From assembly GCF_000585995.1 (NCBI RefSeq), contig NZ_CP007410.1:3871430-3935429 (forward strand): DNA of 64,000 nt. The letters are read 5' to 3'. The position numbers and the translations under genes are program-made. Shown here in pieces: positions 1-64,000 of this stretch (position 1 is the stretch's first letter; every line of letters begins with the position of its first letter). The DNA comes from Pseudomonas brassicacearum. GTDB lineage: Bacteria; Pseudomonadota; Gammaproteobacteria; Pseudomonadales; Pseudomonadaceae. The notes beneath the pieces are model-generated. The model saw only the letters and a list, made by a program, of their open reading frames with translations. It was not told the DNA's origin and ran no database searches.

Positions 1-2343
1 GGCTTGTAGCAACACCTTGAACTGATCGGCCGGTACCGGCTTGTTGAAGTAAAACCCCTGGAATTCATCGCAGGCATTGTCCCGCAGAAAATCGGCCTGC
101 TCCTTGGTTTCCACGCCCTGGGCAACCACGGTCAGGCTCAGGGTCCTGCCCATCGCGATAATGGCCTCGGTCAAGGCTTTGTCTTCCGATACGCTGCTGA
201 CATCACAGATAAATGAGCGATCGATCTTGATGGCGTCGAGGGGAAACTGCTTGAGTGCAGAGAGCGAAGAATAACCGATACCGAAATCATCAATGGCGAT
301 CCGGATTTTCAGGCGTTTAAGCCCAGTCAACACGCTCAATGCCCTTTTGACATCCTGCATGAGCAGGCTTTCGGCGATTTCGAGCTCCAGCAGACTCGCT
401 TCCATACCGGTTTCAGCCAGTATCTCGGCAAGGTCGACGAGTAAACGCTCATCGGCAAACTGACGGGCCGTGAGGTTCACGGCGATTCCCAGGTGCGGCA
501 GCCCTTGCTGTTGCCAGGTAACGTTTTGCTGGCAGGCGGTCTTGAGCACCCATTTGCCGATCGGCACGATCAGACCAGTCTCCTCCGCCACCGGGATAAA
601 TTGCATGGGCGCGACGATGCCCAGGTCGGGATGATTCCAGCGCAAGAGCGCTTCCATCCCGGTGATCTGGCCGCTGCGTATATCTCGCTTGGCCTGGTAG
701 TGCAGCTGGAACTCCTGGCGCTCCAGCGCGTGGCGCAAGCTCAGCTCAAGCGTCATCCGCTCCAATGAGTCCGCGTTCAGTTTCTCGGAGTAGAACTGAA
801 AGTTGTTTTTGCCTTGTTGCTTGGCCTGATACATCGCGATATCGGCGTTTTTCTTGAGTGTCTGCTCGTCCAGGCCATCCTGTGGGAAGACACTGATACC
901 GACACTGGCGGTCACACGAAACTCCTGGCCCTGAAGGTTGAACGGCCGGGCAATGGCGCCCAGGATTTTCTGGGCGGTGATCGCCACGTACTTGTCCTCG
1001 GACAGCTCCGGCAGCAATATCACGAATTCGTCGCCGCCCAACCGGGCCACCGTATCGCTGGCGCGCAGACAGGCCTTGAGTCGCAGTGCGACTTCCTGCA
1101 GCAGTTGGTCGCCGGCATCGTGTCCAAGCGTGTCGTTGATTTGCTTGAAACGGTCGAGGTCGAGGAAAAGCACCGCCAGTTGCCGATGATAACGGTTTGC
1201 CTCGCTGATGCTCTGGCTCAACATCTTGCTGAACAGACTGCGGTTGGGCAGCGACGTAAGGCCGTCGTGATAGGCCAGGTACTCGACGCTTTCGGCATAG
1301 GCGATTTTGGCTTCGGCGGCGCGCACGCGGCTTTGCACCAGTTGCCAACTCATCCGGCTCAGCAGACTGACGAACAACACCAGCAACAGGCTAGCGCCCG
1401 CCGCCCGCCACAGGTAGGCGCGTGCCTGCCGAGTCACGGCGGCCAATTGTTCCTCTTCGGACAATCCGACCACCACCGCCAGCGGATAATCATAGAGTTG
1501 GCGAGCATTGGTATAGCGTCGCACGCCGTCCCATCCAGTGATCGAGCGTACGGCCTCGGTATTTTCAGTGTCCGGCACCACTGCCGCGTAGTCGACCTCG
1601 TCGCCGGCCACTATGGCTTCGCCGGTGCGCCGCGCCCGGAAGACACCGTCGACGCCCAGCAAGCCGAGCAGGCCGTGATTGCCGAGTTTTGAAGCGTCAT
1701 AACTGCTGACGAAATAGGCCGCATCGACCTCGACCATCGCCATCCCGGCGAACGCCCCGGCCCCCGTATTGAGAGGCCGGCTGAAACGCAGCTTCCATTC
1801 CCCCGTTGCAGGGCTTCTCCAGGGACGACTGATCGACAACCCATTGCCACGCCACAGCGCTTGCAGCTCATCCTGGGCGATCCTGCTGCCGGCTTCACTC
1901 GGCTGAGTACTCGCAACGATCAGGCCGTCAGCATCGACCACGCTGACGTCAAACAAGTAGGAGGATGGCAACAGCGCACGGGCCTTGAGCTTGGGCAGCG
2001 GGTCTTGCTCGCCCTCGGACTCGTAGGTGTATTTGACGAGTTTGAGGGTCTGATCGATTTCACGCACGGCCCGCAGAATTTGCGCTTCGTAGGTGGCACC
2101 GATCTCCAGGCTCGCCTCGGCAATGCCCCGCTGCGCACGAACCTGTTCGACCTTGATCAGGTACAGGGTACCCGCCCACAGGGCCAGCAACAGGAAAACG
2201 GCCAGCAGCGGGAACAGAAAGTAGGCTTCCTTGACTTGGTCGAAGCCGCGCTGAAGCAGATTGTTCGGCGTACCGGAAATGGCGTGCTCGGAATGGGCGA
2301 TACCTGGGGCCGACCTCAGTATGTTCGACCGTTGGATCGCCAT
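1..2343 (-). CDS. Sensor diguanylate cyclase/phosphodiesterase (GGDEF-EAL), 3' end outside window
   Basis: Membrane-bound cyclic-di-GMP enzyme. The reading frame runs from an ATG at 2343 to base 1 without a stop (781 codons visible), so the C-terminus is cut by the window edge. A first membrane helix lies at about residues 42-66 and a second at about 305-325, enclosing a periplasmic sensor region of roughly 240 residues. A GGDEF domain follows, with an intact GGDEF motif at residues 436-440, then an EAL domain with intact EAL at 564-566 and a later DDFGIGYSS motif. By family knowledge both active sites look competent, so net activity (synthesis or breakdown of c-di-GMP) cannot be predicted. 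The start is the first in-frame ATG and gives a short cytoplasmic tail before the first helix. The signal sensed is unknown. Confidence 0.9.
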   Translation of the reverse strand, partial: MAIQRSNILRSAPGIAHSEHAISGTPNNLLQRGFDQVKEAYFLFPLLAVFLLLALWAGTLYLIKVEQVRAQRGIAEASLEIGATYEAQILRAVREIDQTLKLVKYTYESEGEQDPLPKLKARALLPSSYLFDVSVVDADGLIVASTQPSEAGSRIAQDELQALWRGNGLSISRPWRSPATGEWKLRFSRPLNTGAGAFAGMAMVEVDAAYFVSSYDASKLGNHGLLGLLGVDGVFRARRTGEAIVAGDEVDYAAVVPDTENTEAVRSITGWDGVRRYTNARQLYDYPLAVVVGLSEEEQLAAVTRQARAYLWRAAGASLLLVLFVSLLSRMSWQLVQSRVRAAEAKIAYAESVEYLAYHDGLTSLPNRSLFSKMLSQSISEANRYHRQLAVLFLDLDRFKQINDTLGHDAGDQLLQEVALRLKACLRASDTVARLGGDEFVILLPELSEDKYVAITAQKILGAIARPFNLQGQEFRVTASVGISVFPQDGLDEQTLKKNADIAMYQAKQQGKNNFQFYSEKLNADSLERMTLELSLRHALERQEFQLHYQAKRDIRSGQITGMEALLRWNHPDLGIVAPMQFIPVAEETGLIVPIGKWVLKTACQQNVTWQQQGLPHLGIAVNLTARQFADERLLVDLAEILAETGMEASLLELEIAESLLMQDVKRALSVLTGLKRLKIRIAIDDFGIGYSSLSALKQFPLDAIKIDRSFICDVSSVSEDKALTEAIIAMGRTLSLTVVAQGVETKEQADFLRDNACDEFQGFYFNKPVPADQFKVLLQA

Positions 2344-2486
2344 GGTGTGCTCCCTGCATTGTTCACGACTGACGGCTTGCGGATATCCAACGGGGTGACG
2401 GCACGAGGAGTCTGTCGTGCCTGACTGCCCTCCACGCAAGGATTTCCGGCGCTGGTAAAAACTATAGACTACAAACTGCGCCTGTC

Positions 2487-2616
2487 GTGGCGAGGGGATT
2501 TATCCCCGCTGGGCTGCACAGCAGCCCTAAACCCTTACATCCCGGTGTGCCTGGTTAATAGCGCCGGCAGTGTTGGGGCCGCTTCGCAGCCCAGCGGGGA
2601 TAAATCCCCTCGCCAC
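2487..2616. repeat. REP doublet (REPIN-type inverted pair)
   Basis: Two inverted copies of a Pseudomonas REP element, beginning gtggcgaggggatttatccc and ending with its reverse complement, enclose about 60 bp. Total length is 130 bp, nearly the same as each unit of the large array at 27652-28446, and the arms match the 'type B' units there. It sits between the ends of the GGDEF/EAL gene start region and the threonine dehydratase stop. No coding content. Confidence 0.9.
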
Positions 2617-2665
2617 AAGATTTTGTGTCGATTAACTGATCGGCGTTAACATGCGCGGCCCTTAC

Positions 2666-3622
2666 TCACTCAATCACCTTCGCATACACCGGCCTGTCCA
2701 TATTCCCGCCGGACAAAATCACAGCCACCCGCTTCCCTGCCATCGTTTCACGCTCCTGCATGAGCGCGGCCAACGCAGCGGCACCGGCGCCTTCGGCGAG
2801 GTTATGGGTGTCGGTGTAATAGACGCGCATGGCCTCGGCAATTTCCTGGTCGCTGACCGATACGATCCGCGTCGCCGCCGCTGCGTAGATGGCGAACGCC
2901 TCGGGGATCGGCCGACGCACGGCCAGGCCGTCAGCAAAGGTATTGGCCGAGGCGGTTTCGCACAGTTCTCCCGTTTCAAACGATAACTTTGCCGCCAAAG
3001 CCTCAGTGGAAACCACGCCTACCACCTGGGTTTTCAGGCCCAAGGCATCACGGGCGGCAATCACTCCACAAATCCCCGATCCACAGCCAATCGGCACGTA
3101 GACGGTATCCAGGTCCGGCGCAGCCTTGAACAGTTCAAGCGCGTAAGTGGCCACGCCCTTGACCAACTCGATATGGAACGGCGGCACCAGGTAGAGGCCA
3201 TGCACTCGCGCCAGGCGCGCAGCCTCTTCGCGGGCCTCATCGAAATCGCGGCCGAACTCAACCACCTCGCCGCCAAAGCCGCGCATGGCTTTGTTCTTTT
3301 CCACCGAATTGCCTTCCGGCACCACGATCAATGCTTTCAAACCCAGCGCGGTTGCCGACAGCGCCAGGCTCTGGCCATGGTTGCCACGGGTGGCGGTGAC
3401 CACGCCTTTCACGTCGGGGTGAGCGTGTTTGAGCCAATGCATGAAGGTGATGCCGCCGCGCACCTTGAAAGCACCTGTCGGGGTATGGTTTTCGTGCTTG
3501 ACCCACACCGTGCAACCCAGCCGCTCAGCCAGCAAGGGCCAGGCATATTGGGCGGTTGCCGGCATGACTTGGTAGACAGCGTGGGCAGCGTGTTCGATAG
3601 CGTCGAGCGTCAGTTTGTGCAT
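2666..3622 (-). CDS. Threonine dehydratase, PLP-dependent (catabolic type)
   Basis: Predicted to deaminate L-threonine (and probably L-serine) to 2-oxobutyrate and ammonia. The 318-residue protein is a single fold-type II PLP domain without the C-terminal ACT regulatory domain of biosynthetic IlvA. The PLP-lysine motif is seen as TPTGAFKVRG, followed by ATRGNHGQSLA, a glycine-rich phosphate-binding loop (GCGSG), and a C-terminal SGGN. The start at 3622 is chosen because GGAGGT lies just upstream and family similarity begins there; an upstream ATG (3727) would overlap the divergent AraC gene. It is divergent from that AraC-type regulator, which is the natural candidate for its control. The substrate could also be another hydroxyamino acid such as 3-hydroxyaspartate. 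Confidence 0.85.
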   Translation of the reverse strand: MHKLTLDAIEHAAHAVYQVMPATAQYAWPLLAERLGCTVWVKHENHTPTGAFKVRGGITFMHWLKHAHPDVKGVVTATRGNHGQSLALSATALGLKALIVVPEGNSVEKNKAMRGFGGEVVEFGRDFDEAREEAARLARVHGLYLVPPFHIELVKGVATYALELFKAAPDLDTVYVPIGCGSGICGVIAARDALGLKTQVVGVVSTEALAAKLSFETGELCETASANTFADGLAVRRPIPEAFAIYAAAATRIVSVSDQEIAEAMRVYYTDTHNLAEGAGAAALAALMQERETMAGKRVAVILSGGNMDRPVYAKVIE

Positions 3623-3725
3623 GGGGTGACCTCCAGGTTTTGCCCAGTCTAGAGGCGGACGCCATACGACGGCTTTCAGAAAACTGACCTGACTTTTGTG
3701 CCCACTCTTCTCTACTATGGGTCGC

Positions 3726-4559
3726 ATGAGCCATCGAAACCGCCTGCCGTCATCGCCCCCACCGGAACCGGTCCGTCGTATCGAGGCCGGCCCATGGGCG
3801 ATCGAATTGTTACCCGGCTGCGCCTACGCGGCGCGATATGTCGCGACCCAGGCGGCGATCGGTTTTGCCTTTGACAGCCAACGCGGCGTGCATGCCATTG
3901 GCAGCGACCGGGTGCGGCCCTTCGAGGCCATGCCCAATGGCCTGGCGTTCGTCCCGGCCGAGTGTGATGTGTTCTCCGAATCACCCTGCGGCGGTGAATA
4001 CCTGCGGGTCATGCGTACGGACGCTCGTCCATTGGTAGGGGATCGGGCATTCAACAATCGCATTGATCAGCAGGCCATTACCCTCGCACAGCGAATGCGC
4101 GGCGCGTTGTTGCAGCCATCGACAGAGGACGATTGGGAAGCCTGGGCCCTCGGACTGGCTGAACGGACGCTGGAGCACCAGGCGTTGTCGACACCGCCTC
4201 CTGGATCGATCACCGGCAGCCGGATGCGCCTGCTCGATGAATTCATTGACGCGGGGCTCGACGGCCCACTGAGTGTATCGGCGATGGCGGGATTGCTCGG
4301 ATTGTCCGAAGGCTACTTCATGCGCGCCTTCAAGCAGGCGACAGGCAAAAGCCCCCATAGCTACCTGATCGACCGACGCCTGGCCAAGGCCCGAGCCTTG
4401 ATGCGCGATTCAACAGCCCGGCTGGTGGAGATCGCCCACATTTGCGGCTTTAACTCCCAGGCGCACATGGCCACGGTCTTCAAGCAACGCCTTGGGGTCA
4501 GTCCGGCGCAGTTGCGTAGTCAATGGTCGACGGCCTACCGGGCAATCCTGCCCACTTGA
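3726..4559 (+). CDS. AraC-family transcriptional regulator
   Basis: A 277-residue regulator. The N-terminal ~165 residues are a variable sensing domain. The C-terminal ~100 residues carry the two AraC helix-turn-helix units (LSVSAMAGLLGLSEGYFMRAFK and later LVEIAHICGFNSQAHMATVFKQ, ending LGVSPAQLR). It is divergently transcribed from the threonine dehydratase gene, so regulation of that gene is likely (inference). No strong ribosome-binding site is visible before either candidate start (3717 or 3726). The inducer is unknown. Confidence 0.85.
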   Translation: MSHRNRLPSSPPPEPVRRIEAGPWAIELLPGCAYAARYVATQAAIGFAFDSQRGVHAIGSDRVRPFEAMPNGLAFVPAECDVFSESPCGGEYLRVMRTDARPLVGDRAFNNRIDQQAITLAQRMRGALLQPSTEDDWEAWALGLAERTLEHQALSTPPPGSITGSRMRLLDEFIDAGLDGPLSVSAMAGLLGLSEGYFMRAFKQATGKSPHSYLIDRRLAKARALMRDSTARLVEIAHICGFNSQAHMATVFKQRLGVSPAQLRSQWSTAYRAILPT

Positions 4560-4692
4560 ATTTCAAGCCACCTGTTTATTTTTTGATCGTCTGTTGAAAC
4601 GCTCCAACCGCCTGGCCGCGGTGCGGTTATCCACAGACATACTCACGGTTTTTCTGGATAAGTCGGGGCAAGGTGACTGAGCGGTCATCGCC

Positions 4693-5613
4693 TCAAGGGG
4701 GTTGAACCGCCGCCGGGGTGCGTTGCTCCAGCCGGGGCCCGACGCTGGTTTGCGCCCTGTCCACCAGCCGTTGCATCCAGGCGGCATCCTCCTCGTTGAC
4801 CACGGCATAGCGGTTCGGCGGGAAAAACATCCAGTGATGGGCGGCCTCGACAAGGCGCTTGAGCTCATAGGCAGACAGCCAATACGGCGTCTCGATCAAG
4901 GGCATCGGCGCGCCGCTGAAACGCCGACCGAGGGACAGGTTGGTGCCGGGGGCAAAGGCGATCGCCAATTGCTGGCGGGGCTGCATCTGTTTGTCCAACG
5001 GCGGTATTCGCCCAACCGGTCCATAGCTGAAGTCGCCCGGATACTCTTCCTTGAGCACGAGCCAGTGACCCGCCGCCGTCTGGGCCAGGAGCCACTGCGA
5101 TACGCCGGAGCCTTGTACGCACTTGAGTTCGCCGTCGGTCCATTGCATCAGGGTGTTGCAATCCGGGTCATAGTCGCTAGACCACAGGCTGGTGCCAGAG
5201 ACCAGGGTATGGTGTTCAAGCTCGACCTGCCCTTGATCCGGCATGGACTTCCAGTAGCGTTTGGTCGGGTCACGTGTGTCGCGCAAGTAGTTGTGCAGCC
5301 CCCAACCGGCCATGAACAGCAGCGTCGCGAAGGTAAGCCAGCCAAGGGAGTCACCGACGATCCGGTCAACATCCACGCCCGGGGCGGATAGCGCTTGATA
5401 GAGCCACAGGCCCAGTAAAAACGCGAGGCCCGGCAGCACCGGCCCCAAGCACAACGGTGGCACCAGCACCTCGATCCAGCTGAAACGATGCATAAACGCA
5501 CCCTCACGCGCCCAGGCGCGCTCCTCGTCGAGCATCGGCGCCTGTTCACGGGGGCCAATCGCGGGATCAGGGGTCTGGAAGCGCTTGAACAATGTGTAGG
5601 GGTTGTCGCTCAT
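4693..5613 (-). CDS. Hypothetical inner-membrane protein
   Basis: I do not recognise the family. The 306-residue protein starts MSDNPYTLFKRF, has a charged N-terminus, then two hydrophobic segments (about residues 47-78 and 90-108) and a long C-terminal soluble region rich in Trp and Pro (residues ~110-306). No catalytic motif is evident. It stands alone: AraC converges from the left and the ABC importer diverges to the right. The 129 bp between its stop and the AraC stop hold nothing obvious. Confidence 0.7.
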   Translation of the reverse strand: MSDNPYTLFKRFQTPDPAIGPREQAPMLDEERAWAREGAFMHRFSWIEVLVPPLCLGPVLPGLAFLLGLWLYQALSAPGVDVDRIVGDSLGWLTFATLLFMAGWGLHNYLRDTRDPTKRYWKSMPDQGQVELEHHTLVSGTSLWSSDYDPDCNTLMQWTDGELKCVQGSGVSQWLLAQTAAGHWLVLKEEYPGDFSYGPVGRIPPLDKQMQPRQQLAIAFAPGTNLSLGRRFSGAPMPLIETPYWLSAYELKRLVEAAHHWMFFPPNRYAVVNEEDAAWMQRLVDRAQTSVGPRLEQRTPAAVQPP

Positions 5614-5849
5614 GGATCGAATCAGGCTCTAGGAGTCATCGTTCATCGGATCGTTGATCATGCTTGGATCAAGAACTGCTTGCATCATACGCGTGGGCTT
5701 GTAGGATCCCGGCGGTGCGATTAACAGAGGTTTACCGGGTTGACCAAAAACGGTCGGTAGGGCTCCCATTCGTCTACCCTCACAACGCGCCCTGCCATCC
5801 CCAGGCCAGGCGCTTAAACATTCTTGCGTTAATGTACCGGAGATCTTCC

Positions 5850-6701
5850 ATGCTTAAGCGTTCCCTGGCCCTGGCCGTCGGCTTGACCCTGTCTTTTTGC
5901 ACCCTGCTGACGCAGGCCGCCGACACGCTGAAAGTCAGCGCGATTCCCGATGAAGCCCCTACCGAACTGCTGCGCAAGTTCAAGCCGCTTGGCGCGTATC
6001 TGGAGCAGCAAACCGGTATGAAAGTCGAGTTCGTGCCCGTGAGCGACTATCCGGCCGTGGTCGAGGCGCTGGCCACCGACCGGATCGACATGGCCTGGCT
6101 GGGCGGCTTCACGTTCGTGCAGGCACGCCTGAAAACCGGCAATGCCATTCCGTTGGTACAGCGTGAACAGGACGCCCAATTCACCAGCAAATTCATCACG
6201 GCCGACCCTGCCGTCAAGTCCCTCGCCGACCTCAAGGGCAAGACCTTTGCTTTCGGCTCGGTGTCTTCGACTTCAGGCAGCTTAATGCCGCGCTATTTCA
6301 TGCTCCAGGACGGCATCAAGCCGGAAACCTATTTCAGCCGCGTCGGCTATTCGGGCGCCCATGATGCCACCGTAGCCTGGGTCCAGGCCGGTAAGGTCGA
6401 TGCCGGGGTCCTCAACGCCAGCGTCTGGGAAAAACTGGTCGCCGCCGGCAAGGTCGACACCACCAAGGTCAAGGTGTTTGCCACCACCCCGGCCTATTTC
6501 GACTACAACTGGACGGTGCGTGGAACCCTCGACCCAGCACTGGCCGCCAAGATAAAGGCCGCGTTCCTGGCCCTCGATCCGGCGAACCCGAAGGACAAGG
6601 AAATCCTCGATCTGCAAGCCGCCAGCCGCTTCATCGAAACCAAGCCTGAGAACTACAAGGGCATCGAGGAAGCCGCACGCGCCGCCGAACTGCTGAAATG
6701 A
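5850..6701 (+). CDS. PhnD-like ABC transporter substrate-binding protein (putative selenate/oxyanion)
   Basis: Periplasmic receptor of the four-gene importer. The 283-residue protein starts with a Sec signal peptide ending ...LLTQAAD and continues with the PhnD/PtxB-type fold ([53 protein letters not shown]). PhnD relatives bind phosphonate, phosphite or other oxyanions. Close Pseudomonas relatives are commonly annotated as putative selenate-binding proteins, a label I recall but cannot verify here. The start at 5850 is chosen because it begins the signal peptide; an upstream in-frame extension to 5664 has no signal-like features. It overlaps the ATPase gene by 4 bp (ATGA), showing translational coupling. 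Confidence 0.85.
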
Positions 6702-7495
6702 CACTCCACCTGACCCAGGTCAGCCTGTCCCACGCCAACGGTGTCCAGGCGCTGCGTGGCGTGGAGCTGCACATCGGTGCCAATGAACAGGTCGCCATCA
6801 TCGGCCCGTCCGGCGCGGGTAAGTCGAGCCTGCTCAACGTACTGGGCGTCGCCCTGCGTCCGGGGAACGGCGACGTGCAGGTGCTCGGCGAGCGAGCCTG
6901 GCAATTGTCCGCCCGCCAGCGCCAGCGTCTGCGCAGTCGCATCGGCCTGATCCATCAGTCGCCGCCGCTGCCACCACGCCAGCGCGTGATCACTGCGGTT
7001 CTGGCCGGCAAGCTGGGTCAATGGGGCGTTGGCAAGGGCCTGCTGAATCTGTTGCACCCGCTGGATATTCCAGGTGCGCGCGCGGCATTGTCCCGGCTGG
7101 ACCTGGGTGACAAGTTGTTCGCGCAATGCCAGCAGTTGTCTGGCGGACAGCTGCAACGCGTGGGTATCGCCCGCGTGTTGTATCAAGCGCCCGACGTGCT
7201 GCTCGCCGATGAACCGGTCTCGGCCATGGACCCGGTATTGGCCGAGCACACGCTTTCGGTGCTCTGCCGCCATGCCCGGGAGCACAACGTCACCCTGGTC
7301 GCCAGCCTGCATGCGGTGGAGCTGGCCCTGGCCCATTTTTCACGGATCATTGGCCTGCGCGATGGACAGATCCTGTTCGACTTACCAGCCGATGCGGTCA
7401 ACCGCGAGCTGCTCGACAAGCTCTACGCCAATGAGCAGTTGCAGTCCTCGCCACCGCCTGGGTCCACCTTGAGCGTGCAGATTCCCCGATGCTGA
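6698..7495 (+). CDS. PhnC-like ABC transporter ATPase
   Basis: Energises the importer encoded by its neighbours. The 265-residue protein has Walker [10 protein letters not shown] (around residue 38), ABC signature [13 protein letters not shown] and Walker B VLLADEP, all intact. It resembles PhnC of phosphonate importers. The start ATG overlaps the stop of the binding-protein gene, and its 3' end overlaps the first permease gene by 7 bp, so the four genes form one operon. Confidence 0.9.
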
Positions 7496-8316
7496 CACGC
7501 GATACCCGAGACCCCGCCACCCGCCCTCGCCTGCTGCTCAGCCTGCTGGCGCTTGTTCTGCTGTGGCCGGGCATTCACCTCAGCGAGTTGGACCTCAGTG
7601 TCCTGCTGGCCAGTGACAGCCAGAGCGAGATGGGCCGCTTTGTCTCGGCCTTCTGGCCTCCGGCACATGGCAAGGAATTCATCGAGCTGTTGTGGCAAGC
7701 CACCTTGCAAACCCTGGCCATCGCCACGGCGGGTATGGCCCTGGCGTTGCTGTTGGCCGTTCCTGCCAGCCTCCTGGCCAGTCGTGCGCTGTCGCTGTCG
7801 GCGGCCTCCCGGGCCGGCCACCCGGGTTATTGGGGCCAACTGCTGCGTTGGCCCGTACGCGGCTTGTTGATCTTCCTGCGCAGCGTGCCGGAGATTGTCT
7901 GGGCCTTGCTTTTCGTGCGCGCCGTCGGCCTCGGCCCGACGGCTGGAGTACTGGCCATTGCGATTACCTACAGCGGCATGTTGGGCAAGGTCTACGCGGA
8001 AATCTACGAGTCGGTCGACCAGCGTCCGGCCCACACGCTGTTGCAGGCCGGCAGCGGTCGGCTTGCAGCCTTCTGCTACGGGATCCTGCCCAATGTGGCG
8101 GCGGAACTGTTGTCCTACACGGTGTACCGCTGGGAATGCGCCATCCGCGCCTCGGTGGTGATGGGCTTCGTCGGGGCCGGCGGCCTGGGCCAGCAAATGG
8201 ATCTGTCGTTGCGCATGTTCGCCGGCGGTGAAGTGGCCAGTTTGTTACTGACGTTCCTCGTCCTGGTGCTGCTCGCCGATCAACTCAGCCGCCTGCTGCG
8301 CTGGAGGCTGGCATGA
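7489..8316 (+). CDS. PhnE-like ABC transporter permease 1
   Basis: A 275-residue inner-membrane permease with an N-terminal anchor and a binding-protein-dependent transport domain ([22 protein letters not shown] early; [20 protein letters not shown] in the middle; [11 protein letters not shown] near the end). The EAA-like loop contacting the ATPase is around '[19 protein letters not shown]'. It overlaps the ATPase gene upstream and the second permease gene downstream (ATGA). Two different PhnE-like permeases in one operon suggest a heterodimeric channel. Confidence 0.88.
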
Positions 8317-9080
8317 ATCGGCTGATCAACGCGGTCATTGTCCTGTGCATCGGCGCAGCAGTTGTCGCCTCGTTCCTCTATCTGAGCATTGATCTCGGCG
8401 AACTCGGCGACAGCGGCAACCTGGCGCGGATGGGGGCTTATGCCCAGCGCTTCCTCAGCCCGGACCTGAGCCCGGGTCACCTGCGGGCGATCGGCCACGG
8501 CGCCCTGGAAACCCTGGCCATGTCCGCCATTGGCACGCTGCTCGCGGCGGTGTTGGGCCTGTTATTGGCCTTGCCCGCGGCCGGGCGCTATGGCTGGCCT
8601 TTCCAGAGCGCCTCGCGCCTGGTGCTCAATGCCTTGCGCGCGGTTCCAGAACTGGTCTGGGCCGCGCTGATGGTCCTGGCCGCCGGCCTGGGCCCGAATG
8701 CCGGTACCCTGGCGTTGGCCCTGCACACCACGGGAGTGCTCGGCCGATTGTTCGCCGAAGCGCTGGAAAACACCCCGCCACAACCCGCCGAAGCCATCCG
8801 GTTGCAGGGCGGCAATGCGCTATTGGCATTTTGCTACGGCACACTGCCAAACCTGCTGCCCCAGCTCCTGGCCTACGTCCTGTACCGCTGGGAAAACAAC
8901 ATCCGCATGGCCAGCGTGCTCGGCTTCGTCGGCGCCGGGGGCTTGGGGCAAATGCTCTACGTCAGCCTCAGCCTGTTCCAGGAAGCGCAAGGCAGTACAG
9001 TGATTCTGGCGATGCTCCTGCTGGTTTTCGCGGTCGACACCCTAAGTAGCTGGAGTCGTCAGCGCTGGGTCAAGGCGTGA
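8313..9080 (+). CDS. PhnE-like ABC transporter permease 2
   Basis: A 255-residue permease homologous to the preceding one ([58 protein letters not shown]). It is the last gene of the importer operon and converges on the first delta-60 gene 16 bp downstream. Its last codons (DTLSSWSRQRWVKA) recur, slightly changed, as a vestige at 12822-12878 next to the third delta-60 paralogue. Confidence 0.88.
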   Translation: MNRLINAVIVLCIGAAVVASFLYLSIDLGELGDSGNLARMGAYAQRFLSPDLSPGHLRAIGHGALETLAMSAIGTLLAAVLGLLLALPAAGRYGWPFQSASRLVLNALRAVPELVWAALMVLAAGLGPNAGTLALALHTTGVLGRLFAEALENTPPQPAEAIRLQGGNALLAFCYGTLPNLLPQLLAYVLYRWENNIRMASVLGFVGAGGLGQMLYVSLSLFQEAQGSTVILAMLLLVFAVDTLSSWSRQRWVKA

Positions 9081-9096
9081 CTGCAGCGTCTCCCTA

Positions 9097-10299
9097 TCAA
9101 CCGAAATAACGTGCTATTCCAATGCCTGTTCCTTGGGGTGACATCTCAACCGTACCGAACAACACTATTTTTCCGTCGGGTTGCACAGCAATATCCCTGG
9201 CTTTATCTATTCCCGACATATCGGTCCTTACCCTGCCTTGCGAGCCGAACTCCATATCCAGTGCTCCGCTGGGATGCAACCGCATCAAGTTGAATGAACC
9301 ATCCGTAAATGTGACTACCAGAATTTTATCGTCGAGCTGAACAGCTACGGCATTGCCCCGAGAATAGTATGGAGGACCCGTAAGATAAGGAACTCCGCTA
9401 TTAAAGGCACTGTCCAGGCTTCCGTCGGAATTGATTCGTGTTATTAAAGTGTAGTACCCCTTCTCTTCAATTCTCACAAATCCCACCGCCACGATTTTCC
9501 TATCTCTCTGCTGCACAGCACTCAGGACATACGCTGAAGCAGTGTTTTTAACATCGATCGTCACCTTGCCATTCTCACCATAGGTCCCATCTACTGCACC
9601 ATCGGGCAGAAAACGTGCAAACTGCATAGCGCCGTATTCCAAGCCTGTTTCAGACTTTGATCCAGCTAAAAGCAGTCGATTATCCGAAAGTACGATCAGA
9701 GAAAAAAAATCGTCCTGTCCGGCATACACGATGCCGCCGTTGCCGAAGGTCGGATCAAAATCTCCTTTGCTGTCAAGACGAATGAGCAGTTCTTCGTTAG
9801 TGGTTACCGAGAGGATGATTTTCCCGTCGGATCGGATTGCCAGAGCATTAGCCAAATCAGCTCCAGGCGTCAGATCCAAAAAAAGAAATCCTTGCGTCCC
9901 AAATGAAGTGTCGAGTTCTCCCGCAGGCAGCAGCTTGCAGAGAAAGAGCATTTGGGCCCCGTACTCTCCAAAGCTGCCAAATATTAGCGCGCTGTCATCC
10001 GAATCAAGTTCTAACAAGCACCTCACTATGCGGTACCCTGGAACAATACTGATGACCTTTACTCCACCGTCACCAAAAGAATCATCCAGATCACCATTGC
10101 TTAGGTGCCTTACTAAGACAAGGTCACCTAGATTGATATGGTACCCGGCCGTGAACATTTTCCCGTCGCTGCGTAATCGTGATGTACCCGACATGCGGAG
10201 TGTGGGGGTCGAGGGGGGAGGAAAATAAAGCACCTTTCCCTCGTCACCAAAACTTGGGTCGAGATCGCCCGCCGCTTGAGTTGCTTTCTGCGTAGCCAT
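9097..10299 (-). CDS. Delta-60 repeat protein, paralogue 1
   Basis: A 400-residue protein of roughly seven ~50-60-residue repeats with the signature LDxxFGxxGxV (LDPSFGDEGKV at the start, LDDSFGDGGVKV, LDTSFGTQGFL, ...LDMEFGSQGRV). This is the delta-60/DUF5122 family, expected to fold as a beta-propeller. No signal peptide is visible, and the first residues (MATQKATQAAGDLDPSFG) run straight into repeat 1. Function is unknown. It is one of three paralogues of 400, 399 and 398 residues here, all on the minus strand and ending alike (GIGIARYFG, VGIVRYLSQ in the third). Lower GC than its neighbours. Confidence 0.85.
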   Translation of the reverse strand: MATQKATQAAGDLDPSFGDEGKVLYFPPPSTPTLRMSGTSRLRSDGKMFTAGYHINLGDLVLVRHLSNGDLDDSFGDGGVKVISIVPGYRIVRCLLELDSDDSALIFGSFGEYGAQMLFLCKLLPAGELDTSFGTQGFLFLDLTPGADLANALAIRSDGKIILSVTTNEELLIRLDSKGDFDPTFGNGGIVYAGQDDFFSLIVLSDNRLLLAGSKSETGLEYGAMQFARFLPDGAVDGTYGENGKVTIDVKNTASAYVLSAVQQRDRKIVAVGFVRIEEKGYYTLITRINSDGSLDSAFNSGVPYLTGPPYYSRGNAVAVQLDDKILVVTFTDGSFNLMRLHPSGALDMEFGSQGRVRTDMSGIDKARDIAVQPDGKIVLFGTVEMSPQGTGIGIARYFG

Positions 10300-10334
10300 A
10301 TCCGCTGCCCTTTAAAGGAAGGATGGAGCTACGG

Positions 10335-10387
10335 GTATAGAGGAAAGCCTTCTCGTGTCGCTACTGTCAAAGATGACAGTAGCGACA
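10335..10387 (-). promoter_or_regulatory. Palindromic promoter of delta-60 paralogue 1
   Basis: A perfect inverted repeat (10356-10387; 14-bp arms, 4-nt centre) contains TACTGTCAaagaTGACAGTA. On the minus strand it is followed, 21 nt after the inner 20-mer, by a -10-like CTATAC (10340-10335). No T-run follows on either strand, so it is not a typical terminator. The same arrangement precedes paralogues 2 and 3. The core fits CT-N12-AG, the Pseudomonas lux-type box, placed near -42; this identity is inference. Confidence 0.65.
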
Positions 10388-10473
10388 GATGGCGCGGGTG
10401 CCGTTGCATCCTTCCAGCCGACATTGCGGTGCGCTACCAAAGATCAGGGGTACGTCGAATAAACCCTGTCCTA

Positions 10474-11673
10474 TCAACCGAAATAACGTGCTATCCCGAT
10501 GCCTGTTCCCTGGGGTGAGGCGATCACCCAACCGGACACCACTATCTTTCCATCGACTTGCACAGCCACGTCCTGGGAGATGTCCACGCCCCCCATATTG
10601 GTCATGACTCTGCCTTGCGAGCCAAACTCAGTATCCAGTGTTCCGTTTGGAAGCAATCGTATTAACGTGAAGTTAGCGGTTTCGACGCTACCCAGGGATG
10701 CGCCTGCCGCCAGGATCTTATTGTCGGGTTGGATGGCCACGGCGCCATGTTTTACTTCGTAACCCTGGAAACCGATAAGTGCGGGAGAGCCGTTATTAAA
10801 CGTACTGTCCAGGCTTCCGTCGGGATTGATCCGAGTAATTAAAGGATGAAAGCCTTTTGATCCAAGGTCCGCGGAACCCACGGCGACGATTTTCCCATCG
10901 CGCTGCCGTTTAGCTGCCGCTATTTGCACGAAGCGACTGGAGTTTATTTCAATCGTGACAAAGCCGTTTTCGCCGAAGTCAGTGTCGGGTCGACCATCGC
11001 TCAAATAGCGTGCGAACAGCACTGCGTTATTGTCAAACCCGGCTAAAAGCAGGCGGTTATCCGCAAGTGCGAGCACGGATGAAAACTCGCCCTGGCCAAT
11101 CACCACGATGCCGGTCTTGCCAAAGGTCGGGTCAAGTTGCCCTGTGCTGTCGAGGCGAAGGAGCACTTCGTCATAGTCTTCAAAATCTCTCTGGACCCGC
11201 GCAGTGAGAACAATTTTCCCATCGGGTTGGATCGCCAGGGCGTGAACAGCATCCTCTCCAGCCGGCACATCAATGAACACCCGCCCTTCTCTGCCAAACG
11301 TGCTGTCCAGCTTCCCGTCAGACAGGGTCCTGATGAGATAGAGCATTCGTCCAGAGGCGTCTCCAACACTGCCAAATACCAATGCTCGATCATTGGATTG
11401 AAGTGTTAGAGAGGCCTGCAATGGGCGGCCATGCGGAATGAGACTGATGCGTTGAATGCCTTGATTGCCAAAGGCACCATCCACATCGCCATTGCCCAGA
11501 TGACGGACTAAAACAAGATCAGCGGCATTGACCCCCACCGTGAGTATTCTTCCGTCGCTGAGTAATTTGGATGACCCTCCAAAAGCGCTTCGGTCGAGCG
11601 TGAAAAACACCCTCCCCTCGTGACCAAAGCCTGGATCAAGAGCGCCAGCGACTTGAGTTTTTTGCGTAGCCAT
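10474..11673 (-). CDS. Delta-60 repeat protein, paralogue 2
   Basis: A 399-residue delta-60/DUF5122 protein, very similar along its length to paralogues 1 and 3 (LDPGFGHEGRV, LDSTFGREGRV, LDPTFGKTGIV, LDTEFGSQGRV). The start is followed directly by repeat 1 without a secretion signal. It lies 174 bp upstream of paralogue 1 in the same orientation but has its own palindromic promoter, so it is probably a separate transcription unit. The 26 bases at its 3' end are nearly identical to those of paralogue 1, showing recent duplication. Function unknown. Confidence 0.85.
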   Translation of the reverse strand: MATQKTQVAGALDPGFGHEGRVFFTLDRSAFGGSSKLLSDGRILTVGVNAADLVLVRHLGNGDVDGAFGNQGIQRISLIPHGRPLQASLTLQSNDRALVFGSVGDASGRMLYLIRTLSDGKLDSTFGREGRVFIDVPAGEDAVHALAIQPDGKIVLTARVQRDFEDYDEVLLRLDSTGQLDPTFGKTGIVVIGQGEFSSVLALADNRLLLAGFDNNAVLFARYLSDGRPDTDFGENGFVTIEINSSRFVQIAAAKRQRDGKIVAVGSADLGSKGFHPLITRINPDGSLDSTFNNGSPALIGFQGYEVKHGAVAIQPDNKILAAGASLGSVETANFTLIRLLPNGTLDTEFGSQGRVMTNMGGVDISQDVAVQVDGKIVVSGWVIASPQGTGIGIARYFG

Positions 11674-11709
11674 TTGCGCTGCTCTTTAAAAGGAAGAATG
11701 GGGCTACAG

Positions 11710-11760
11710 GTATAGGGAAAAGTCTTGCCCTCTCACTACTGTCAGAGATGACAGTAGTGA
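11710..11760 (-). promoter_or_regulatory. Palindromic promoter of delta-60 paralogue 2
   Basis: Perfect inverted repeat at 11733-11760 (12-bp arms, centre gaga) with the core TACTGTCAgagaTGACAGTA. A -10-like CTATAC (minus strand, 11715-11710) begins 21 nt after the core. Arm bases outside the core differ from paralogue 1 in both arms at once, so symmetry is preserved. Confidence 0.65.
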
Positions 11761-11959
11761 CGAGCGGTACGGACGCCACTTTGTCTCTCTGCGCCTACCA
11801 ATCGGGTCATAAAGACTAGCAGAGGGTCATTTTGACTTGGCTCCACGCGAGTCAAAATAACCCTTAACAACTCCAACTAATTGATTTAAATAAAAATATT
11901 ATCTGGCACGATTTCTGATCAAGTCTTATGCCCTTTTGGCGAATCTAGGAAGAGAGCCC

Positions 11960-12703
11960 ATGAGTAATGAATGCAACCCTGGTCTTGGCGTAGTCACCGG
12001 TGCCAGTTCGGGTATCGGTCTGGCCGTCACCCAACGCCTGCTGGAGCGCGGATCGAAGGTCATCGCGATGTCGCGACAGATCGGTGGCCTCGGCGAGCTG
12101 ATCGAGCGCTTTGGTGAGAAACTGTCCTGGCTGCCTGGCGACGTCACCCAGGCAAGCGATCAGGCCAGGCTGGCACAACTGGCCGCGTCCATCGGCCCAG
12201 TGGATTTCCTGGTGCCCAATGCTGGAATCGCGCAATTGGCCGACGGTCTGGACCTGACGGCTTTTGACCGCCAATGGGCCGTCAATGGCGCGGGTGCGCT
12301 CAATACCTTGAGTAGCCTGCGCGGGCATCTGGCGGCCCAGGCGTCCGTGGTCTTCATCGGTACGTTTCTGGAGCAAGTCACCTTCCCAGGGCTGGCCGCG
12401 TACATCGCCTCGAAGGCGGCATTGCGCGCGCAGATGCGCACCCTGGCCGTGGAGCTGGCGCCCTTTGGCGTTCGCCTCAACATGGTTTCGCCGGGGCCTA
12501 CCGCCACACCGATCTGGGGCACCCTGGGCCTCAATGAAGAGACCCTTGGCTCAGTGGCCAGCACCGTCAACCAACGCTTGCTCAACGGTCAATTCCTGGA
12601 ACCGGGTGCCGTGGCGGATGTCATTCTGTTCCAGTTGGGCCAGGGTGCACGGGGCGTGTATGGTCAAGACTGGGTGGTGGACAGCGGCTACACCTTGCGT
12701 TGA
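11960..12703 (+). CDS. Short-chain dehydrogenase/reductase
   Basis: A 247-residue classical SDR. It shows the nucleotide-binding motif VTGASSGIG near the N-terminus, NAG(I) after strand 4, and PGPTATPIW after the catalytic region. The usual catalytic Ser-Tyr-x3-Lys appears as ...IGTF...AAYIASKAAL: Tyr and Lys are present, but Ser is replaced by Thr or lies one position off. The start at 11960 follows AGGAAGAGAG; an upstream ATG at 11936 lacks a binding site. It sits between delta-60 paralogues 2 and 3 with no functional link visible. Substrate unknown. Confidence 0.82.
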   Translation: MSNECNPGLGVVTGASSGIGLAVTQRLLERGSKVIAMSRQIGGLGELIERFGEKLSWLPGDVTQASDQARLAQLAASIGPVDFLVPNAGIAQLADGLDLTAFDRQWAVNGAGALNTLSSLRGHLAAQASVVFIGTFLEQVTFPGLAAYIASKAALRAQMRTLAVELAPFGVRLNMVSPGPTATPIWGTLGLNEETLGSVASTVNQRLLNGQFLEPGAVADVILFQLGQGARGVYGQDWVVDSGYTLR

Positions 12704-12787
12704 TTGCGGCGAGTCCTGGCTGGAAGAGACAGCGGTTCGGCACAACAAAAAAACCGTCCTGAAATACCAGTCAGGTGCAGCGTGACC

Positions 12788-12819
12788 CCGTGACGAGGGA
12801 GCTTGCTCCCTCGTCACGG
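12788..12819. repeat. Single REP hairpin, possible terminator of the SDR gene
   Basis: A perfect stem-loop with 15-bp arms around GAGGGAGC-tt-GCTCCCTC, the same core as the type A REP arms at 27652-28446. It lies 84 bp after the SDR stop and directly before the permease vestige. No T-run follows. Confidence 0.7.
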
Positions 12820-12821
12820 TG

Positions 12822-12878
12822 GTCGCCACGATAGACACGTTGAGCGGTTGGAGTCGCCAGCGTTGGGTCAACGTGTGA
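12822..12878 (+). pseudogene. Vestige of a PhnE-like permease C-terminus
   Basis: Translating from 12822 gives VATIDTLSGWSRQRWVNV and a stop at 12876-12878. This matches the last codons of the permease at 8313-9080 (VFAVDTLSSWSRQRWVKA, stop). The remnant lies 14 bp before the 3' end of delta-60 paralogue 3, just as the intact permease lies 16 bp before the 3' end of paralogue 1. It is therefore a passenger of a segmental duplication. Only ~57 bp survive; the hairpin at 12788-12819 abuts its upstream end. Confidence 0.75.
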
Positions 12879-12892
12879 TCTCGGGCGCTGTC

Positions 12893-14089
12893 TCATTGGC
12901 TGAGGTAACGCACTATCCCCACGCCTCTGGATAAGCCCAAAACCCACCCGGACACCACTATCTTTGCGTCGGCTTGCAAAGAGATGTGCATTGCCAAATC
13001 CAAACTGCCCAGGTCTGTCATGACTCGACCGTGCAATCCAAATTCGAGGTCTGGCGCACCATTGGGGAGGAACCGCATCAACGTGAAATTGGCGGTTTTT
13101 TCGGTCCCCAAGGAGGCTCCCGCCGCAATGATTTTATTGTCCGGTTGAATAGCCACAGCGTGATGCTGAGCTTCGTAACCTTGGAAACTGATGACAGCAA
13201 GTGCTCCGTGATTGAAAGTCTCGTCCAGGCTTCCATCAGGATTGATTCGCGTTGTCAGCGTATGGAACCCCTTTGACTCAAAGTTCGCAGAACCCACGGC
13301 CACGATTTTCCCATCCGACTGCCGCTCAGCGGCAGAAATTTCCGCGTATTGGCTGTTTTTTACTTCAATCGTAACAACGCCTTCCTCACCAAAAGAACGA
13401 TCAGGTCGTCCATCATTCAGGTAGCGTGCAAACAACAAGGCACCATCTTTTGCCCCGGCGAAAAGCAGCCGGCCATCCGGGAGTATGATCAACGATGAAA
13501 AGTAAACCTTCCCGACAAACACCATCCCGGTTTCACCGAAGGTCGGGTCGAGTTCCCCTTTGCTGTCAAGCCGAAGGAGAACCTCATCATAATTCTCATA
13601 TCCCCTCACAACCCTTGCGACGAGGACGATTTTTCCGTCGGGCTGGATCGCTAGAAGACGAGCAACATCTTCGCCAACCGGCAAATCAATAACGACGCGC
13701 CCTTCCTTGCCAAAGGTGGTGTCCAGTTTTCCGTCAGGCAAGATTTTGAGGATATAAAGGATTTCAAATTCTTCCCCAACATGGCCAAATATAAATGCTT
13801 GATCATTGGGTTGAACGGTTAAGACGTTTTTCCCTAGGCGCACGCCGGGAAAAATATTGAGGCGTGTGATTCCATGGTCACCAAAAGAATCATCCAGGTC
13901 GCCATTACTCAGGTGTCGCACCAAAACAACGTCATCGACATTGACGCCAGCCGATAATATTTTTTCGTCACTGAGTAATTTTGATGTTCCTAAAAAGCCG
14001 CCTTGGGCAAGAGTGAACAGCACTTTTCCCTCGTCACCAAAGCTTGGGTCAAGATCACCCGCCGCTTTAGCTGCTTTTTGCGTAGTCAT
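12893..14089 (-). CDS. Delta-60 repeat protein, paralogue 3
   Basis: A 398-residue delta-60/DUF5122 protein (LDPSFGDEGKV, LDDSFGDHGIT, LDTTFGKEGRV, LDPTFGETGMV, LDETFNHG). Its N-terminus (MTTQKAAKAAGDLDPSFGDEGKV) is closest to paralogue 1, and its body is closer to paralogue 2. The C-terminus has diverged (VGIVRYLSQ). It has its own palindromic promoter. Function unknown; no export signal seen. Confidence 0.85.
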   Translation of the reverse strand: MTTQKAAKAAGDLDPSFGDEGKVLFTLAQGGFLGTSKLLSDEKILSAGVNVDDVVLVRHLSNGDLDDSFGDHGITRLNIFPGVRLGKNVLTVQPNDQAFIFGHVGEEFEILYILKILPDGKLDTTFGKEGRVVIDLPVGEDVARLLAIQPDGKIVLVARVVRGYENYDEVLLRLDSKGELDPTFGETGMVFVGKVYFSSLIILPDGRLLFAGAKDGALLFARYLNDGRPDRSFGEEGVVTIEVKNSQYAEISAAERQSDGKIVAVGSANFESKGFHTLTTRINPDGSLDETFNHGALAVISFQGYEAQHHAVAIQPDNKIIAAGASLGTEKTANFTLMRFLPNGAPDLEFGLHGRVMTDLGSLDLAMHISLQADAKIVVSGWVLGLSRGVGIVRYLSQ

Positions 14090-14124
14090 ATCCGCCGCTC
14101 TTTAAGGAAAGGATGGAACTACAG

Positions 14125-14176
14125 GTATAGGGGAAGTCTTTTCGCGTCACTACTGTCAGAGCTGACAGTAGTGACG
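14125..14176 (-). promoter_or_regulatory. Palindromic promoter of delta-60 paralogue 3
   Basis: Perfect inverted repeat at 14145-14176 (14-bp arms, centre gagc) containing TACTGTCAgagcTGACAGTA. A -10-like CTATAC (minus strand, 14130-14125) begins 20 nt after the 20-bp core. It is the third copy of the same promoter design. It ends 7 bp from the LysR stop codon. Confidence 0.65.
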
Positions 14177-14183
14177 AGCGGTT

Positions 14184-15107
14184 TTATGCCTTTATCAGCA
14201 ACTCCCGTCGCACATCCGCCTCTCCCTGCAACAGCTCAACCACCCAATCGATAAACACCCGAACCCTGGGCGACAGCTGTCGGTGCGGCGGGTACACCGC
14301 TGAGATCGGCCACGTCGGCACGCCGTACTCGCTCAACACTTCGACCAGCCTGCCCTCGGCCAACTGCCGTTGCACGTGGTAACGCGGCACCTGGATCAAG
14401 CCGAAGCCCGCTTCACAGGCCGTTACATAAGCGTCGGCATTATTGACAGTCAACTCACTCGGCAATTGCAACTCGCGCACCTGCCCCGCCACTTCGAACT
14501 CGAACGGAAAAAATCGTCCATTGCCCGAGGCAAAGTTGATTGCCCGATGGGCCGGTAGATCTTCCAAACGCTGGGGCGTACCTGAGCGGGCCAGGTAGTC
14601 GGGGCCGGCGCAGGTCAGTTGCCGTAGCCGCACAATGGGCCGTGCCACCAGGGCCTGATCGACAATGTTGCCGGCCCGGATTGCACAATCCACACCCTCG
14701 CGCTGCAAGTGGACCTGCCGGTCGTGAAAACCGAGGTCCAATTGCAGCCCTGGATAGCGCCGATAGAAATCCGCCAGGTGCGGCAGGATCCAGGTGCAAC
14801 CAAAGGCAATGGGCATGTCCACCCGCAAGATCCCGCGGGGCTGGCTGCGCTGGACCGACAACGAGCCTTCGAGGTCATCGAGGTCGTCCAGCAGTTGGCC
14901 GCAGCGCTGATAGTAGGCTTCGCCATCGAGCGTCGCGCGCACTTGCCGTGTGGTGCGCTGCAGCAGTTGCACGCCGAGGTGGGTTTCCAATTGCTGTATC
15001 AGCAGGCTGACGGTCGCCCGGGGCAGCCCAAGGTCATCGGCCGCCTTGCCAAAACCACCCAGTTCGACGATGCGCCTGAACACCTGCATGGCCTGTAATC
15101 GATCCAT
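14184..15107 (-). CDS. LysR-family transcriptional regulator
   Basis: A 307-residue LysR regulator: N-terminal winged helix (MDRLQAMQVFRRIVELGGFGKAADDLGLPRATVS...) and a C-terminal co-inducer domain from about residue 90. The start at 15107 gives the canonical LysR N-terminus; a GTG/ATG four codons upstream is possible. It is divergent from the aldo/keto reductase gene with 112 bp between, so it probably controls that gene (inference). It belongs to the CrgA/PA-type group often paired with oxidoreductases. Confidence 0.88.
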   Translation of the reverse strand: MDRLQAMQVFRRIVELGGFGKAADDLGLPRATVSLLIQQLETHLGVQLLQRTTRQVRATLDGEAYYQRCGQLLDDLDDLEGSLSVQRSQPRGILRVDMPIAFGCTWILPHLADFYRRYPGLQLDLGFHDRQVHLQREGVDCAIRAGNIVDQALVARPIVRLRQLTCAGPDYLARSGTPQRLEDLPAHRAINFASGNGRFFPFEFEVAGQVRELQLPSELTVNNADAYVTACEAGFGLIQVPRYHVQRQLAEGRLVEVLSEYGVPTWPISAVYPPHRQLSPRVRVFIDWVVELLQGEADVRRELLIKA

Positions 15108-15219
15108 GGCTCGACTCACTATTTAGATATTACGAATAGTTAAACCAAAAATCGCGGGTTTATCCAGAAAACAGCTTATTGGAGACTAAACCGGTCATTT
15201 ATTTCCAGGAGCAGTCAGC

Positions 15220-16215
<996 letters not shown>

Positions 16216-16505
16216 TCGAGTCGCCGGGTTTCCCCTGGGAGGGGTACGAAAGTCGCTAATCAATTGGGCGCAGTCAACACAGACGAAAGGACACTGTGGG
16301 CTGGGGATGGAAATCGATAATTTGAGACTGGGTTATACGCAGAGGATCCTGCACTGGCGTTGCTGCACAGCCTGAACGCCGCCAGGCACCTCTGCGTAGC
16401 CACTGCTGCCCAATTCGCTCCTGCATACCCAGCCGTGGCCGATACAGAGTAAGGCCTCTGCACGTATACCTCGTATGCGTCACGTCGCACTCAACGAGTC
16501 CAGCC

Positions 16506-18533
16506 ATGAACCTACTGAATCTCTTCAAGACGTCCCGAGCCCACACTCAAGGCGCTGCAAGCGTGGTTTGCACTGCAAGTGGGCTTGACCAGGCGCTGGC
16601 CAGCGTGCGCGTAGAACCGGTGCTGGTCACCGGATTTATCTCCCCTCATCTGGACATCGACCAAGTCGCCGCCAAGATCAAAAAGCGCTTCGCCCACAGC
16701 GCCATCAGCCTGTGCACGACGTCGGGCGAGCTGTGCAACGGCGCTAACGCGCTGTATTGCCAGACCGGCGATACGTGGGACCGGGTGGTGCTGCAACTGT
16801 TCGATGCCAGCGTGATTGTGTCGGCCGAGGTAGTGATGGTGCCGCTGGAGTGCGAAGACATTCGCGGCGGTGGCAAACGCCTGGCCATGCGTGAGCGCAT
16901 CGCCAAACTGGTGAACAACATCAAGCGGGTGCAGGTGAACACGCCCATTGACCATCGCGACACCTTGGCCTACGTGGTGTTCGACGGTCTTTCGGCATCC
17001 GAGTCGTTCTTCATGGAGGCGCTTTATGAGTCTGGGCGTTTCCCTTGCCTGTTCGTCGGCGGCTCTGCCGGGGGCAAACTTGATTTCAAGAAAACCCTGA
17101 TCAGTGACGGTCAACGCAGTTATCAGAACCATGCACAGATCGTTTTCCTCAAGACCGCAGCGGATGTGCGCTTCGGGGTCTTCAAAAGCCAGAACTTCCA
17201 ACCGGCCGGACTGACTTTCAGCGTGTTGACCGCTTCGGTGGAAGACCGCACCATCGATCAGGTCATCGACAGCCGTGGCAACATCAAAAGCATGGTGCAA
17301 GCCCTGTGCGACGCCTTCGAATGCACTGCCCAGATGCTGGAAAAGAAACTGGCGGATTATTCATTCGCCATCCGCGTGGGCGAAGAGCTGTTCGTGCGCT
17401 CCATTGCCCGCATTGACTATCAACAGCAAATCATCCAGCTGTTCTGCGACGTCGCTCCTGGCGAAGAACTGGTGATGGTCAAGCGCACACCCCTTCGCGA
17501 AGCAACCCGACTCGACTACGAGAAATTCCTCAAGGGCAAAGGCGGCCGGCCGGTGGCGGCGATTCTCAACGACTGCATCCTGCGCCGGCTCAACAACAGC
17601 AACGAGTTGGGCAGCATGGCCGGTATTTTCGGTGATGTGCCTTTGGCCGGCTTCTCGACGTTTGGTGAAATCCTCGGCCTGAACCTGAACCAGACACTCA
17701 CGGCGATTTTCTTCTTTCGGATGAGCAAGGGTGCCAGTTTCACCGACGAGTACGTCGACAACTTCATCGCCCACTACGGCGAGTTCAAGGCCTTTTTCCT
17801 GCGTCGTCAGATCAAGAAGCTGGCGGGCCTGAACCATGTCGTGGTCAAGCAGATCATGGCGTTCAAGATGAAAGACTTCAGCAGCGCCTTGGACACCCGC
17901 GGCCTGGACAGCACGATCCTGCCTGTATTCAACGGCCTGACGGACCTGGGCCAGGTCTTGGCCCACGCCAGCCAGCAGCAAGAGGAGATGGCCACGCAAA
18001 TCAAGCATTACTCGGGCGAGCTGCACCTGTCGATGGATGACCTGACGGGCACCATCGATCGGCAAAACACCGTTGCCGAGCAGGCGGGCACGACCGTGGA
18101 GCAGCTTGCCACGCAAGCGGGTGAAGCGGTGGTCGGCGCTCGCGCCCTCGCCAGCTCAAGCCTGCGTATTCAGTCGATCGTGCAAGTGATTCAGCAAATC
18201 GCTGGACAGACCAACCTGCTAGCCCTCAACGCCGCCATCGAAGCGGCGCGGGCCGGTGAAATGGGCAGAGGTTTTGCCGTGGTGGCGGACGAGGTGCGTA
18301 AGCTCGCGGAAATCACCCGCAAGAATGCCGCTGAAATTGGCGTGGACATCGACCTGCTGTCAAAAGAGATCCAAGGCGTCGCCCAACAGATCGAAGACCA
18401 GTCCGTAGCCGTGAGCGCCCTACGCGAGATGCTCGATGTCTTGGAGGACTCCAGCCGCACCACCGAAGGCACGGCGCAACGCACGAAGACCATCGCTGAC
18501 ACCTTGACCGGGCTGACCCATGCCAGTGCTTGA
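16506..18533 (+). CDS. Soluble FIST-domain methyl-accepting chemotaxis protein
   Basis: A 675-residue chemoreceptor. Residues ~30-235 form a FIST N domain, ~240-420 a FIST C domain (small-ligand, probably amino-acid-type sensing). Residues ~480-675 form the MCP signalling helix with the conserved tip [20 protein letters not shown] and [18 protein letters not shown]. There is no hydrophobic segment, so it should be cytoplasmic, unlike standard membrane MCPs. The C-terminal adaptation half of the coiled coil is short. It stands alone; the 290 bp before it hold no gene or clear signal. Confidence 0.88.
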
Positions 18534-18623
18534 GCCGCCACTCAAGGCGCCTTGATTAGGCAGGCGCGTCAGGGTATCGCCGTGGGCAATACCCTTAACG
18601 ACAAGGTCAGTGCCGACGCCGGC

Positions 18624-19316
18624 TCAGGCCTTTTGTTCCTGCTTCAGCCGCTTGACCAGCGCTTGGGCGGCGGCCTCGGATGAAGCCGGATTCTGCCCCG
18701 TGATCAAATGTCCGTCCTCGACCACATAGCTCGCCCAGTCCGCTGCCTTGGAATATTCGCCGCCTTTTGCCTTGAGCATGTCCTCCACCAGGAACGGCAC
18801 CACCTGCGTCAGCCCCACGGCCTCTTCCTCGGAGTTGGTGAACCCGGTGACTTTCTTGCCCTTCACCACAGGCTGGCCATCCGGGGCTTGAACGTTCTTG
18901 AATACGCCAGGGGCGTGGCAAACGGCGGCCACGGGTTTATTAGCGGCATAAAAGGCCTCGATGAGAACTTTCGAATCCATGTCCTCCGCCAAGTCCCAGA
19001 GCGGCCCATGACCTCCGGGGTAAAACACGGCATCGAAGTCATAGGGGTCGATCTCACCCAGCAGCATCGTATTAGCCAATGCCGCTTGGGCTGTGGTGTC
19101 GGTGCGAAAGCGACGAGTCGCCTCGGTTTGAGCGTCCTCTTCATCGCTTTTGGGGTCCAACGGTGGCTGTCCGCCCTTAGGGGAAGCGAGCGTGACGGTC
19201 GCCTCGGCGTCGACAAACACGTAATAGGGAGCGGCGAATTCCTCGAGCCAAAAACCGGTTTTCTTACCGGTGTCACCCAGCTGATCGTGGGATGTAAGGA
19301 CCATTAAAATGTTCAT
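18624..19316 (-). CDS. DJ-1/PfpI-superfamily protein (Hsp31/glyoxalase III-like)
   Basis: A 230-residue class I glutamine-amidotransferase-like protein. It has the nucleophile elbow AAVCHAPG (Cys), the GGHGPLWDL loop upstream and a conserved acidic residue near the N-terminus (FWLEEF). This pattern is typical of the HchA/Hsp31-like branch acting as glyoxalase III or a methylglyoxal-linked deglycase; the exact activity is inference. It lies between the FIST receptor and trmK as a separate unit. Confidence 0.87.
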   Translation of the reverse strand: MNILMVLTSHDQLGDTGKKTGFWLEEFAAPYYVFVDAEATVTLASPKGGQPPLDPKSDEEDAQTEATRRFRTDTTAQAALANTMLLGEIDPYDFDAVFYPGGHGPLWDLAEDMDSKVLIEAFYAANKPVAAVCHAPGVFKNVQAPDGQPVVKGKKVTGFTNSEEEAVGLTQVVPFLVEDMLKAKGGEYSKAADWASYVVEDGHLITGQNPASSEAAAQALVKRLKQEQKA

Positions 19317-19407
19317 GTGAGCCTATCCTCCAAGTGTAAAAGGGCGACGCGGGTCGTCCTGCATTACTTTCAGAGGCTACGCTGGCGTAGACGTTCCCCC
19401 CCATGGC

Positions 19408-20103
19408 TCAAGCCAGCAACTCAGTGATCCACCGGGCCTGCCGGGCGACTTCCTGGACCTTTTCCTCGGGCACCGCCTGACGCGCCCGGGCAAACTGAGC
19501 CAGGGTCCGTTGCTTCAAGCGCAGCATCCGCTGCCACTTGACCAGGAACGCCGGGCTGCGGGCCTGCATCTGCAGCGGGCCGAAGTACAGCTCCTCGGGG
19601 GTATACAGCACCGGCCCGACGCGCTCGGCGACGATGATTTCGTAGTCGAAGCGATTCTCTCGCAGCACTTCCTCGCAAAGGATGCGGTAACCATTTTCCA
19701 TCAGCCATTGGCGCAGGGGCTGCTCGCCACCGTTGGGCTGCAGGATCAACCGCTCCTGGCCACTCAGGCGTGCCTTGCCGCTGTCGAGGATGTCGCGGAT
19801 CGTCTCGCCGCCCATGCCGCAGATGCTGATCGCCGTAATGCCGTCTTCCGGTTCGATCGCCGCCAGGCCATTGGCCAGGCGCACGGTGATCCACTGTTCC
19901 AGGTCGTTCTCGCCCACGGTGCGTTCGGCCGAGCGAAACGGCGTCAATGCCACCTCACCGGCCACCGCCGCCACGATGGCACCACGGCGCATCAACGCCA
20001 CCGGCAGGTAGGCGTGATCCGAGCCGATATCGGCCAGGCGTGCACCGGCTGGTACCTGTGCCGCCACTCGCTCCAGGCGCATGGACAATGTTTGTTCGTT
20101 CAA
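19408..20103 (-). CDS. trmK: tRNA (adenine22-N1)-methyltransferase
   Basis: A 231-residue SAM-dependent methyltransferase of the TrmK (COG2384) family. It shows the SAM motif LADIGSDHAYLP, AVAGEVALTPFRSAERTV, ISICGMGGETIRDIL, and the family motif LQPNGGEQPLRQWL. C-terminal residues ~165-231 form the helical extension of the family. TrmK makes m1A22 in tRNA. The gene is monocistronic and divergent from the response-regulator gene. Confidence 0.85.
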   Translation of the reverse strand: MNEQTLSMRLERVAAQVPAGARLADIGSDHAYLPVALMRRGAIVAAVAGEVALTPFRSAERTVGENDLEQWITVRLANGLAAIEPEDGITAISICGMGGETIRDILDSGKARLSGQERLILQPNGGEQPLRQWLMENGYRILCEEVLRENRFDYEIIVAERVGPVLYTPEELYFGPLQMQARSPAFLVKWQRMLRLKQRTLAQFARARQAVPEEKVQEVARQARWITELLA

Positions 20104-20344
20104 CTACAGCCCCTTTTTCACCACGAACGTCCGGTCGCTTTGGCCGGATCGGGAAGCGATTCTGTCGAGCCACGCCGGGCATTTCAAATTCCCGCGACCA
20201 AAGCGGAACCTGGAGTACCCCACCGGCCTCACATGTTGGTAGGGGGTTTCCGATAAACCCTATGCACCAGCAGGTCTTTTGCTACCCTATGACATGATGC
20301 ATGTAAGACATTCCCTGATAGCCAACCTCTTAAAGAGTGCCTCT

Positions 20345-21343
20345 GTGTCAGTGATTCCCCTAGTAGTGTGTGACGATTCCAACATGGCTCGCAAACAAGT
20401 GTTACGAGCCCTGCCAGCGGACTGGCCGGTCTCGGTCACCGAGGCCATCAACGGTCGCCAGGCCATGGACGCCATACGCCAGGGTTTGGGACAGGTGGTA
20501 CTGCTCGACCTGACCATGCCGGAGATGGACGGTTACCAGGTGTTGAGCGCGTTGCGCGACGAAGGATTGAAGGCACAAGTCATCGTCATCTCCGGTGACG
20601 TCCAAGAGGAAGCGGTGCGCCGCGTGCTTGAGCTGGGCGCCCTGGCCTTCCTGAAAAAACCTTTCGACGAAGACGAGCTGCGCCAGACCCTCAGTCGGCT
20701 GGGGCTGCTGACGAAACCCGGGCAGACGCCGCAGCAGAATCGCTCGGAAACAAACACCGTCATCAGTTTTCACGATGTGTTCCGCGAGACGGTCAACGTC
20801 GCCATCGGCCAGGCAGCCGCCCTGATCGCCAGGGTACTCGGGGTCTTTGTGCAGTTACCCGTGCCGAACGTGAACATCCTCGAAGTCGGTGAGTTGCACA
20901 TGGCGCTGGCCGATGCCGGCAGCTCCCAGCAACTGACGGCCATCTGCCAGGGATTTATCGGCAGTGGCATCGCCGGTGAAGCCCTGCTGATCTTTCACGA
21001 CTCGGAAGTCTCCGATATCGCGCAATTGATGCAGCGCCAGAATGCCGATTACTCGGACCTGGAAATGCTGCTGGACCTCTCCAGCGTCCTGATCGGCGCT
21101 TGCCTGAGCAGCATTGCCGAACAGATCGACGTGGTGTTCTCCCAGGGCCACCCGCAGATTCTCGGCCAACACGCGGCCATTGATGAGCTGATCCTGCTCA
21201 ACCAGAAGCGCTGGAAAAAGACCCTGGCCGTCGAGATCAGCTACAGCCTGGAGGGGCATGACATTCGCTTCGATCTGTTGCTGCTGTTTACGGAAGACTC
21301 GATCGAGCGCTTGACCCACAAACTTGCCTACTTGATGAATTGA
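20345..21343 (+). CDS. Response regulator with REC and CheC/CheX-like domains
   Basis: A 332-residue protein. An N-terminal receiver domain (phospho-acceptor Asp in LLDLTMPEMDG, residue 55; acidic pair CDD at 9-11; Lys in KKPF) is followed by a CheX/CheC-like domain from about residue 140 to the end. That fold often dephosphorylates CheY-type receivers. The GTG start at 20345 gives the normal receiver N-terminus (VSVIPLVVCDDS); an upstream ATG at 20279 adds 22 unlikely residues. The diguanylate cyclase starts 3 bp after its stop, so the two are coupled. It may feed phosphorylation state into c-di-GMP synthesis (inference). Confidence 0.85.
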   Translation: MSVIPLVVCDDSNMARKQVLRALPADWPVSVTEAINGRQAMDAIRQGLGQVVLLDLTMPEMDGYQVLSALRDEGLKAQVIVISGDVQEEAVRRVLELGALAFLKKPFDEDELRQTLSRLGLLTKPGQTPQQNRSETNTVISFHDVFRETVNVAIGQAAALIARVLGVFVQLPVPNVNILEVGELHMALADAGSSQQLTAICQGFIGSGIAGEALLIFHDSEVSDIAQLMQRQNADYSDLEMLLDLSSVLIGACLSSIAEQIDVVFSQGHPQILGQHAAIDELILLNQKRWKKTLAVEISYSLEGHDIRFDLLLLFTEDSIERLTHKLAYLMN

Positions 21344-21346
21344 GCC

Positions 21347-22300
21347 ATGAATGATCCTGTTGATCTGACCGAATTCCACTGGTTGCTGACGATTGTCCAG
21401 AGCATCGATGTGGGTGTGGTCGTGCTCGATCGCGACTACCGTGTGCAGGTCTGGAACACCTTCATGGAGAACCGCTCCGGGGTCCAACCCAAGGACGCCC
21501 ACAACCAGAATTTCTTCACGCTGTTCCCCGAGGTCGACCGCCAATGGTTCAGCCGCAAGGTGGAAAGCGTCGCCACCCTGGGCACACCAGCGTTCACTAT
21601 CTGGGAGCTGCGTCCGTATCTGGTGCGGTTCAAGAACTACCAGCCGATCACCGGCCAGGAAGAGTTCATGTACCAGAACACCACGTTGCTGCCGCTGCAC
21701 TCCCCTGACAGCAAAATCAACCATGTCTGCCTGGTGATCTATGACGTCACCGACGTCGCCACCAACCGCCATCAGCTCCAAGCCGCCAATGCGCAACTGC
21801 AACAACTCTCCAGTACCGACCGGCTGACGGGCTTGTATAACCGTGGTCACTGGGAAGAAAGCCTGAAAGCCGCCCATGCCCGCCACCAGCGCTATGGCAA
21901 CGCCTTAAGCCTGGTGATGTTCGATATCGACCACTTCAAACGGGTCAACGACACCTATGGCCATCAGGCCGGCGACAAGGTGATCGAGCGAATTGCCAAG
22001 CTGGTGCGCGAGCATGTACGCGAATCCGATGTGGCCGGGCGTTACGGCGGCGAAGAGTTCGGCGTAGTGCTGTCGGATACCGATAAGGCCGGCGCACAAG
22101 TTTTCGCCGAGCGTCTGCGCCAGGCCGTCGAAGAACTGGAAGTGCGGCACAACGACCAGGACATCCGCTTCACCATCAGCCTGGGGGTGGCCGACCTGAG
22201 CCAGCCCTCTAACTCCCACGCCGACCTGATCGCCTGGGCGGACAGCGCGCTGTATACATCGAAGAAGACCGGACGCAATCGGGTGACGGTGTATGAGTAG
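21347..22300 (+). CDS. PAS-domain diguanylate cyclase
   Basis: A 317-residue protein. Residues ~10-130 form a PAS fold (LLTIVQSIDVGVVVLDRDYRVQVWN), and ~150-317 form a GGDEF domain with an intact GGEEF at residues 234-238. No EAL domain and no membrane segment. It should make c-di-GMP in the cytoplasm. It is the second gene of a two-gene operon with the REC-CheX regulator. An RxxD inhibitory site is not evident at the usual spacing. Confidence 0.9.
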   Translation: MNDPVDLTEFHWLLTIVQSIDVGVVVLDRDYRVQVWNTFMENRSGVQPKDAHNQNFFTLFPEVDRQWFSRKVESVATLGTPAFTIWELRPYLVRFKNYQPITGQEEFMYQNTTLLPLHSPDSKINHVCLVIYDVTDVATNRHQLQAANAQLQQLSSTDRLTGLYNRGHWEESLKAAHARHQRYGNALSLVMFDIDHFKRVNDTYGHQAGDKVIERIAKLVREHVRESDVAGRYGGEEFGVVLSDTDKAGAQVFAERLRQAVEELEVRHNDQDIRFTISLGVADLSQPSNSHADLIAWADSALYTSKKTGRNRVTVYE

Positions 22301-22311
22301 ATGATAAAGCG

Positions 22312-22345
22312 CGGAGCACGGGACCACCGCCGGTCACGTGCTCCG
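22312..22345. terminator. Stem-loop between converging genes
   Basis: CGGAGCACG pairs with CGTGCTCCG (9 bp) around a 16-nt loop between the diguanylate cyclase stop and the trehalase stop. No T-run follows on either strand, so termination is only suggested by position. Confidence 0.4.
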
Positions 22346-22408
22346 TTGGTGCTCGGAACGGCCTCCACCCTTACGCTATCGGAGAGAGAGTCGAGCAGGC
22401 CTCACACT

Positions 22409-24049
22409 TCATTCATCAATGGGCGCTGGGGAGCTTGCGCCATATTTGCTCAGCAGTTTTAGCGTGACGCCGTTCGTCCAGCCGAAGCCGTCCTGCAATT
22501 CATACTCGCCACCTCCCCCGCCATCTCCCCGTCCGGATAGATCGTATTTCTCTACGAGCTTGTTTTCGTTGCGATAGAGGTTCTGGACCTGCTGCAAAAA
22601 ACGGCTGCCAATCTGTTGCGCCAGCGCGGTTTGCCGGTACCGGTCCAACCCCTCCACTGCGACCCACTGCAACGGTGCCCAGCCATTAGGCTCATCCCAC
22701 TGCTGACCATTGCTGACCTGGGTCGTGGCGATGCCGCCGGGACGCAACAGACCGTCGCGCACCGCATCGGCCGTGCGGTTTGCATGCTCGACAGAGGCAA
22801 GACCGGTGTACAGCGGAAAAAGCGTAGCGGCGGTGAGTGACTGGCGCTGCTGGTTGCGTTGCCAGTCGTAATCCACGTAGAAACCGCCATCGGCATTCCA
22901 AAGGTGCTTCTCGATGGCCCGCTGGCGCAGCTCGGCGCGCCGGCCATAAGCCTGGATGCAGGACGTGTTCTGAATGGTTTCACAGGCTTTGGCGATGGTG
23001 CGTTCCAGGTGATAGATAAGACTGTTCAGGTCCACGGGCACAATCGACGTGGTGCGTATGGTCGTCAGGTTCTGACCGTCGCCCAACCAACGGGAACTGA
23101 AGTCCCAACCACTTTCGGCGCCAGCGCGCAGGTCACGCCAGACCTCCTGCTTGGGCCTCTGCGGCACCTGCTCGGCGGTGCTGACGTCTTGCAACCAGGA
23201 CTCCTGGCGCGGCGTTGCGCTGGCATCCCAATAACGATTCAGAACGCTGCCGTCCGCGAGTTTGACGACGTGCCGGGCGGCCGCACCGGGCTTGAGCGCC
23301 TGGGCACCCTCCATCCAATAGGCGTATTCCTTCTGCAATTGTGGAAGGTAGCGTCCATAGGCCTGGTCACCTTCAATACGGGCCTGCAACTCGACCATGT
23401 AGGCAAAGAACGGCGGCTGCGACCGGCTCAGGTAATAAGTGCGATTGCCATTGGGAATGTGACCGTAGGTGTCGATCATGTAGGCAAAATTGTCGGTCAT
23501 CTGGCGAACCCGTGCCTTCTCACCACTTTGCTCAAGCCCAAGCATGGTGAAATACGAATCCCAGTAATACATCTCGCGAAAGCGTCCACCTGGCACCACA
23601 TAGGGTTGCGGCAAGGGCAACAAGCTGCTGTAGATCGGCACCTGGCTGTAGGTTCGGCTTAACACGGGCCAGAGGCTATCGATGTGTGCTTCGATCGAAG
23701 CGCCGGGTTTTGATGCCGGGCTTTCAGCTTCGCCGGATTCGATGAAATTGTCCTTCACGAAAGTGTTGATATCGAAGCCATCGCTGTCACGACGGGCCAG
23801 GTAATCGGCACGGATTTGCGCGGGGTCACGGTTGGGCAACGCGTCCACGAAGTGTTTCTGGTCTGTGAAAATCTGCTGGCGTTGCACCGCTTCAAACAGT
23901 TCAGGGTAAGCCTGATCGGGTGGCAGGTTGGCTCGCCCCTGGGCATTTTCATAGCTCCAAGTCGCGGGCGGTTGATTTGAGCACGCCGCGCAGAGCAACG
24001 CGGCGAAGGACAAGCTGGTGAAATATAAAGGTCGCATCAATGGCTCCAT
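22409..24049 (-). CDS. treA: Alpha,alpha-trehalase (GH37), lipoprotein-type
   Basis: Hydrolyses trehalose to two glucose in the periplasm. The 546-residue protein has both GH37 signatures: PGGRFREMYYWDSYFTMLGL and QWDEPNGWAPLQ. The N-terminus ends in the lipobox LLCAAC, so it is probably a lipoprotein rather than freely soluble as in E. coli TreA. Starts at 24049 or 24037 are both preceded by a plausible binding site; the second gives a shorter signal. Glycine-rich stretch GDGGGGGEYE near the C-terminus is usual for the family. It is divergent from the zinc-dehydrogenase operon and may share no regulation with it. Confidence 0.93.
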   Translation of the reverse strand: MEPLMRPLYFTSLSFAALLCAACSNQPPATWSYENAQGRANLPPDQAYPELFEAVQRQQIFTDQKHFVDALPNRDPAQIRADYLARRDSDGFDINTFVKDNFIESGEAESPASKPGASIEAHIDSLWPVLSRTYSQVPIYSSLLPLPQPYVVPGGRFREMYYWDSYFTMLGLEQSGEKARVRQMTDNFAYMIDTYGHIPNGNRTYYLSRSQPPFFAYMVELQARIEGDQAYGRYLPQLQKEYAYWMEGAQALKPGAAARHVVKLADGSVLNRYWDASATPRQESWLQDVSTAEQVPQRPKQEVWRDLRAGAESGWDFSSRWLGDGQNLTTIRTTSIVPVDLNSLIYHLERTIAKACETIQNTSCIQAYGRRAELRQRAIEKHLWNADGGFYVDYDWQRNQQRQSLTAATLFPLYTGLASVEHANRTADAVRDGLLRPGGIATTQVSNGQQWDEPNGWAPLQWVAVEGLDRYRQTALAQQIGSRFLQQVQNLYRNENKLVEKYDLSGRGDGGGGGEYELQDGFGWTNGVTLKLLSKYGASSPAPIDE

Positions 24050-24121
24050 GTTGTCGTTCCTGACAAACGAGTGACATGAGCGGACGGGGCTGGGTTCACT
24101 TGAATCAGTTCTACAAACTTC

Positions 24122-24170
24122 ATATTGGTCTGTCCAATATCACTTTATTAAAATTGGTCTTGCCAATATT
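24122..24170. promoter_or_regulatory. Two UxuR/ExuR-like GntR operators
   Basis: Two near-identical palindromes, TATTGGTCTGTCCAATA (around 24123-24139) and AATTGGTCTTGCCAATAT (24152-24169), are spaced ~29 bp centre to centre. The pattern TTGG-N5-CCAA resembles the E. coli UxuR/ExuR site (ATTGGTATACCAAT). They lie upstream of the zinc-dehydrogenase/UxaA/GntR genes, so the GntR protein at 26930-27634 is the likely binder (inference). Confidence 0.7.
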
Positions 24171-24325
24171 TTTTCCGGCGTGTAGTTTTTAGGCGAAGAT
24201 CCTCCGAGCGGGTCATTGCCCGCCTACAACAAAAAAGAGAGTCTCGGTCCCGGCAGCCGTGCGCTCACAACCCTCCTCCCGCCTGCAGGCATCCACTGCC
24301 TGCACGCCCGCCAAGGAGCATCAAC

Positions 24326-25336
24326 ATGCTGACTGTCATCTGTAACGAACCCGGCTCGTTAACCGCCATCGAGACTGAAAAACCCCTCAGGAAACCAGGA
24401 GAGATCCTCATCCGGGTCAAGCGTGTCGGGGTCTGTGGCACCGACCTGCATATTTTCACCGGCAATCAGCCCTACCTCGAATACCCGCGAGTCATGGGCC
24501 ATGAGTTTTCCGGGGTTGTAGAAGAGACAGACAGCGCCAGCGACCTGGCCGTCGGTGACGTCGTCTACGTGATGCCTTACCTGTCCTGCGGGACCTGTAT
24601 CGCCTGTCGCCAGGGCAAGACCAACTGCTGCACTCGTATCCAGGTGCTGGGGGTTCATTGCGACGGCGCTTTTACTGAGTACCTGAGTGTTCCGAACGAA
24701 TTCGTACACAAGGCCGTGGGGGTTTCCCTGGACCAGGCAGCGATGATCGAATTCCTGTCGATCGGGGCGCACGCCGTACGTCGTTCAAATGTCCAGGCGG
24801 ATAAGCACGCGCTGGTGGTCGGCACGGGTCCGATCGGCATGGCGGCGGCGATCTTCGCCAGCCTGCGTGGGGCGAAAGTCACGGTGCTGGATACCCGTGA
24901 GGATCGCCTGTCGTTCTGTAAAGAACACCTGGATATCCATGCGGCAGTGCAAATCGGTGAAGGCGACAAGCAGACCCTGGCTGAGCTCACCGGGAACGAT
25001 TTTTTCGACGTCGTGTTCGATGCCACCGGCAACGCCCGGGCCATGGAGCGCGGGTTCGAGTTCATCGCCCATGGCGGCACCTATGTGATGATCTCGGTGG
25101 TCCGGGACTCCATCACCTTCTCCGACCCGGAGTTTCATAAGCGTGAAGCCACGCTGATGGGCAGCCGCAACGCGACCAAGGAAGACTTCCACTACGTCGA
25201 GCAGTGCTTGCGCGACGGGCTGATTCCGGATGCGGCCCTCAACACCCATCGACTGACCCTCAGCGATGTCGCCCACTCGTTCACCACCTTGCTCGACCCC
25301 AAACAGGGTGTCGTCAAGGCCATCATCGAGTGTTAG
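24326..25336 (+). CDS. Zinc-binding alcohol dehydrogenase (aldonate/hexuronate type)
   Basis: A 336-residue medium-chain dehydrogenase. It shows the catalytic zinc motif VGVCGTDLHIFTGNQPYLEYPRVMGHEFSG, the structural zinc cysteines SCGTCIACRQGKTNCC, and the Rossmann motif VVGTGPIGM. It resembles LgoD/RspB-type enzymes that oxidise L-galactonate or L-gulonate at C5. The UxaA gene 17 bp downstream suggests that the product, tagaturonate or fructuronate, feeds the altronate/mannonate branch; the precise substrate is inference. First gene of the GntR-regulated operon. Confidence 0.85.
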   Translation: MLTVICNEPGSLTAIETEKPLRKPGEILIRVKRVGVCGTDLHIFTGNQPYLEYPRVMGHEFSGVVEETDSASDLAVGDVVYVMPYLSCGTCIACRQGKTNCCTRIQVLGVHCDGAFTEYLSVPNEFVHKAVGVSLDQAAMIEFLSIGAHAVRRSNVQADKHALVVGTGPIGMAAAIFASLRGAKVTVLDTREDRLSFCKEHLDIHAAVQIGEGDKQTLAELTGNDFFDVVFDATGNARAMERGFEFIAHGGTYVMISVVRDSITFSDPEFHKREATLMGSRNATKEDFHYVEQCLRDGLIPDAALNTHRLTLSDVAHSFTTLLDPKQGVVKAIIEC

Positions 25337-25353
25337 GACTGGGAGGACGAACC

Positions 25354-26880
25354 ATGAACTTGCCTTCTTCTTTGTTGGTCTTGGCGTCCGGCGATGATGT
25401 CGCGGTGGCGCGAGGTGATATCGCCGAAGGTCAACGCCTGAGCGCCGATGGCATCGCGCTGATCGCCCGACAGGCCATTCCATCCGGCCACAAGATCGCT
25501 CTGCGCGCCGTGTTGGCGGGCCAACGGGTGCTCAAGTACGGCCAGACTATCGGCCAGGCAACCCAGGACATCGCACCCGGCGACTACGTTCACGTGCACA
25601 ACCTCGACATGCCCACCACCAACGCCGAACACAGTGTGCGGAACGTCTACGTCCCCACCGTGCCCACCAGTGACGGCGCGACGTTCGAAGGTTTCGTCCG
25701 CGCGGATGGGCGGGTTGGGACACGTAATTACATTGGCGTCATTTCCAGCGTCAACTGCTCGGCCACCGTGTGCAAACACATCGCCAATGCGTTTTCTGCC
25801 GAGCGCCTGAAAGACTTTCCCAATGTCGACGGCGTCGTTGCAATCACCCATGGCAGCGGTTGTGGCATGGGGGCCAAAGGTGAAGGCATCGATATCCTCA
25901 AGCGCACGTTGCGCGGGTATGCCGATCACGCCAATTTCGCCGGAGTCCTGTTGATCGGCCTGGGTTGCGAGGTCAACCAACTCACCCCGCTGATGAACGA
26001 ACTCGATGATCGCCCAGCCGCGCTCAAGGCTAGCCTGATCATCCAGGACGCGGGCGGTACTCGCGAAACGGTGCAACGTGGCATTGCCCATATTGAAGCG
26101 ATGTTGCCCATCATCAACCAATGCCAGCGCACGCGCGTGGCCGCCAGCCATTTGTGCGTCGGCTTGCAGTGCGGCGGCTCGGATGGTTACTCAGGGATTA
26201 CGGCGAATCCCGCACTCGGCGCGGCCGTGGATCTGTTGGTGCAGCACGGCGGCACGGCCATTCTTTCGGAAACGCCGGAAATCTATGGCGCTGAACACCT
26301 GCTGACCGCCCGCGCCGCGTCCACCGAGATCTCGTCTAAATTGATGGAGCGGATCCATTGGTGGGAAGCCTACGTACACCACAACGACGGTGACATGAAC
26401 AACAATCCCTCGCCCGGCAACAAGGCCGGGGGCATCACCACCATCCTGGAAAAATCCCTGGGGGCCGTGGCGAAAGCCGGCGCTACCGGGTTGATGGGGG
26501 TTTACCAGTACGCTGAAACGGTCCAGGCCCGAGGCCTTGTGTTCATGGACACGCCCGGCTACGACCCGGTGTCCGCCACCGGCCAAGTGGCGGGCGGCGC
26601 GAATCTCATCTGCTTCACCACGGGTCGCGGCTCGACCTACGGCTGCAAGCCCACGCCGTCCTTGAAGATCGCCACCAACACTGGCCTGTTCCAACGCATG
26701 GAGCTGGACATGGACTTCAACGCTGGAGGCATTGTCGATGGCCTGGAGTCAGTGGCCGAGGCTGGTGAGCGGTTGTTTCGACTGATGCTGGAGACGGCTT
26801 CCGGACGCCGTACCTGCAGCGAGGAAAACGGCTTGGGCGATAATGAGTTCCTGCCCTGGCAGATCGGCGCAGTGATGTGA
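25354..26880 (+). CDS. uxaA: Altronate dehydratase (UxaA family)
   Basis: A 508-residue enzyme with an N-terminal SAF domain (residues ~1-95) and the C-terminal UxaA/GarD catalytic domain (GFVRADGRVGTRNYIGVISSVNCSATV, HGSGCGMGAKGEG, LGCEVNQL, GLQCGGSDGYSGITANPALG). By family it dehydrates D-altronate to KDG with Fe2+. The ATG at 25354 follows GGGAGGA and gives a normal N-terminus. Galactarate dehydratase has the same fold, so the substrate is set mainly by the neighbours. It is followed 49 bp later by the GntR gene. Confidence 0.87.
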   Translation: MNLPSSLLVLASGDDVAVARGDIAEGQRLSADGIALIARQAIPSGHKIALRAVLAGQRVLKYGQTIGQATQDIAPGDYVHVHNLDMPTTNAEHSVRNVYVPTVPTSDGATFEGFVRADGRVGTRNYIGVISSVNCSATVCKHIANAFSAERLKDFPNVDGVVAITHGSGCGMGAKGEGIDILKRTLRGYADHANFAGVLLIGLGCEVNQLTPLMNELDDRPAALKASLIIQDAGGTRETVQRGIAHIEAMLPIINQCQRTRVAASHLCVGLQCGGSDGYSGITANPALGAAVDLLVQHGGTAILSETPEIYGAEHLLTARAASTEISSKLMERIHWWEAYVHHNDGDMNNNPSPGNKAGGITTILEKSLGAVAKAGATGLMGVYQYAETVQARGLVFMDTPGYDPVSATGQVAGGANLICFTTGRGSTYGCKPTPSLKIATNTGLFQRMELDMDFNAGGIVDGLESVAEAGERLFRLMLETASGRRTCSEENGLGDNEFLPWQIGAVM

Positions 26881-26929
26881 ATCAAGCGCCTATGGTAGCC
26901 TTCGCCGACTATCTGATGGACGCCGCCCC

Positions 26930-27634
26930 ATGGTCTCACCGCTAAATACCTCTGAGCGAAAGCCGTACCAGAAAATCGCCGACCAACTTCGCCACTACAT
27001 CGCCCAGGGTGATTTCAAAGCGGGCTCCAGGCTGCCCCCCGAGCGCGATTTGACCCAACTGCTGGGGGTTTCCCGACCTTCGCTGCGCGAAGCGCTCATC
27101 GCCCTGGAGATAGAGGGCGACATTGAAATCAAGATGGGCTCAGGCGTATACGTGCGCGCCAGGCCCAAGGACGGGAAAAACACCAGCGTCACCTTGGGCG
27201 AGAGCCCATCGGAACTGATGCAGGCGCGCGCCTTGATCGAAGGTGAATCCGTGGTCCTGGCCTGTTTGCACGGCAAGAAAAGCGATTATCGCTATTTGCA
27301 GGAATGCATCGACGCCATGCGCGCCAGCATCGCCAACGGCCAGCCGCCATTGGAGGACGACCGTAAATTTCATCAACGCCTGGCCAAGATGAGCGGCAAC
27401 TCCGCGCTGGTGCGGATCATCGTCGCGCTCTTTGATGAACGACACAATCCGATCTCGGCGCACCTGAGCAAACACTCAGAGAATGCCCTGACCTGGGAAG
27501 CCGCCGTCGTCGAGCATGAAGCGATCCTGCGCGCGGTAGCCAACAAGGATGTGCTCGGCGCGCAAACCTCGATGCGCCAGCATTTGAGCCGCTCGGAGAA
27601 CCGCTGGCTGCGCGCCCTGGAGCCGGAGGAGTAA
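26930..27634 (+). CDS. GntR/FadR-family regulator, UxuR/ExuR-like
   Basis: A 234-residue regulator: winged helix at residues ~8-75 (YQKIADQLRHYIAQGDFKAGSRLPPERDLTQLLGVSRPSLREALIALE) and an all-helical FCD ligand domain after residue 95. It is the last gene of the zinc-dehydrogenase/uxaA unit and probably represses it through the palindromes at 24122-24170, with a hexuronate-type effector (inference). It also matches the FadR-subfamily form of E. coli UxuR and ExuR. Directly followed by the REP array. Confidence 0.85.
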   Translation: MVSPLNTSERKPYQKIADQLRHYIAQGDFKAGSRLPPERDLTQLLGVSRPSLREALIALEIEGDIEIKMGSGVYVRARPKDGKNTSVTLGESPSELMQARALIEGESVVLACLHGKKSDYRYLQECIDAMRASIANGQPPLEDDRKFHQRLAKMSGNSALVRIIVALFDERHNPISAHLSKHSENALTWEAAVVEHEAILRAVANKDVLGAQTSMRQHLSRSENRWLRALEPEE

Positions 27635-27651
27635 ATAGATTGGCCGCTTTT

Positions 27652-28446
27652 GTGGCGAGGGAGCTTGCTCCCGCTGGGTTGCGCAGCGACCCCAATCAAG
27701 TTGAACACGGTCTGTCTGATGCACCGCGGGGTCAGGTTTTGGGGCTGCTGCGCAGCCCAGCGGGAGCAAGCTCCCTCGCCACGGGTTTGTGTTTGGCTGA
27801 ACGACGGGGGGAATTGACCTGCCGACCTGGTGGCGAGGGGATTTATCCCCGCTGGGTTGCGCAGCGACCCCAATCAAGTTGAACACGGTCTGCCTGATGC
27901 ACCGCGGGGTCAGGTTTTGGGGCTGCTGCGCAGCCCAGCGGGGATAAATCCCCTCACCACAAAAACGGCGCGGCATAGCTTTTGTGGCGAGGGAGCTTGC
28001 TCCCGCTGGGTTGCGAAGCGACCCCAATCCAGTTGAACACGGTCTGTCTGATGCACCGCGGGGTCAGGTTTTGGGGCTGCTGCGCAGCCCAGCGGGAGCA
28101 AGCTCCCTCGCCACGGGTTTGTGTTTGGCTGAACGATGGGGTGAATTGACCTGCCGACCTGATGGCGAGGGGATTTATCCCCGCTGGGTTGCGCAGCGAT
28201 CCCAATCCAGTTGAACACGGTCTGTCTGATGCACCGCGGGGTCAGGTTTTGGGGCTGCTGCGCAGCCCAGCGGGGATAAATCCCCTCGCCACAAAAACGG
28301 CGCGGCATAGCTTTTGTGGCGAGGGAGCTTGCTCCCGCTGGGTTGCGAAGCGACCCCAATCAAGTTGAACACGGTCTGTCTGATGCACCGCGGGGTCAGG
28401 TTTTGGGGCTGCTGCGCAGCCCAGCGGGAGCAAGCTCCCTCGCCAC
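27652..28446. repeat. Tandem array of five REP doublets, period 332 bp
   Basis: Five 131-bp inverted pairs occupy 27652-27782, 27830-27960, 27984-28114, 28162-28292 and 28316-28446. They alternate between type A arms (GAGGGAGCTTGCTCCCGC) and type B arms (GAGGGGATTTATCCCCGC), in the order A-B-A-B-A. Spacers are 47 bp after A and 23 bp after B, so the whole repeats every 332 bp (about 2.4 copies). Internal loops carry the same conserved sequence. It fills the gap between the GntR gene and uxuA; open frames inside it are repeats, not genes. Confidence 0.95.
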
Positions 28447-28481
28447 AAAAAACGGCACGGCGGGGCTTAGGTGTTCTTGAG

Positions 28482-29657
28482 CTAGCCCAACTGCCGACGC
28501 ACGGCCAGTTCCACGCCGCGAATCTCCGCCAGGCCCTTGAGGCGGCCGATCAGCGAGTAGCCGGGATTGCTTTTGCGGTGCTGGTCGTCGAGCAGTTGAT
28601 GTCCATGGTCCGGACGCAACGGCAAGCGCGGTCCGCCTTCGCGCTCACGCCTGCGCTCTTCTGCCACCAAGGCACTGATGACCCCCACCATGTCGACGTC
28701 GCCATCCAGGTGATGGGCTTCGTGGAAACTGCGTGGGTCCGCTTCCCGGCGGGTTGAGCGCAGGTGGGTGAAGTAGATGAAGGGCGCAAAGTGCTTGGCC
28801 ATCGCCACCAGGTCGTTGTCTTCGCGCACGCCATAGGAGCCGGTGCAGAAGGTCAGGCCATTGGCCGGGCTTGGAGCGGCGTCCAGCAACCATTGGGCGT
28901 CTTCAGCGGTGGACAGGATGCGGGGCAAGCCTAGCAGCGCACGGGGCGGATCGTCCGGGTGGATCGCCATGCGCACACCCACCTCCTCTGCCACCGGGAT
29001 CACCGCGCGCAAGAAATACCCCAGGTGTTCACGCAACTTGGCTTCGTCGATGTCGGCGTAGGTGCGCAGCAAGGCCCGGAAATTTTCCAGGCTGTAATGT
29101 TCTTCGGCGCCGGGCAAACCCGCGATCAAGGTATTGACCAGGTTTTCGCGCTGAGCGGGCGTGAGTTGCTCGAAGTAGGCCTTGGCCTGCTGGGTATCCT
29201 CGGCGCCGTATTCGCTCTGCGCCCCCGGGCGCTGGAGGATGAACAGGTCGAAAGCAGCGAACGCGGTTTGATCGAACCGCAGTGCCCAGCCGCCATCCGC
29301 CAATTCATAGGTCAGGTCGGTGCGGGTCCAGTCCAGGACCGGCATGAAGTTGTAGCAAACGATATCGATGCCACAGCTCGCCAGGTTGCGCACGCTTTGC
29401 TGGTAATTGGCGATGTACTCGTCGCGCCGGCCGCAGCCGCGCTTGATGTCCTCATGCACCGGAATGCTTTCCACCACCGACCAGCTCAAACCGGCCGCTT
29501 CGATCATCTGTTTGCGCGCCGCGATGGCCTCCACCGGCCACACTTCGCCGTTGGGAATTTCGTGCAACGCCGTGACAATACCGGTCGCACCGGTTTGACG
29601 GACGTCCTCCAGGGAGATCGGGTCTTTGGGGCCAAACCAACGCCATGTCTGTTCCAT
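28482..29657 (-). CDS. uxuA: Mannonate dehydratase
   Basis: Dehydrates D-mannonate to KDG. The 391-residue protein has the UxuA TIM-barrel pattern: [31 protein letters not shown] at the N-terminus, [30 protein letters not shown] and RPDHGHQL near the end. The start at 29657 is set by AAGGAG just upstream. It is the last gene of the KdgR-controlled operon, and uxuB ends 16 bp upstream. The same operon also encodes the unrelated ManD-type mannonate dehydratase. Confidence 0.92.
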
Positions 29658-29673
29658 GTTGTTCTCCTTGTTA

Positions 29674-31134
29674 TCAGTTGGGTGCGGCAACGGTATGCAG
29701 AAGGCTGCCGACGCCATCGCGAACCAGGGCGCCATAGGCGCCTTGCACGGCATCGCGAAAGGCGGAGCGAGCCGACAGCTCGGCCGGGAAGACTTCATCC
29801 AGATCAAGAAAAGCATCCACCAATGACGGGCCTTCGAATCGCCCGGCAAGATCGGCAAAGGTGGCGCTCAATGGATCGTCAATCACCTGCACCGAACCAG
29901 CGGGCAACGGCTGCGTGCAGTAGCGAATCCAGGCCGCGATGCCCAATGCGGTACAGCCGATGCCACTTCCCTGGTCGAGCAATTGCTGCGCGCCAAGCAA
30001 CCAGCGTTGCGGCAGTTTCTGCGAGCCGTCCATGGCGATCTGACGCAGCCGATGTTGCAGGCTGTCATTGGCAAAGCGCGCCTTTAGATCGTGGGCATAG
30101 ACCGAAAGATCGATACCCGCTGGCATGTCCAAAGTGGGCGCTGCTTCCTCGGCCATGTAACGCCCGATCAGGCGCAACAGGTTCGCGTCACTGACGGCAT
30201 CGAAAACCGTTTCATGGCCCACCAACAGTCCCACATACGCCAGCAACGAATGGCTGCCATTGAGCATGCGCAGTTTCATCGTTTCGAACGGGCGTACGTC
30301 CGCCACCATCTGCACGCCCTCCACTTCCCAATCCGGGCGGCCGAGAGGAAAGTGATCCTCGATCACCCACTGGCTGAAGCTTTCACAGACCACTGCCGCC
30401 GGGTCGTGACAGTCCAGTTGCTCCAGTCGCTGGAAGGATTCGTCATCCATGGCCGGCACGATGCGGTCGACCATGCAGCTGGGAAACGCCACCTGTTGGT
30501 CGATCCACTGGGCCAGTGCCTCATCCTGCCTCGCCGCCAATGCGCTGACCGCCTGGCGGGTGCGCTGGCCGTTGTCGGGCATGTTGTCACAGCACAACAC
30601 GGTGAAGGCCGGGATGCCTGCGACGCGGCGCCGGCGCAGGGCTTCAAGGACAATGCCGGGCGCTGAGCGTGGCGTTTGCGGATGAGCGAGGTCATGGGCA
30701 ATCACCGGGTCTTCGCTGCGCAACTGCCCGGAGGAAGGGCTCAGGCAATAGCCTTTTTCGGTGACCGTGAGCGTGACGATCCGCGTTTGCGGCGCGGCCA
30801 TGCACTGCAGCAGCTGCTCCAGGTCAGCGCCGCCCTCGCCCACATACAAGGCCTGGCGCAGTACCCCGATCTCACGCAGCGTCACCTGTTCGCGGTCGCG
30901 GTACTCGGCAACAGTGTAGCGGCCGTCCCGCTCGCGCAATTGATCGACCAACCTGCGATTGGAGCGCAGGTTGGCACTGCACAGTCCCCAGTCACTTTCT
31001 CCATGGCGATTGAGATGGCGTTGCAGATAGACCGCCTGGTGGGCGCGATGAAACGCCCCCAAGCCCAGGTGCACGATACCGATCTGCGCCGCAGCGCCGG
31101 TGGAAGGTACACGTTTCACAACAGGCATCGACAC
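29674..31134 (-). CDS. uxuB: Fructuronate reductase (mannitol dehydrogenase family)
   Basis: A 486-residue polyol/uronate dehydrogenase. N-terminal NAD-binding domain ([17 protein letters not shown]), then [18 protein letters not shown], and the catalytic [17 protein letters not shown] (Lys, Asn, His). UxuB reduces D-fructuronate to D-mannonate with NADH. The UxuA neighbour supports this role over mannitol or tagaturonate reduction, although UxaB-like activity is possible. It lies 11 bp after the MFS transporter gene in the same operon. Confidence 0.88.
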
Positions 31135-31145
31135 GCTCCTTCTGT

Positions 31146-32438
31146 TCAGGGATGGCTCAGGGCCGAAGCCGATTGGGAACCTTGTGCACCCAAGTCGCCG
31201 GTATCAGCTACCGACAGGGGTTTTACATAGCGCGCCACACATACGGCACCGATCACGGTCAACAGCCCCGCCAACAAGAACGCACTGGTGAACGAACCGG
31301 TGAATTGCACCAGGAAACCGGTCAAGGTCGGGCCGACGATGCCCGAGGTGTTCGCCAAAAAGTGCATGAAGCCACTGACGCCGCCCACCCGCGCCGCCGG
31401 TACGGTGTCCTGGATGATCGCCCAGTAGATCGCCCCGGTGAGGTACAGGAAGAACACCGCCAAAGCCACGAGAATGACCGCCGGATACAGGGTCTTGACC
31501 ATCCCGGCACAGGCGATACAGACGGCACAGGCCAGCAGGCACGTCACCAGCACCACTTTGCGGGAGAACATCATCCGCCCGGTTTTCTTGAACACGAAGT
31601 CGGAAATGAAACCGCCCAAGGCCAGGCCGAGGAAACCCAGCACCCAGGGAATGACTGTGGCGATGCTCATGTCCTTGACGTTCAGGCCGTGGGCCATGGT
31701 CAGGTAGCTCGGGAACCAGGTCAGGAAGAAGAACAGCGTGTAGTTATAGGAAAAGAACGCCAGGGAGGTAAACAACACTGTCGGCTGCTTGAGGTAGAAG
31801 CGCAACGGGAACACCGGTTGTGTCGCCAGCTCGCTTTGCCCCTCGGCCCGAAGAATCTCCTCGGCCCGCTCGCCCTCGGGCTTTTCCTTGACGAACTTGT
31901 ACCACACCGCCGCCCAGATCAAGCCGACCACCATGATAATGATGAACGAGACCTTCCAGCCGTAGGTGACGGCGATAAAGCCCACCACCGGGCCGGAAAT
32001 CGCCCCGCCCAGCGGCGTGCCGGACATCGACGTACCAATCGCCCGCGCCCTGCGCTTGGGGGCGTACCAGTTGTTGACCATCTTGCTGGTGGTCACGCTC
32101 AGTGGTCCTTCGCCCATGCCGAACAGAATCCGGATAAGCACCAGCGAAGCAAAGCCTACCGTCAGTACGGTCAGGCCGCTGAACAGCGACCACAACACCA
32201 TCGCCAACAGCAACGTGGTCTTGGCGCCGTAGCGGTCGGCAGCCCAGCCGCCGATGAAGTTGAAAGCGGCATAGCCGACGAAAAAGCTACTGAAGATCAT
32301 GCCCATCTCACCCGTACTCAGACCGTAGTCCTTCTGGATGAATGGAGCCGCCACAGACAATGCCGAACGGTCGAGGTAATTGATGACCCCGGCCAGGAAC
32401 AGCATGATGATGATTAAGCTACGTCCTTGACCAAACAT
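31146..32438 (-). CDS. MFS transporter, hexuronate (ExuT)-like
   Basis: A 430-residue major-facilitator protein of the anion:cation symporter family with 12 predicted helices. It has the N-terminal motif INYLDRSALSVAAPFIQKDYGLS, GWAADRYGAKTTL after helix 2, and a central loop rich in charged residues (about 190-215). Related proteins carry glucuronate/galacturonate or glucarate. Position within the uxuB-rspB-manD-kdgK operon makes hexuronate or aldonate the likely cargo. The exact substrate cannot be read from sequence. Confidence 0.85.
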   Translation of the reverse strand: MFGQGRSLIIIMLFLAGVINYLDRSALSVAAPFIQKDYGLSTGEMGMIFSSFFVGYAAFNFIGGWAADRYGAKTTLLLAMVLWSLFSGLTVLTVGFASLVLIRILFGMGEGPLSVTTSKMVNNWYAPKRRARAIGTSMSGTPLGGAISGPVVGFIAVTYGWKVSFIIIMVVGLIWAAVWYKFVKEKPEGERAEEILRAEGQSELATQPVFPLRFYLKQPTVLFTSLAFFSYNYTLFFFLTWFPSYLTMAHGLNVKDMSIATVIPWVLGFLGLALGGFISDFVFKKTGRMMFSRKVVLVTCLLACAVCIACAGMVKTLYPAVILVALAVFFLYLTGAIYWAIIQDTVPAARVGGVSGFMHFLANTSGIVGPTLTGFLVQFTGSFTSAFLLAGLLTVIGAVCVARYVKPLSVADTGDLGAQGSQSASALSHP

Positions 32439-32516
32439 GGTGGAGCCTCCCGCTTGTTGTGTTTATTCGGTGAGGATGCCCATAACAGGCACGATGAAAC
32501 CGGTGGTACAAACGGC

Positions 32517-33548
32517 TCAGTGATGGGCGTTCGTCAGCTCCACCAAGACCTTGCGGGTTTGCTCGGGGTGTTGCTCGATCAGCTCGATGGCGCCGGGCAT
32601 CTCGTCGAAGGTGACGCGATGGCTGATCAGGTCCTGGACCTGTAACTGGCCGCTGGCAATCAGCTCGATCACCTTGGGGAACTTGCGGTTGTTGAGCCGC
32701 GAACCCACCAGGGTCAGTTCCTTCTTGATCATCTCCAACTGCACCAGGTCGCTGGGCGTGGCCGTGAAACCCAGTAGCCCGATGCGGCCGGCCGGCGAGG
32801 CCAGGCGCACCATCTGCGGCATCAGCGCCGGAATGCAGGCGGCATCGACAATCAACGGCACGCCCTCGCCCTGGGTGAGCTCACGCATCGTCGCTTCGAC
32901 ATCGACTTGCTGGCCGTTGAGGGTCCGGCTCGCGCCCAGGGCCCGCGCCGTCTCCAGGCGGCTGTCGATGACATCGGTCACCGTGATGTCGGTCAGGCCG
33001 AGCGCCCGGGCCATCTGCACCAACGTCAGGCCGATCACCCCGGCGCCGTAGATCAGGATGCTGTCCCCCGGATGGGGCTGCATGCGATCGAGCACATTCA
33101 GGGCAATGGAATAAGGCTCGACCAGAGCGCCGTGGCTGAGGGACATCGAGTCGGGCAAACGATGGGCGTTCTCTGCCGGCACGCAGACTTGCTCGCTGAA
33201 GCCGCCATCGCGGTGCACGCCGATCACTTGCAGCCGGGTGCAGACATTGGGCCGGCCGATGCGGCAGGGATAGCAGGTGCCGCAGCTGATCACCGGATCG
33301 ATGCACACCCGGTCGCCCACTTGCAGGTGCTCTACCCCTTCGCCGACTTGCCGGACCACGCCGGAAAACTCGTGGCCGGTCACACGGGGAAAGCGCACGA
33401 ATGCGTTCTGCCCGTGAATAATGTGCATGTCCGAGCCACAGATGCCGGCATACGCCACATCCACCTGGACCTCGCCAGGGGCAACCTGGGGTGAGTCGAC
33501 CTGGGCCAACCCGAACTCGAAGGGTGCTCTTACCTGAAACGCTTTCAT
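32517..33548 (-). CDS. Zinc-binding dehydrogenase, RspB-like (L-gulonate 5-dehydrogenase type)
   Basis: A 343-residue medium-chain dehydrogenase with catalytic zinc ([29 protein letters not shown]), structural zinc cysteines ([15 protein letters not shown]) and Rossmann IYGAGVIGL. It is paired with a ManD-type dehydratase, as RspB is with RspA in E. coli, where RspB-type enzymes oxidise L-gulonate to D-fructuronate. The start at 33548 follows AGGAG; the longer open frame upstream is spurious. It is paralogous to the dehydrogenase at 24326-25336. Confidence 0.85.
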
Positions 33549-33600
33549 CGGGTTACTCCTGACGGGACATCCGCCCCGCTTTCTATGTGGTGGAAACGCT

Positions 33601-34812
33601 TTACCAGTGCCAGAGCGTGCCGTCTTCGAGACGGTTGACCGGCAGGCTGGCGCGTTTGTAGGGGTATTGGCGGGCGAGGTCTTCATCAATGTCGACGCCG
33701 TGCCCCGGTGCTTCGCCCGGCGTGAAATGGCCGTCCTCGAAGCGATAGGCATGGGGGAAGACTTCATCGATGCGCGCTTCGTGAGGCATGTGCTCCTGGA
33801 TGCCGAAGTTGGGCACCCAGGTATCGAAATGCAGGGCCGCGCCCATGCACACCGGCGACAGGTCGGTGGCGCCGTGAAAACCGGTGCGCACCTGGAACAA
33901 CGCGGCAAAATCGGCAATGCGTCGCACATGGGTAATGCCGCCGGCATGTACCAGCGTCGTGCGGATGTAGTCGATCAACTGTTCCTGGATCAGCTCGCGG
34001 CAGTCATGGATGGAGTTGAACACCTCGCCAACGGCCAACGGCGTGGTGGTGTGCTGGCGGATCAGGCGAAAGGCCTGCTGGTTCTCGGCTGGCGTACAGT
34101 CTTCGAGCCAGAACAGGTTGTACGGCTCAACGGCCTTGCCCAGGCGCCCCGCTTCGATCGGCGTGAGGCGATGGTGCACGTCATGGAGGATGTGCAGGTC
34201 GTCGCCAAAACGTTCGCGCACGGCGGCGAACAGCTTGGGTACGTAATTGAGGTATTTGGCCGTGTCCCAGACGTGTTCGGCCGGCAGGTCGCTGTCGGCC
34301 GGCTCGTAGCGCTCGCCGCTGCGCTTGGCGACGCCGTAGGTGGTGGCGATACCGGGCACGCCGCATTGCACACGCACGGCTTTATAGCCCAGCTCGACGT
34401 GGCGGGCGACCTCGTCCAGGCAACCTTCGATGTCCCTGCCGGTGGCATGCCCATAGACCATCACCCGCTCGCGGCTCTTGCCACCCAGCAACTGATACAA
34501 CGGCATGTTCGCCGCCTTGGCCTTGATGTCCCAGAGCGCCACATCGACGGCGGCGATGGCGGTCATGGTCACCGGGCCACGGCGCCAGTACGCGCCGCGA
34601 TACAAGTACTGCCAGATGTCCTCGATGCGGTGGGCGTCGCGGCCGATCAGCGCGGGAAGAACGTGTTCCTCCAGATAAGCGACCACCGCCAGTTCGCGGC
34701 CATTCAACGTCGCGTCGCCGATGCCGTAGATGCCCTCGTCGGTGACGATCTTCAGGGTGACCAGGTTGCGACCCGGGCAGGTAACGATGACGCGCGCTTC
34801 AATGATTTTCAT
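33601..34812 (-). CDS. manD: D-mannonate dehydratase, ManD/RspA (enolase superfamily)
   Basis: A 403-residue enolase-superfamily enzyme, the usual ManD length. It shows [57 protein letters not shown] (metal ligand region), [11 protein letters not shown], and the late [14 protein letters not shown]. It should dehydrate D-mannonate (some members D-gluconate) to the 2-keto-3-deoxy acid. The start at 34812 is the first codon of the family N-terminus. It follows kdgK by 4 bp in the operon. Coexistence with UxuA is unusual in being redundant within one operon. Confidence 0.9.
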
Positions 34813-34816
34813 AAGC

Positions 34817-35812
34817 TCAAACCTGTGCAACAGAAGGAAATGAGGGCGTTCCCATGCTGGGCATGGCCGCTTGGGGAATCAGCGCGCCTCGGTACTGGAC
34901 AACCTGGGCAGCCAGGCGGTGGCCCCAGCGCGCGGCCTGCTCCGGGTCCCCGCCTTGCAGGCGGCAGGCCAGGTAAGCGGCGCTGAACGAATCGCCAGCG
35001 GCGGTGGTGTCGATGACATGGGCAACGTTCTGCGCGGGCACCTCGAAACGGCCCGCCGGGGCTTGGATCAAACAGGACGCGGCGCCGCGCTTGAGGGCCA
35101 CTTCGCTGACGCCTGCCTGCGCATAAGCGCTGAACAAGGCGTCGGTATCGCGATAGCCGAACAGCATCGCGTCATCGTCCCACGTGACCAAGGCCAGGTC
35201 GGTCAGGCGCAGCAGATCGCGATAGGCCTGTCGGGCGATGTCGGGATCGGGCCAGAGGTGGGGACGGTAGTTGTTGTCGAAGACGATGCGGGTGCCCGCT
35301 TGGCGAGCTCGCTGCAGGGCCTGCATCAGGCGCTCGCGCCCTTCGAGCGTGAGGATCGCCAGGCTGATGCCACTCAGGTAGACATAGTCGAACCCCGCCA
35401 GCGCTTCCAGCATGGCGTCGGCCTCGGGACCGTCGAACATGCGCCGCGCCGCCGCTTCCCCACGCCAGTAGAGGAAACGCCGCTCGCCGTGTGGGTCGGT
35501 CTGGATGAAATACAACCCCGGCAGCGCGCCTTCGATCACCCGGACATGGCCGTCCGAGATCCCCTCGTTTCGCCAGGATCGGCCCATGGCCAGGCTGAAT
35601 GCATCGCCACCCACGGCCGTCATGTAGTCCACGGTCACCGCGGTGCGCGCACTCAATCGGGCCAAATAGACCGCCGTGTTGAGCGTGTCGCCACCGAAGG
35701 TCTGGGTGATCGCAGCGCCCGGCTCACCGAGCATCTCGATCATGCACTCCCCCACCAGCGCCACCTTCAAGGGGCGGGTGTGTGAGCCATGAGTCCGTGT
35801 TTCATCCATCAT
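34817..35812 (-). CDS. kdgK: 2-keto-3-deoxygluconate kinase
   Basis: A 331-residue PfkB-family sugar kinase. N-terminal [35 protein letters not shown], a middle [10 protein letters not shown], and the ATP/anion-hole motif [14 protein letters not shown] with the catalytic Asp. It phosphorylates KDG to KDPG, joining the Entner-Doudoroff pathway. It is the first gene of the six-gene minus-strand operon and lies opposite the IclR regulator; both genes face two KdgR-like boxes. ATG codons at 35812 and 35809 are adjacent; the first has AAAGG six bases upstream. Confidence 0.92.
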
Positions 35813-35831
35813 TACGCGCCTTTCTTATGTT

Positions 35832-35850
35832 TTTAAAACGGCGTTTCATT
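35832..35850. promoter_or_regulatory. KdgR-like operator 1 (kdgK side)
   Basis: TTTAAAACGGCGTTTCATT matches the enterobacterial KdgR consensus AATRAAAYRNYRTTTYATT at 17 of 19 positions. It lies 20 bp upstream of the kdgK start, where bound repressor would block the operon promoter. Consensus recalled from the literature; binding is inference. Confidence 0.7.
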
Positions 35851-35899
35851 TTTCTTTCAAGGCCCGAGTCTAGCCAGATTTCTCGCCCCGTCAAGCAAA

Positions 35900-35918
35900 A
35901 ATGAAACAGCGTTTTGTT
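35900..35918. promoter_or_regulatory. KdgR-like operator 2 (regulator side)
   Basis: AATGAAACAGCGTTTTGTT matches the KdgR consensus at 18 of 19 positions. It lies 46 bp upstream of the IclR gene start and is an inverted copy of operator 1, suggesting autoregulation and joint control of the divergent promoters. Confidence 0.7.
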
Positions 35919-35963
35919 CTGCTTGCGTATATCCTTGGGTTTTACTTTCACGTTGGAGCCTTC

Positions 35964-36746
35964 ATGGACAACAGCGTCATCCCAAGCAACGATCTGGTGT
36001 CGGCGGTTGGCCGGACCATGGCCGTACTCGAGGCTCTGGCCGAGCATCCGGAAGAAAGCGGCGTCTCGGAAATCGCCACCAAACTGGACATGTCCAAGGC
36101 CACGGTTTATCGCTTTCTGCAGTCGCTCAAGGCGCGGGGGTATGTGGTGCAGGATGCCGAGGATCGCTATCGCCTCAGCGTCCGGCTATTCGAGCTGGGG
36201 GCCCAGGCCCTGCCCCACCTGGACATCGTCCGGGAAGCAGAACCGGGCATGCGCCGGATCAACGAGCTGACGGGCGAGACGGTTCACCTGGGGATTCTCG
36301 ACGAAGGCAGCATCGTCTACGTGCACAAGATCGACTCCAAGTACAACCTGCGCATGTACTCGCGCATTGGCCGGCGGGCGCCGTTGTACTGCACCGGCAT
36401 CGGCAAGGTGCTGATGGCCTGGCTGGAAGAAGATGAGCTGCTGGCGCACCTCAAGGAAGAAAGCTTCGAGCGCCGCACGGCCAACACCTTGACCAGCGTC
36501 GAAGCCTATCTGGAAGAACTGGAAACGGTTCGCCGACAAGGCTATGCCGAAGACCATGAAGAGTTCGAAGACAACATGCGCTGCCTGGCGGCACCGATTC
36601 GCGACCGTTTCGGGCACGTGATCGGCGGCATGAGCGTTTCATTCCCGTGTTTTCGCTTCAGGGAAGAATTGAAGCAGGACTACGTCAAGCAACTGATGGA
36701 GGCCACGCAGCAGATTTCAGCTCAGTTGGGCTGGCACCCGCGTTGA
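35964..36746 (+). CDS. kdgR: IclR-family regulator, KdgR-like
   Basis: A 260-residue IclR regulator. Winged helix at residues ~10-75 (LVSAVGRTMAVLEALAEHPEESGVSEIATKLDMSKATVYRFLQSL) and an effector domain from ~85 (INELTGETVHLGILDEGSIVYVHKI; YCTGIGKVLMAWL). The start at 35964 has GGAG upstream; an earlier ATG at 35901 lies inside operator 2. Position opposite kdgK and the KdgR boxes argue that it is the KDG-responsive repressor of the hexuronate operon. The symbol is assigned by this context. Confidence 0.82.
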   Translation: MDNSVIPSNDLVSAVGRTMAVLEALAEHPEESGVSEIATKLDMSKATVYRFLQSLKARGYVVQDAEDRYRLSVRLFELGAQALPHLDIVREAEPGMRRINELTGETVHLGILDEGSIVYVHKIDSKYNLRMYSRIGRRAPLYCTGIGKVLMAWLEEDELLAHLKEESFERRTANTLTSVEAYLEELETVRRQGYAEDHEEFEDNMRCLAAPIRDRFGHVIGGMSVSFPCFRFREELKQDYVKQLMEATQQISAQLGWHPR

Positions 36747-36766
36747 GTCGCTGCGGGTGCTGAGAG

Positions 36767-37675
36767 TCAGTTCGGGCCTGATCCAACCTCACTCATACGG
36801 GACGTCGATATGAACCCTGTGATGGCCGCGACGACCTCGGCACCCCGCTCAAGGTAGGGCACATGCCCGCAATCCTCGATGACCTGGCCGCAGGCATCGG
36901 GCAGTTGCGAGAGCAGGTCCTCCAGGGCGGCGGGCAGGAACACTTGGTCATGTCGCCCCCAGATCACCAGGGTCCTCGAAGCGATCTGCGGAAGCCGTTC
37001 AAGAAGGACGTCCAGGCCTTCACGGCGAAAATCCTCGACGGCCCGCTGCACCGCAGCAAACTTCGATTTGCCGCTGGCCGCCATGGCCTGGGCCAGGCGT
37101 CCGCCTACTCGGGGCGGTTCCTTGAACACCAGGCTCCAGAAGCGCTTCATCTCCGCCACCGTACGATAGCCGAAGAGCGTTCCCTGCCCTTGCAGGCTGG
37201 CCTGCAAGGCCGGGCCGAGCGCCGCCGAGCCGAGACCGGCGGGTGCCAGCAAGACCAGATGACTAACCCGTTGTGGGTGTTTCGCGGCATACAGCCCCGC
37301 CACGCAACCGCCCAACGAGCTGCCGACCAGCACGAACGGCCCCTCGCCTAGCGTTTCCAACAACCCCTCCAGCTCCGCCAGCAAGGCCTGTGGTCCGAAG
37401 CCTGCGTTCGGCTCATAGGAGGATTGGCCATGCCCTGGCAGATCGACGAACACGCAGGAGTGATGCCGCGCCATCCCCAGAATCGCGGGCCCCCACTGGT
37501 CCTTGCTGGCGCCCAAGCCATGAAGGATGACCAGTGTCGGCCCCTTCTGACAGGCAGTGCCCTGAAGATAGGCCAAGCGCCCCTGCCCGCTGGTGTGCCA
37601 GCGCAGTTTCAAACCGAACTTCCAGCGCTGGACCTGGCGCAAGGTACCTAGCAACAGCCGATCAACGCTGTTCAT
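36767..37675 (-). CDS. Alpha/beta-hydrolase
   Basis: A 302-residue alpha/beta-hydrolase with oxyanion motif LHGLGASKDQW, nucleophile elbow VGSSLGG (Ser), acid WGRHDQVF and His in CGHVPYLE. The triad is complete. It is the last gene of the six-gene operon starting at 41782, and its start overlaps the EamA stop by 14 bp. In this setting it could release or hydrolyse a CoA, amide or lactone intermediate, but the substrate is unknown. No signal peptide. Confidence 0.85.
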   Translation of the reverse strand: MNSVDRLLLGTLRQVQRWKFGLKLRWHTSGQGRLAYLQGTACQKGPTLVILHGLGASKDQWGPAILGMARHHSCVFVDLPGHGQSSYEPNAGFGPQALLAELEGLLETLGEGPFVLVGSSLGGCVAGLYAAKHPQRVSHLVLLAPAGLGSAALGPALQASLQGQGTLFGYRTVAEMKRFWSLVFKEPPRVGGRLAQAMAASGKSKFAAVQRAVEDFRREGLDVLLERLPQIASRTLVIWGRHDQVFLPAALEDLLSQLPDACGQVIEDCGHVPYLERGAEVVAAITGFISTSRMSEVGSGPN

Positions 37676-38570
37676 CCGCCACTCCTCGCCCTTTGCTGCT
37701 GCCAGCCTTGAGAAAGAACTTTGCGGGTAGCCGGAGTTGGCAGAGCGCCACGCCGGACAACGTCAACACCGCCCCGATCACCAGGCGCTGGCTGATGCCT
37801 TCGGCGAGCATGATCTGGCTGACGGCGATTGCGAACAGCGGCACCAAGAGCAGGTACGGGCTCAGTTGCTGCATCGAGTTGCGTCCAAGCAACCAGAACC
37901 ACAGGCCGAATCCCAGGAGACCGCCACTGAGCGCCGTGTAGAGGACTGCCCACCACGCCTGTGCGCTGGCCGTATAGACGCTCGCCCATTGCCCGCCTTC
38001 CTGGACGAAGGACCACAACAACAGTTGCGGCGCGGCGATGACCGCGGTCCAGGCACTCAAGGCCAGCGGATCCAGCGGCCCGAGACGCTTGGTCAACACC
38101 GATCCGACAGCGAATGCCAAAGCCGCCAGCGCTACCAGCAGCATACCGACGAATGTCCCGCTCGCCGACGGTTTGGCCAGCAGCACCAAGACACCGGCGA
38201 ACGCCAGCAGAATGCCCGCCAGTACCCGCACCTTCAGGACTTCACCCAATAATGCGAACGCCAGAATCAGGGTAAAGGGTGCCGTCAACTGATAGATGAT
38301 TGCCGAAGTAGAGGCATCTACCCGGGCGATGCCGCAATACAGCAAGCCAAAATGCAAAGTGCCGGTAATCGTGGCAATCACGGCCACGGACGCGAACTGC
38401 TCGCGCTTGATCCGCTTGAGCAGAGGCATGAGAAACAGCGCCATGATCGCGTAGCGCATAGCGACCATGAGGATAGGCGGCAGCTCGGCGCCCCCCATCT
38501 TCACGGCGGTAACCTGGGCGCCCCAGAGCAATGCGACCAGCAGCGCTAGCAATGAATCTTTCAATGGCAT
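37662..38570 (-). CDS. EamA/DMT-family transporter
   Basis: A 302-residue membrane protein with ten predicted helices in two EamA repeats (MPLKDSLLALLVALLWGAQVTAVKMGGAELPP... and AWWAVLYTALSGGLLGFGLWFWLLGRN...). Family members export amino acids, their derivatives and other small metabolites. It is the fifth gene of the cluster operon, with a 5-bp gap to the flavoprotein gene, so it is a candidate exporter of the cluster product. Confidence 0.85.
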   Translation of the reverse strand: MPLKDSLLALLVALLWGAQVTAVKMGGAELPPILMVAMRYAIMALFLMPLLKRIKREQFASVAVIATITGTLHFGLLYCGIARVDASTSAIIYQLTAPFTLILAFALLGEVLKVRVLAGILLAFAGVLVLLAKPSASGTFVGMLLVALAALAFAVGSVLTKRLGPLDPLALSAWTAVIAAPQLLLWSFVQEGGQWASVYTASAQAWWAVLYTALSGGLLGFGLWFWLLGRNSMQQLSPYLLLVPLFAIAVSQIMLAEGISQRLVIGAVLTLSGVALCQLRLPAKFFLKAGSSKGRGVADEQR

Positions 38571-38575
38571 GACAG

Positions 38576-39187
38576 TTATCCCTTCTGAAATTGAATGGGC
38601 CGCAGGATTCTTTCCGGCTTGCTTGTGGCAACCCCCGCTGGATTCAGTCGACGGTAGTGCTCACAGAGCCGGTCCAGCGTCTCGCACAAGGCCTGCTCCG
38701 CTTCAGGATCGTGGGCCAGCTGTGTCTGGAAGCACGGCGGGAATCCCGATCCGACCAGAATCATCTTGTTGAGCAGTACGTTCAGCGCGACCTGGGAGAA
38801 AACAGCTGTGTGCCCATAGCGCCGACCGACGACCGCAATCGCCGCGAGCTTGTCGCGCAGCGGGCGTTGGCGTGGACGCAAGAAGCCATAGCCGACCCGC
38901 TCCAGAAACGCCTGGAAACGACTGTTGGTGCCGTAGGCGTGCATGACGGGGAGATAGAGCACCGCATCGGCGCGGTCCAGCCGCGCCACCAACTGTCCGA
39001 CGTCGTCCTGCAACGCGCAGTCCTGGTCTGAACAGGCGTTGTCGGCATCGCAATAGTCGATCCGGTAGTCCTTGAGCCAGATGGCATCGACCTCGACCTC
39101 CTCGCCCAAGTGGCGGCGCACCAGCGCCACCACCCGTGCACTGACACCACAAGGTCGGCTGGAGCCGACAATGATGGTCAGGTTCAT
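38576..39187 (-). CDS. NADPH-dependent FMN reductase-like flavodoxin-fold protein
   Basis: A 203-residue flavodoxin-fold protein. It starts with the FMN phosphate-binding motif IIVGSSRPCGVSARVV and has LYLPVMHAYGTNSRFQAFLERVG for the isoalloxazine side. Cys residues in YCDADNACSDQDCALQDD resemble the cysteine spacing of iron-sulfur flavoproteins, so a redox cluster or disulfide is possible. It probably supplies electrons to the diiron enzyme encoded 3 bp upstream (inference). Confidence 0.8.
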   Translation of the reverse strand: MNLTIIVGSSRPCGVSARVVALVRRHLGEEVEVDAIWLKDYRIDYCDADNACSDQDCALQDDVGQLVARLDRADAVLYLPVMHAYGTNSRFQAFLERVGYGFLRPRQRPLRDKLAAIAVVGRRYGHTAVFSQVALNVLLNKMILVGSGFPPCFQTQLAHDPEAEQALCETLDRLCEHYRRLNPAGVATSKPERILRPIQFQKG

Positions 39188-39190
39188 GAT

Positions 39191-39874
39191 TCAGCAAGCC
39201 TCCCGCAGCCCTTCTTCGCCAGCCAGATAGGTGCGCAGCGCTTCTTCCATCAACTGCCCGGTCAACCACAACGTGACGCTGGCGACTTCCTTGATCTGGC
39301 GACGATCTTCCTCGGTCTTCACCGCACGTTGCATGGCCAGGCGTACTTCTTCGGCGTGCTTCTCATCGATGGTCGAGTGGGCAACGAAGAACGTCATCTG
39401 CTCGTCCTTCAAGCCCAGGTCGGTGCGGAACCTGTCCAGGATCGGCTGGATGTGCTCGTAGACGTCTTCGGCCCAATAGCTGTAGCCCAGCCGTGCGATC
39501 GGCCCCTTGCGGATAGCCACATCATTGAGGAAGGCGATCAGCGCCTGGGTTGGCGCCAGGGGTGCCGGCATGTCCTGCGGCAGCAGCCCGACAGACTCGA
39601 GGTCGCGCAGCACCATGCGCTCGTGACCCAGCTCTTCCAGGGCGTGCTTATAAACGAAGCGCAGTAGCGTCGTTTCTTCCGGGTCGCTACTGAAGGCGCA
39701 AGCGGCCTGGTTGACCGAGTTGTAGCGAGTGTAGTGGTACACCTGCAACATCAGTTGTTGGTAGAGGGCTGGCGGCGTGGGGTTGTCCAGGCTGAATTTC
39801 CAGTAGGCACCCTGCTTGATCTGGGCCCAGCCCGCTTCGACGATCGCGTCGAGTTCCTTGAAGAATGCTTGCAT
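39191..39874 (-). CDS. Haem-oxygenase-like diiron oxidase/oxygenase (TenA/UndA superfamily)
   Basis: A 227-residue all-helical protein. Conserved metal-ligand candidates are visible: H47 (YHYTRYN), E81-x2-H84 (EELGH), E136 (EDVYEH) and H166-x3-D170-x2-H173 (HSTIDEKH). This matches the haem-oxygenase-like diiron (HDO) group, which includes UndA, SznF and CADD and carries out N-oxygenation, C-C cleavage or p-aminobenzoate formation. The start at 39874 follows the GNAT stop by 1 bp; an upstream ATG at 39907 overlaps that gene. Substrate unknown; an aromatic amine or acyl-amino acid is inferred from context. Confidence 0.8.
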   Translation of the reverse strand: MQAFFKELDAIVEAGWAQIKQGAYWKFSLDNPTPPALYQQLMLQVYHYTRYNSVNQAACAFSSDPEETTLLRFVYKHALEELGHERMVLRDLESVGLLPQDMPAPLAPTQALIAFLNDVAIRKGPIARLGYSYWAEDVYEHIQPILDRFRTDLGLKDEQMTFFVAHSTIDEKHAEEVRLAMQRAVKTEEDRRQIKEVASVTLWLTGQLMEEALRTYLAGEEGLREAC

Positions 39875-39875
39875 T

Positions 39876-40421
39876 TCAATTGGCTCCTTTAACGTTGTGG
39901 TAAACACTTTCGAGTTCCAGATACACGAGGCTGTAGCACCGCTCCACCTGCTCCCCGGTCCAGGTCACGTCATCCTTCAGCACACGCCCGCCCAGGCCGA
40001 CATACAGCGCAGCCAGTTGGCCGCGACACAGTGCCGAGATGAATCGCAGGTGGGTGTTGGCTTTCAGCCAGATGGACGCCTGCAGGAGAAACATGCGCAG
40101 GTGCCGTCCTCCGCGGTAGCGCTCGTCCAGCACCAGCCGATTGGCATCGAAGGCATCTGTCGACTGTTGAAAATAGGCGTGCACATTGACGGCCCGCTCG
40201 ACGAAGCTCAGGCCATGGCCCAGCGGTGTGACGCGCAATGTCCCGACCACTTCATCGTTGTCCAGATAGATCAGGTGATAGGACATGGCGTCGCGCAGCT
40301 GCTCCCTTCGATCGAAGTCATCCTCCTTCGCCGGGTTAGTCCCCAGGTAGCGACTGCGCAGTTGCCTGACGGACTCGAACAGATCACTGGCGCTGTCGAT
40401 CACGCGAACAGACAAGCTCAT
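39876..40421 (-). CDS. GNAT of LuxI/FeeM-like type (putative N-acyl synthase)
   Basis: A 181-residue GNAT-fold protein. The region LRSRYLG...EDDFDRRE...YHLIYLDNDEVVGTLRVTPLGHG (residues 21-70) is laid out like the LuxI family (Arg, Asp-Phe-Asp and GxxR core). NRLVLDERYRGGRHLRMFLLQASIWL (residues 94-119) resembles the acceptor/cofactor loop of FeeM-type N-acyl amino acid synthases. It is neither a clear AHL synthase nor a standard acetyltransferase. Start at 40421, 8 bp after the ligase stop. The neighbouring ligase could supply the acyl donor and the LuxR protein could sense the product (inference). Confidence 0.75.
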   Translation of the reverse strand: MSLSVRVIDSASDLFESVRQLRSRYLGTNPAKEDDFDRREQLRDAMSYHLIYLDNDEVVGTLRVTPLGHGLSFVERAVNVHAYFQQSTDAFDANRLVLDERYRGGRHLRMFLLQASIWLKANTHLRFISALCRGQLAALYVGLGGRVLKDDVTWTGEQVERCYSLVYLELESVYHNVKGAN

Positions 40422-40429
40422 CGGTGACC

Positions 40430-41782
40430 TCACTGGCCTTCGCGTTGATCGACGATGCGGGCTTCTTTCCAGCTGAACCAACTGCCAAGGTTCACGTGTT
40501 CGGCAAGATCGCCAACCACCATGACCGTGGCTTCGACACCCAGCCGTTCGCGCAGGCGCTCCTTGATCAGCAGCACCAGGCGTGCACGATCACCCTCGAA
40601 GAAGCGCGACATCTCCAGCTTGGCGATGACGGTATCGCGATCATTGGCGCGGCTAAGGACGATCTGATAGCCAAGGCACTGTTCGACGCCTTCAAGCAGC
40701 GCCTGCTCGATCTGCGCGGCCGAAAAGGCGCGATCGTTCAACTGCACGGCATCTTTCACTCGACCGACAACCTTGACGGTCTGGCGCATCGATTGGGGAT
40801 AGCCCGGACGCGACTGGATCGAAACCAGGTCGCCTGTGCGATAGCGGATCAACGGCTTGCTGCCAGGGATCAGCATGGTCACGCACAACTCGCCGTCGCC
40901 GGTGCTGCCCAGGCTTTCACCGGTCTTGGGGTCAAGGACTTCGATGATGTAGTTCAGACGATGCGGCACCAGTTGGTCGTTGGCGTTGCAGGCCGCGATG
41001 ATCATCGCTTCCTGGGAGCCATACAGGCTGTTGTAGGCCTGCGCGCCCCACAGGCTGTAAAGGTTGTTCTTCAACGCAGGGGTGCACAGCTCGCCACTCA
41101 TCATGAAGGCACGCAGGGCGAAGTCTTCGCGTGGGTTGAAGCCCTGGCGCTCGGCTTCCTTGGCCATGGCCAGCAGAAGGCCCGGCGCCGAGGCGAGTAC
41201 CCCGATGCGCAGGTCCTTGAGCAGCTGGAGCGCCTTGGGCCAGCCAATCACCGGTGAATGTGGCCAGATCTTGGCATTGCACAGATCGAGCTGGGTGCAG
41301 ACATCGCCCAGGGTGTCACCGAAGGAATGAACCTCGGTGGGTCCCATGATGCCGACCACGGTCTTTTCACCCGGAAAATGCTTTTCGATCACCGCCTGGT
41401 AGGCCATGGCCAGTTGGCGATTGCTCGCGTAGCTTTCCTTGCGGTCCCGCGGGCATGGCGTAGCAGGCCCGGTAGTGCCGGTGGTTTCGTAATAGAAGAT
41501 GCTGTCTTCCAGCGGGCCGGACAAGATGTCAAAGCCTGCCTCGCGCAAGTCATCCTTGGTCGTGAATGGCAAGGTGACGAGGTCATCCAAGGTCAGCGAG
41601 CGCTCGGCGATTTGGGCGAGGTGCCTGGCATAGAACGGCGAAGAACGCTTCACATGGCCGATCACCTCCCGCAACTGCTCCTGATGCCAGGCAGCCAGGG
41701 CGGTGTCGCTCAGGACATCGGTCCAATAGGCATGATGAATCGGATCGTACCGCTTCTTGAATGTGTCTAGATGCTCTTTCAT
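40430..41782 (-). CDS. PaaK-type acyl/aryl-CoA ligase (AMP-binding)
   Basis: A 450-residue adenylating enzyme of the phenylacetate-CoA ligase family. ATP loop ETTGTTGPATPCPRD (residues 99-113), A5-type YNSLYGSQEAM, A8-type YRTGDLV and a C-terminal PaaK-type subdomain. It should activate a carboxylic acid, probably aromatic, as AMP ester and then CoA or carrier thioester. The anthranilate synthase genes opposite suggest anthranilate as substrate (inference). First gene of the six-gene operon. A palindrome at 41849-41869 lies upstream of it. Confidence 0.85.
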   Translation of the reverse strand: MKEHLDTFKKRYDPIHHAYWTDVLSDTALAAWHQEQLREVIGHVKRSSPFYARHLAQIAERSLTLDDLVTLPFTTKDDLREAGFDILSGPLEDSIFYYETTGTTGPATPCPRDRKESYASNRQLAMAYQAVIEKHFPGEKTVVGIMGPTEVHSFGDTLGDVCTQLDLCNAKIWPHSPVIGWPKALQLLKDLRIGVLASAPGLLLAMAKEAERQGFNPREDFALRAFMMSGELCTPALKNNLYSLWGAQAYNSLYGSQEAMIIAACNANDQLVPHRLNYIIEVLDPKTGESLGSTGDGELCVTMLIPGSKPLIRYRTGDLVSIQSRPGYPQSMRQTVKVVGRVKDAVQLNDRAFSAAQIEQALLEGVEQCLGYQIVLSRANDRDTVIAKLEMSRFFEGDRARLVLLIKERLRERLGVEATVMVVGDLAEHVNLGSWFSWKEARIVDQREGQ

Positions 41783-42429
41783 TTCAGCCGCTCAGGTTTG
41801 ATGGGTTACTGCAAACTCAACGGCCGCTACATTAGTGACAGAACTTACCAATACCCAGCTGCGGTATTGCACAGTTGTGCGCGCACGCGTTTCTTGTTAA
41901 AGGCACGCGCGATTACATATACGCAAGCACAGTTCCTGCTCCTGCCGACATTAAGAAATGACCAAATGATTAATATCCGTCGAGCAGTTGACAGCCCAGG
42001 GGCGCACTGGTAATTTCGCCGCACTGCCGTTCATTTCCCGCAGTGCCTAGCCAAGACTGGGATGTCTAAAAATGTACTATCACCTTTCTGCTATCAGTTC
42101 CTCCCACAGCTATCCCGACAGCTGTTCCCGGGCCATTCTGGCCATCTTCAAAAGCAATATCTGGCGTCGCTAATCCAGCGAAGACCGGAGCCTGTCTGCT
42201 GCTTGCCAGCAACATCCTGATCATTCACCCATGAAATCGAAGGCGCTCGCGCCTTGTGTCCTGCACATTGCCTGGCTGCAATCCGTTGCATGCCTTGTAT
42301 TGCGCGCGGCATGAAAAGCGTCCGCCTCGAATATTCAGGATATCCGTCACTCCCTATTTAAAGTGTTCACGCACTTTATATTCCCGTGGCCCTCTCTTAA
42401 TGGAGTGCCTGAATCGTTGCACCTTGAAA
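41783..42429. other. 647-bp divergent intergenic region with regulatory signals
   Basis: AT-richer than the flanks, no convincing gene on either strand. It must carry the promoters of the ligase operon (left) and of trpE (right). One strong palindrome is seen (41849-41869, listed separately). The trpE side contains ATATTCAGGATAT (42339-42351) and AT-rich stretches with no clear -35/-10 pair. Short frames here have neither binding site nor codon bias. Confidence 0.6.
41849..41869 (-). promoter_or_regulatory. Palindrome upstream of the ligase operon (possible LuxR-type box)
   Basis: CAATACC-N7-GGTATTG, a 21-bp dyad whose centre lies ~77 bp before the ligase start. On the minus strand a -10-like TAATGT (41834-41829) follows, placing the dyad near -37. 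Size and position suit a LuxR-type activator, and the LuxR gene of this cluster is the obvious candidate. No second copy was found nearby, so this remains inference. Confidence 0.5.
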
Positions 42430-43911
42430 ATGGTATTAGCCGTGAATAAACATTTAATTGACGTCAATGTTCTTCGCCGTGAGGAACGTCGATCTACGGA
42501 TGCACTTGGCATATATGCAAATGCGCGGGCACAACTGGGTCGCGAGTCTGTCTTCATTCTTGAATCACTCTCCGGTCCGAGCCGTGATCGCAGGGCGACG
42601 ATCATCGGGCTCGAGCCCCTGTTCGAGGTGTGTATCGATGAAGGCCAGGCGCAGCTGCGCGGCTGTCCTGCGCTGTGTGAACATTTGTCCGTCAGCCTGC
42701 GACAAATGGATGTGCAGATCGATCACCACCACAAAATCCATCTGCCGGACAGCGAGGCCGCATGGAACCTGCTGCGGGCTATCCAGGCTACCTTCCAGCC
42801 CGCGGCCAATGCGCCGTCCAGCCTGGCGTTCTTCGGCTATTTCTCCTACGACTGCGTGCGCCTGATCGAGCGACTTCCCGATCTGGCTGAAAAGACCTAC
42901 GACTACCCGCTCATTGCCTTGTCGGTCTATCAGACACTGGTGTATTTCCACAGCAATGGCATTGTCGAAACCCTGATCAACAACCACCCGTTGTGGACGC
43001 CCCGCACGTTGGAGGACTACCCCTGCCTCACCACGCCTGCGGCGTGCGAGGCGGTGGACCTGCCAGCGTATCCAGAGGCCTTCGAGGAAGTCCGCACAGT
43101 CACCCCGGAACAGTTTTTCGAACGTGTCGAAGTCGCAATGGAGCACATCCGTGCCGGCGACGTGTACCAGATCCAGCTCGGCCACGAGATTCGCATCCGC
43201 TCGCAGGTATCGCCGTTCGATGTGTACCAGAACCTGCGCCTGCGCAACCCCTCTCCTTACATGTACCTGGCCCATGTGGGCGGTATCGACCTGATCGGTG
43301 CCAGTCCTGAGCTGTTCGTCAGGATCAAGGACGACTTGATAGAGATGCGCCCAATCGCCGGCACCGTTGGCAAGAAACCCGGTGTCGATCCCACTCAGTT
43401 GGTCCTGGAGCTGACCCGATCGGAGAAAGAGCGTGCCGAGCACCTGATGCTCATCGATCTGTGTCGCAATGATATCGGTCGCGTCTGTCAGGCCGGCTCG
43501 CTGGAGGTCGACGAGTTCATGCTGGTGGAGGAGTACTCGCACCTCTATCACATGGTATCGAACGTTCGTGGCCTGCTGCGCCCGGGCCTGGATGCCTATG
43601 ACGTGATCAAGGCGTCATTCCCCGCTGGGACCATGTCCGGCGCGCCCAAGGTCAGGGCGATGGAGCTGATCGAGGGGATGGAGAGCAACCGCAGGGGCAT
43701 CTATGCCGGGGCCTTGGGCCTGGTGGGGTTCGACGGCAGCGTCAATACCGCCCTGTGCATTCGCTCGACAGTCTTCGACGAAGGCACCTACCACTTGCGT
43801 GCATCCGCCGGGGTGGTCGCCGACTCGGTGCCCGAGATGGAGTGGAAAGAGACGTTGTACAAGATGGGTTCTGTATATCGGGCGGTGACCGGCCAGGAGA
43901 TCGCACTGTGA
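42430..43911 (+). CDS. Anthranilate synthase component I-like (TrpE family, cluster paralogue)
   Basis: A 493-residue chorismate-using enzyme. Residues 43-46 (ILES) match the tryptophan-binding LLES motif. The chorismate site reads MRPIAGT (PIAGT at 308-312), then AEHLMLIDLCRNDIGRVC, FPAGTMSGAPKVRAMELI and DGSVNTALCIRS. PIAGT argues for anthranilate rather than aminodeoxychorismate (PIKGT). The usual Arg after PIAGT is missing (VGKKP). The start is uncertain (42400, 42430 or GTG 42442); no strong binding site is visible. It overlaps trpG-like by 4 bp. Location in the ligase/GNAT/HDO cluster argues for a specialised anthranilate supply, not housekeeping tryptophan synthesis. Confidence 0.85.
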   Translation: MVLAVNKHLIDVNVLRREERRSTDALGIYANARAQLGRESVFILESLSGPSRDRRATIIGLEPLFEVCIDEGQAQLRGCPALCEHLSVSLRQMDVQIDHHHKIHLPDSEAAWNLLRAIQATFQPAANAPSSLAFFGYFSYDCVRLIERLPDLAEKTYDYPLIALSVYQTLVYFHSNGIVETLINNHPLWTPRTLEDYPCLTTPAACEAVDLPAYPEAFEEVRTVTPEQFFERVEVAMEHIRAGDVYQIQLGHEIRIRSQVSPFDVYQNLRLRNPSPYMYLAHVGGIDLIGASPELFVRIKDDLIEMRPIAGTVGKKPGVDPTQLVLELTRSEKERAEHLMLIDLCRNDIGRVCQAGSLEVDEFMLVEEYSHLYHMVSNVRGLLRPGLDAYDVIKASFPAGTMSGAPKVRAMELIEGMESNRRGIYAGALGLVGFDGSVNTALCIRSTVFDEGTYHLRASAGVVADSVPEMEWKETLYKMGSVYRAVTGQEIAL

Positions 43912-44492
43912 AAGTATTCCTGATCGATGCCTACGACAGCTTCGTCTTTATCATCAGCCAATACCTGGAACAACTGGGGTTGGAAACCCGCGTCGAACGT
44001 CACGACGTGCCGGACCTCATCCAGCGCATCGAGGCTTTCTCGCCGGACTTCTGTGTGCTGGGTCCAGGTCCAGGGCATCCGGCCGACGTTGGCTACATCG
44101 AAGTGATCCGGCATTTCCAGGGCCGTTTGCCGCTGCTGGGCGTTTGCCTGGGTCATCAGGCCATCGGACTGGCCTTCGGCGCCCAGGTTTGCCGGGCCCC
44201 GCACGTGATGCACGGCAAGGTGAGCACGATCGAGAACGATGGCAGAGGCGTCTATGACCATACCCAAGCCCGTGCCATACAGGCCACCCGTTATCACTCG
44301 CTGATGATCCGCGACGAGCAGGTACCCGACTGTCTGGAGGTCACTTCGAGGTCCACTGACGATGGGTATGTGATGGGCGTGCGGCATCGCCACCTGCCGG
44401 TGGAGGGGGTGCAGTTTCACCCTGAAAGCATCCTGACTGAAAACGGCCTGGAGCTATTCCGCAGTTTCATCCGCTGTTACGTGCACCCGTGA
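43908..44492 (+). CDS. Anthranilate synthase component II-like (TrpG glutamine amidotransferase)
   Basis: A 194-residue class I glutamine amidotransferase. It has LIDAYDSF at the N-terminus, LGPGPGHP, the nucleophile LLGVCLGHQAIG (Cys80) and VQFHPES (His171, Glu173), a complete triad. It supplies ammonia to the TrpE-like partner. The GTG start overlaps the trpE stop (GTGA), giving strict coupling. A terminator follows at 44501. Confidence 0.9.
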   Translation: MKVFLIDAYDSFVFIISQYLEQLGLETRVERHDVPDLIQRIEAFSPDFCVLGPGPGHPADVGYIEVIRHFQGRLPLLGVCLGHQAIGLAFGAQVCRAPHVMHGKVSTIENDGRGVYDHTQARAIQATRYHSLMIRDEQVPDCLEVTSRSTDDGYVMGVRHRHLPVEGVQFHPESILTENGLELFRSFIRCYVHP

Positions 44493-44500
44493 TTCGCCAG

Positions 44501-44524
44501 GAGGGGCGCACGCCCCTTCTTTTT
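44501..44524 (+). terminator. Rho-independent terminator after the trpEG-like pair
   Basis: Stem GAGGGGCG-ca-CGCCCCTT followed by a T-rich run (TTCTTTTT). It begins 9 bp after the trpG stop and ends 48 bp before the LuxR start, so the LuxR gene needs its own promoter or read-through. Confidence 0.8.
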
Positions 44525-44571
44525 CCATGCTCCGACTGTTTCATTCCCGCGATAACAAGAGCGACTCGTTT

Positions 44572-45366
44572 ATGGACAAACTCAACTCCCCCGTCTGCGA
44601 CCGGACCCAGGCCGGGCGTACCGCACCGCTGACCGCCTTCATGAGTCTCGCCAAAGATGCCAACCGTTGCGATTGGGAGCGTCTGGTCAACAAAGTACTG
44701 CGCCAACTCGGCTTCGGCAGCTACCTCATCAGCCTGGGACCGGTTGCACGCCGGGATACCGACCCGCTGGCCGGCCTCATCACCACCTTTCCCAAACGCT
44801 GGCTGGAACACTATCGCGGTGACGGGCTGATCGAGATCGACCCGATACTCAGGCACTGTCGACGCGAACTGGTGCCTTTTTTCTGGGACAGCGAGCGCAG
44901 GCGCGCCCGTGGACGCTCCCGGCACTTCTGGCAGCAACGCGAGCAACACGGCCTGCGCAGCGGCCTGAGCATCCCGTTGCGCTACGAGCTGCTCAGGGGA
45001 ACACTGAGCGTGGCCTTCGATGACACCCAGATCACCGAACAGGAGGGTTTTTCCAACCCCGCCGTCTATCAATTGTTCATGCTCATCCCGTACCTGCTCG
45101 CCGGGATGCGCCATCAATTGCAGGGGCCTGCCCAACCCCGCCAGGACCTGACGCCCAAGGAAATGGACTGCCTGTATTGGGCCAGCGTCGGCAAGACCAC
45201 CTGGGAAATCAGCCACATCCTGACCTGTTCCGAACGCACCATCGACTTCCACCTACTCAATGCCCGACGCAAACTCGGTTCAGTGAGTCGCCAGCAGGCC
45301 GTCAGTGCTGCGGTGGCCTGCGGGCTGGTCATGCCGACGGTTGTGGCGCCGATTTACAGCTGCTAG
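44572..45366 (+). CDS. LuxR-family regulator with autoinducer-binding domain
   Basis: A 264-residue quorum-sensing-type regulator. The N-terminal domain keeps the conserved ligand-pocket residues of AHL receptors: W77, Y81, D90-P91, W105 and G131. The C-terminal LuxR helix-turn-helix (residues ~192-255) has LTPKEMDCLYWASVGKTTWEISHILTCSERTIDFHLLNARRKLG. No canonical LuxI gene is in the window; the LuxI/FeeM-like GNAT 4 kb away is the closest candidate partner. Start at 44572 avoids the terminator; an ATG at 44527 abuts it and has no binding site. Confidence 0.87.
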   Translation: MDKLNSPVCDRTQAGRTAPLTAFMSLAKDANRCDWERLVNKVLRQLGFGSYLISLGPVARRDTDPLAGLITTFPKRWLEHYRGDGLIEIDPILRHCRRELVPFFWDSERRRARGRSRHFWQQREQHGLRSGLSIPLRYELLRGTLSVAFDDTQITEQEGFSNPAVYQLFMLIPYLLAGMRHQLQGPAQPRQDLTPKEMDCLYWASVGKTTWEISHILTCSERTIDFHLLNARRKLGSVSRQQAVSAAVACGLVMPTVVAPIYSC

Positions 45367-45429
45367 AAATAAGCACGATCACCGGGATCATCCATTGATC
45401 CCGACTCATACCTCACAGGGAGCGTCACC

Positions 45430-46056
45430 GTGTTTCCAATGGACATCTGGTTCACCTACACCACCGCCTGCGTATTGCTGGTGCTGTCTCCGGGCCCCGA
45501 CAATCTTCTGGCGATAGGCCGCGGACTCAGCCAGGGTCGCTTGGCCGCCCTCGTGTCAGGCCTGTCGTCTGGCCTGGGCATCCTGTTTCATGTCACCACC
45601 GCCTCGCTGGGGCTGACGCTGCTGATCCAGACCTCGACGGTCGCCTTCTGGGTCGTCAAGTTGGTGGGGGCCGCCTATCTGCTCTGGCTCGGGGTCAAGG
45701 TGCTGCGCTCCAAAAGCCTGATCACCTTCGCGCCCGCCGCACGACAACCCCTGCGCAGCATCTTACTCACAGGCTTTCTTTCAGCAGCGCTCAATCCCAA
45801 GCCAGGGTTGTTCGTGCTGGCGTTCATCCCTCAATTCATCAATCCAGCGCTTGGCTCGGTCACTGTGCAAATGCTGGTCTACGGGTTCTGGTTCGCCCTG
45901 CTGACGGCCGTGGGATTCTCGCTGATGGGCATCTTCGCCACGCGCCTGTCGCAATACATTTATCAACGCCCGCGTCTGGCCAACGGACTCAACCTCGGCG
46001 CTGGGTTGACCTTCATCGTGTCAGGACTTTCCATCGCTGCGCTCAGCCAGAAATAG
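45430..46056 (+). CDS. LysE/RhtB-family exporter
   Basis: A 208-residue membrane protein with about six helices. It shows the family motifs SPGPDNLLAIGRGLSQGR and GAAYLLWLGVKVLRS. Members export amino acids and similar compounds. The GTG at 45430 is chosen because GGGAG lies 8 bp upstream; ATG 45439 is an alternative. It follows the LuxR gene by 63 bp on the same strand and may export an amino-acid-like product of the cluster (inference). Confidence 0.88.
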   Translation: MFPMDIWFTYTTACVLLVLSPGPDNLLAIGRGLSQGRLAALVSGLSSGLGILFHVTTASLGLTLLIQTSTVAFWVVKLVGAAYLLWLGVKVLRSKSLITFAPAARQPLRSILLTGFLSAALNPKPGLFVLAFIPQFINPALGSVTVQMLVYGFWFALLTAVGFSLMGIFATRLSQYIYQRPRLANGLNLGAGLTFIVSGLSIAALSQK

Positions 46057-46068
46057 CGGCTCCAGGCG

Positions 46069-48978
46069 TCAGCGTTGCTCGGTACCCGGTGCACCGAGCG
46101 AAGTCGCGAGCAATGCTTCCAACCCCATCGGCTTGGCAAAATAATAACCTTGGGCCTGCCCTGCCCCCATCTCGCGCAGCAAGAGCAGCGTCGCTTCATC
46201 CTCGACGCCTTCGGCCACCACGCTCAGGTCCAGCGATTCGGCCATACGCACAATCGCCCGGACGATCGCGCGACTGCGGGAACTGGTGGTCAGCTCGAAG
46301 ATAAACGACTTGTCGATCTTCAAGCCGCTGAAACGGTATTGATGCACATAGCTCAGGGATGAAAATCCCGCGCCGAAGTCATCGAGCACCACTGACATGC
46401 CGTTGTCGGCCAATTGCTGCATGGTCAACCGGGCAATGGCTGGCTCAGCCACCAGCGCACCTTCGGTCAATTCCAGGCAGATTCGCGATGGCGCGACGTT
46501 GTACCGGGCCAACAGCGCAAGCACATCCTCGGCGAAGTCCGGGCGCGCCATGCTGTAGCTGGAACAATTGACATGCACCGGCGGCCAATTGGCGTGCTGG
46601 GGCTCTGCGAGGATCACCGCGATGCTGGTGAGCATGTACAAATCCAGCCGACCGATCAGGCGCAACCCCTCGACATCCGGCAAAAACTGGCCTGGGGCGA
46701 TGATCCGGCCGCCCGGCTGATGCCAACGGATCAGCGCTTCAAGGGCCAACAGCTCACCGGTTTCGACGCTGACAATCGGCTGGAAATACGGCAGCAGCTC
46801 GTCAGTGCGCTTGAGCGCATTGCGCAACGCCCCTTCGCGCTCGACCTGGTCAGAGACTTCACGGCGCACCTCCTGGTTGAACACCGCGTAGCTGTCGCGC
46901 CCGGCACTCTTGACCCGGTACATCGCCGCATCGGCATCGCGCAACAAATCGGCGGGAACCAGGTGGAACTGCGTGTCGGCGCTGACAATGCCGATACTGC
47001 AGGACGAAAAAACCTCATGGCCATTGATGAAAAACGGCAGGTCAAACACCGCCAGGATCCGTTCGGCGATCTCGATCACCACATCCAGCGACGCCTCGGG
47101 AGCCAGCACCGAAAACTCATCGCCCCCCAGGCGGGCCAGCATGTCGGAGTCGCGCAGACAACTGCGCAAACGCTGGGCCGCCTGCATCAACAACAGGTCG
47201 CCAAAATGGTGGCCGAAGCTGTCATTGACCCTCTTGAAACGGTCGAGGTCGATGAACATCACCGTCAGTTGCGCGCCTTCCCGCTCGAACCGCGACCAGG
47301 CCAGGTTGAGGCGCTGTTGCAGGTAGGTACGATTTGGCAGCCCGGTCAGCGCATCGTGGGCGTTTTCGTGTTGCAACTTGGCGTTGGCGTGATCGAGCTC
47401 GCGGGTGCGGTCCTGCACCCTCGCTTCGAGCTTGAGGTTGGCGGCATGGATCGCTTCTGCGGCCGTGCGTCGCGACAACGCGGTGTCGATGTGCCGTGAC
47501 ACGAACGTCAGCAGTTCCTGATCGCGCAGGGTATAGCGCACCTGCGAGGTATAGCTTTGCACCGCCAACACACCACGTACTACATCGCCATCGAACAACG
47601 GAATGCCCAGCCAGGAATGGAATCGGACGGACTCGTAGGACATTTCGAGCTCACCCTGCGCTGCCAAGCGATCCGCGTCCTCGGGGTCGATCAGGCAAGG
47701 TCGACGCTGACGAATAACATACTCGGTCAAGCCCCGGCAGCCACGCCGCGCCGCCGGGTGGGTTATTTCCCGCTCATCGACATAGTAGGGAAAGGTCACT
47801 TCACCGATCGTGTCGTCGAACAGCGCGATGTAGAAGTTCTGCGCGGACAGCAGGTCACCGACGATACCGTGCAAGGTTTGAAACAACTCAGCCATGTCCC
47901 CGGGCTGGCTCGACAGTTCCGCAATCTGGAACAGCGCGCTCTGCAGATGCTCGGCGCGCTCGCGGTCCGCCACTTCCTGGCGCAATGCGTCGTTGACTGC
48001 CGAAAGCTCCAGGGTGCGACGCCTCACCGTCTCTTCCATGCCCTCCCGGTTCAGAATCCGGTCCAGCGCCATGGCCACGTGACGGACCACCACCAAAAAC
48101 AGCGCGCGGTCTTCGGCGCTGTAGGTTCGCGCAACGTCGTAGACCTGCATGGCGAGCATGCCAAACACCTCATCCGAGGCATTTTTCAACGGCGCGCCCA
48201 TCCAGAACTCCGGGCGATCACCCACGCAGTAGAAACGGCCCTCGTCCTGGGCCGCGCGAATACCGGCGGCGTCGATCAGCAATGGCTGGCCGCTGGTCAA
48301 CACCTGGCCGGTCAATGACAGGTGCGAAGGGTCAAGGTATTCGTAGTGTTGGGACTCCACCGCATCCACATCGATGATGTCGACGTAATACGGATAGTCA
48401 ATCTTGCCGCTGCGCGGGTCATACAACGCCAGATAGAAATTCTCGGCGTCGATCAGGCTGGCGAGCAACTGATGAACGCCCACCAGAAATACAGACCGAT
48501 CACGGGTCGAGCTGGCCAGATAGGTAATCTCATACAACACACGCTGAGTGATCTGGGCCCGGGCAAGGGTATCGGTCTGTACCCGAATGCCCAGGCGCTG
48601 GGCAAACTCGGCGAGCGCCGGTTCCCCGGCTTCGTCGACGGGCGCCAATAGCCAACCCAGCACACTTTCGCCTTTGCCGGTCGGCCAACGGTGCAGCTGC
48701 CAGGTCTGGCAGAAGGCTTCAAACTCTCCATTGGCAACGCTTGACGGCCATTGCACCCCAGCGTCGCCTTGCCCGACCAAATGCATTTGTTCGCCGGCGC
48801 GATAAACCGCCCACTGGGTGGTGTGAGCCCAGTGACGCGCCGAGTCGAGCAGTTGTTCAATCGTGTCTTCGTCGCCCGCGTACGCCATGCCGAAAGCATC
48901 CGAGTTTTCTTTCTGGTGAGATGTGGCAGTGTAATCGTTGAATTGCCGCGGGGGATCGCTCAATGGACGAAGACTCAT
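46069..48978 (-). CDS. Cytoplasmic GAF-GAF-GGDEF-EAL protein
   Basis: A 969-residue c-di-GMP enzyme. The first ~150 residues are unassigned, followed by two GAF domains (about 160-315 and 345-500, each with YYVD and W(L/M)GxPL motifs), a short coiled coil, GGDEF (motif at 618-622, intact) and EAL (EAL at 747-749; LDDFGAGFSS later, intact). No transmembrane segment. Both catalytic centres look complete. The start at 48978 follows AGGGAG; upstream ATG 49029 is less well supported. It converges on the LysE gene with a 12-bp gap. Confidence 0.9.
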   Translation of the reverse strand: MSLRPLSDPPRQFNDYTATSHQKENSDAFGMAYAGDEDTIEQLLDSARHWAHTTQWAVYRAGEQMHLVGQGDAGVQWPSSVANGEFEAFCQTWQLHRWPTGKGESVLGWLLAPVDEAGEPALAEFAQRLGIRVQTDTLARAQITQRVLYEITYLASSTRDRSVFLVGVHQLLASLIDAENFYLALYDPRSGKIDYPYYVDIIDVDAVESQHYEYLDPSHLSLTGQVLTSGQPLLIDAAGIRAAQDEGRFYCVGDRPEFWMGAPLKNASDEVFGMLAMQVYDVARTYSAEDRALFLVVVRHVAMALDRILNREGMEETVRRRTLELSAVNDALRQEVADRERAEHLQSALFQIAELSSQPGDMAELFQTLHGIVGDLLSAQNFYIALFDDTIGEVTFPYYVDEREITHPAARRGCRGLTEYVIRQRRPCLIDPEDADRLAAQGELEMSYESVRFHSWLGIPLFDGDVVRGVLAVQSYTSQVRYTLRDQELLTFVSRHIDTALSRRTAAEAIHAANLKLEARVQDRTRELDHANAKLQHENAHDALTGLPNRTYLQQRLNLAWSRFEREGAQLTVMFIDLDRFKRVNDSFGHHFGDLLLMQAAQRLRSCLRDSDMLARLGGDEFSVLAPEASLDVVIEIAERILAVFDLPFFINGHEVFSSCSIGIVSADTQFHLVPADLLRDADAAMYRVKSAGRDSYAVFNQEVRREVSDQVEREGALRNALKRTDELLPYFQPIVSVETGELLALEALIRWHQPGGRIIAPGQFLPDVEGLRLIGRLDLYMLTSIAVILAEPQHANWPPVHVNCSSYSMARPDFAEDVLALLARYNVAPSRICLELTEGALVAEPAIARLTMQQLADNGMSVVLDDFGAGFSSLSYVHQYRFSGLKIDKSFIFELTTSSRSRAIVRAIVRMAESLDLSVVAEGVEDEATLLLLREMGAGQAQGYYFAKPMGLEALLATSLGAPGTEQR

Positions 48979-49216
48979 CAGCGCTCCCTGAGCCAGAAGT
49001 GGCGAAATTGACTGACAGATTGCCAACAATGTGCCAGGGAGCCTTCGGTGTAAAGGCTCTAGTGTGCTGTCTCACAAATAAAGCGCCTCATGCCTGTGAG
49101 GCCATCGCCGCTCGGGCCCGTTGTATCTTGTTCGAAATATCTTCCCCCTTGTCTCTTTTACCCCAGGCGAATGAATGCCTGCTTCTACAGAAACACTGAG
49201 CTGAGAGGCTTGCTCA

Positions 49217-49822
49217 TCAGAACACAGAAAAAGCGACTAACAGCATTTTCTTCACAATCTGCGGATCCTCACCACGAGATATCTGTGACGCAGCATTACT
49301 TAACTGCGCATCGATATAGACAGATGCAAATTCTGATGACATATCTGCAGAAAACTCACCTTTGGCCTTTGAACGCTCCACCCACTTACTGTAAGCAGTT
49401 AATGCTTGCTCCTGAATGAAATCGATTTGTGCCCGTGTTGCTTCACCCAAGTGCATGCGTGATTCGCGCATCTTTATCAAAAGACATCCTTTTGGGATCT
49501 GTTGATCATCACTCACTGAGGTGGCAAATGACACCAGGTTGTCAAGCGTCTCTTGAAACGGCATTTCTGTGTTTAACATCTGCAGCACAGAATCCAGTAC
49601 CTGCTCTTGATATTTAAGAATAACGGCTTTCATCAAGCCATCTTCATTCCAAAATTCACGATAAAGACCTGGCTTCGATATATCACATCTTCTGCAAATT
49701 TCATTAAGGGATAAGCTGCGTACGCCCTCTTTCCAATAGGCTTCCATTGCCACATCCAAAACGTGATCACGGTCTAGGGTCTTAGGTCGTCCCCTTGAAG
49801 GTTTTGTTGGGTTTAAGCTCAT
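49217..49822 (-). CDS. TetR-family regulator
   Basis: A 201-residue regulator with an N-terminal helix-turn-helix (GRPKTLDRDHVLDVAMEAYWKEGVRSLSLNEICRRCDISKPGLYREFWNEDGL) and a TetR_C-type ligand domain. It is divergent from the SDR at 49916; two matching dyads lie between them, one of them 4 bp before its own start, so it likely represses both. GC content is lower than in the surrounding genes. Confidence 0.87.
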   Translation of the reverse strand: MSLNPTKPSRGRPKTLDRDHVLDVAMEAYWKEGVRSLSLNEICRRCDISKPGLYREFWNEDGLMKAVILKYQEQVLDSVLQMLNTEMPFQETLDNLVSFATSVSDDQQIPKGCLLIKMRESRMHLGEATRAQIDFIQEQALTAYSKWVERSKAKGEFSADMSSEFASVYIDAQLSNAASQISRGEDPQIVKKMLLVAFSVF

Positions 49823-49825
49823 TTT

Positions 49826-49887
49826 GTACCGCCCGGTATTTTAAATTGACACGCGATGCCCCTGCCCCTTATTGTACCGACCGGTAC
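49826..49887. promoter_or_regulatory. Two TetR operator dyads
   Basis: GTACCGCCCGGTAT (49826-49839) and GTACCGACCGGTAC (49874-49887) share the dyad GTACCG-N2-CGGTA[CT] and flank the divergent start region, 48 bp apart. The first touches the TetR gene start and the second lies 29 bp before the SDR start. The layout is typical of TetR autoregulation plus control of the divergent gene. Confidence 0.75.
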
Positions 49888-49915
49888 TTAATTGACAACC
49901 CAGCAGGAAAGAGAA

Positions 49916-50797
49916 ATGAGCCAAGCACAAAAAAACGTCATCATCACTGGTAGCAGCAGTGGATTTGGCCTGAAGGCAGTGAAAGCCTTTGCGGACAAGG
50001 GCTACCGAGTGTTCGCCACCATGCGCGGCACAGAAGGCAAGAACGCCGCAGTCAAGACCGAGCTGGAGGCGTATAGCAACCTCGTCCATGTCGTTGATAT
50101 GGATGTCACCAGCGACGAATCCGTCAAAACAGCCATTGCTGGTGTGCTGGCTAAAGCGGGCCAGATTGATATTTTGATTAACAATGCGGGCGTAATGTAC
50201 CTTGGTATTACGGAGGCATTTAGCATTGCCCAAGCCAGGGAGCAGATGGAAACCAACTACTATGGCGCCATGCGCATTATACAGGCCGTCTTGCCTGCTA
50301 TGCGGGAAGCCAAGTCCGGACTGATCATCAACACCTCATCAATGGTCGGCCAGATTTCGGCGCCGTACTTCTCTACATACGCCGCCACCAAGCATGCTTT
50401 GGAAGGCTACGTCCAAGGCTTACGTTACGAAGTGGCGCCCTTCGGTATTGACGTTGCCATCGTGCAACCAGGCCCGTTCCCTACAGGCCTGAGTGCGGGA
50501 GGGCAAGCGCCTTCCCGTCTTGACGTACTGGAGAGCTATGGTGACTTGGCCAAGATACCTGCCGCCATGTTCACAGAATTCGCGAAATTCATGCAGTCTG
50601 ACCAGGCACCCGATCCACAGTTGGTCGTCGATACTTATTTAGCGCTAGCAGATATGCCTGCTGGCAAACGCCCTACACGTACAGCGGTCGGCATGGTTTG
50701 GGGGGTTGATGAAATTAACGCTGCCAAGCAACCCATTCAAGACCGTGTTTTAAAAGAAATGCAACTAGAGGATATTTTAGGCGGCGCTGACGCGTAA
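49916..50797 (+). CDS. Short-chain dehydrogenase/reductase
   Basis: A 293-residue SDR. Nucleotide-binding ITGSSSGFG, NNAGVMYLG, catalytic Ser in NTSSMVGQ and YAATKHALEGY (Tyr, Lys). The start at 49916 follows GGAAAGAG. It is probably controlled by the divergent TetR protein and followed 112 bp later by a MAPEG gene. The trio has lower GC than its neighbours and may have been acquired together. Substrate unknown. Confidence 0.87.
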   Translation: MSQAQKNVIITGSSSGFGLKAVKAFADKGYRVFATMRGTEGKNAAVKTELEAYSNLVHVVDMDVTSDESVKTAIAGVLAKAGQIDILINNAGVMYLGITEAFSIAQAREQMETNYYGAMRIIQAVLPAMREAKSGLIINTSSMVGQISAPYFSTYAATKHALEGYVQGLRYEVAPFGIDVAIVQPGPFPTGLSAGGQAPSRLDVLESYGDLAKIPAAMFTEFAKFMQSDQAPDPQLVVDTYLALADMPAGKRPTRTAVGMVWGVDEINAAKQPIQDRVLKEMQLEDILGGADA

Positions 50798-50909
50798 CTT
50801 CCAGTAACAGGGCAAACTATTTTTTGCCCTGCCTCAGCTATATCACAAACGCTTCGAAGCGAGCGACTTTAGCCACCAGCCAGGCCCCTCCTGGGACAGG
50901 GATCACATA

Positions 50910-51302
50910 ATGAAAGTTACACTTCTCTATAGCGGCCTACTTGCAATTTTGTTCATCGCACTGAGTGTTCGAGTAATTATTGGAAGAATAGGCCCTGGCA
51001 GTCCCAGTCTTGGCGATGGTGGTAATCCCGTCATGTTTCGGCGCATTAGAGGGCACGGCAATTTCGCTGAGTACGTTCCACTGGCGCTCGTGCTGATTGG
51101 TTTTCTAGAGTTAAGCGGCTCACCGCAATGGCAACTACACACACTCGGCTCAGTACTATTTTTTGGACGCATTCTGCATGGCTATGCCCTTTCGTTTACA
51201 AACGACAATCCATTTGGTCGTAACGTCGGCATTCTTGCATCTCTTTTAGTACTGTCTATCTCGGCAGTCCTTTGCATTTGTAGGTATTTTGGCTGGGCCT
51301 AA
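50910..51302 (+). CDS. MAPEG-family membrane protein
   Basis: A 130-residue protein with four predicted helices. It shows the family motif RRIRGHGNFAEYVPLALVLIGFLE and GRILHGYALS. MAPEG proteins include glutathione-dependent enzymes; the RxxxNxxE core appears as R-GHGNFAE. It follows the SDR gene, so a role in detoxification of an electrophile is possible. No further evidence for substrate. Confidence 0.85.
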   Translation: MKVTLLYSGLLAILFIALSVRVIIGRIGPGSPSLGDGGNPVMFRRIRGHGNFAEYVPLALVLIGFLELSGSPQWQLHTLGSVLFFGRILHGYALSFTNDNPFGRNVGILASLLVLSISAVLCICRYFGWA

Positions 51303-51390
51303 CTAAGTGCTCAACGCGATCAGACTGCAGTGGGGCTACGCTCGATAGCAATTGGGCGTCGCCTTCGATTCGAGCGAGCAGCGCTCGCCA

Positions 51391-53133
51391 TCACCCATTC
51401 CCAACCATCTGCCACAACGACGCCCCCACCCCGGTAATGCTCTCGCCGGCAATCAACCCCGCCGCCGCAGTGATGGCGAAGCGTTCTGTGAGACTCGGCC
51501 AGCGGCAGTTCACGACCCAAGTGAGCACGGCGCCCAAGGCCATCATCAGCGACACCGAGGCCGGCAAGACGAAGGCCAGGCCCAGGGCTGCGGTGCTTGG
51601 CAGGTAACGGGCGCGATGTTCAGGCAATAGGCTGTCGAGAATCCCTAGCAGCAAGCCGGCCACGCCGCCGATGAAAATCGCCCAGCGGATGCTCGCTGAC
51701 AATGAATCCAGCCCCTGGGTCAGGGTTTGCGCCACAGCTTTCCAGGTCGCGACCGCCGGGGCCGGCCACTCTTCGGTCAGCAGCATGGTTTGCGGGTCCG
51801 GAATCAGGGCCAGGTAGGCCAACACCCCGACGATGCTACCGACGAAAATGCCCAGTGTCTGGGCGATCAACTGCTTGCGTGGCGTGGCGCCTATCGCCCG
51901 GCCCACCTTGAAATCGTTCATCAAGTCCGTGCACTGCCCGGCCGAACCGCCGGCGGTGTTGGCGCTCATCAGGTTGATCGGCACCTGCCCCGGCGCGATG
52001 ATGCCGAAGCTCAACTGGGACAACTGTCCGATGGCGCCGATGGGCGGAATGCCCGTGGCGCCGACCACCCGGGCAGCCACGGCTGCCAGGCAGATCGCCA
52101 AGGGAATGGTCAATAAGGCCATCCACAGATTGATGCCGAACAACAGCGCTTGCAGGCTCACCACCAACACGATCGCCAAGGCGAAACCGGCAGCCGGCCC
52201 AGCCTTGGGCAGCGCCCAGATCACCCCACCGTCGGCCCTGGTGGACTGGTGCAAGGCCCACAAGCGAATCGCCAGGGAGGCCAGGGTCGAGCAGACCATC
52301 AGACTCACGCCCGGCCACAGCAGCCATTCCACCAGCGCAGCGAATTGCGGGCCGCTGCTGTCGGGCGGCAGCTGCACCAGGCCTTGCTCCAGCAGCCATG
52401 GCGCCAGCCCGCCCCACGCCAGCAAGGCGCCGAGCAGCAGGGTCAGGCCGACACGAATGCCGATGATCCCGCCGAAGCCCATTAACAGCAGCGAAGGGTC
52501 AGCGGTAAACGTCAGGCGCTCCAGATGAGGGGTCGGCGACCAGCGCGGGAAAGCCCACATGAAGGTATCGACCCACTTGACCAGCGCGGACAACAACGCG
52601 GCGCTGAGCAGCACCTTCAAGCGCGTCGCGGCTTCGCGACCGTGGTTGTAGATATGCAGCAGGGTTTCCAAGGTCGCCATCCCCTCGGGAAACTTCAGCG
52701 CCTTGTCATTGAGCAGCGAGGGCCGCAGGTACCAGGCGATCCAGATCCCGAGGAAGCTCACCGAAAAGACCCAGGCGATCATCGGGATGACGTCCAACTG
52801 TTGACCGGTCAGCAAGGTGTAGGCCGGGATAGGCGCGACCAGCCCACCGGAAATGATCGACGCGGCGGCGGAAGCCACGGTCTGGTTGATGTTGCTTTCG
52901 TGCAAGGTCCAGGGCAGTCCTGCACTCGAACGCTTGGCCAAGCCTTGCCAGAGGCCATAACCGATCAACAAGGCAATGATCGACATGTTGAACGACCAAC
53001 CGATCTTCAACCCAGCGTAGACATTGGAAGGTGTCAGCAGGATACCCAGCACGATTCCCGTGGTGACTGCGCGCAGGCTGAGCTCGCGTTCGACAGGAAG
53101 GCTCAGGGGAATCGATGGCGAGGTTTCAAGCAT
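51391..53133 (-). CDS. OPT-family oligopeptide transporter
   Basis: A 580-residue polytopic membrane protein. It has ELSLRAVTTGIVLGILLTPSNVYAGLKIGW at the N-terminus, KFPEGMATLETLL, and GGSAGQCTDLMNDFKVGRAIGATPRKQ in the middle, and GESITGVG near the end. These are OPT family features (peptides or metal-chelate substrates). Monocistronic; no partner gene seen. Confidence 0.88.
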   Translation of the reverse strand: MLETSPSIPLSLPVERELSLRAVTTGIVLGILLTPSNVYAGLKIGWSFNMSIIALLIGYGLWQGLAKRSSAGLPWTLHESNINQTVASAAASIISGGLVAPIPAYTLLTGQQLDVIPMIAWVFSVSFLGIWIAWYLRPSLLNDKALKFPEGMATLETLLHIYNHGREAATRLKVLLSAALLSALVKWVDTFMWAFPRWSPTPHLERLTFTADPSLLLMGFGGIIGIRVGLTLLLGALLAWGGLAPWLLEQGLVQLPPDSSGPQFAALVEWLLWPGVSLMVCSTLASLAIRLWALHQSTRADGGVIWALPKAGPAAGFALAIVLVVSLQALLFGINLWMALLTIPLAICLAAVAARVVGATGIPPIGAIGQLSQLSFGIIAPGQVPINLMSANTAGGSAGQCTDLMNDFKVGRAIGATPRKQLIAQTLGIFVGSIVGVLAYLALIPDPQTMLLTEEWPAPAVATWKAVAQTLTQGLDSLSASIRWAIFIGGVAGLLLGILDSLLPEHRARYLPSTAALGLAFVLPASVSLMMALGAVLTWVVNCRWPSLTERFAITAAAGLIAGESITGVGASLWQMVGNG

Positions 53134-53274
53134 GCGAATTCCTTATCGGCAATGAGACAGCGCGCTCACTCAACGGGGCGACCTAACAAGTGAACGCAGT
53201 ATTGGCCCAAGGTTCACATGGCAGAGGGGAACCGTTGCGAGCCTGGTGCCGTGCCCAAGGCCATTCACCGGCAT

Positions 53275-53307
53275 AAAAAAGCCCCGTAGCCGAATGGGGT
53301 ACGGGGC
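53275..53307 (-). terminator. Rho-independent terminator of the lipoprotein gene
   Basis: On the minus strand GCCCCGTA pairs with TACGGGGC around an 11-nt loop and is followed by six T residues. It lies 58 bp after the stop of the small lipoprotein gene. Confidence 0.85.
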
Positions 53308-53364
53308 AAGGAATTGGTTGGTTGCGGCCAACCAAAGGAGCACGGTAAGAAGCGTCGGCGGGAC

Positions 53365-53706
53365 TTAGATGCAATCCTGGGCGGCACGTCCAAAACTCGA
53401 AGGCAGGAGGCTCGAGGCCAGCAAATGCCGCTCGTAGATGAAGACTTTGCCGCCATTCCCGGCCTTGTAGGCCTCCAGCACGTTGTCCGCTGCGACTTTG
53501 CTCGGTACGACGATCCGGTAGCTACGCTGAGTCTGGGAGACCGTCGGGTTCAACTTGCCGTCCTGCAGTTTCGGTACGACGCATTCGGCATATTCGGCGG
53601 GGGTCTTGTGGGTCTGCAAGGTCAGTGTCGGATCGTTTGGCGCGGAGGCACAACCGGCGAGCAGCAAAGAGGCAAACGCCATGACAGGCACGAATAAAGG
53701 GCGCAT
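53365..53706 (-). CDS. Small hypothetical lipoprotein
   Basis: A 113-residue protein with signal sequence and lipobox LLLAGCAS (Cys acylation). The rest (QTHKTPAEYAECVVPKLQDGKLNPTVSQTQRSYRIVV...) is typical of a small family of Pseudomonas envelope proteins without assigned function. The start at 53706 has AGGA eight bases upstream; ATG 53715 is too close to it. A clear terminator follows. Confidence 0.75.
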   Translation of the reverse strand: MRPLFVPVMAFASLLLAGCASAPNDPTLTLQTHKTPAEYAECVVPKLQDGKLNPTVSQTQRSYRIVVPSKVAADNVLEAYKAGNGGKVFIYERHLLASSLLPSSFGRAAQDCI

Positions 53707-53841
53707 CAGTCTCATCCTGAAAATAAAAAGTTCGATTCATCTGACTAGGGAGCGGCGTCACGGGCTTGCCTTGTCAGCGCAATACCTTGAGCCGCGTGTT
53801 CGATGGGTGCGATTCTGCGGTGACGGCCCAGAAAGAAGAAC

Positions 53842-54180
53842 TTGCATTTCTTGATGGTCATTATTACTTCTAGCAATAGTTGCGCGCCGTGCAGATGGAC
53901 GCACACCCAATCACCACTGAAAAAGATTGCCGAGGCCTCTTCCTTGAGAACTTTTGACCTGATCCGCGACGCGGTCTTGCCCGACTTTCGTGATCGAGTG
54001 GCGGAGTACCTGATCCAGTACGAAACGGTGCTGCTGTCCGAAAACGCAACCGACCCGGAGCTTATCCGGGACACCGCCCACCAGTTGCGCGGCTATCTGC
54101 GCGGGTTGAACACCACCCGGGTATTGGGCATGGCGGATTGGGAGGAGCTGGACAGGCGAGTGGTGAACACGTGGCTGTAG
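53842..54180 (+). CDS. Hypothetical protein with Hpt-like helix
   Basis: A 112-residue frame. The C-terminal half reads TAHQLRGYLRGLNTTRVLGMADWEELDRRV, similar to the phospho-accepting helix of Hpt domains (HxLxG). The first 30 residues are poorly coding and the true start may be further in (around the TTG at 53941). It could be a short phosphotransfer protein or a decayed gene. The family is not recognised with confidence. Confidence 0.4.
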   Translation: MHFLMVIITSSNSCAPCRWTHTQSPLKKIAEASSLRTFDLIRDAVLPDFRDRVAEYLIQYETVLLSENATDPELIRDTAHQLRGYLRGLNTTRVLGMADWEELDRRVVNTWL

Positions 54181-54287
54181 GGCACGATCAACCAAGGGTG
54201 TCGACGCTGAGCAGCGAAATCCTGCTCTGAACAAAGCAGGCCATGTGGCAGTCGGAACAACAGACCTTCGGCAAAGAAACCTGGCCC

Positions 54288-56054
54288 ATGCCTCTACGAT
54301 CTGCTGTCCTCGCCACGTTGTTCACGTTGGCTGCCAACACTGCGGCCGCTGCCCCCGGGCCACTTCGCCTGGAAAACCTGGCACGCTGCGGCGACCTGCT
54401 GGATGGCCGGCGCCAGGACTGGTGCCTGACAGTGCGCGGGCTGGGTGAGGGAACACCGCAACTGAAACTGGGGGACAAGACGATCCCCGCCAGTACTGTC
54501 CAGCGCGAAGGGGACAAGCTGCGGTTGCGCCTGGACAGTGCCGAATACCAGAGCGGCCCTCTCTGGCTGGAGGACGGCCCGCGCACCAGCAATGCCGCCT
54601 GGCTGACCCTGCGTAACAGTCACGTACTGGCCGCCGGGCCGGACGACGTGGCGAAGAACATGGATGGCCTGAGCACTTACGTTGATCTGGTCAGCGTGCT
54701 GATCGAGGAAGATCGCGATGGTCCCCAGGAAGCCGAACGTCTTGCCAGCAAGTACGGGGCGAAAGTGGTCGGCAGCATCGCGCCCCTGAACCTGTACCAG
54801 CTGCGCCTGCCCGCCAGGGACCTGGTGCAGCGCGACGCGCTGGTGCTGCGTCTGGGCAGCGAGACCGGCGTGGATGCCGTGGTGGTCGAGGAGTCTGCGG
54901 CAGAAGAGAGCGAGCAAGCCCCCGTTCGCCCCGAGGAGCCGAAGAAACCCGACCCGGACTCCGACGAATGGGCTGCAAACCGCTTTCTCGACGCGGTGCA
55001 TTACTACCAGCGGCGCATCCCCGGGCAGCAGGCGCCCAGCCGACCGCAACCGGTGCGCGTTGGCCTGATCGAGCGCGACGTGGATTTCGACACCGCGGAT
55101 TTTGCCGACTACCTGGGTGCCTGCTCGATGCCGCGCACCTGCGTCTATGCCCGCGATGCGGATAAACCCGACAACCATGGCACCACCGTCGCCGGCATCC
55201 TCGCCGCGCGCTGGAACGACGGCGGCAACACCGGTTTTCTCCGTGGCCTGGACAAGGCAAGCGGCGGCTTCGAGGTCATCGTCGACCGTAATTCCGATGC
55301 CGGGATCACCGCTAACATCGCCGCCTCGGTCAACCTCGTAGAGGACGGCGTACGCGTGCTCAACTGGAGCTGGGGCATCCACCGGGTGGGCGCGAAAGAC
55401 ATCAAGGGCGATGACGTGGACTCCCTGCTGCGCTCGGGCATCGCCATGGGAGGCTACGAGGAACTGCTGGAGGAATTCTTCCTCTGGTTGCGCAAGGAAC
55501 ATCCCGACGTGGTGGTGGTGAACTCCGCCGGCAATGGGTCTTCATTCTCAGGCACCGATGAGTACCGCCTGCCCTCCTCCTTCATCACCGAGCAATTGCT
55601 GGTGGTCGGTGGGCACCAGCGCAACGAGCGCGCCGGGGTCGCCATCGACGACCCGGCCTATGCGCGCAAGCGCAGCTCCTCGAACATCGACATGCGCGTC
55701 GACATCACCGCTGCCGCTTGCACCCACGCTTCGACGACCGACGCCGGCCAGGACGGTGCCGTGCATTGCGGTACGTCTTACGCCACGCCGATGGTCGCCG
55801 GCCTGCTGGCGGCGATGCTGTCCATCAATCCGCAACTGCAACCCGAGCAGCTGCGCATGCTGCTGCGCCGCAGCGCCATGACCATCGGTGACAATCACGA
55901 CTTCGAACAGATGGACGCGGAAGACCTTACCGCACCGATCCTGCCGTCGGAGCGCCGCTATCAGCTCAACGACAAGGACGTGGGTCGTTCGGCACGGCTG
56001 GATATGCAAAAAGCGTTGGATCTGGCGGAGCAGAGCCGCAAGCGTGTGCGTTGA
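54288..56054 (+). CDS. Subtilisin-like (S8) peptidase with altered triad
   Basis: A 588-residue protein. The signal peptide ends ...NTAAAAPG, so it is exported. Residues ~25-220 are an N-terminal region without a recognised domain, then an acidic Pro-rich linker (VRPEEPKKPDPDSDEW). The S8 domain follows: the Asp-motif position reads RVGLIERDVDF (Glu262 where Asp is expected), His297 in NHGTTVAGILAAR, oxyanion Asn in VVVNSAGNGSS, Ser497 in CGTSYATPMVAGLLAAM. His, Asn and Ser are intact. Start at 54288 is set by the signal peptide. It may be a low-activity or non-catalytic subtilase; Asp265 could substitute. Confidence 0.85.
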   Translation: MPLRSAVLATLFTLAANTAAAAPGPLRLENLARCGDLLDGRRQDWCLTVRGLGEGTPQLKLGDKTIPASTVQREGDKLRLRLDSAEYQSGPLWLEDGPRTSNAAWLTLRNSHVLAAGPDDVAKNMDGLSTYVDLVSVLIEEDRDGPQEAERLASKYGAKVVGSIAPLNLYQLRLPARDLVQRDALVLRLGSETGVDAVVVEESAAEESEQAPVRPEEPKKPDPDSDEWAANRFLDAVHYYQRRIPGQQAPSRPQPVRVGLIERDVDFDTADFADYLGACSMPRTCVYARDADKPDNHGTTVAGILAARWNDGGNTGFLRGLDKASGGFEVIVDRNSDAGITANIAASVNLVEDGVRVLNWSWGIHRVGAKDIKGDDVDSLLRSGIAMGGYEELLEEFFLWLRKEHPDVVVVNSAGNGSSFSGTDEYRLPSSFITEQLLVVGGHQRNERAGVAIDDPAYARKRSSSNIDMRVDITAAACTHASTTDAGQDGAVHCGTSYATPMVAGLLAAMLSINPQLQPEQLRMLLRRSAMTIGDNHDFEQMDAEDLTAPILPSERRYQLNDKDVGRSARLDMQKALDLAEQSRKRVR

Positions 56055-56111
56055 ATCCGGCCTGATAGTTAAGCTGATATCATCTGGAAAACGACAGCCG
56101 GGTAGCACAGC

Positions 56112-56273
56112 ATGAATCGCCGCAAAAAAATCAACCAGCTATTAAAAGCCAACGCCAAAAAGGCCAGTGCCAAATTGGCGCCCAAGAACAAATCCAAGTA
56201 CATCAGCAAAGCTGACCGCTTGAAGCTGGCAGCTGAATCCAGTGACGACTCGATGGTTTCTGCCGAAAGCTGA
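56112..56273 (+). CDS. Small basic protein, DUF2986-like
   Basis: A 53-residue protein starting MNRRKKINQLLKANAKKAS and continuing KLAPKNKSKYISKADRLKLAAESSDDS. The lysine-rich start and the KYISKADR segment match the DUF2986 family known in Pseudomonas and other gammaproteobacteria; function unknown. It follows the S8 gene by 57 bp. A binding site is weak. Confidence 0.75.
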   Translation: MNRRKKINQLLKANAKKASAKLAPKNKSKYISKADRLKLAAESSDDSMVSAES

Positions 56274-56423
56274 TTGACGTAACCTTCGGCACCACTCATT
56301 CGCTTGTACGCAGCGCAGGGTTTCGCCCCCTACTCTGGCGCTGTCATTCGGTCATCAAGCAGGTTTTTTTGTAAGCCGGCAACCCTCCTGTTTGCCGGCG
56401 CATGGTCCCCTTGCCCTAGCTGT

Positions 56424-57293
56424 TCAAACCCCTGCAATGGCTTCGCGAACGAAGTCTTCATAGGTGCGCAGCGGGTGCCCAATGATGGCCTCCAGCCGTC
56501 CCACTGCTCCTTCAGCGGCTTGCATGCCGAACGCCTGGATACCCGCCATCATCAGGCGCATGTCGTAGGCCAACCAGGCGGGGCCGTATGCGGCCATTTG
56601 TCCTTCGAAGGCCGTTACATCGTCACCCCCATAGGCGATCTCGCGACCCAGGGCGGCGCTCCATATCTGCGCCACGGAAGCACCGGTGAGTGCTTGCGGC
56701 CCGACCAACTCCAGCGTCACACGATCCAGGGCAGAAGGTGCCTTGTCGCGTCGCAGCAACTCGGCAACGGCCACATCGGCAATGTCACGCGCATCTATCA
56801 TCGAGGTACCCGCCGAGCCGATCGGCATCGGGTAGACCGAGTAGTCCTGAATCGTCTGTTGGACCATGCGTTCGTTTTGCATGAAGTAAGCCGGACGCAG
56901 GATGGTTGCAGGCATATCAAGGCTCTCGATCATGCGCTCAACCGTATGCTTGCCGGTGAAATGCGGAACATTGGTGAACTTGTCGGCATGGATCACCGAC
57001 AAGTAGACGATGCGCTCGATGCCAGCCTCGCGAGCGAGGTTCAGCGCGATGAGGGCTTGCGTGACCTCGTCGGGCACCACGGCGTTGAGCAGAAACAGCG
57101 TACGCACTGACGAAAGCGCGACGCGTATCGAAGGGACATCGGTGAGGTCTGCGACAACCTCAGTGACGCCTGCCGGGAAGGTCCGTTTACCCGGTTGACG
57201 CACAAGGGCCTTGACCTCGGCGCCCGCGTCGGCAAGGCCCTGGGTGACGAGAGAACCAATGGTGCCCGTGGCACCGATCACGAGAATGCTCAT
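56424..57293 (-). CDS. NmrA-like NAD(P)-binding protein
   Basis: A 289-residue atypical SDR: VIGATGTIGSLVTQGLADAG at the N-terminus, LRPAYFMQN in the middle, DARDIADVAVAELL. It resembles NAD(P)H-quinone oxidoreductase/NmrA sensors (QOR2-like). It is divergent from a LysR regulator with 144 bp between, suggesting LysR-controlled expression. Substrate unknown. Confidence 0.87.
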   Translation of the reverse strand: MSILVIGATGTIGSLVTQGLADAGAEVKALVRQPGKRTFPAGVTEVVADLTDVPSIRVALSSVRTLFLLNAVVPDEVTQALIALNLAREAGIERIVYLSVIHADKFTNVPHFTGKHTVERMIESLDMPATILRPAYFMQNERMVQQTIQDYSVYPMPIGSAGTSMIDARDIADVAVAELLRRDKAPSALDRVTLELVGPQALTGASVAQIWSAALGREIAYGGDDVTAFEGQMAAYGPAWLAYDMRLMMAGIQAFGMQAAEGAVGRLEAIIGHPLRTYEDFVREAIAGV

Positions 57294-57437
57294 TTTTGAA
57301 TCTCCTGCATTGAATGTATGGATGGGTCAGCGAAAAACGTCGGTAACTATCGGGTTTCGATGACGAGACAGTATTTCGTTGCACTTACAAAACAAAGACC
57401 ACAAAATCCAGACACCTCGTTTCAAAAATGGAACACC

Positions 57438-58313
57438 ATGAATCTGAACGCGCTGATCGACTTCATCCTCGTCGCAACGAATGAGGGGTTGGGAAAAGCA
57501 AGTCGTGCGAGTGGTATTTCCAAGGCCACCTTGTCGCGGCGAATTTCCGATCTTGAAGAACAACTGGGGGTGAGGCTGATCGAGCGTAGCGCGCGCGGCC
57601 TGAAACTCACTGAAGCCGGCGAGCGGCTGATGTCTCGAACTGAAGGCCCGCTGAGTGAAGTCACCGAAGCCATGACGGCGGTCCGCGAGGGTGTTTCGAT
57701 ACCGCGCGGACGCTTGCGCGTGGCGGCCCCGGTGCTGTTCTCCCAGCTCGCGATGGGTCGTATTGGGGCCGAGTTCTGTCGGGCCTATCCGGAGGTCGAA
57801 ATTGAAGTGGTGGCGGAGGATCGCCAGGTGGATCTCGTCGAGGAACAGTTCGACGTCGCCATTCGGATCAACCCGAGCCCGGACAGCAATCTGGTCGGCC
57901 GGTGCTTCGCCAAGGACCGGCTGGTCGTCGTGGCTGCGCCCGAAGTATCCAAGCCCGTGCCCGGTGCGATCAGAGCCGTTCCCGCTATCGTGACGTCGAC
58001 GTTCCAGCCCACCCAGTGGAGTCTCGATGGTGGGCAGTTGGTTTTGGAGCCGATCCCAAAGCTGCGGTTCTCTTCGCTACTGATGGTCCGCGATGCGGCG
58101 ATCACCGGGGGTGGCGTTGCCCTGATTCCACAGTCCATCGCATGGAACCAGCTTGCCCGTGGCGAGTTGGTCCAATGGGGGACGGTATTGGGTATAGAAC
58201 CCCAGCTCTGGGTCCTGCACACCTCCAGGCGCCTCGCGGCGCCGAAGGTTCGCGCGTTCGTCGATTTCATCTGCGCTCAATACCCGGACATGTCCCTGGT
58301 GCTGAAGGGATAG
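57438..58313 (+). CDS. LysR-family regulator
   Basis: A 291-residue LysR protein starting MNLNALIDFILVATNEGLGKASRASGISKATLSRRISDLEEQLGVRLIERS, with the winged helix at residues 1-60 and the effector domain from ~90. The longer frame from 57318 lacks LysR similarity, so the start is 57438. It is divergent from the NmrA-like gene, its likely target. Confidence 0.87.
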   Translation: MNLNALIDFILVATNEGLGKASRASGISKATLSRRISDLEEQLGVRLIERSARGLKLTEAGERLMSRTEGPLSEVTEAMTAVREGVSIPRGRLRVAAPVLFSQLAMGRIGAEFCRAYPEVEIEVVAEDRQVDLVEEQFDVAIRINPSPDSNLVGRCFAKDRLVVVAAPEVSKPVPGAIRAVPAIVTSTFQPTQWSLDGGQLVLEPIPKLRFSSLLMVRDAAITGGGVALIPQSIAWNQLARGELVQWGTVLGIEPQLWVLHTSRRLAAPKVRAFVDFICAQYPDMSLVLKG

Positions 58314-58421
58314 CGGACCGCTCACGGGTCTCGGGTATTGATCCGCAGGCCAACAATCGCCACCAAGTGCCGAATCGTTGCCGCTGACCAACACCTCAAC
58401 AGACCCGCTTGGGTGAATCGG

Positions 58422-59135
58422 TCAGGCGCCGAACGCACCGTCGATCGTATGCATCGCTCCCGTTACAAAGCTCGCTTCCGGCCCGGCCAGCCAAGCCACC
58501 ATTGCCGCCACCTCTTCAGGACGACCGTGACGCTTGATTGCCATGAAGCTGTGCATCAGGTCCTTCATTGGACCGTCCTCTGGATTCGCGTCTGTGTCGA
58601 TCGGTCCCGGCTGCACGATATTGATCGTGATACCGCGCGGCCCAAAATCCCGTGCCAATCCTCGCGCCATGCCTTGCAGTGCGGATTTGCTCAATGCATA
58701 GGACGCCATGCCGGGCACCGGCATGCGATCTCCGTTTACCGATCCGATCACGATGATTCGCCCGCCTTCCGGCATCTGCCGCGCCGCTTCCACCGATGCG
58801 TGGTACGGCGCGTGCACGTTGATGCGTAGCAGGCGATCGATCGCATCGGGGTCCTGTTCCAGCGCGTCGCCGAAGATGGCGATGCCGGAATTGACCACCA
58901 GCACGTCCAATGGACCGCTCTCCCGGACCCTGGCGATGACCGCGTCGCGGTCAGCGCTGTCCGTCGAGTACGCACTGCTGCCCGTTTCGGTGGCTAGCAG
59001 CTTGGCTGCCTCCGGCGAGCCCGAGTAGGTGAACGCCACATTCGCCCCCTCTGAGGCAAAGCGCCTTACTATCGCCGCACCAATGCCCCGACTGCCACCC
59101 AACACCAACACTGACTTGCCTTTGAAATCTGACAT
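58422..59135 (-). CDS. bdcA: BdcA-like SDR (c-di-GMP-binding biofilm dispersal protein)
   Basis: A 237-residue SDR. Recalled E. coli BdcA is matched closely across most of its length: LGGSRGIGAAIVRRF, INVHAPYHASVEAARQMPEGG, GSVNGDRMP, SALQGMARGLARDFGPRG, QPGPIDTDANP, GAMHTIDGAFGA. BdcA binds c-di-GMP and promotes dispersal in E. coli. The catalytic Ser-Tyr-x3-Lys (GSVNGD...YALSK) is intact. It is divergent from a TetR gene of the bdcR type, so the symbol is well supported. Confidence 0.9.
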   Translation of the reverse strand: MSDFKGKSVLVLGGSRGIGAAIVRRFASEGANVAFTYSGSPEAAKLLATETGSSAYSTDSADRDAVIARVRESGPLDVLVVNSGIAIFGDALEQDPDAIDRLLRINVHAPYHASVEAARQMPEGGRIIVIGSVNGDRMPVPGMASYALSKSALQGMARGLARDFGPRGITINIVQPGPIDTDANPEDGPMKDLMHSFMAIKRHGRPEEVAAMVAWLAGPEASFVTGAMHTIDGAFGA

Positions 59136-59155
59136 GATTTACGCCTCCTGATTAA

Positions 59156-59171
59156 TGTAGCGCATGCTACA
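59156..59171. promoter_or_regulatory. Probable BdcR operator
   Basis: TGTAGC-GCAT-GCTACA, a 16-bp dyad midway between the divergent bdcA and bdcR starts (21 and 40 bp away). Position suits TetR-type control of both genes. Confidence 0.6.
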
Positions 59172-59210
59172 ATACGCTCCATTCCATCTGTCAAAGCTTT
59201 TTTTGTAATC

Positions 59211-59801
59211 ATGACTACAAATACTTTACCCACGCGTGGCCGCCCTCGCCGGTTCGATCCGGACGAGGCGGTTGCCACCGCCCAGCACCTGTTCCACGCC
59301 AAGGGCTACGACGGCGTAAGCGTTGCCGACCTGACCAAGGCACTCGGCATCAATCCGCCCAGCTTCTACGCAGCCTTTGGCAGCAAGGCGCAGCTGTACG
59401 CCCGAGTCCTTGATCGGTATGCCCTGACCGGGGCCGTCCCTCTATCGCAGATCCTGGCGGCCGACCAGCCGTTGGCTGTCTCGCTTGCGCAGGTGTTGGA
59501 GCAGGCTGCGCGCAGCTATGCCGCCGATCCTATGGCCACCGGCTGTATGGTGCTGGAGGGAACACGATGCAACGACTCGCAGGCGCGGGATGCCGCCTGC
59601 GGCTTTCACGTTGCTGCACAAGACTTGATTCGAAACAGCATCGCCGAGCGCTATCCGCAGGAGGCGGCTCGACTGGCGGATTTTGTCAGCACCACCATGG
59701 CCGGACTCTCCGCGAGCGCGCGCCACGGCCAAGGCCTGGACCGCCTCCTGGCCACCGCAGGGCTTGCCGGTATGGCGATCGCGCAGGTTCTTGCTGCCTG
59801 A
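59211..59801 (+). CDS. bdcR: BdcR-like TetR regulator
   Basis: A 196-residue TetR protein (GRPRRFDPDEAVATAQHLFHAKGYDGVSVADLTKALGINPPSFYAAFGSKAQLYARVLDRY) with a ligand domain after residue 75. It is divergent from bdcA as in E. coli. A dyad lies between them. It ends 17 bp before the HxlR stop. Confidence 0.87.
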   Translation: MTTNTLPTRGRPRRFDPDEAVATAQHLFHAKGYDGVSVADLTKALGINPPSFYAAFGSKAQLYARVLDRYALTGAVPLSQILAADQPLAVSLAQVLEQAARSYAADPMATGCMVLEGTRCNDSQARDAACGFHVAAQDLIRNSIAERYPQEAARLADFVSTTMAGLSASARHGQGLDRLLATAGLAGMAIAQVLAA

Positions 59802-59818
59802 GTTGTCTGAAGTTGTTG

Positions 59819-60190
59819 TCAGGACAACGTGTCACGCTTGGCAAATATGTTTGCCATCTCCGCCATGTGCTCGGTTCCCCAAGTGCACAGCGGGACGATC
59901 GCTTCAGCCAAGCTATGACCGAGCGGCGTCAGCGTGTAGTCCACACGCGGCGGCACCTCCTTGTAGTCGGTCCGCGCCAGCACGTGATCGGCCTCCAGAT
60001 CTTTCAATGCCTGGATCAGCACCTTGTCACTGACGCCCTGGACCAAGCGCTTGAGTTCGCCGTAACGCTTGGGACCGTCACGCAGGAAAAACAGGACCAG
60101 CGGTTTCCACTTACCCGAGATGATGCGGAGCGTGGCGTCGAGCCCGCAGGAAAAACCGCCGGTACCGCAGGTTTGAATAGGTGTCGTCAT
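59819..60190 (-). CDS. HxlR-family regulator
   Basis: A 123-residue winged-helix regulator: DATLRIISGKWKPLVLFFLRDGPKRYGELKRLVQGVSDKVLIQALKDLEADHVLARTDY. Cys8 and Cys15 near the N-terminus (TCGTGGFSCG) resemble the redox/quinone-sensing cysteines of this family. It is divergent from the SDR at 60299, its likely target. The 108-bp gap contains the half-sites ATACTTA and ATACTTG 18 bp apart. Confidence 0.87.
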   Translation of the reverse strand: MTTPIQTCGTGGFSCGLDATLRIISGKWKPLVLFFLRDGPKRYGELKRLVQGVSDKVLIQALKDLEADHVLARTDYKEVPPRVDYTLTPLGHSLAEAIVPLCTWGTEHMAEMANIFAKRDTLS

Positions 60191-60298
60191 TTGATACTTA
60201 CCAAAAGGTGCATACTTGTCCTCAGGTTATCAGGCTTGCATAGTGGTCCTCAAGCGAGCGATTCCCTGCTTGCGCCCAACGCTAGAGGAATACACATC

Positions 60299-61033
60299 AT
60301 GACCAGACTGAATGGAAAGACCGCGGTGATTACCGGCGGCGCTACTGGAATCGGCCTCGCCGCAGCAAAACGCTTCATTGAGGAGGGCGCCTTCGTGTTT
60401 ATTTTCGGCCGCCGGCAGGAAGCGCTCGACGCCGCTGTGGCCGACCTCGGACCGAAAGCCCGCGCGGTGAAGGGCTCAGTCTCCAACCTGGCCGACCTCG
60501 ACCGACTCTACACAGCGGTGAAGGCCGAACGTGGAAGCCTCGACATCGTCTTCGCCAACGCTGGGGCGGGAAGCCCGCTAGCGCTCGGCGAGATCACCGC
60601 CGAGCACATTGACGAAACCTTCGAGACCAATGTGAAGGGTACGATTTTTACGGTCCAGAAGGCGCTGCCGCTGATGGGCCAAGGTGGTTCGATCATTCTG
60701 ACCGGCTCCAGCGCCGGCGCCACGGGCGCCCCGGCATTCAGCGTCTATAGCGCGAGCAAGGCGGCCGTGCGCAACCTCGCGCGGACCTGGGCGCAAGATC
60801 TGCAAGGCACCGGCATCCGCGTCAACGTGCTGTCGCCCGGGCCGACGGCGACCGAACTCGCGAAGACCGCGCTAGGCGAGGAAGGCATGAAGGTCTTCGC
60901 CTCGATGAATCCACTCCAGCGCATGGCTGATCCGGCTGAGATCGGCGCAGTGGCGGCCTTTCTCGCGTCGCAGGACAGCAGCTTCATGACCGCCAGCGAG
61001 GTCGCCGCCGACGGCGGCCTGGCGCAAATCTGA
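60299..61033 (+). CDS. Short-chain dehydrogenase/reductase
   Basis: A 244-residue classical SDR: ITGGATGIG, FANAGAGSP, GSSAGATG...YSASKAAVRN (Ser, Tyr, Lys), SPGPTATELAKTAL. All catalytic residues are present. The start is the ATG at 60299 (AGAGGAA ten bases upstream). It is divergent from the HxlR gene, a layout seen for electrophile- or quinone-inducible reductases. Substrate unknown. Confidence 0.88.
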   Translation: MTRLNGKTAVITGGATGIGLAAAKRFIEEGAFVFIFGRRQEALDAAVADLGPKARAVKGSVSNLADLDRLYTAVKAERGSLDIVFANAGAGSPLALGEITAEHIDETFETNVKGTIFTVQKALPLMGQGGSIILTGSSAGATGAPAFSVYSASKAAVRNLARTWAQDLQGTGIRVNVLSPGPTATELAKTALGEEGMKVFASMNPLQRMADPAEIGAVAAFLASQDSSFMTASEVAADGGLAQI

Positions 61034-61047
61034 CGCGCTAAACCCGC

Positions 61048-61070
61048 CCGGTTACTCCCCGAGTAACCGG
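61048..61070. terminator. Stem-loop between converging genes
   Basis: CCGGTTACTC-ccc-GAGTAACCGG, 10-bp arms, between the SDR stop (61033) and the stop of the hypothetical gene (61144). No T-run; bidirectional termination is inferred from position. Confidence 0.5.
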
Positions 61071-61143
61071 AGCGTCGCTTGAGGGGACCCAATCTTGCGT
61101 TCAGTGAAAGGCTCGTTCTTCCCACGATCGACTGACCGGGGAA

Positions 61144-61662
61144 CTACTTGATCTCTACCAGCCGGAGCGAATTGGAACCCTCCAAAGACAGGTGAATGAC
61201 GGCGGCTTTGCTAGGGAAATTCGGCGCATCGTCATCGGTATTTTCCATCACCGGGAGGTCGATCAGAATCCGCTCTCCCGCCGGGTCACTGACCAGCTTG
61301 GCGTCCAGTTTGTCGATCGCACGCCAACTGTCGCCGCCAATACGGACCACGTCCAACAGGCTGTAATGTGACGCGCCATCTTCGCTCTCCTCGGGGGTGA
61401 AAGCGGCGAGGTATTGGCTGTAGTTGTTGCCCATGCCAAACCCCTCGACCGTAAAGACCGCCAGCGTTACCTGACTGTCCTCACCAGTATCCAGTGTCTG
61501 CGTCAGCGTCGCTTCAGGATAGCCGGTGGCATAGCTGTCCTTGACGAGTGCCACCAGGCGCTCGATTTGCTGCTCCAGGACTTTTGGTATGGGCGCCGGC
61601 TCGGCGGCATGACTCAGGGTACTGGTGAGAAACAGGCTGGCTGCAAGCAGACGCAAATTCAT
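61144..61662 (-). CDS. Hypothetical periplasmic protein
   Basis: A 172-residue protein with a Sec signal peptide ending ...SHAAEPAP. The remainder contains alternating beta segments (DSQVTLAVFTVEGFGMGNNYSQYLAAFT) and no recognised motif. ATG at 61662 is chosen; a TTG one codon upstream is possible. Function not recognised. Confidence 0.7.
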   Translation of the reverse strand: MNLRLLAASLFLTSTLSHAAEPAPIPKVLEQQIERLVALVKDSYATGYPEATLTQTLDTGEDSQVTLAVFTVEGFGMGNNYSQYLAAFTPEESEDGASHYSLLDVVRIGGDSWRAIDKLDAKLVSDPAGERILIDLPVMENTDDDAPNFPSKAAVIHLSLEGSNSLRLVEIK

Positions 61663-62000
61663 CAAGTGAAGTCCAAGGGTGTGGAGAGATCGACGCGGAT
61701 ACTAGCGGATTCTCTGCACCACCGTCTCCTGACAAAGTAGCCTGAGCTATCCGCACCACCCCTCCGAGCGAAGCCCGCGCACTGTATCTGCGACACACTC
61801 CAATACAAATTCCCCCTCGGACCGAAACATCCGGGACACATCGCAAACGCCAAATAGCCCCGTCCGTACACACCTGTCCCCTTGCCGGCTCCTGACGACT
61901 TACTCGCAGGGCCGGGTTCCGGGTATCAAGACAGCCGTCACGGTACAAGCCCCGCGCAACGTTGCCGGGGACACATAGCGCTTCTCAGGAGAAATGACAC
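61663..62000 (+). promoter_or_regulatory. Non-coding region upstream of the bufferin-like operon
   Basis: 338 bp without a credible gene. It must hold the divergent promoters of the hypothetical protein and the bufferin-like operon. A GC-rich bulged stem-loop (CCCCG-c-GCAAC/GTTGC-CGGGG, 61950-61970) sits in the probable 5' leader, 17 bp before the AGGAG binding site. I could not assign a sigma factor or metal-regulator box. Confidence 0.5.
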
Positions 62001-62465
62001 ATGCACGCTAAAAACACCTTGAATACCGCTCGACTTGCGCTTGCCGCGCTGGCGATTTCCGGCGGCTTCAGCCTGGCCCAATCGGCCTTCGCAGTGGAGG
62101 CCCTGCCCCAGGGCTACCAATTGGCTTCAGCTGAGAAAACCTCCGAGGGCAAATGCGGTGAAGGCAAGTGTGGCGCGGCCAACACGACCAACAAAGTCAG
62201 CCAGTCGGAAGGTAAATGCGGTGAAGGCAAATGTGGCGACGCCTCCTTTGCCCGTACCGATAACGACCATGACGATCGCGTATCACTGAAGGAATTCCTG
62301 GCCGTCGCACCGACCCAGCAAGCTGAATTCGAAAAAATGGACAGCAATCACGACGGGTATCTGTCCGAGGCGGAAACCTACAAGTACTGCACCGGCCAAT
62401 ACACTGCCAACGGTAAGAAGGTGCCCACCGAGTTGTTCACCCGCATGAGCCAGGCCAAGGAATAA
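62001..62465 (+). CDS. Bufferin/HvfA-like RiPP precursor with EF-hand loops
   Basis: A 154-residue secreted precursor. Signal peptide to about residue 31 (QSAFA-VEA). It holds two tandem [10 protein letters not shown] motifs (49-58 and 70-79), the Cys-containing core of HvfA/bufferin-like RiPPs modified by DUF692 enzymes. The C-terminal half contains two 12-residue EF-hand calcium loops (87-98, [12 protein letters not shown], and 114-125, [12 protein letters not shown]). Binding site AGGAG nine bases upstream. It is followed by the MNIO enzyme and its partner gene, so modification and a metal (copper) role are inferred. Cys130 lies outside the repeats. Confidence 0.85.
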
Positions 62466-62478
62466 TTCATCCATGCCC

Positions 62479-62507
62479 GCCCTCCTCGGCCACGCCAGGA
62501 GGGCTTT
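62479..62507 (+). terminator. Intercistronic stem-loop (possible attenuator)
   Basis: GCCCTCCT-N10-AGGAGGGC followed by TTT, between the precursor gene and the MNIO gene. A leaky terminator here would give more precursor than enzyme transcript (inference). Confidence 0.55.
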
Positions 62508-62526
62508 GTCATGTACGGAGACAGCC

Positions 62527-63390
62527 ATGACTATTCTCGTCCCACCCACAAACGCGGGGCTCGGCCTGCGCCGAGCCATGCTTGGGGACCTCATGACGAT
62601 GGACGCCGACGCTGTGGACTTTCTCGAATGCGCCCCGGATAACTGGATCGGCGTCGGCGGGGCCTATGTCCAACAGCTGGACCGGTTGGCCGAGCGGTAC
62701 CCGCTCACCTGCCATGGGCTGTCGCTGTCGCTCGGTGGCGCCCAGCCGCTTGACCTTGACCTGCTGCGCGGGACACGTGAGTTTCTGAATCGCTACGCGG
62801 TGACTATCTACAGCGAGCACTTGAGCTACTGCGCCGATCAGGGCCATCTCTACGACCTGCTGCCGATCCCCTTCACCGAGGAGGCCGTGCATCATGTCGC
62901 GGCGCGCATACGCCAAGCCCAGGACGTACTCGGCCAGCGCATCGCGGTGGAAAACATCTCCTATTACGCCGCGCCCTTCCAGGCCATGAGCGAGATCGAG
63001 TTCATACGGGCCGTGCTCGATGAAGCCGATTGCGACCTGCTGCTGGACGTCAACAATCTCTACGTCAACGCCATCAATCACGGGTACGACGCCAGTCAGT
63101 TCCTGGCGGCTGTCCCGACGCAACGGGTCACTTACCTGCATGTCGCCGGGCATTACGATGAGGCCGACGACCTGAAGATCGACACCCATGGCGCATCGGT
63201 CAAGCAGGACGTCTGGGCGCTATTGCATCAGGCCTACCAACGACTGGGGCCCGTGCCGACGCTGCTGGAACGAGACTTCAATTTCCCACCCTTGCCGCAG
63301 CTCCTGGCGGAGGTCGACCAGATCAAGCACCTCCAGCGGCTCGGCCTGCCAACTGGATTGGAGGCGCAGCATGTCCGAACGATTGCTTGA
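62527..63390 (+). CDS. DUF692 MNIO-type RiPP maturase (BufB/HvfB-like)
   Basis: A 287-residue multinuclear non-haem iron oxidase of the DUF692/MbnB family. Motifs in order: [55 protein letters not shown] and [10 protein letters not shown], covering the usual His/Glu/Asp/Asn metal ligands. It should modify Cys of the EGKCG motifs. ATG 62527 has GGAGA upstream. It overlaps the next gene by 20 bp, so the two proteins are made together. Confidence 0.9.
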
Positions 63391-64000
63391 ACAACTGAGC
63401 TGCATGGCCGATTACGTGCGCGATCCGCGGCGTCCGGGCCCGCCGGGGGTGCAAACCCGGCGCCTGGCCGTCTATCGGCAACTGTTTCTCGGTAATATCG
63501 ACTCACTGTTGGCGGGCAGCTTTCCAGTCATCCGGCGCACCCTGGCAACGGCCGACTGGCAGAGGTTGGTCAATGATTTCTATGCCGGGCATCGGTGCCG
63601 GACACCGCTGTTTACCGAGATCGCCGGTGAGTTTGTCAGCTACCTCGAACAACGCGCCGATAGCCATGGTTTCCCTGCGTGGCTGGTCGAACTGGCGCAC
63701 CATGAATGGAGTGAAAGCGCCCTCCTATTGAGCGACGCGAAAGACCCCGCCCATGATCCGCGCGGCGACCTGATCCAAGGCACACCCGTGGTTTCGGCGC
63801 AGGCCTGGACCCGCGCCTACCTTTGGTCAGTGTGCGACATCGGGCCTGGTCACCAGCCTGTTGAACCGCCACCGGCGCCTACCTTGCTCCTGCTTCGGCG
63901 TCATGAAGGCCAAGTGACCTTCTCACGCCTTGCACCACTGGCGTACAGCTTGCTGGTATCGCTGACGGAATTTCCGCGCAGCGGCCACGAGCACCTGATC
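63371..64000 (+). CDS. DUF2063 RiPP partner protein (BufC/HvfC-like), 3' end outside window
   Basis: 210 codons are visible to the window end with no stop. N-terminal DUF2063 region: [65 protein letters not shown]. Such proteins accompany DUF692 enzymes and help bind the precursor leader. The 20-bp overlap with the maturase gene shows coupling. Truncated by the window edge. Confidence 0.88.

Follow-up and report, generated by a model that had tools for sequence, protein, structure and literature searches.

Our comparison of Pseudomonas loci showed, at the level of sequence, that nine neighbouring genes of Pseudomonas brassicacearum are co-inherited, and we propose, with a probability of roughly 0.5, that they form a dedicated pathway for an anthranilate-derived metabolite under its own LuxR-type switch. 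The genes lie in the window, that is, the whole stretch of 64,000 nucleotides that was analysed and to whose numbering all positions refer. Six packed genes are called on the minus strand, starting with a PaaK-type ligase and followed by a GNAT, an enzyme of the haem-oxygenase-like diiron oxidase/oxygenase (HDO) type, an FMN reductase, an EamA transporter and, last, an alpha/beta hydrolase; trpE, trpG and luxR lie opposite on the plus strand. Spacing within the operon is 8, 1, 3 and 5 bp (the 1 bp counted by hand), plus one 14-bp overlap. The start of the HDO gene was taken as 39874, after AAAGGAG; the longer listed start gives a 32-bp overlap with the GNAT gene. Both the packing (1-8 bp apart or overlapping) and the opposite strand of the TrpE/TrpG pair and LuxR had been described in an earlier sequence-only reading, and the gene coordinates agree with it. 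No tandem repeats were found in 36000-47000.

All nine genes were present in 14 of the 15 Pseudomonas loci compared, in two gene orders (divergent and colinear), and this recurrence indicates that they are a real unit. Co-occurrence in other Pseudomonas genomes, proposed as a check in the sequence-only reading, is thus observed. Pairwise distances of the other genes tracked those of the ligase (r 0.93-0.97) across 13 of the 14 complete loci (L037 and the window excluded), and across fewer for hdo, fmnR and luxR. The locus search used one protein as query and covers close relatives only. A ligase orthologue (at least 73% identity) was found in 10 of 298 genomes of the genus, all 10 of which also carry a trpE orthologue. 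On the other hand, it was absent from 4 of the 14 genomes having cluster-type trpE, which counts against our reading and implies that trpEG can exist without the ligase. No orthologue was found in 368 other genomes of the class, three of which gave 108-116 bits over about 240 positions. The 298-genome and locus counts are not independent, since the same assemblies occur in both samples (G006/L034, G135/L047, G088/L045 and G080/L039). Alignments comprised the window with 14 of the 14 complete loci and L049 for the ligase, 13 for the GNAT, 12 for LuxR and 10 for the HDO; some hdo and luxR copies with implausible ORF starts were omitted, the queries having used the window's longer listed starts.

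The plus-strand pair consists of a TrpE-type anthranilate synthase large subunit (42430..43911, PF00425/PF04715, with 42430 as the most likely start) and a TrpG-type glutamine amidotransferase subunit (43905..44492, PF00117, above the TIGR00566 cut-off). The genome encodes three chorismate-binding enzymes; this TrpE shares 35-37% identity with the other two and has anthranilate synthases as its top three PDB matches. Its score of 375.6 bits lies below the TIGR00564 cut-off of 517.7, a point against our reading, yet this is its best NCBIfam match. A PhzE-type enzyme was rejected, no PhzE being among the PDB matches at E 1e-20. The further TrpEG set reported earlier is supported: the cluster carries its own anthranilate synthase, which would most likely make extra anthranilate from chorismate. 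The first gene of the operon encodes the AMP-forming aryl acid ligase (450 aa; 40430..41782, minus strand). PaaK-type fold and adenylation motifs are both present, and the fold, near PaaK1, NatL2, AjiA1 and ClxA, supports the initial assignment. Within the genus sample, the next-closest ligase is 39% identical and sits directly before a different trpE-trpG, in an NRPS cluster. The ligase of the operon would adenylate or CoA-activate anthranilate or an oxidised form of it.

The second gene (39876..40421, minus strand) encodes a 181-aa GNAT, a proposed amide-forming acyltransferase with a LuxI/FeeM fold in its predicted structure (pLDDT 85.4). By VIA Z, the closest folds were AHL synthases and FeeM (LasI 17.1, TofI 15.7, BjaI 15.1, RpaI 14.9, MesI and FeeM 14.8; best other GNAT 14.8), as the LuxI/FeeM-like label given from the sequence had implied, and the best query TM-score listed was 0.69, for RpaI and LasI alike. 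However, ranking by Foldseek E-value placed ordinary GNATs on top and RpaI only 14th, which counts against our reading. The protein passes no Pfam cut-off, its matches to PF13444 and FeeM (the FeeM family being PF21926) are sub-threshold, and PF00765 was absent from the families matched by 14 GNAT members at E up to 10. The alignment profile gave no match under E 0.1 against PDB sequences. The genome's two true LuxIs, encoded outside the cluster, do match PF00765, and the GNAT profile aligned with them over 57 columns with a probability of 0.9%; the LuxI tryptophan of the SAM site, Trp34 in EsaI, has no counterpart in this alignment. As modelled, the GNAT has the LuxI fold, and it does not match the PF00765 profile. 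It would move an acyl or aroyl group to form an amide.

The HDO (227 aa; 39191..39874, minus strand; PF14518; PDB 3dde, E 8.5e-41) carries the motifs E92xxH95 and HxxxDxxH at 177-184. E92, H95, H177, D181 and H184 are invariant in 11 sequences and cover part of the set of three histidines and three carboxylates given as superfamily ligands in the sections of PMC13108848 consulted; the HDO type of the protein, already proposed from the letters, is supported. It is followed by an NADPH-dependent FMN reductase family protein (38576..39187, minus strand; PF03358), a possible electron supplier for which a PDB search at E 0.01 gave no relative by sequence, and by the EamA/DMT-family transporter (37662..38570, minus strand; PF00892 in two stretches), a putative exporter found in 14 of 15 loci. 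The alpha/beta hydrolase (36767..37675, minus strand; PF00561) is the least conserved of the nine, at about 43% between gene orders. The HDO, supplied by the flavin reductase, would oxidise the nitrogen or the ring, the hydrolase would edit or release the product and EamA would export it. In L045, fmnR has a stop after 84 codons. LysE (45436-46056, plus strand), once put forward as the exporter of the cluster, is not supported as a member: its orthologue (82-96%) was seen only in L048 and L068, neither with a complete operon, in a survey that covered about 4.4 kb past luxR in divergent loci and, for most colinear loci, less than 1 kb. The transporter that is conserved is EamA.

The LuxR-type regulator (44572..45366, plus strand; PF03472 and PF00196; 44572 the most likely start) immediately follows trpE-trpG in all 15 loci as well as in the window, with 41-50% identity between gene orders. 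It matches solo subgroup G, to which we assigned it by published description: in the sections of Bez et al. 2021 (PMC8546723) consulted, these LuxRs lie beside a two-gene anthranilate synthase operon and carry Arg at the TraR Ala105 position, where it is predicted to occlude the lactone site. For subgroups A and G the same sections give identities of 31-52%; they also already connect subgroup G with anthranilate synthase and speculate about signal synthesis. Trp60, Tyr64, Asp73 and Gly113 are found in all 13 LuxR copies aligned and Trp88 in 12, but the TraR Ala105 position is Arg in 13 of 13, and the LasR Tyr56 position is Phe in eight, the window copy among them. The claim that all AHL-pocket residues are kept hence fails, and a canonical AHL receptor of the LuxR/LasR kind was rejected, residue 105 not being small and Tyr56 being Phe in the window. 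These residues suggest a non-canonical ligand, a possibility already raised in the sequence-only reading. With Arg105 predicted to narrow the lactone site, LuxR would probably sense the product or a relative of it, not a plain AHL. PsaR3 of P. syringae pv. actinidiae, in the parts of PMC3909224 and PMC10134790 consulted, has Trp77, Tyr81, Leu93, Phe119 and Arg123 spaced as in the window LuxR (hand count).

A lux-box-like site, AACTGTGCAATACCGCAGCT (41857-41876, minus strand), missing from the earlier reading, lies 75-94 bp before the ligase start and is a candidate LuxR operator. CT-N12-AG occurs at this position in 13 of 15 ligase upstream regions, in both gene orders, and AACTG-N10-CAG falls in the last 150 bp upstream of the ligase in 12 of 15, versus 0.2% of shuffles. 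Counting against our reading, the bare RCTG-N10-CAGST is common, with 125 + 121 sites genome-wide, below the reversed control (180 + 151). A lux box before trpE was rejected, AACTG-N10-CAG being found in none of six colinear trpE upstream regions. LuxR would activate the ligase operon through the box that precedes the ligase gene.

A bolder form of our proposal, which we hold possible but rather unlikely, is that the non-LuxI-family, LuxI-fold acyltransferase makes an oxidised anthranilate amide to which subgroup-G LuxRs respond as their autoinducer. The amide would thereby stimulate its own operon, and a 33-residue leader peptide would set the supply of precursor; if true, the cluster would form a new class of quorum sensing. 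Since the genome holds two true luxI genes, an AHL could be the LuxR ligand instead. What the cluster then makes from anthranilate would be antimicrobial or metal-binding and not a signal, LuxR being a solo that eavesdrops on AHLs of its own genome or of neighbours, a tentative alternative that deserves serious weight. It agrees with the retention of Trp60, Tyr64 and Asp73, with the precedent, in the source consulted, of a LuxR adjoining phenazine genes (QscR), and with the 23-38% reporter increase reported with OH-AHLs for PsaR3, a probable member of this LuxR group, although that effect is small and its authors mention a possible SdiA background (sections of PMC3909224 consulted). The invariant Arg105, with its predicted occlusion of the lactone site (PMC8546723, in part), and the Phe at position 56 in eight copies speak against it.

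Alternatively, the GNAT could produce anthraniloyl-HSL, or an oxidised form of it, as an atypical homoserine lactone; the aryl-HSL system would then resemble RpaI/RpaR, except that the cell makes the aryl acid itself. AHL synthases top the VIA list, among them RpaI, which uses p-coumaroyl-CoA and ties with LasI in TM-score, and ligase and LuxR belong to one gene set; but the missing PF00765 match, the 0.9% profile probability, the SAM-site tryptophan without counterpart and the Arg105 of the receptor make this improbable. That ordinary aromatic-metabolism genes are neighbours by accident is scarcely credible: every gene comes from a common superfamily and the cluster has the G+C of the window (60.3% versus 59.9%), but a set rearranged yet complete in 14 of 15 loci already contradicts it, and its patchy spread (10 of 298 genomes, none of 368 outside the genus) also speaks against it.

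Our preferred reading, the anthranilate-derived pathway, has parallels in known systems. Like the RpaI/RpaR p-coumaroyl-HSL system of Rhodopseudomonas palustris, the cluster pairs a LuxI-fold enzyme, here proposed to use an aryl-CoA, with a LuxR-type receptor, but its GNAT neither matches PF00765 nor shows a SAM site that can be recognised, its host makes its own aryl acid, and oxidase, reductase, hydrolase and transporter genes are added. In the PQS/alkylquinolone pathway (phnAB, pqsABCDE), a second anthranilate synthase feeds an aryl acid ligase for signal production; the cluster shares both, but Pfam assigned none of the ten genes scanned to PqsBCD-like ketosynthases. Like this cluster, the Mgo/Pvf/Ham diazeniumdiolate-type signalling systems have an HDO within a small operon for a metabolite or signal; a cluster of this class was rejected since no NRPS gene was found in the ten genes scanned and MboA, the mangotoxin enzyme, was the only related PDB match and a weak one (E 0.069). 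In PluR/PpyS and PauR/DarABC, according to the literature sections consulted, LuxR adjoins the genes for its own non-AHL ligand; we propose the likeness by analogy, but the chemistry differs, and autoinduction is absent there whereas here a box precedes the biosynthetic operon. The sequence-only reading knew of no pathway with this gene set. Indeed, neither the combination of ligase, GNAT, HDO and trpEG-luxR, nor the product and six-gene operon, was found in our searches of open-licence PMC papers, but the trpEG-luxR pairing had been described (PMC8546723, in part); the sections on subgroup G and PsaR3 consulted do not name the six-gene operon, box or leader ORF present here. Subgroup-G solos are a recognised group for which our searches yielded no reported ligand; with the cluster, they now have a full candidate operon for biosynthesis and a candidate operator. 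If product and ligand are the same, a LuxI-like enzyme would here be making, from anthranilate, a LuxR signal that is not an AHL.

A 33-codon ORF, MYYHLSAISSSHSYPDSCSRAILAIFKSNIWRR (42072-42173, plus strand), absent from the earlier reading, precedes trpE within a structured leader, by which the trpEG branch would probably sense, through translation, the availability of amino acids or aromatics. It was found in 17 of 22 sequences searched (among which L071 and L072 duplicate L047 and L045), with per-site silent changes outnumbering amino-acid changes. Its 3' end occurs in 11 of 298 genomes, three of them with no ligase, and always about 240-335 bp upstream of cluster-type trpE. Covariation in the leader RNA is weak (6 of 114 pairs altered on both sides), and an Rfam search of 36500-46200 gave two chance-level matches, far below gathering scores. 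Just before trpE, a dyad TAAAGTG-N6-CACTTTA (42359..42378) could be an operator or an RNA hairpin; seven of nine divergent loci agree with it at 17 or more of the 20 positions and L038 at 16, and it was found neither in L043 nor in any colinear locus. As a wider operator it was rejected, its exact form occurring at only two genome sites, and with one mismatch at 7 versus 8 for the reversed control. A promoter-like TTGACA-N17-TAATTT (41988..42016, plus strand), read by eye, points towards the 33-codon ORF and trpE; a consensus promoter scan called none there, the second hexamer fitting TATAAT at only three of six positions, and TTGACA is present in nine of nine divergent-type regions.

All the genes named in the sequence-only reading were found, on the strands it had claimed, by sequence and domain checks. 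In this genome (6.65 Mb) the minus-strand operon runs in the order PaaK-type ligase, GNAT, HDO, FMN reductase, EamA transporter and alpha/beta hydrolase, with successive gaps of 8, 1, 3, 5 and -14 bp (the 1-bp GNAT-HDO gap was counted by hand, taking the HDO start as 39874), and is faced by trpE (42430-43911), trpG and luxR. The LuxR-trpEG pairing has already been described; the open-licence literature searched yielded neither the six-gene operon, nor the lux-box-like site before the ligase gene, nor the leader ORF upstream of trpE.

A ligase search of the named genome collection returned 15 loci, every one in Pseudomonas, the nearest by ligase identity (97-98%) belonging to Pseudomonas sp. 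MWU13-2100, P. brassicacearum and P. zanjanensis. The complete nine-gene set is present at 14 of them, eight in divergent order, as in the window, and six (P. fluorescens HK44, P. orientalis, two Irchel isolates, P. graminis and P. mandelii) in colinear order, with trpE-trpG-luxR 3' of the hydrolase gene. Mean identity between gene orders is 71% for the ligase, 73% for trpG, 46% for LuxR and 43% for the hydrolase. Each gene's pairwise distances track those of the ligase (r 0.93-0.97), which fits joint inheritance, a correlation that common species history alone could also yield. The fifteenth locus (L048, P. frederiksbergensis) retains trpE-trpG-luxR and a ligase gene fragment. Among 298 genomes sampled from the genus, 83 gave some ligase match at E 1e-20, only 10 hold a ligase orthologue (at least 73% identity), and 14 hold a trpE orthologue, including all 10 of the former. 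Where trpE occurs without a ligase orthologue, genome G039 (locus L069) keeps luxR and hydrolase gene fragments and G003 (L068) a weak ligase fragment and lysE; no convincing operon or luxR fragment was found within the 17-18 kb fetched in G125 (L067) and G129 (L091). At L048, L067, L068, L069 and L091, loci with a broken or missing six-gene operon, the trpE-trpG pair is intact and may serve a purpose of its own.

The lux-box-like site lies at 41857-41876. A CT-N12-AG site opening with AACTG and starting 86-120 bp 5' of the ligase gene was found in 13 of 15 upstream regions, in both gene orders; in the upstream alignment, the box of loci L034 and L040 differs by one base. AACTG-N10-CAG occurs within the last 150 bp before the ligase in 12/15 regions, versus 0.2% of shuffled stretches. 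The box is moderately symmetric as a dyad (4-7 of 10 pairs). Since the bare pattern is frequent genome-wide, at a level that does not exceed that of its reversed control, the evidential weight rests on the conserved position of the box, and, the 15 regions being kin, the contrast of two gene orders outweighs their count. Separately, among the matches listed, ACTGTCAG-N3-TGACAGGT recurs at least seven times in the window's own genome (for example G000:C1:1013445, 2252606, 2264339, 2628669, 2640976 and 2761855), these copies being probably operators of a different regulator.

Of 22 sequences searched for the 33-codon leader ORF (42072-42173, plus strand, in the window), 17 carry it: all nine divergent ones (the window, L034-L040 and L043), four incomplete loci (L048 and L067-L069), and colinear L042, L044 and L047 with the latter's duplicate L071. 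L041, L046, L070 and the duplicate pair L045 and L072 yielded no such ORF. In L043 a stop replaces the Trp codon. L042 and L044 differ by five silent changes and one amino-acid change, and the printed pairs across gene orders give pS 0.48-0.77 and pN 0.34-0.48. A 27-base pattern for its 3' end (up to 3 mismatches) matched in 11/298 genomes, always about 240-335 bp upstream of the cluster's trpE orthologue, while the reversed control gave zero; it is absent from G088, G129 and G274, three of the 14 trpE-orthologue genomes. Three of the 11 (G003, G039 and G125) lack a ligase orthologue, hence the leader ORF travels with trpEG. Leader RNA folding beats shuffles (z -4.2), covariation is weak, and an Rfam search matched no family. 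We read the leader as translated and tuning trpEG; a functional small protein is a possible alternative reading of the ORF. A TTGACA-N17-TAATTT stretch lies 5' of the ORF, where a promoter scan found none. Just 3' of this promoter-like stretch, on the trpE side, lies a dyad, GCACTGC...GCAGTGC (42021-42046), whose arms are conserved and whose loop varies in eight aligned sequences.

LasR is the closest solved protein to the window's LuxR. Trp60, Tyr64, Asp73 and Gly113 (LasR numbering) are conserved in 13/13 LuxR copies and Trp88 in 12; at the LasR Tyr56 position all eight divergent-order copies, the window's among them, carry Phe and the five colinear copies Tyr, and the Ala105 position is Arg in all 13. 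According to Bez et al. (PMC8546723), an adjacent two-gene anthranilate synthase operon defines LuxR solo subgroup G, which has Arg at TraR Ala105 with altered ligand specificity predicted, and the flanking operon might produce signal molecules; none of "coenzyme A ligase", "acyltransferase" and "heme oxygenase" appears in the text. PsaR3 of P. syringae pv. actinidiae is reported to lie beside an anthranilate/PABA synthase component II (PMC10134790); OH-AHLs are reported to have raised its reporter by 23-38%, and a psaR3 mutant swarmed and swam less, complementation having no restoring effect (PMC3909224); the residue spacing of PsaR3 in that source equals that of the window LuxR (hand count).

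Building on what is established, namely the gene set, its co-inheritance, the folds, the pocket residues and the conserved box and leader ORF, anthranilate would be the substrate of a pathway whose steps would follow one another to an amide product, with an oxidation step, export by EamA and LuxR acting at the box; the LuxR ligand is, above all, the element we infer. The most likely alternative is a LuxR that responds to AHLs, with an antimicrobial instead of a signal as the product.

Elsewhere in the window's genome, two luxI genes exceed the PF00765 cut-off (L054, G000:C1:1187438; L055, G000:C1:3567647), each adjoined by a LuxR-like reading frame. A distinct cluster in another genome (L049, G006:C34, 660-14160) holds an FMN reductase, an AlkZ-like DNA glycosylase, a two-module NRPS, a PaaK-like ligase (38%), trpE, trpG, an MFS transporter and a lone condensation domain, and its make-up suggests a product that contains anthranilate, with a DNA-repair gene for self-resistance.
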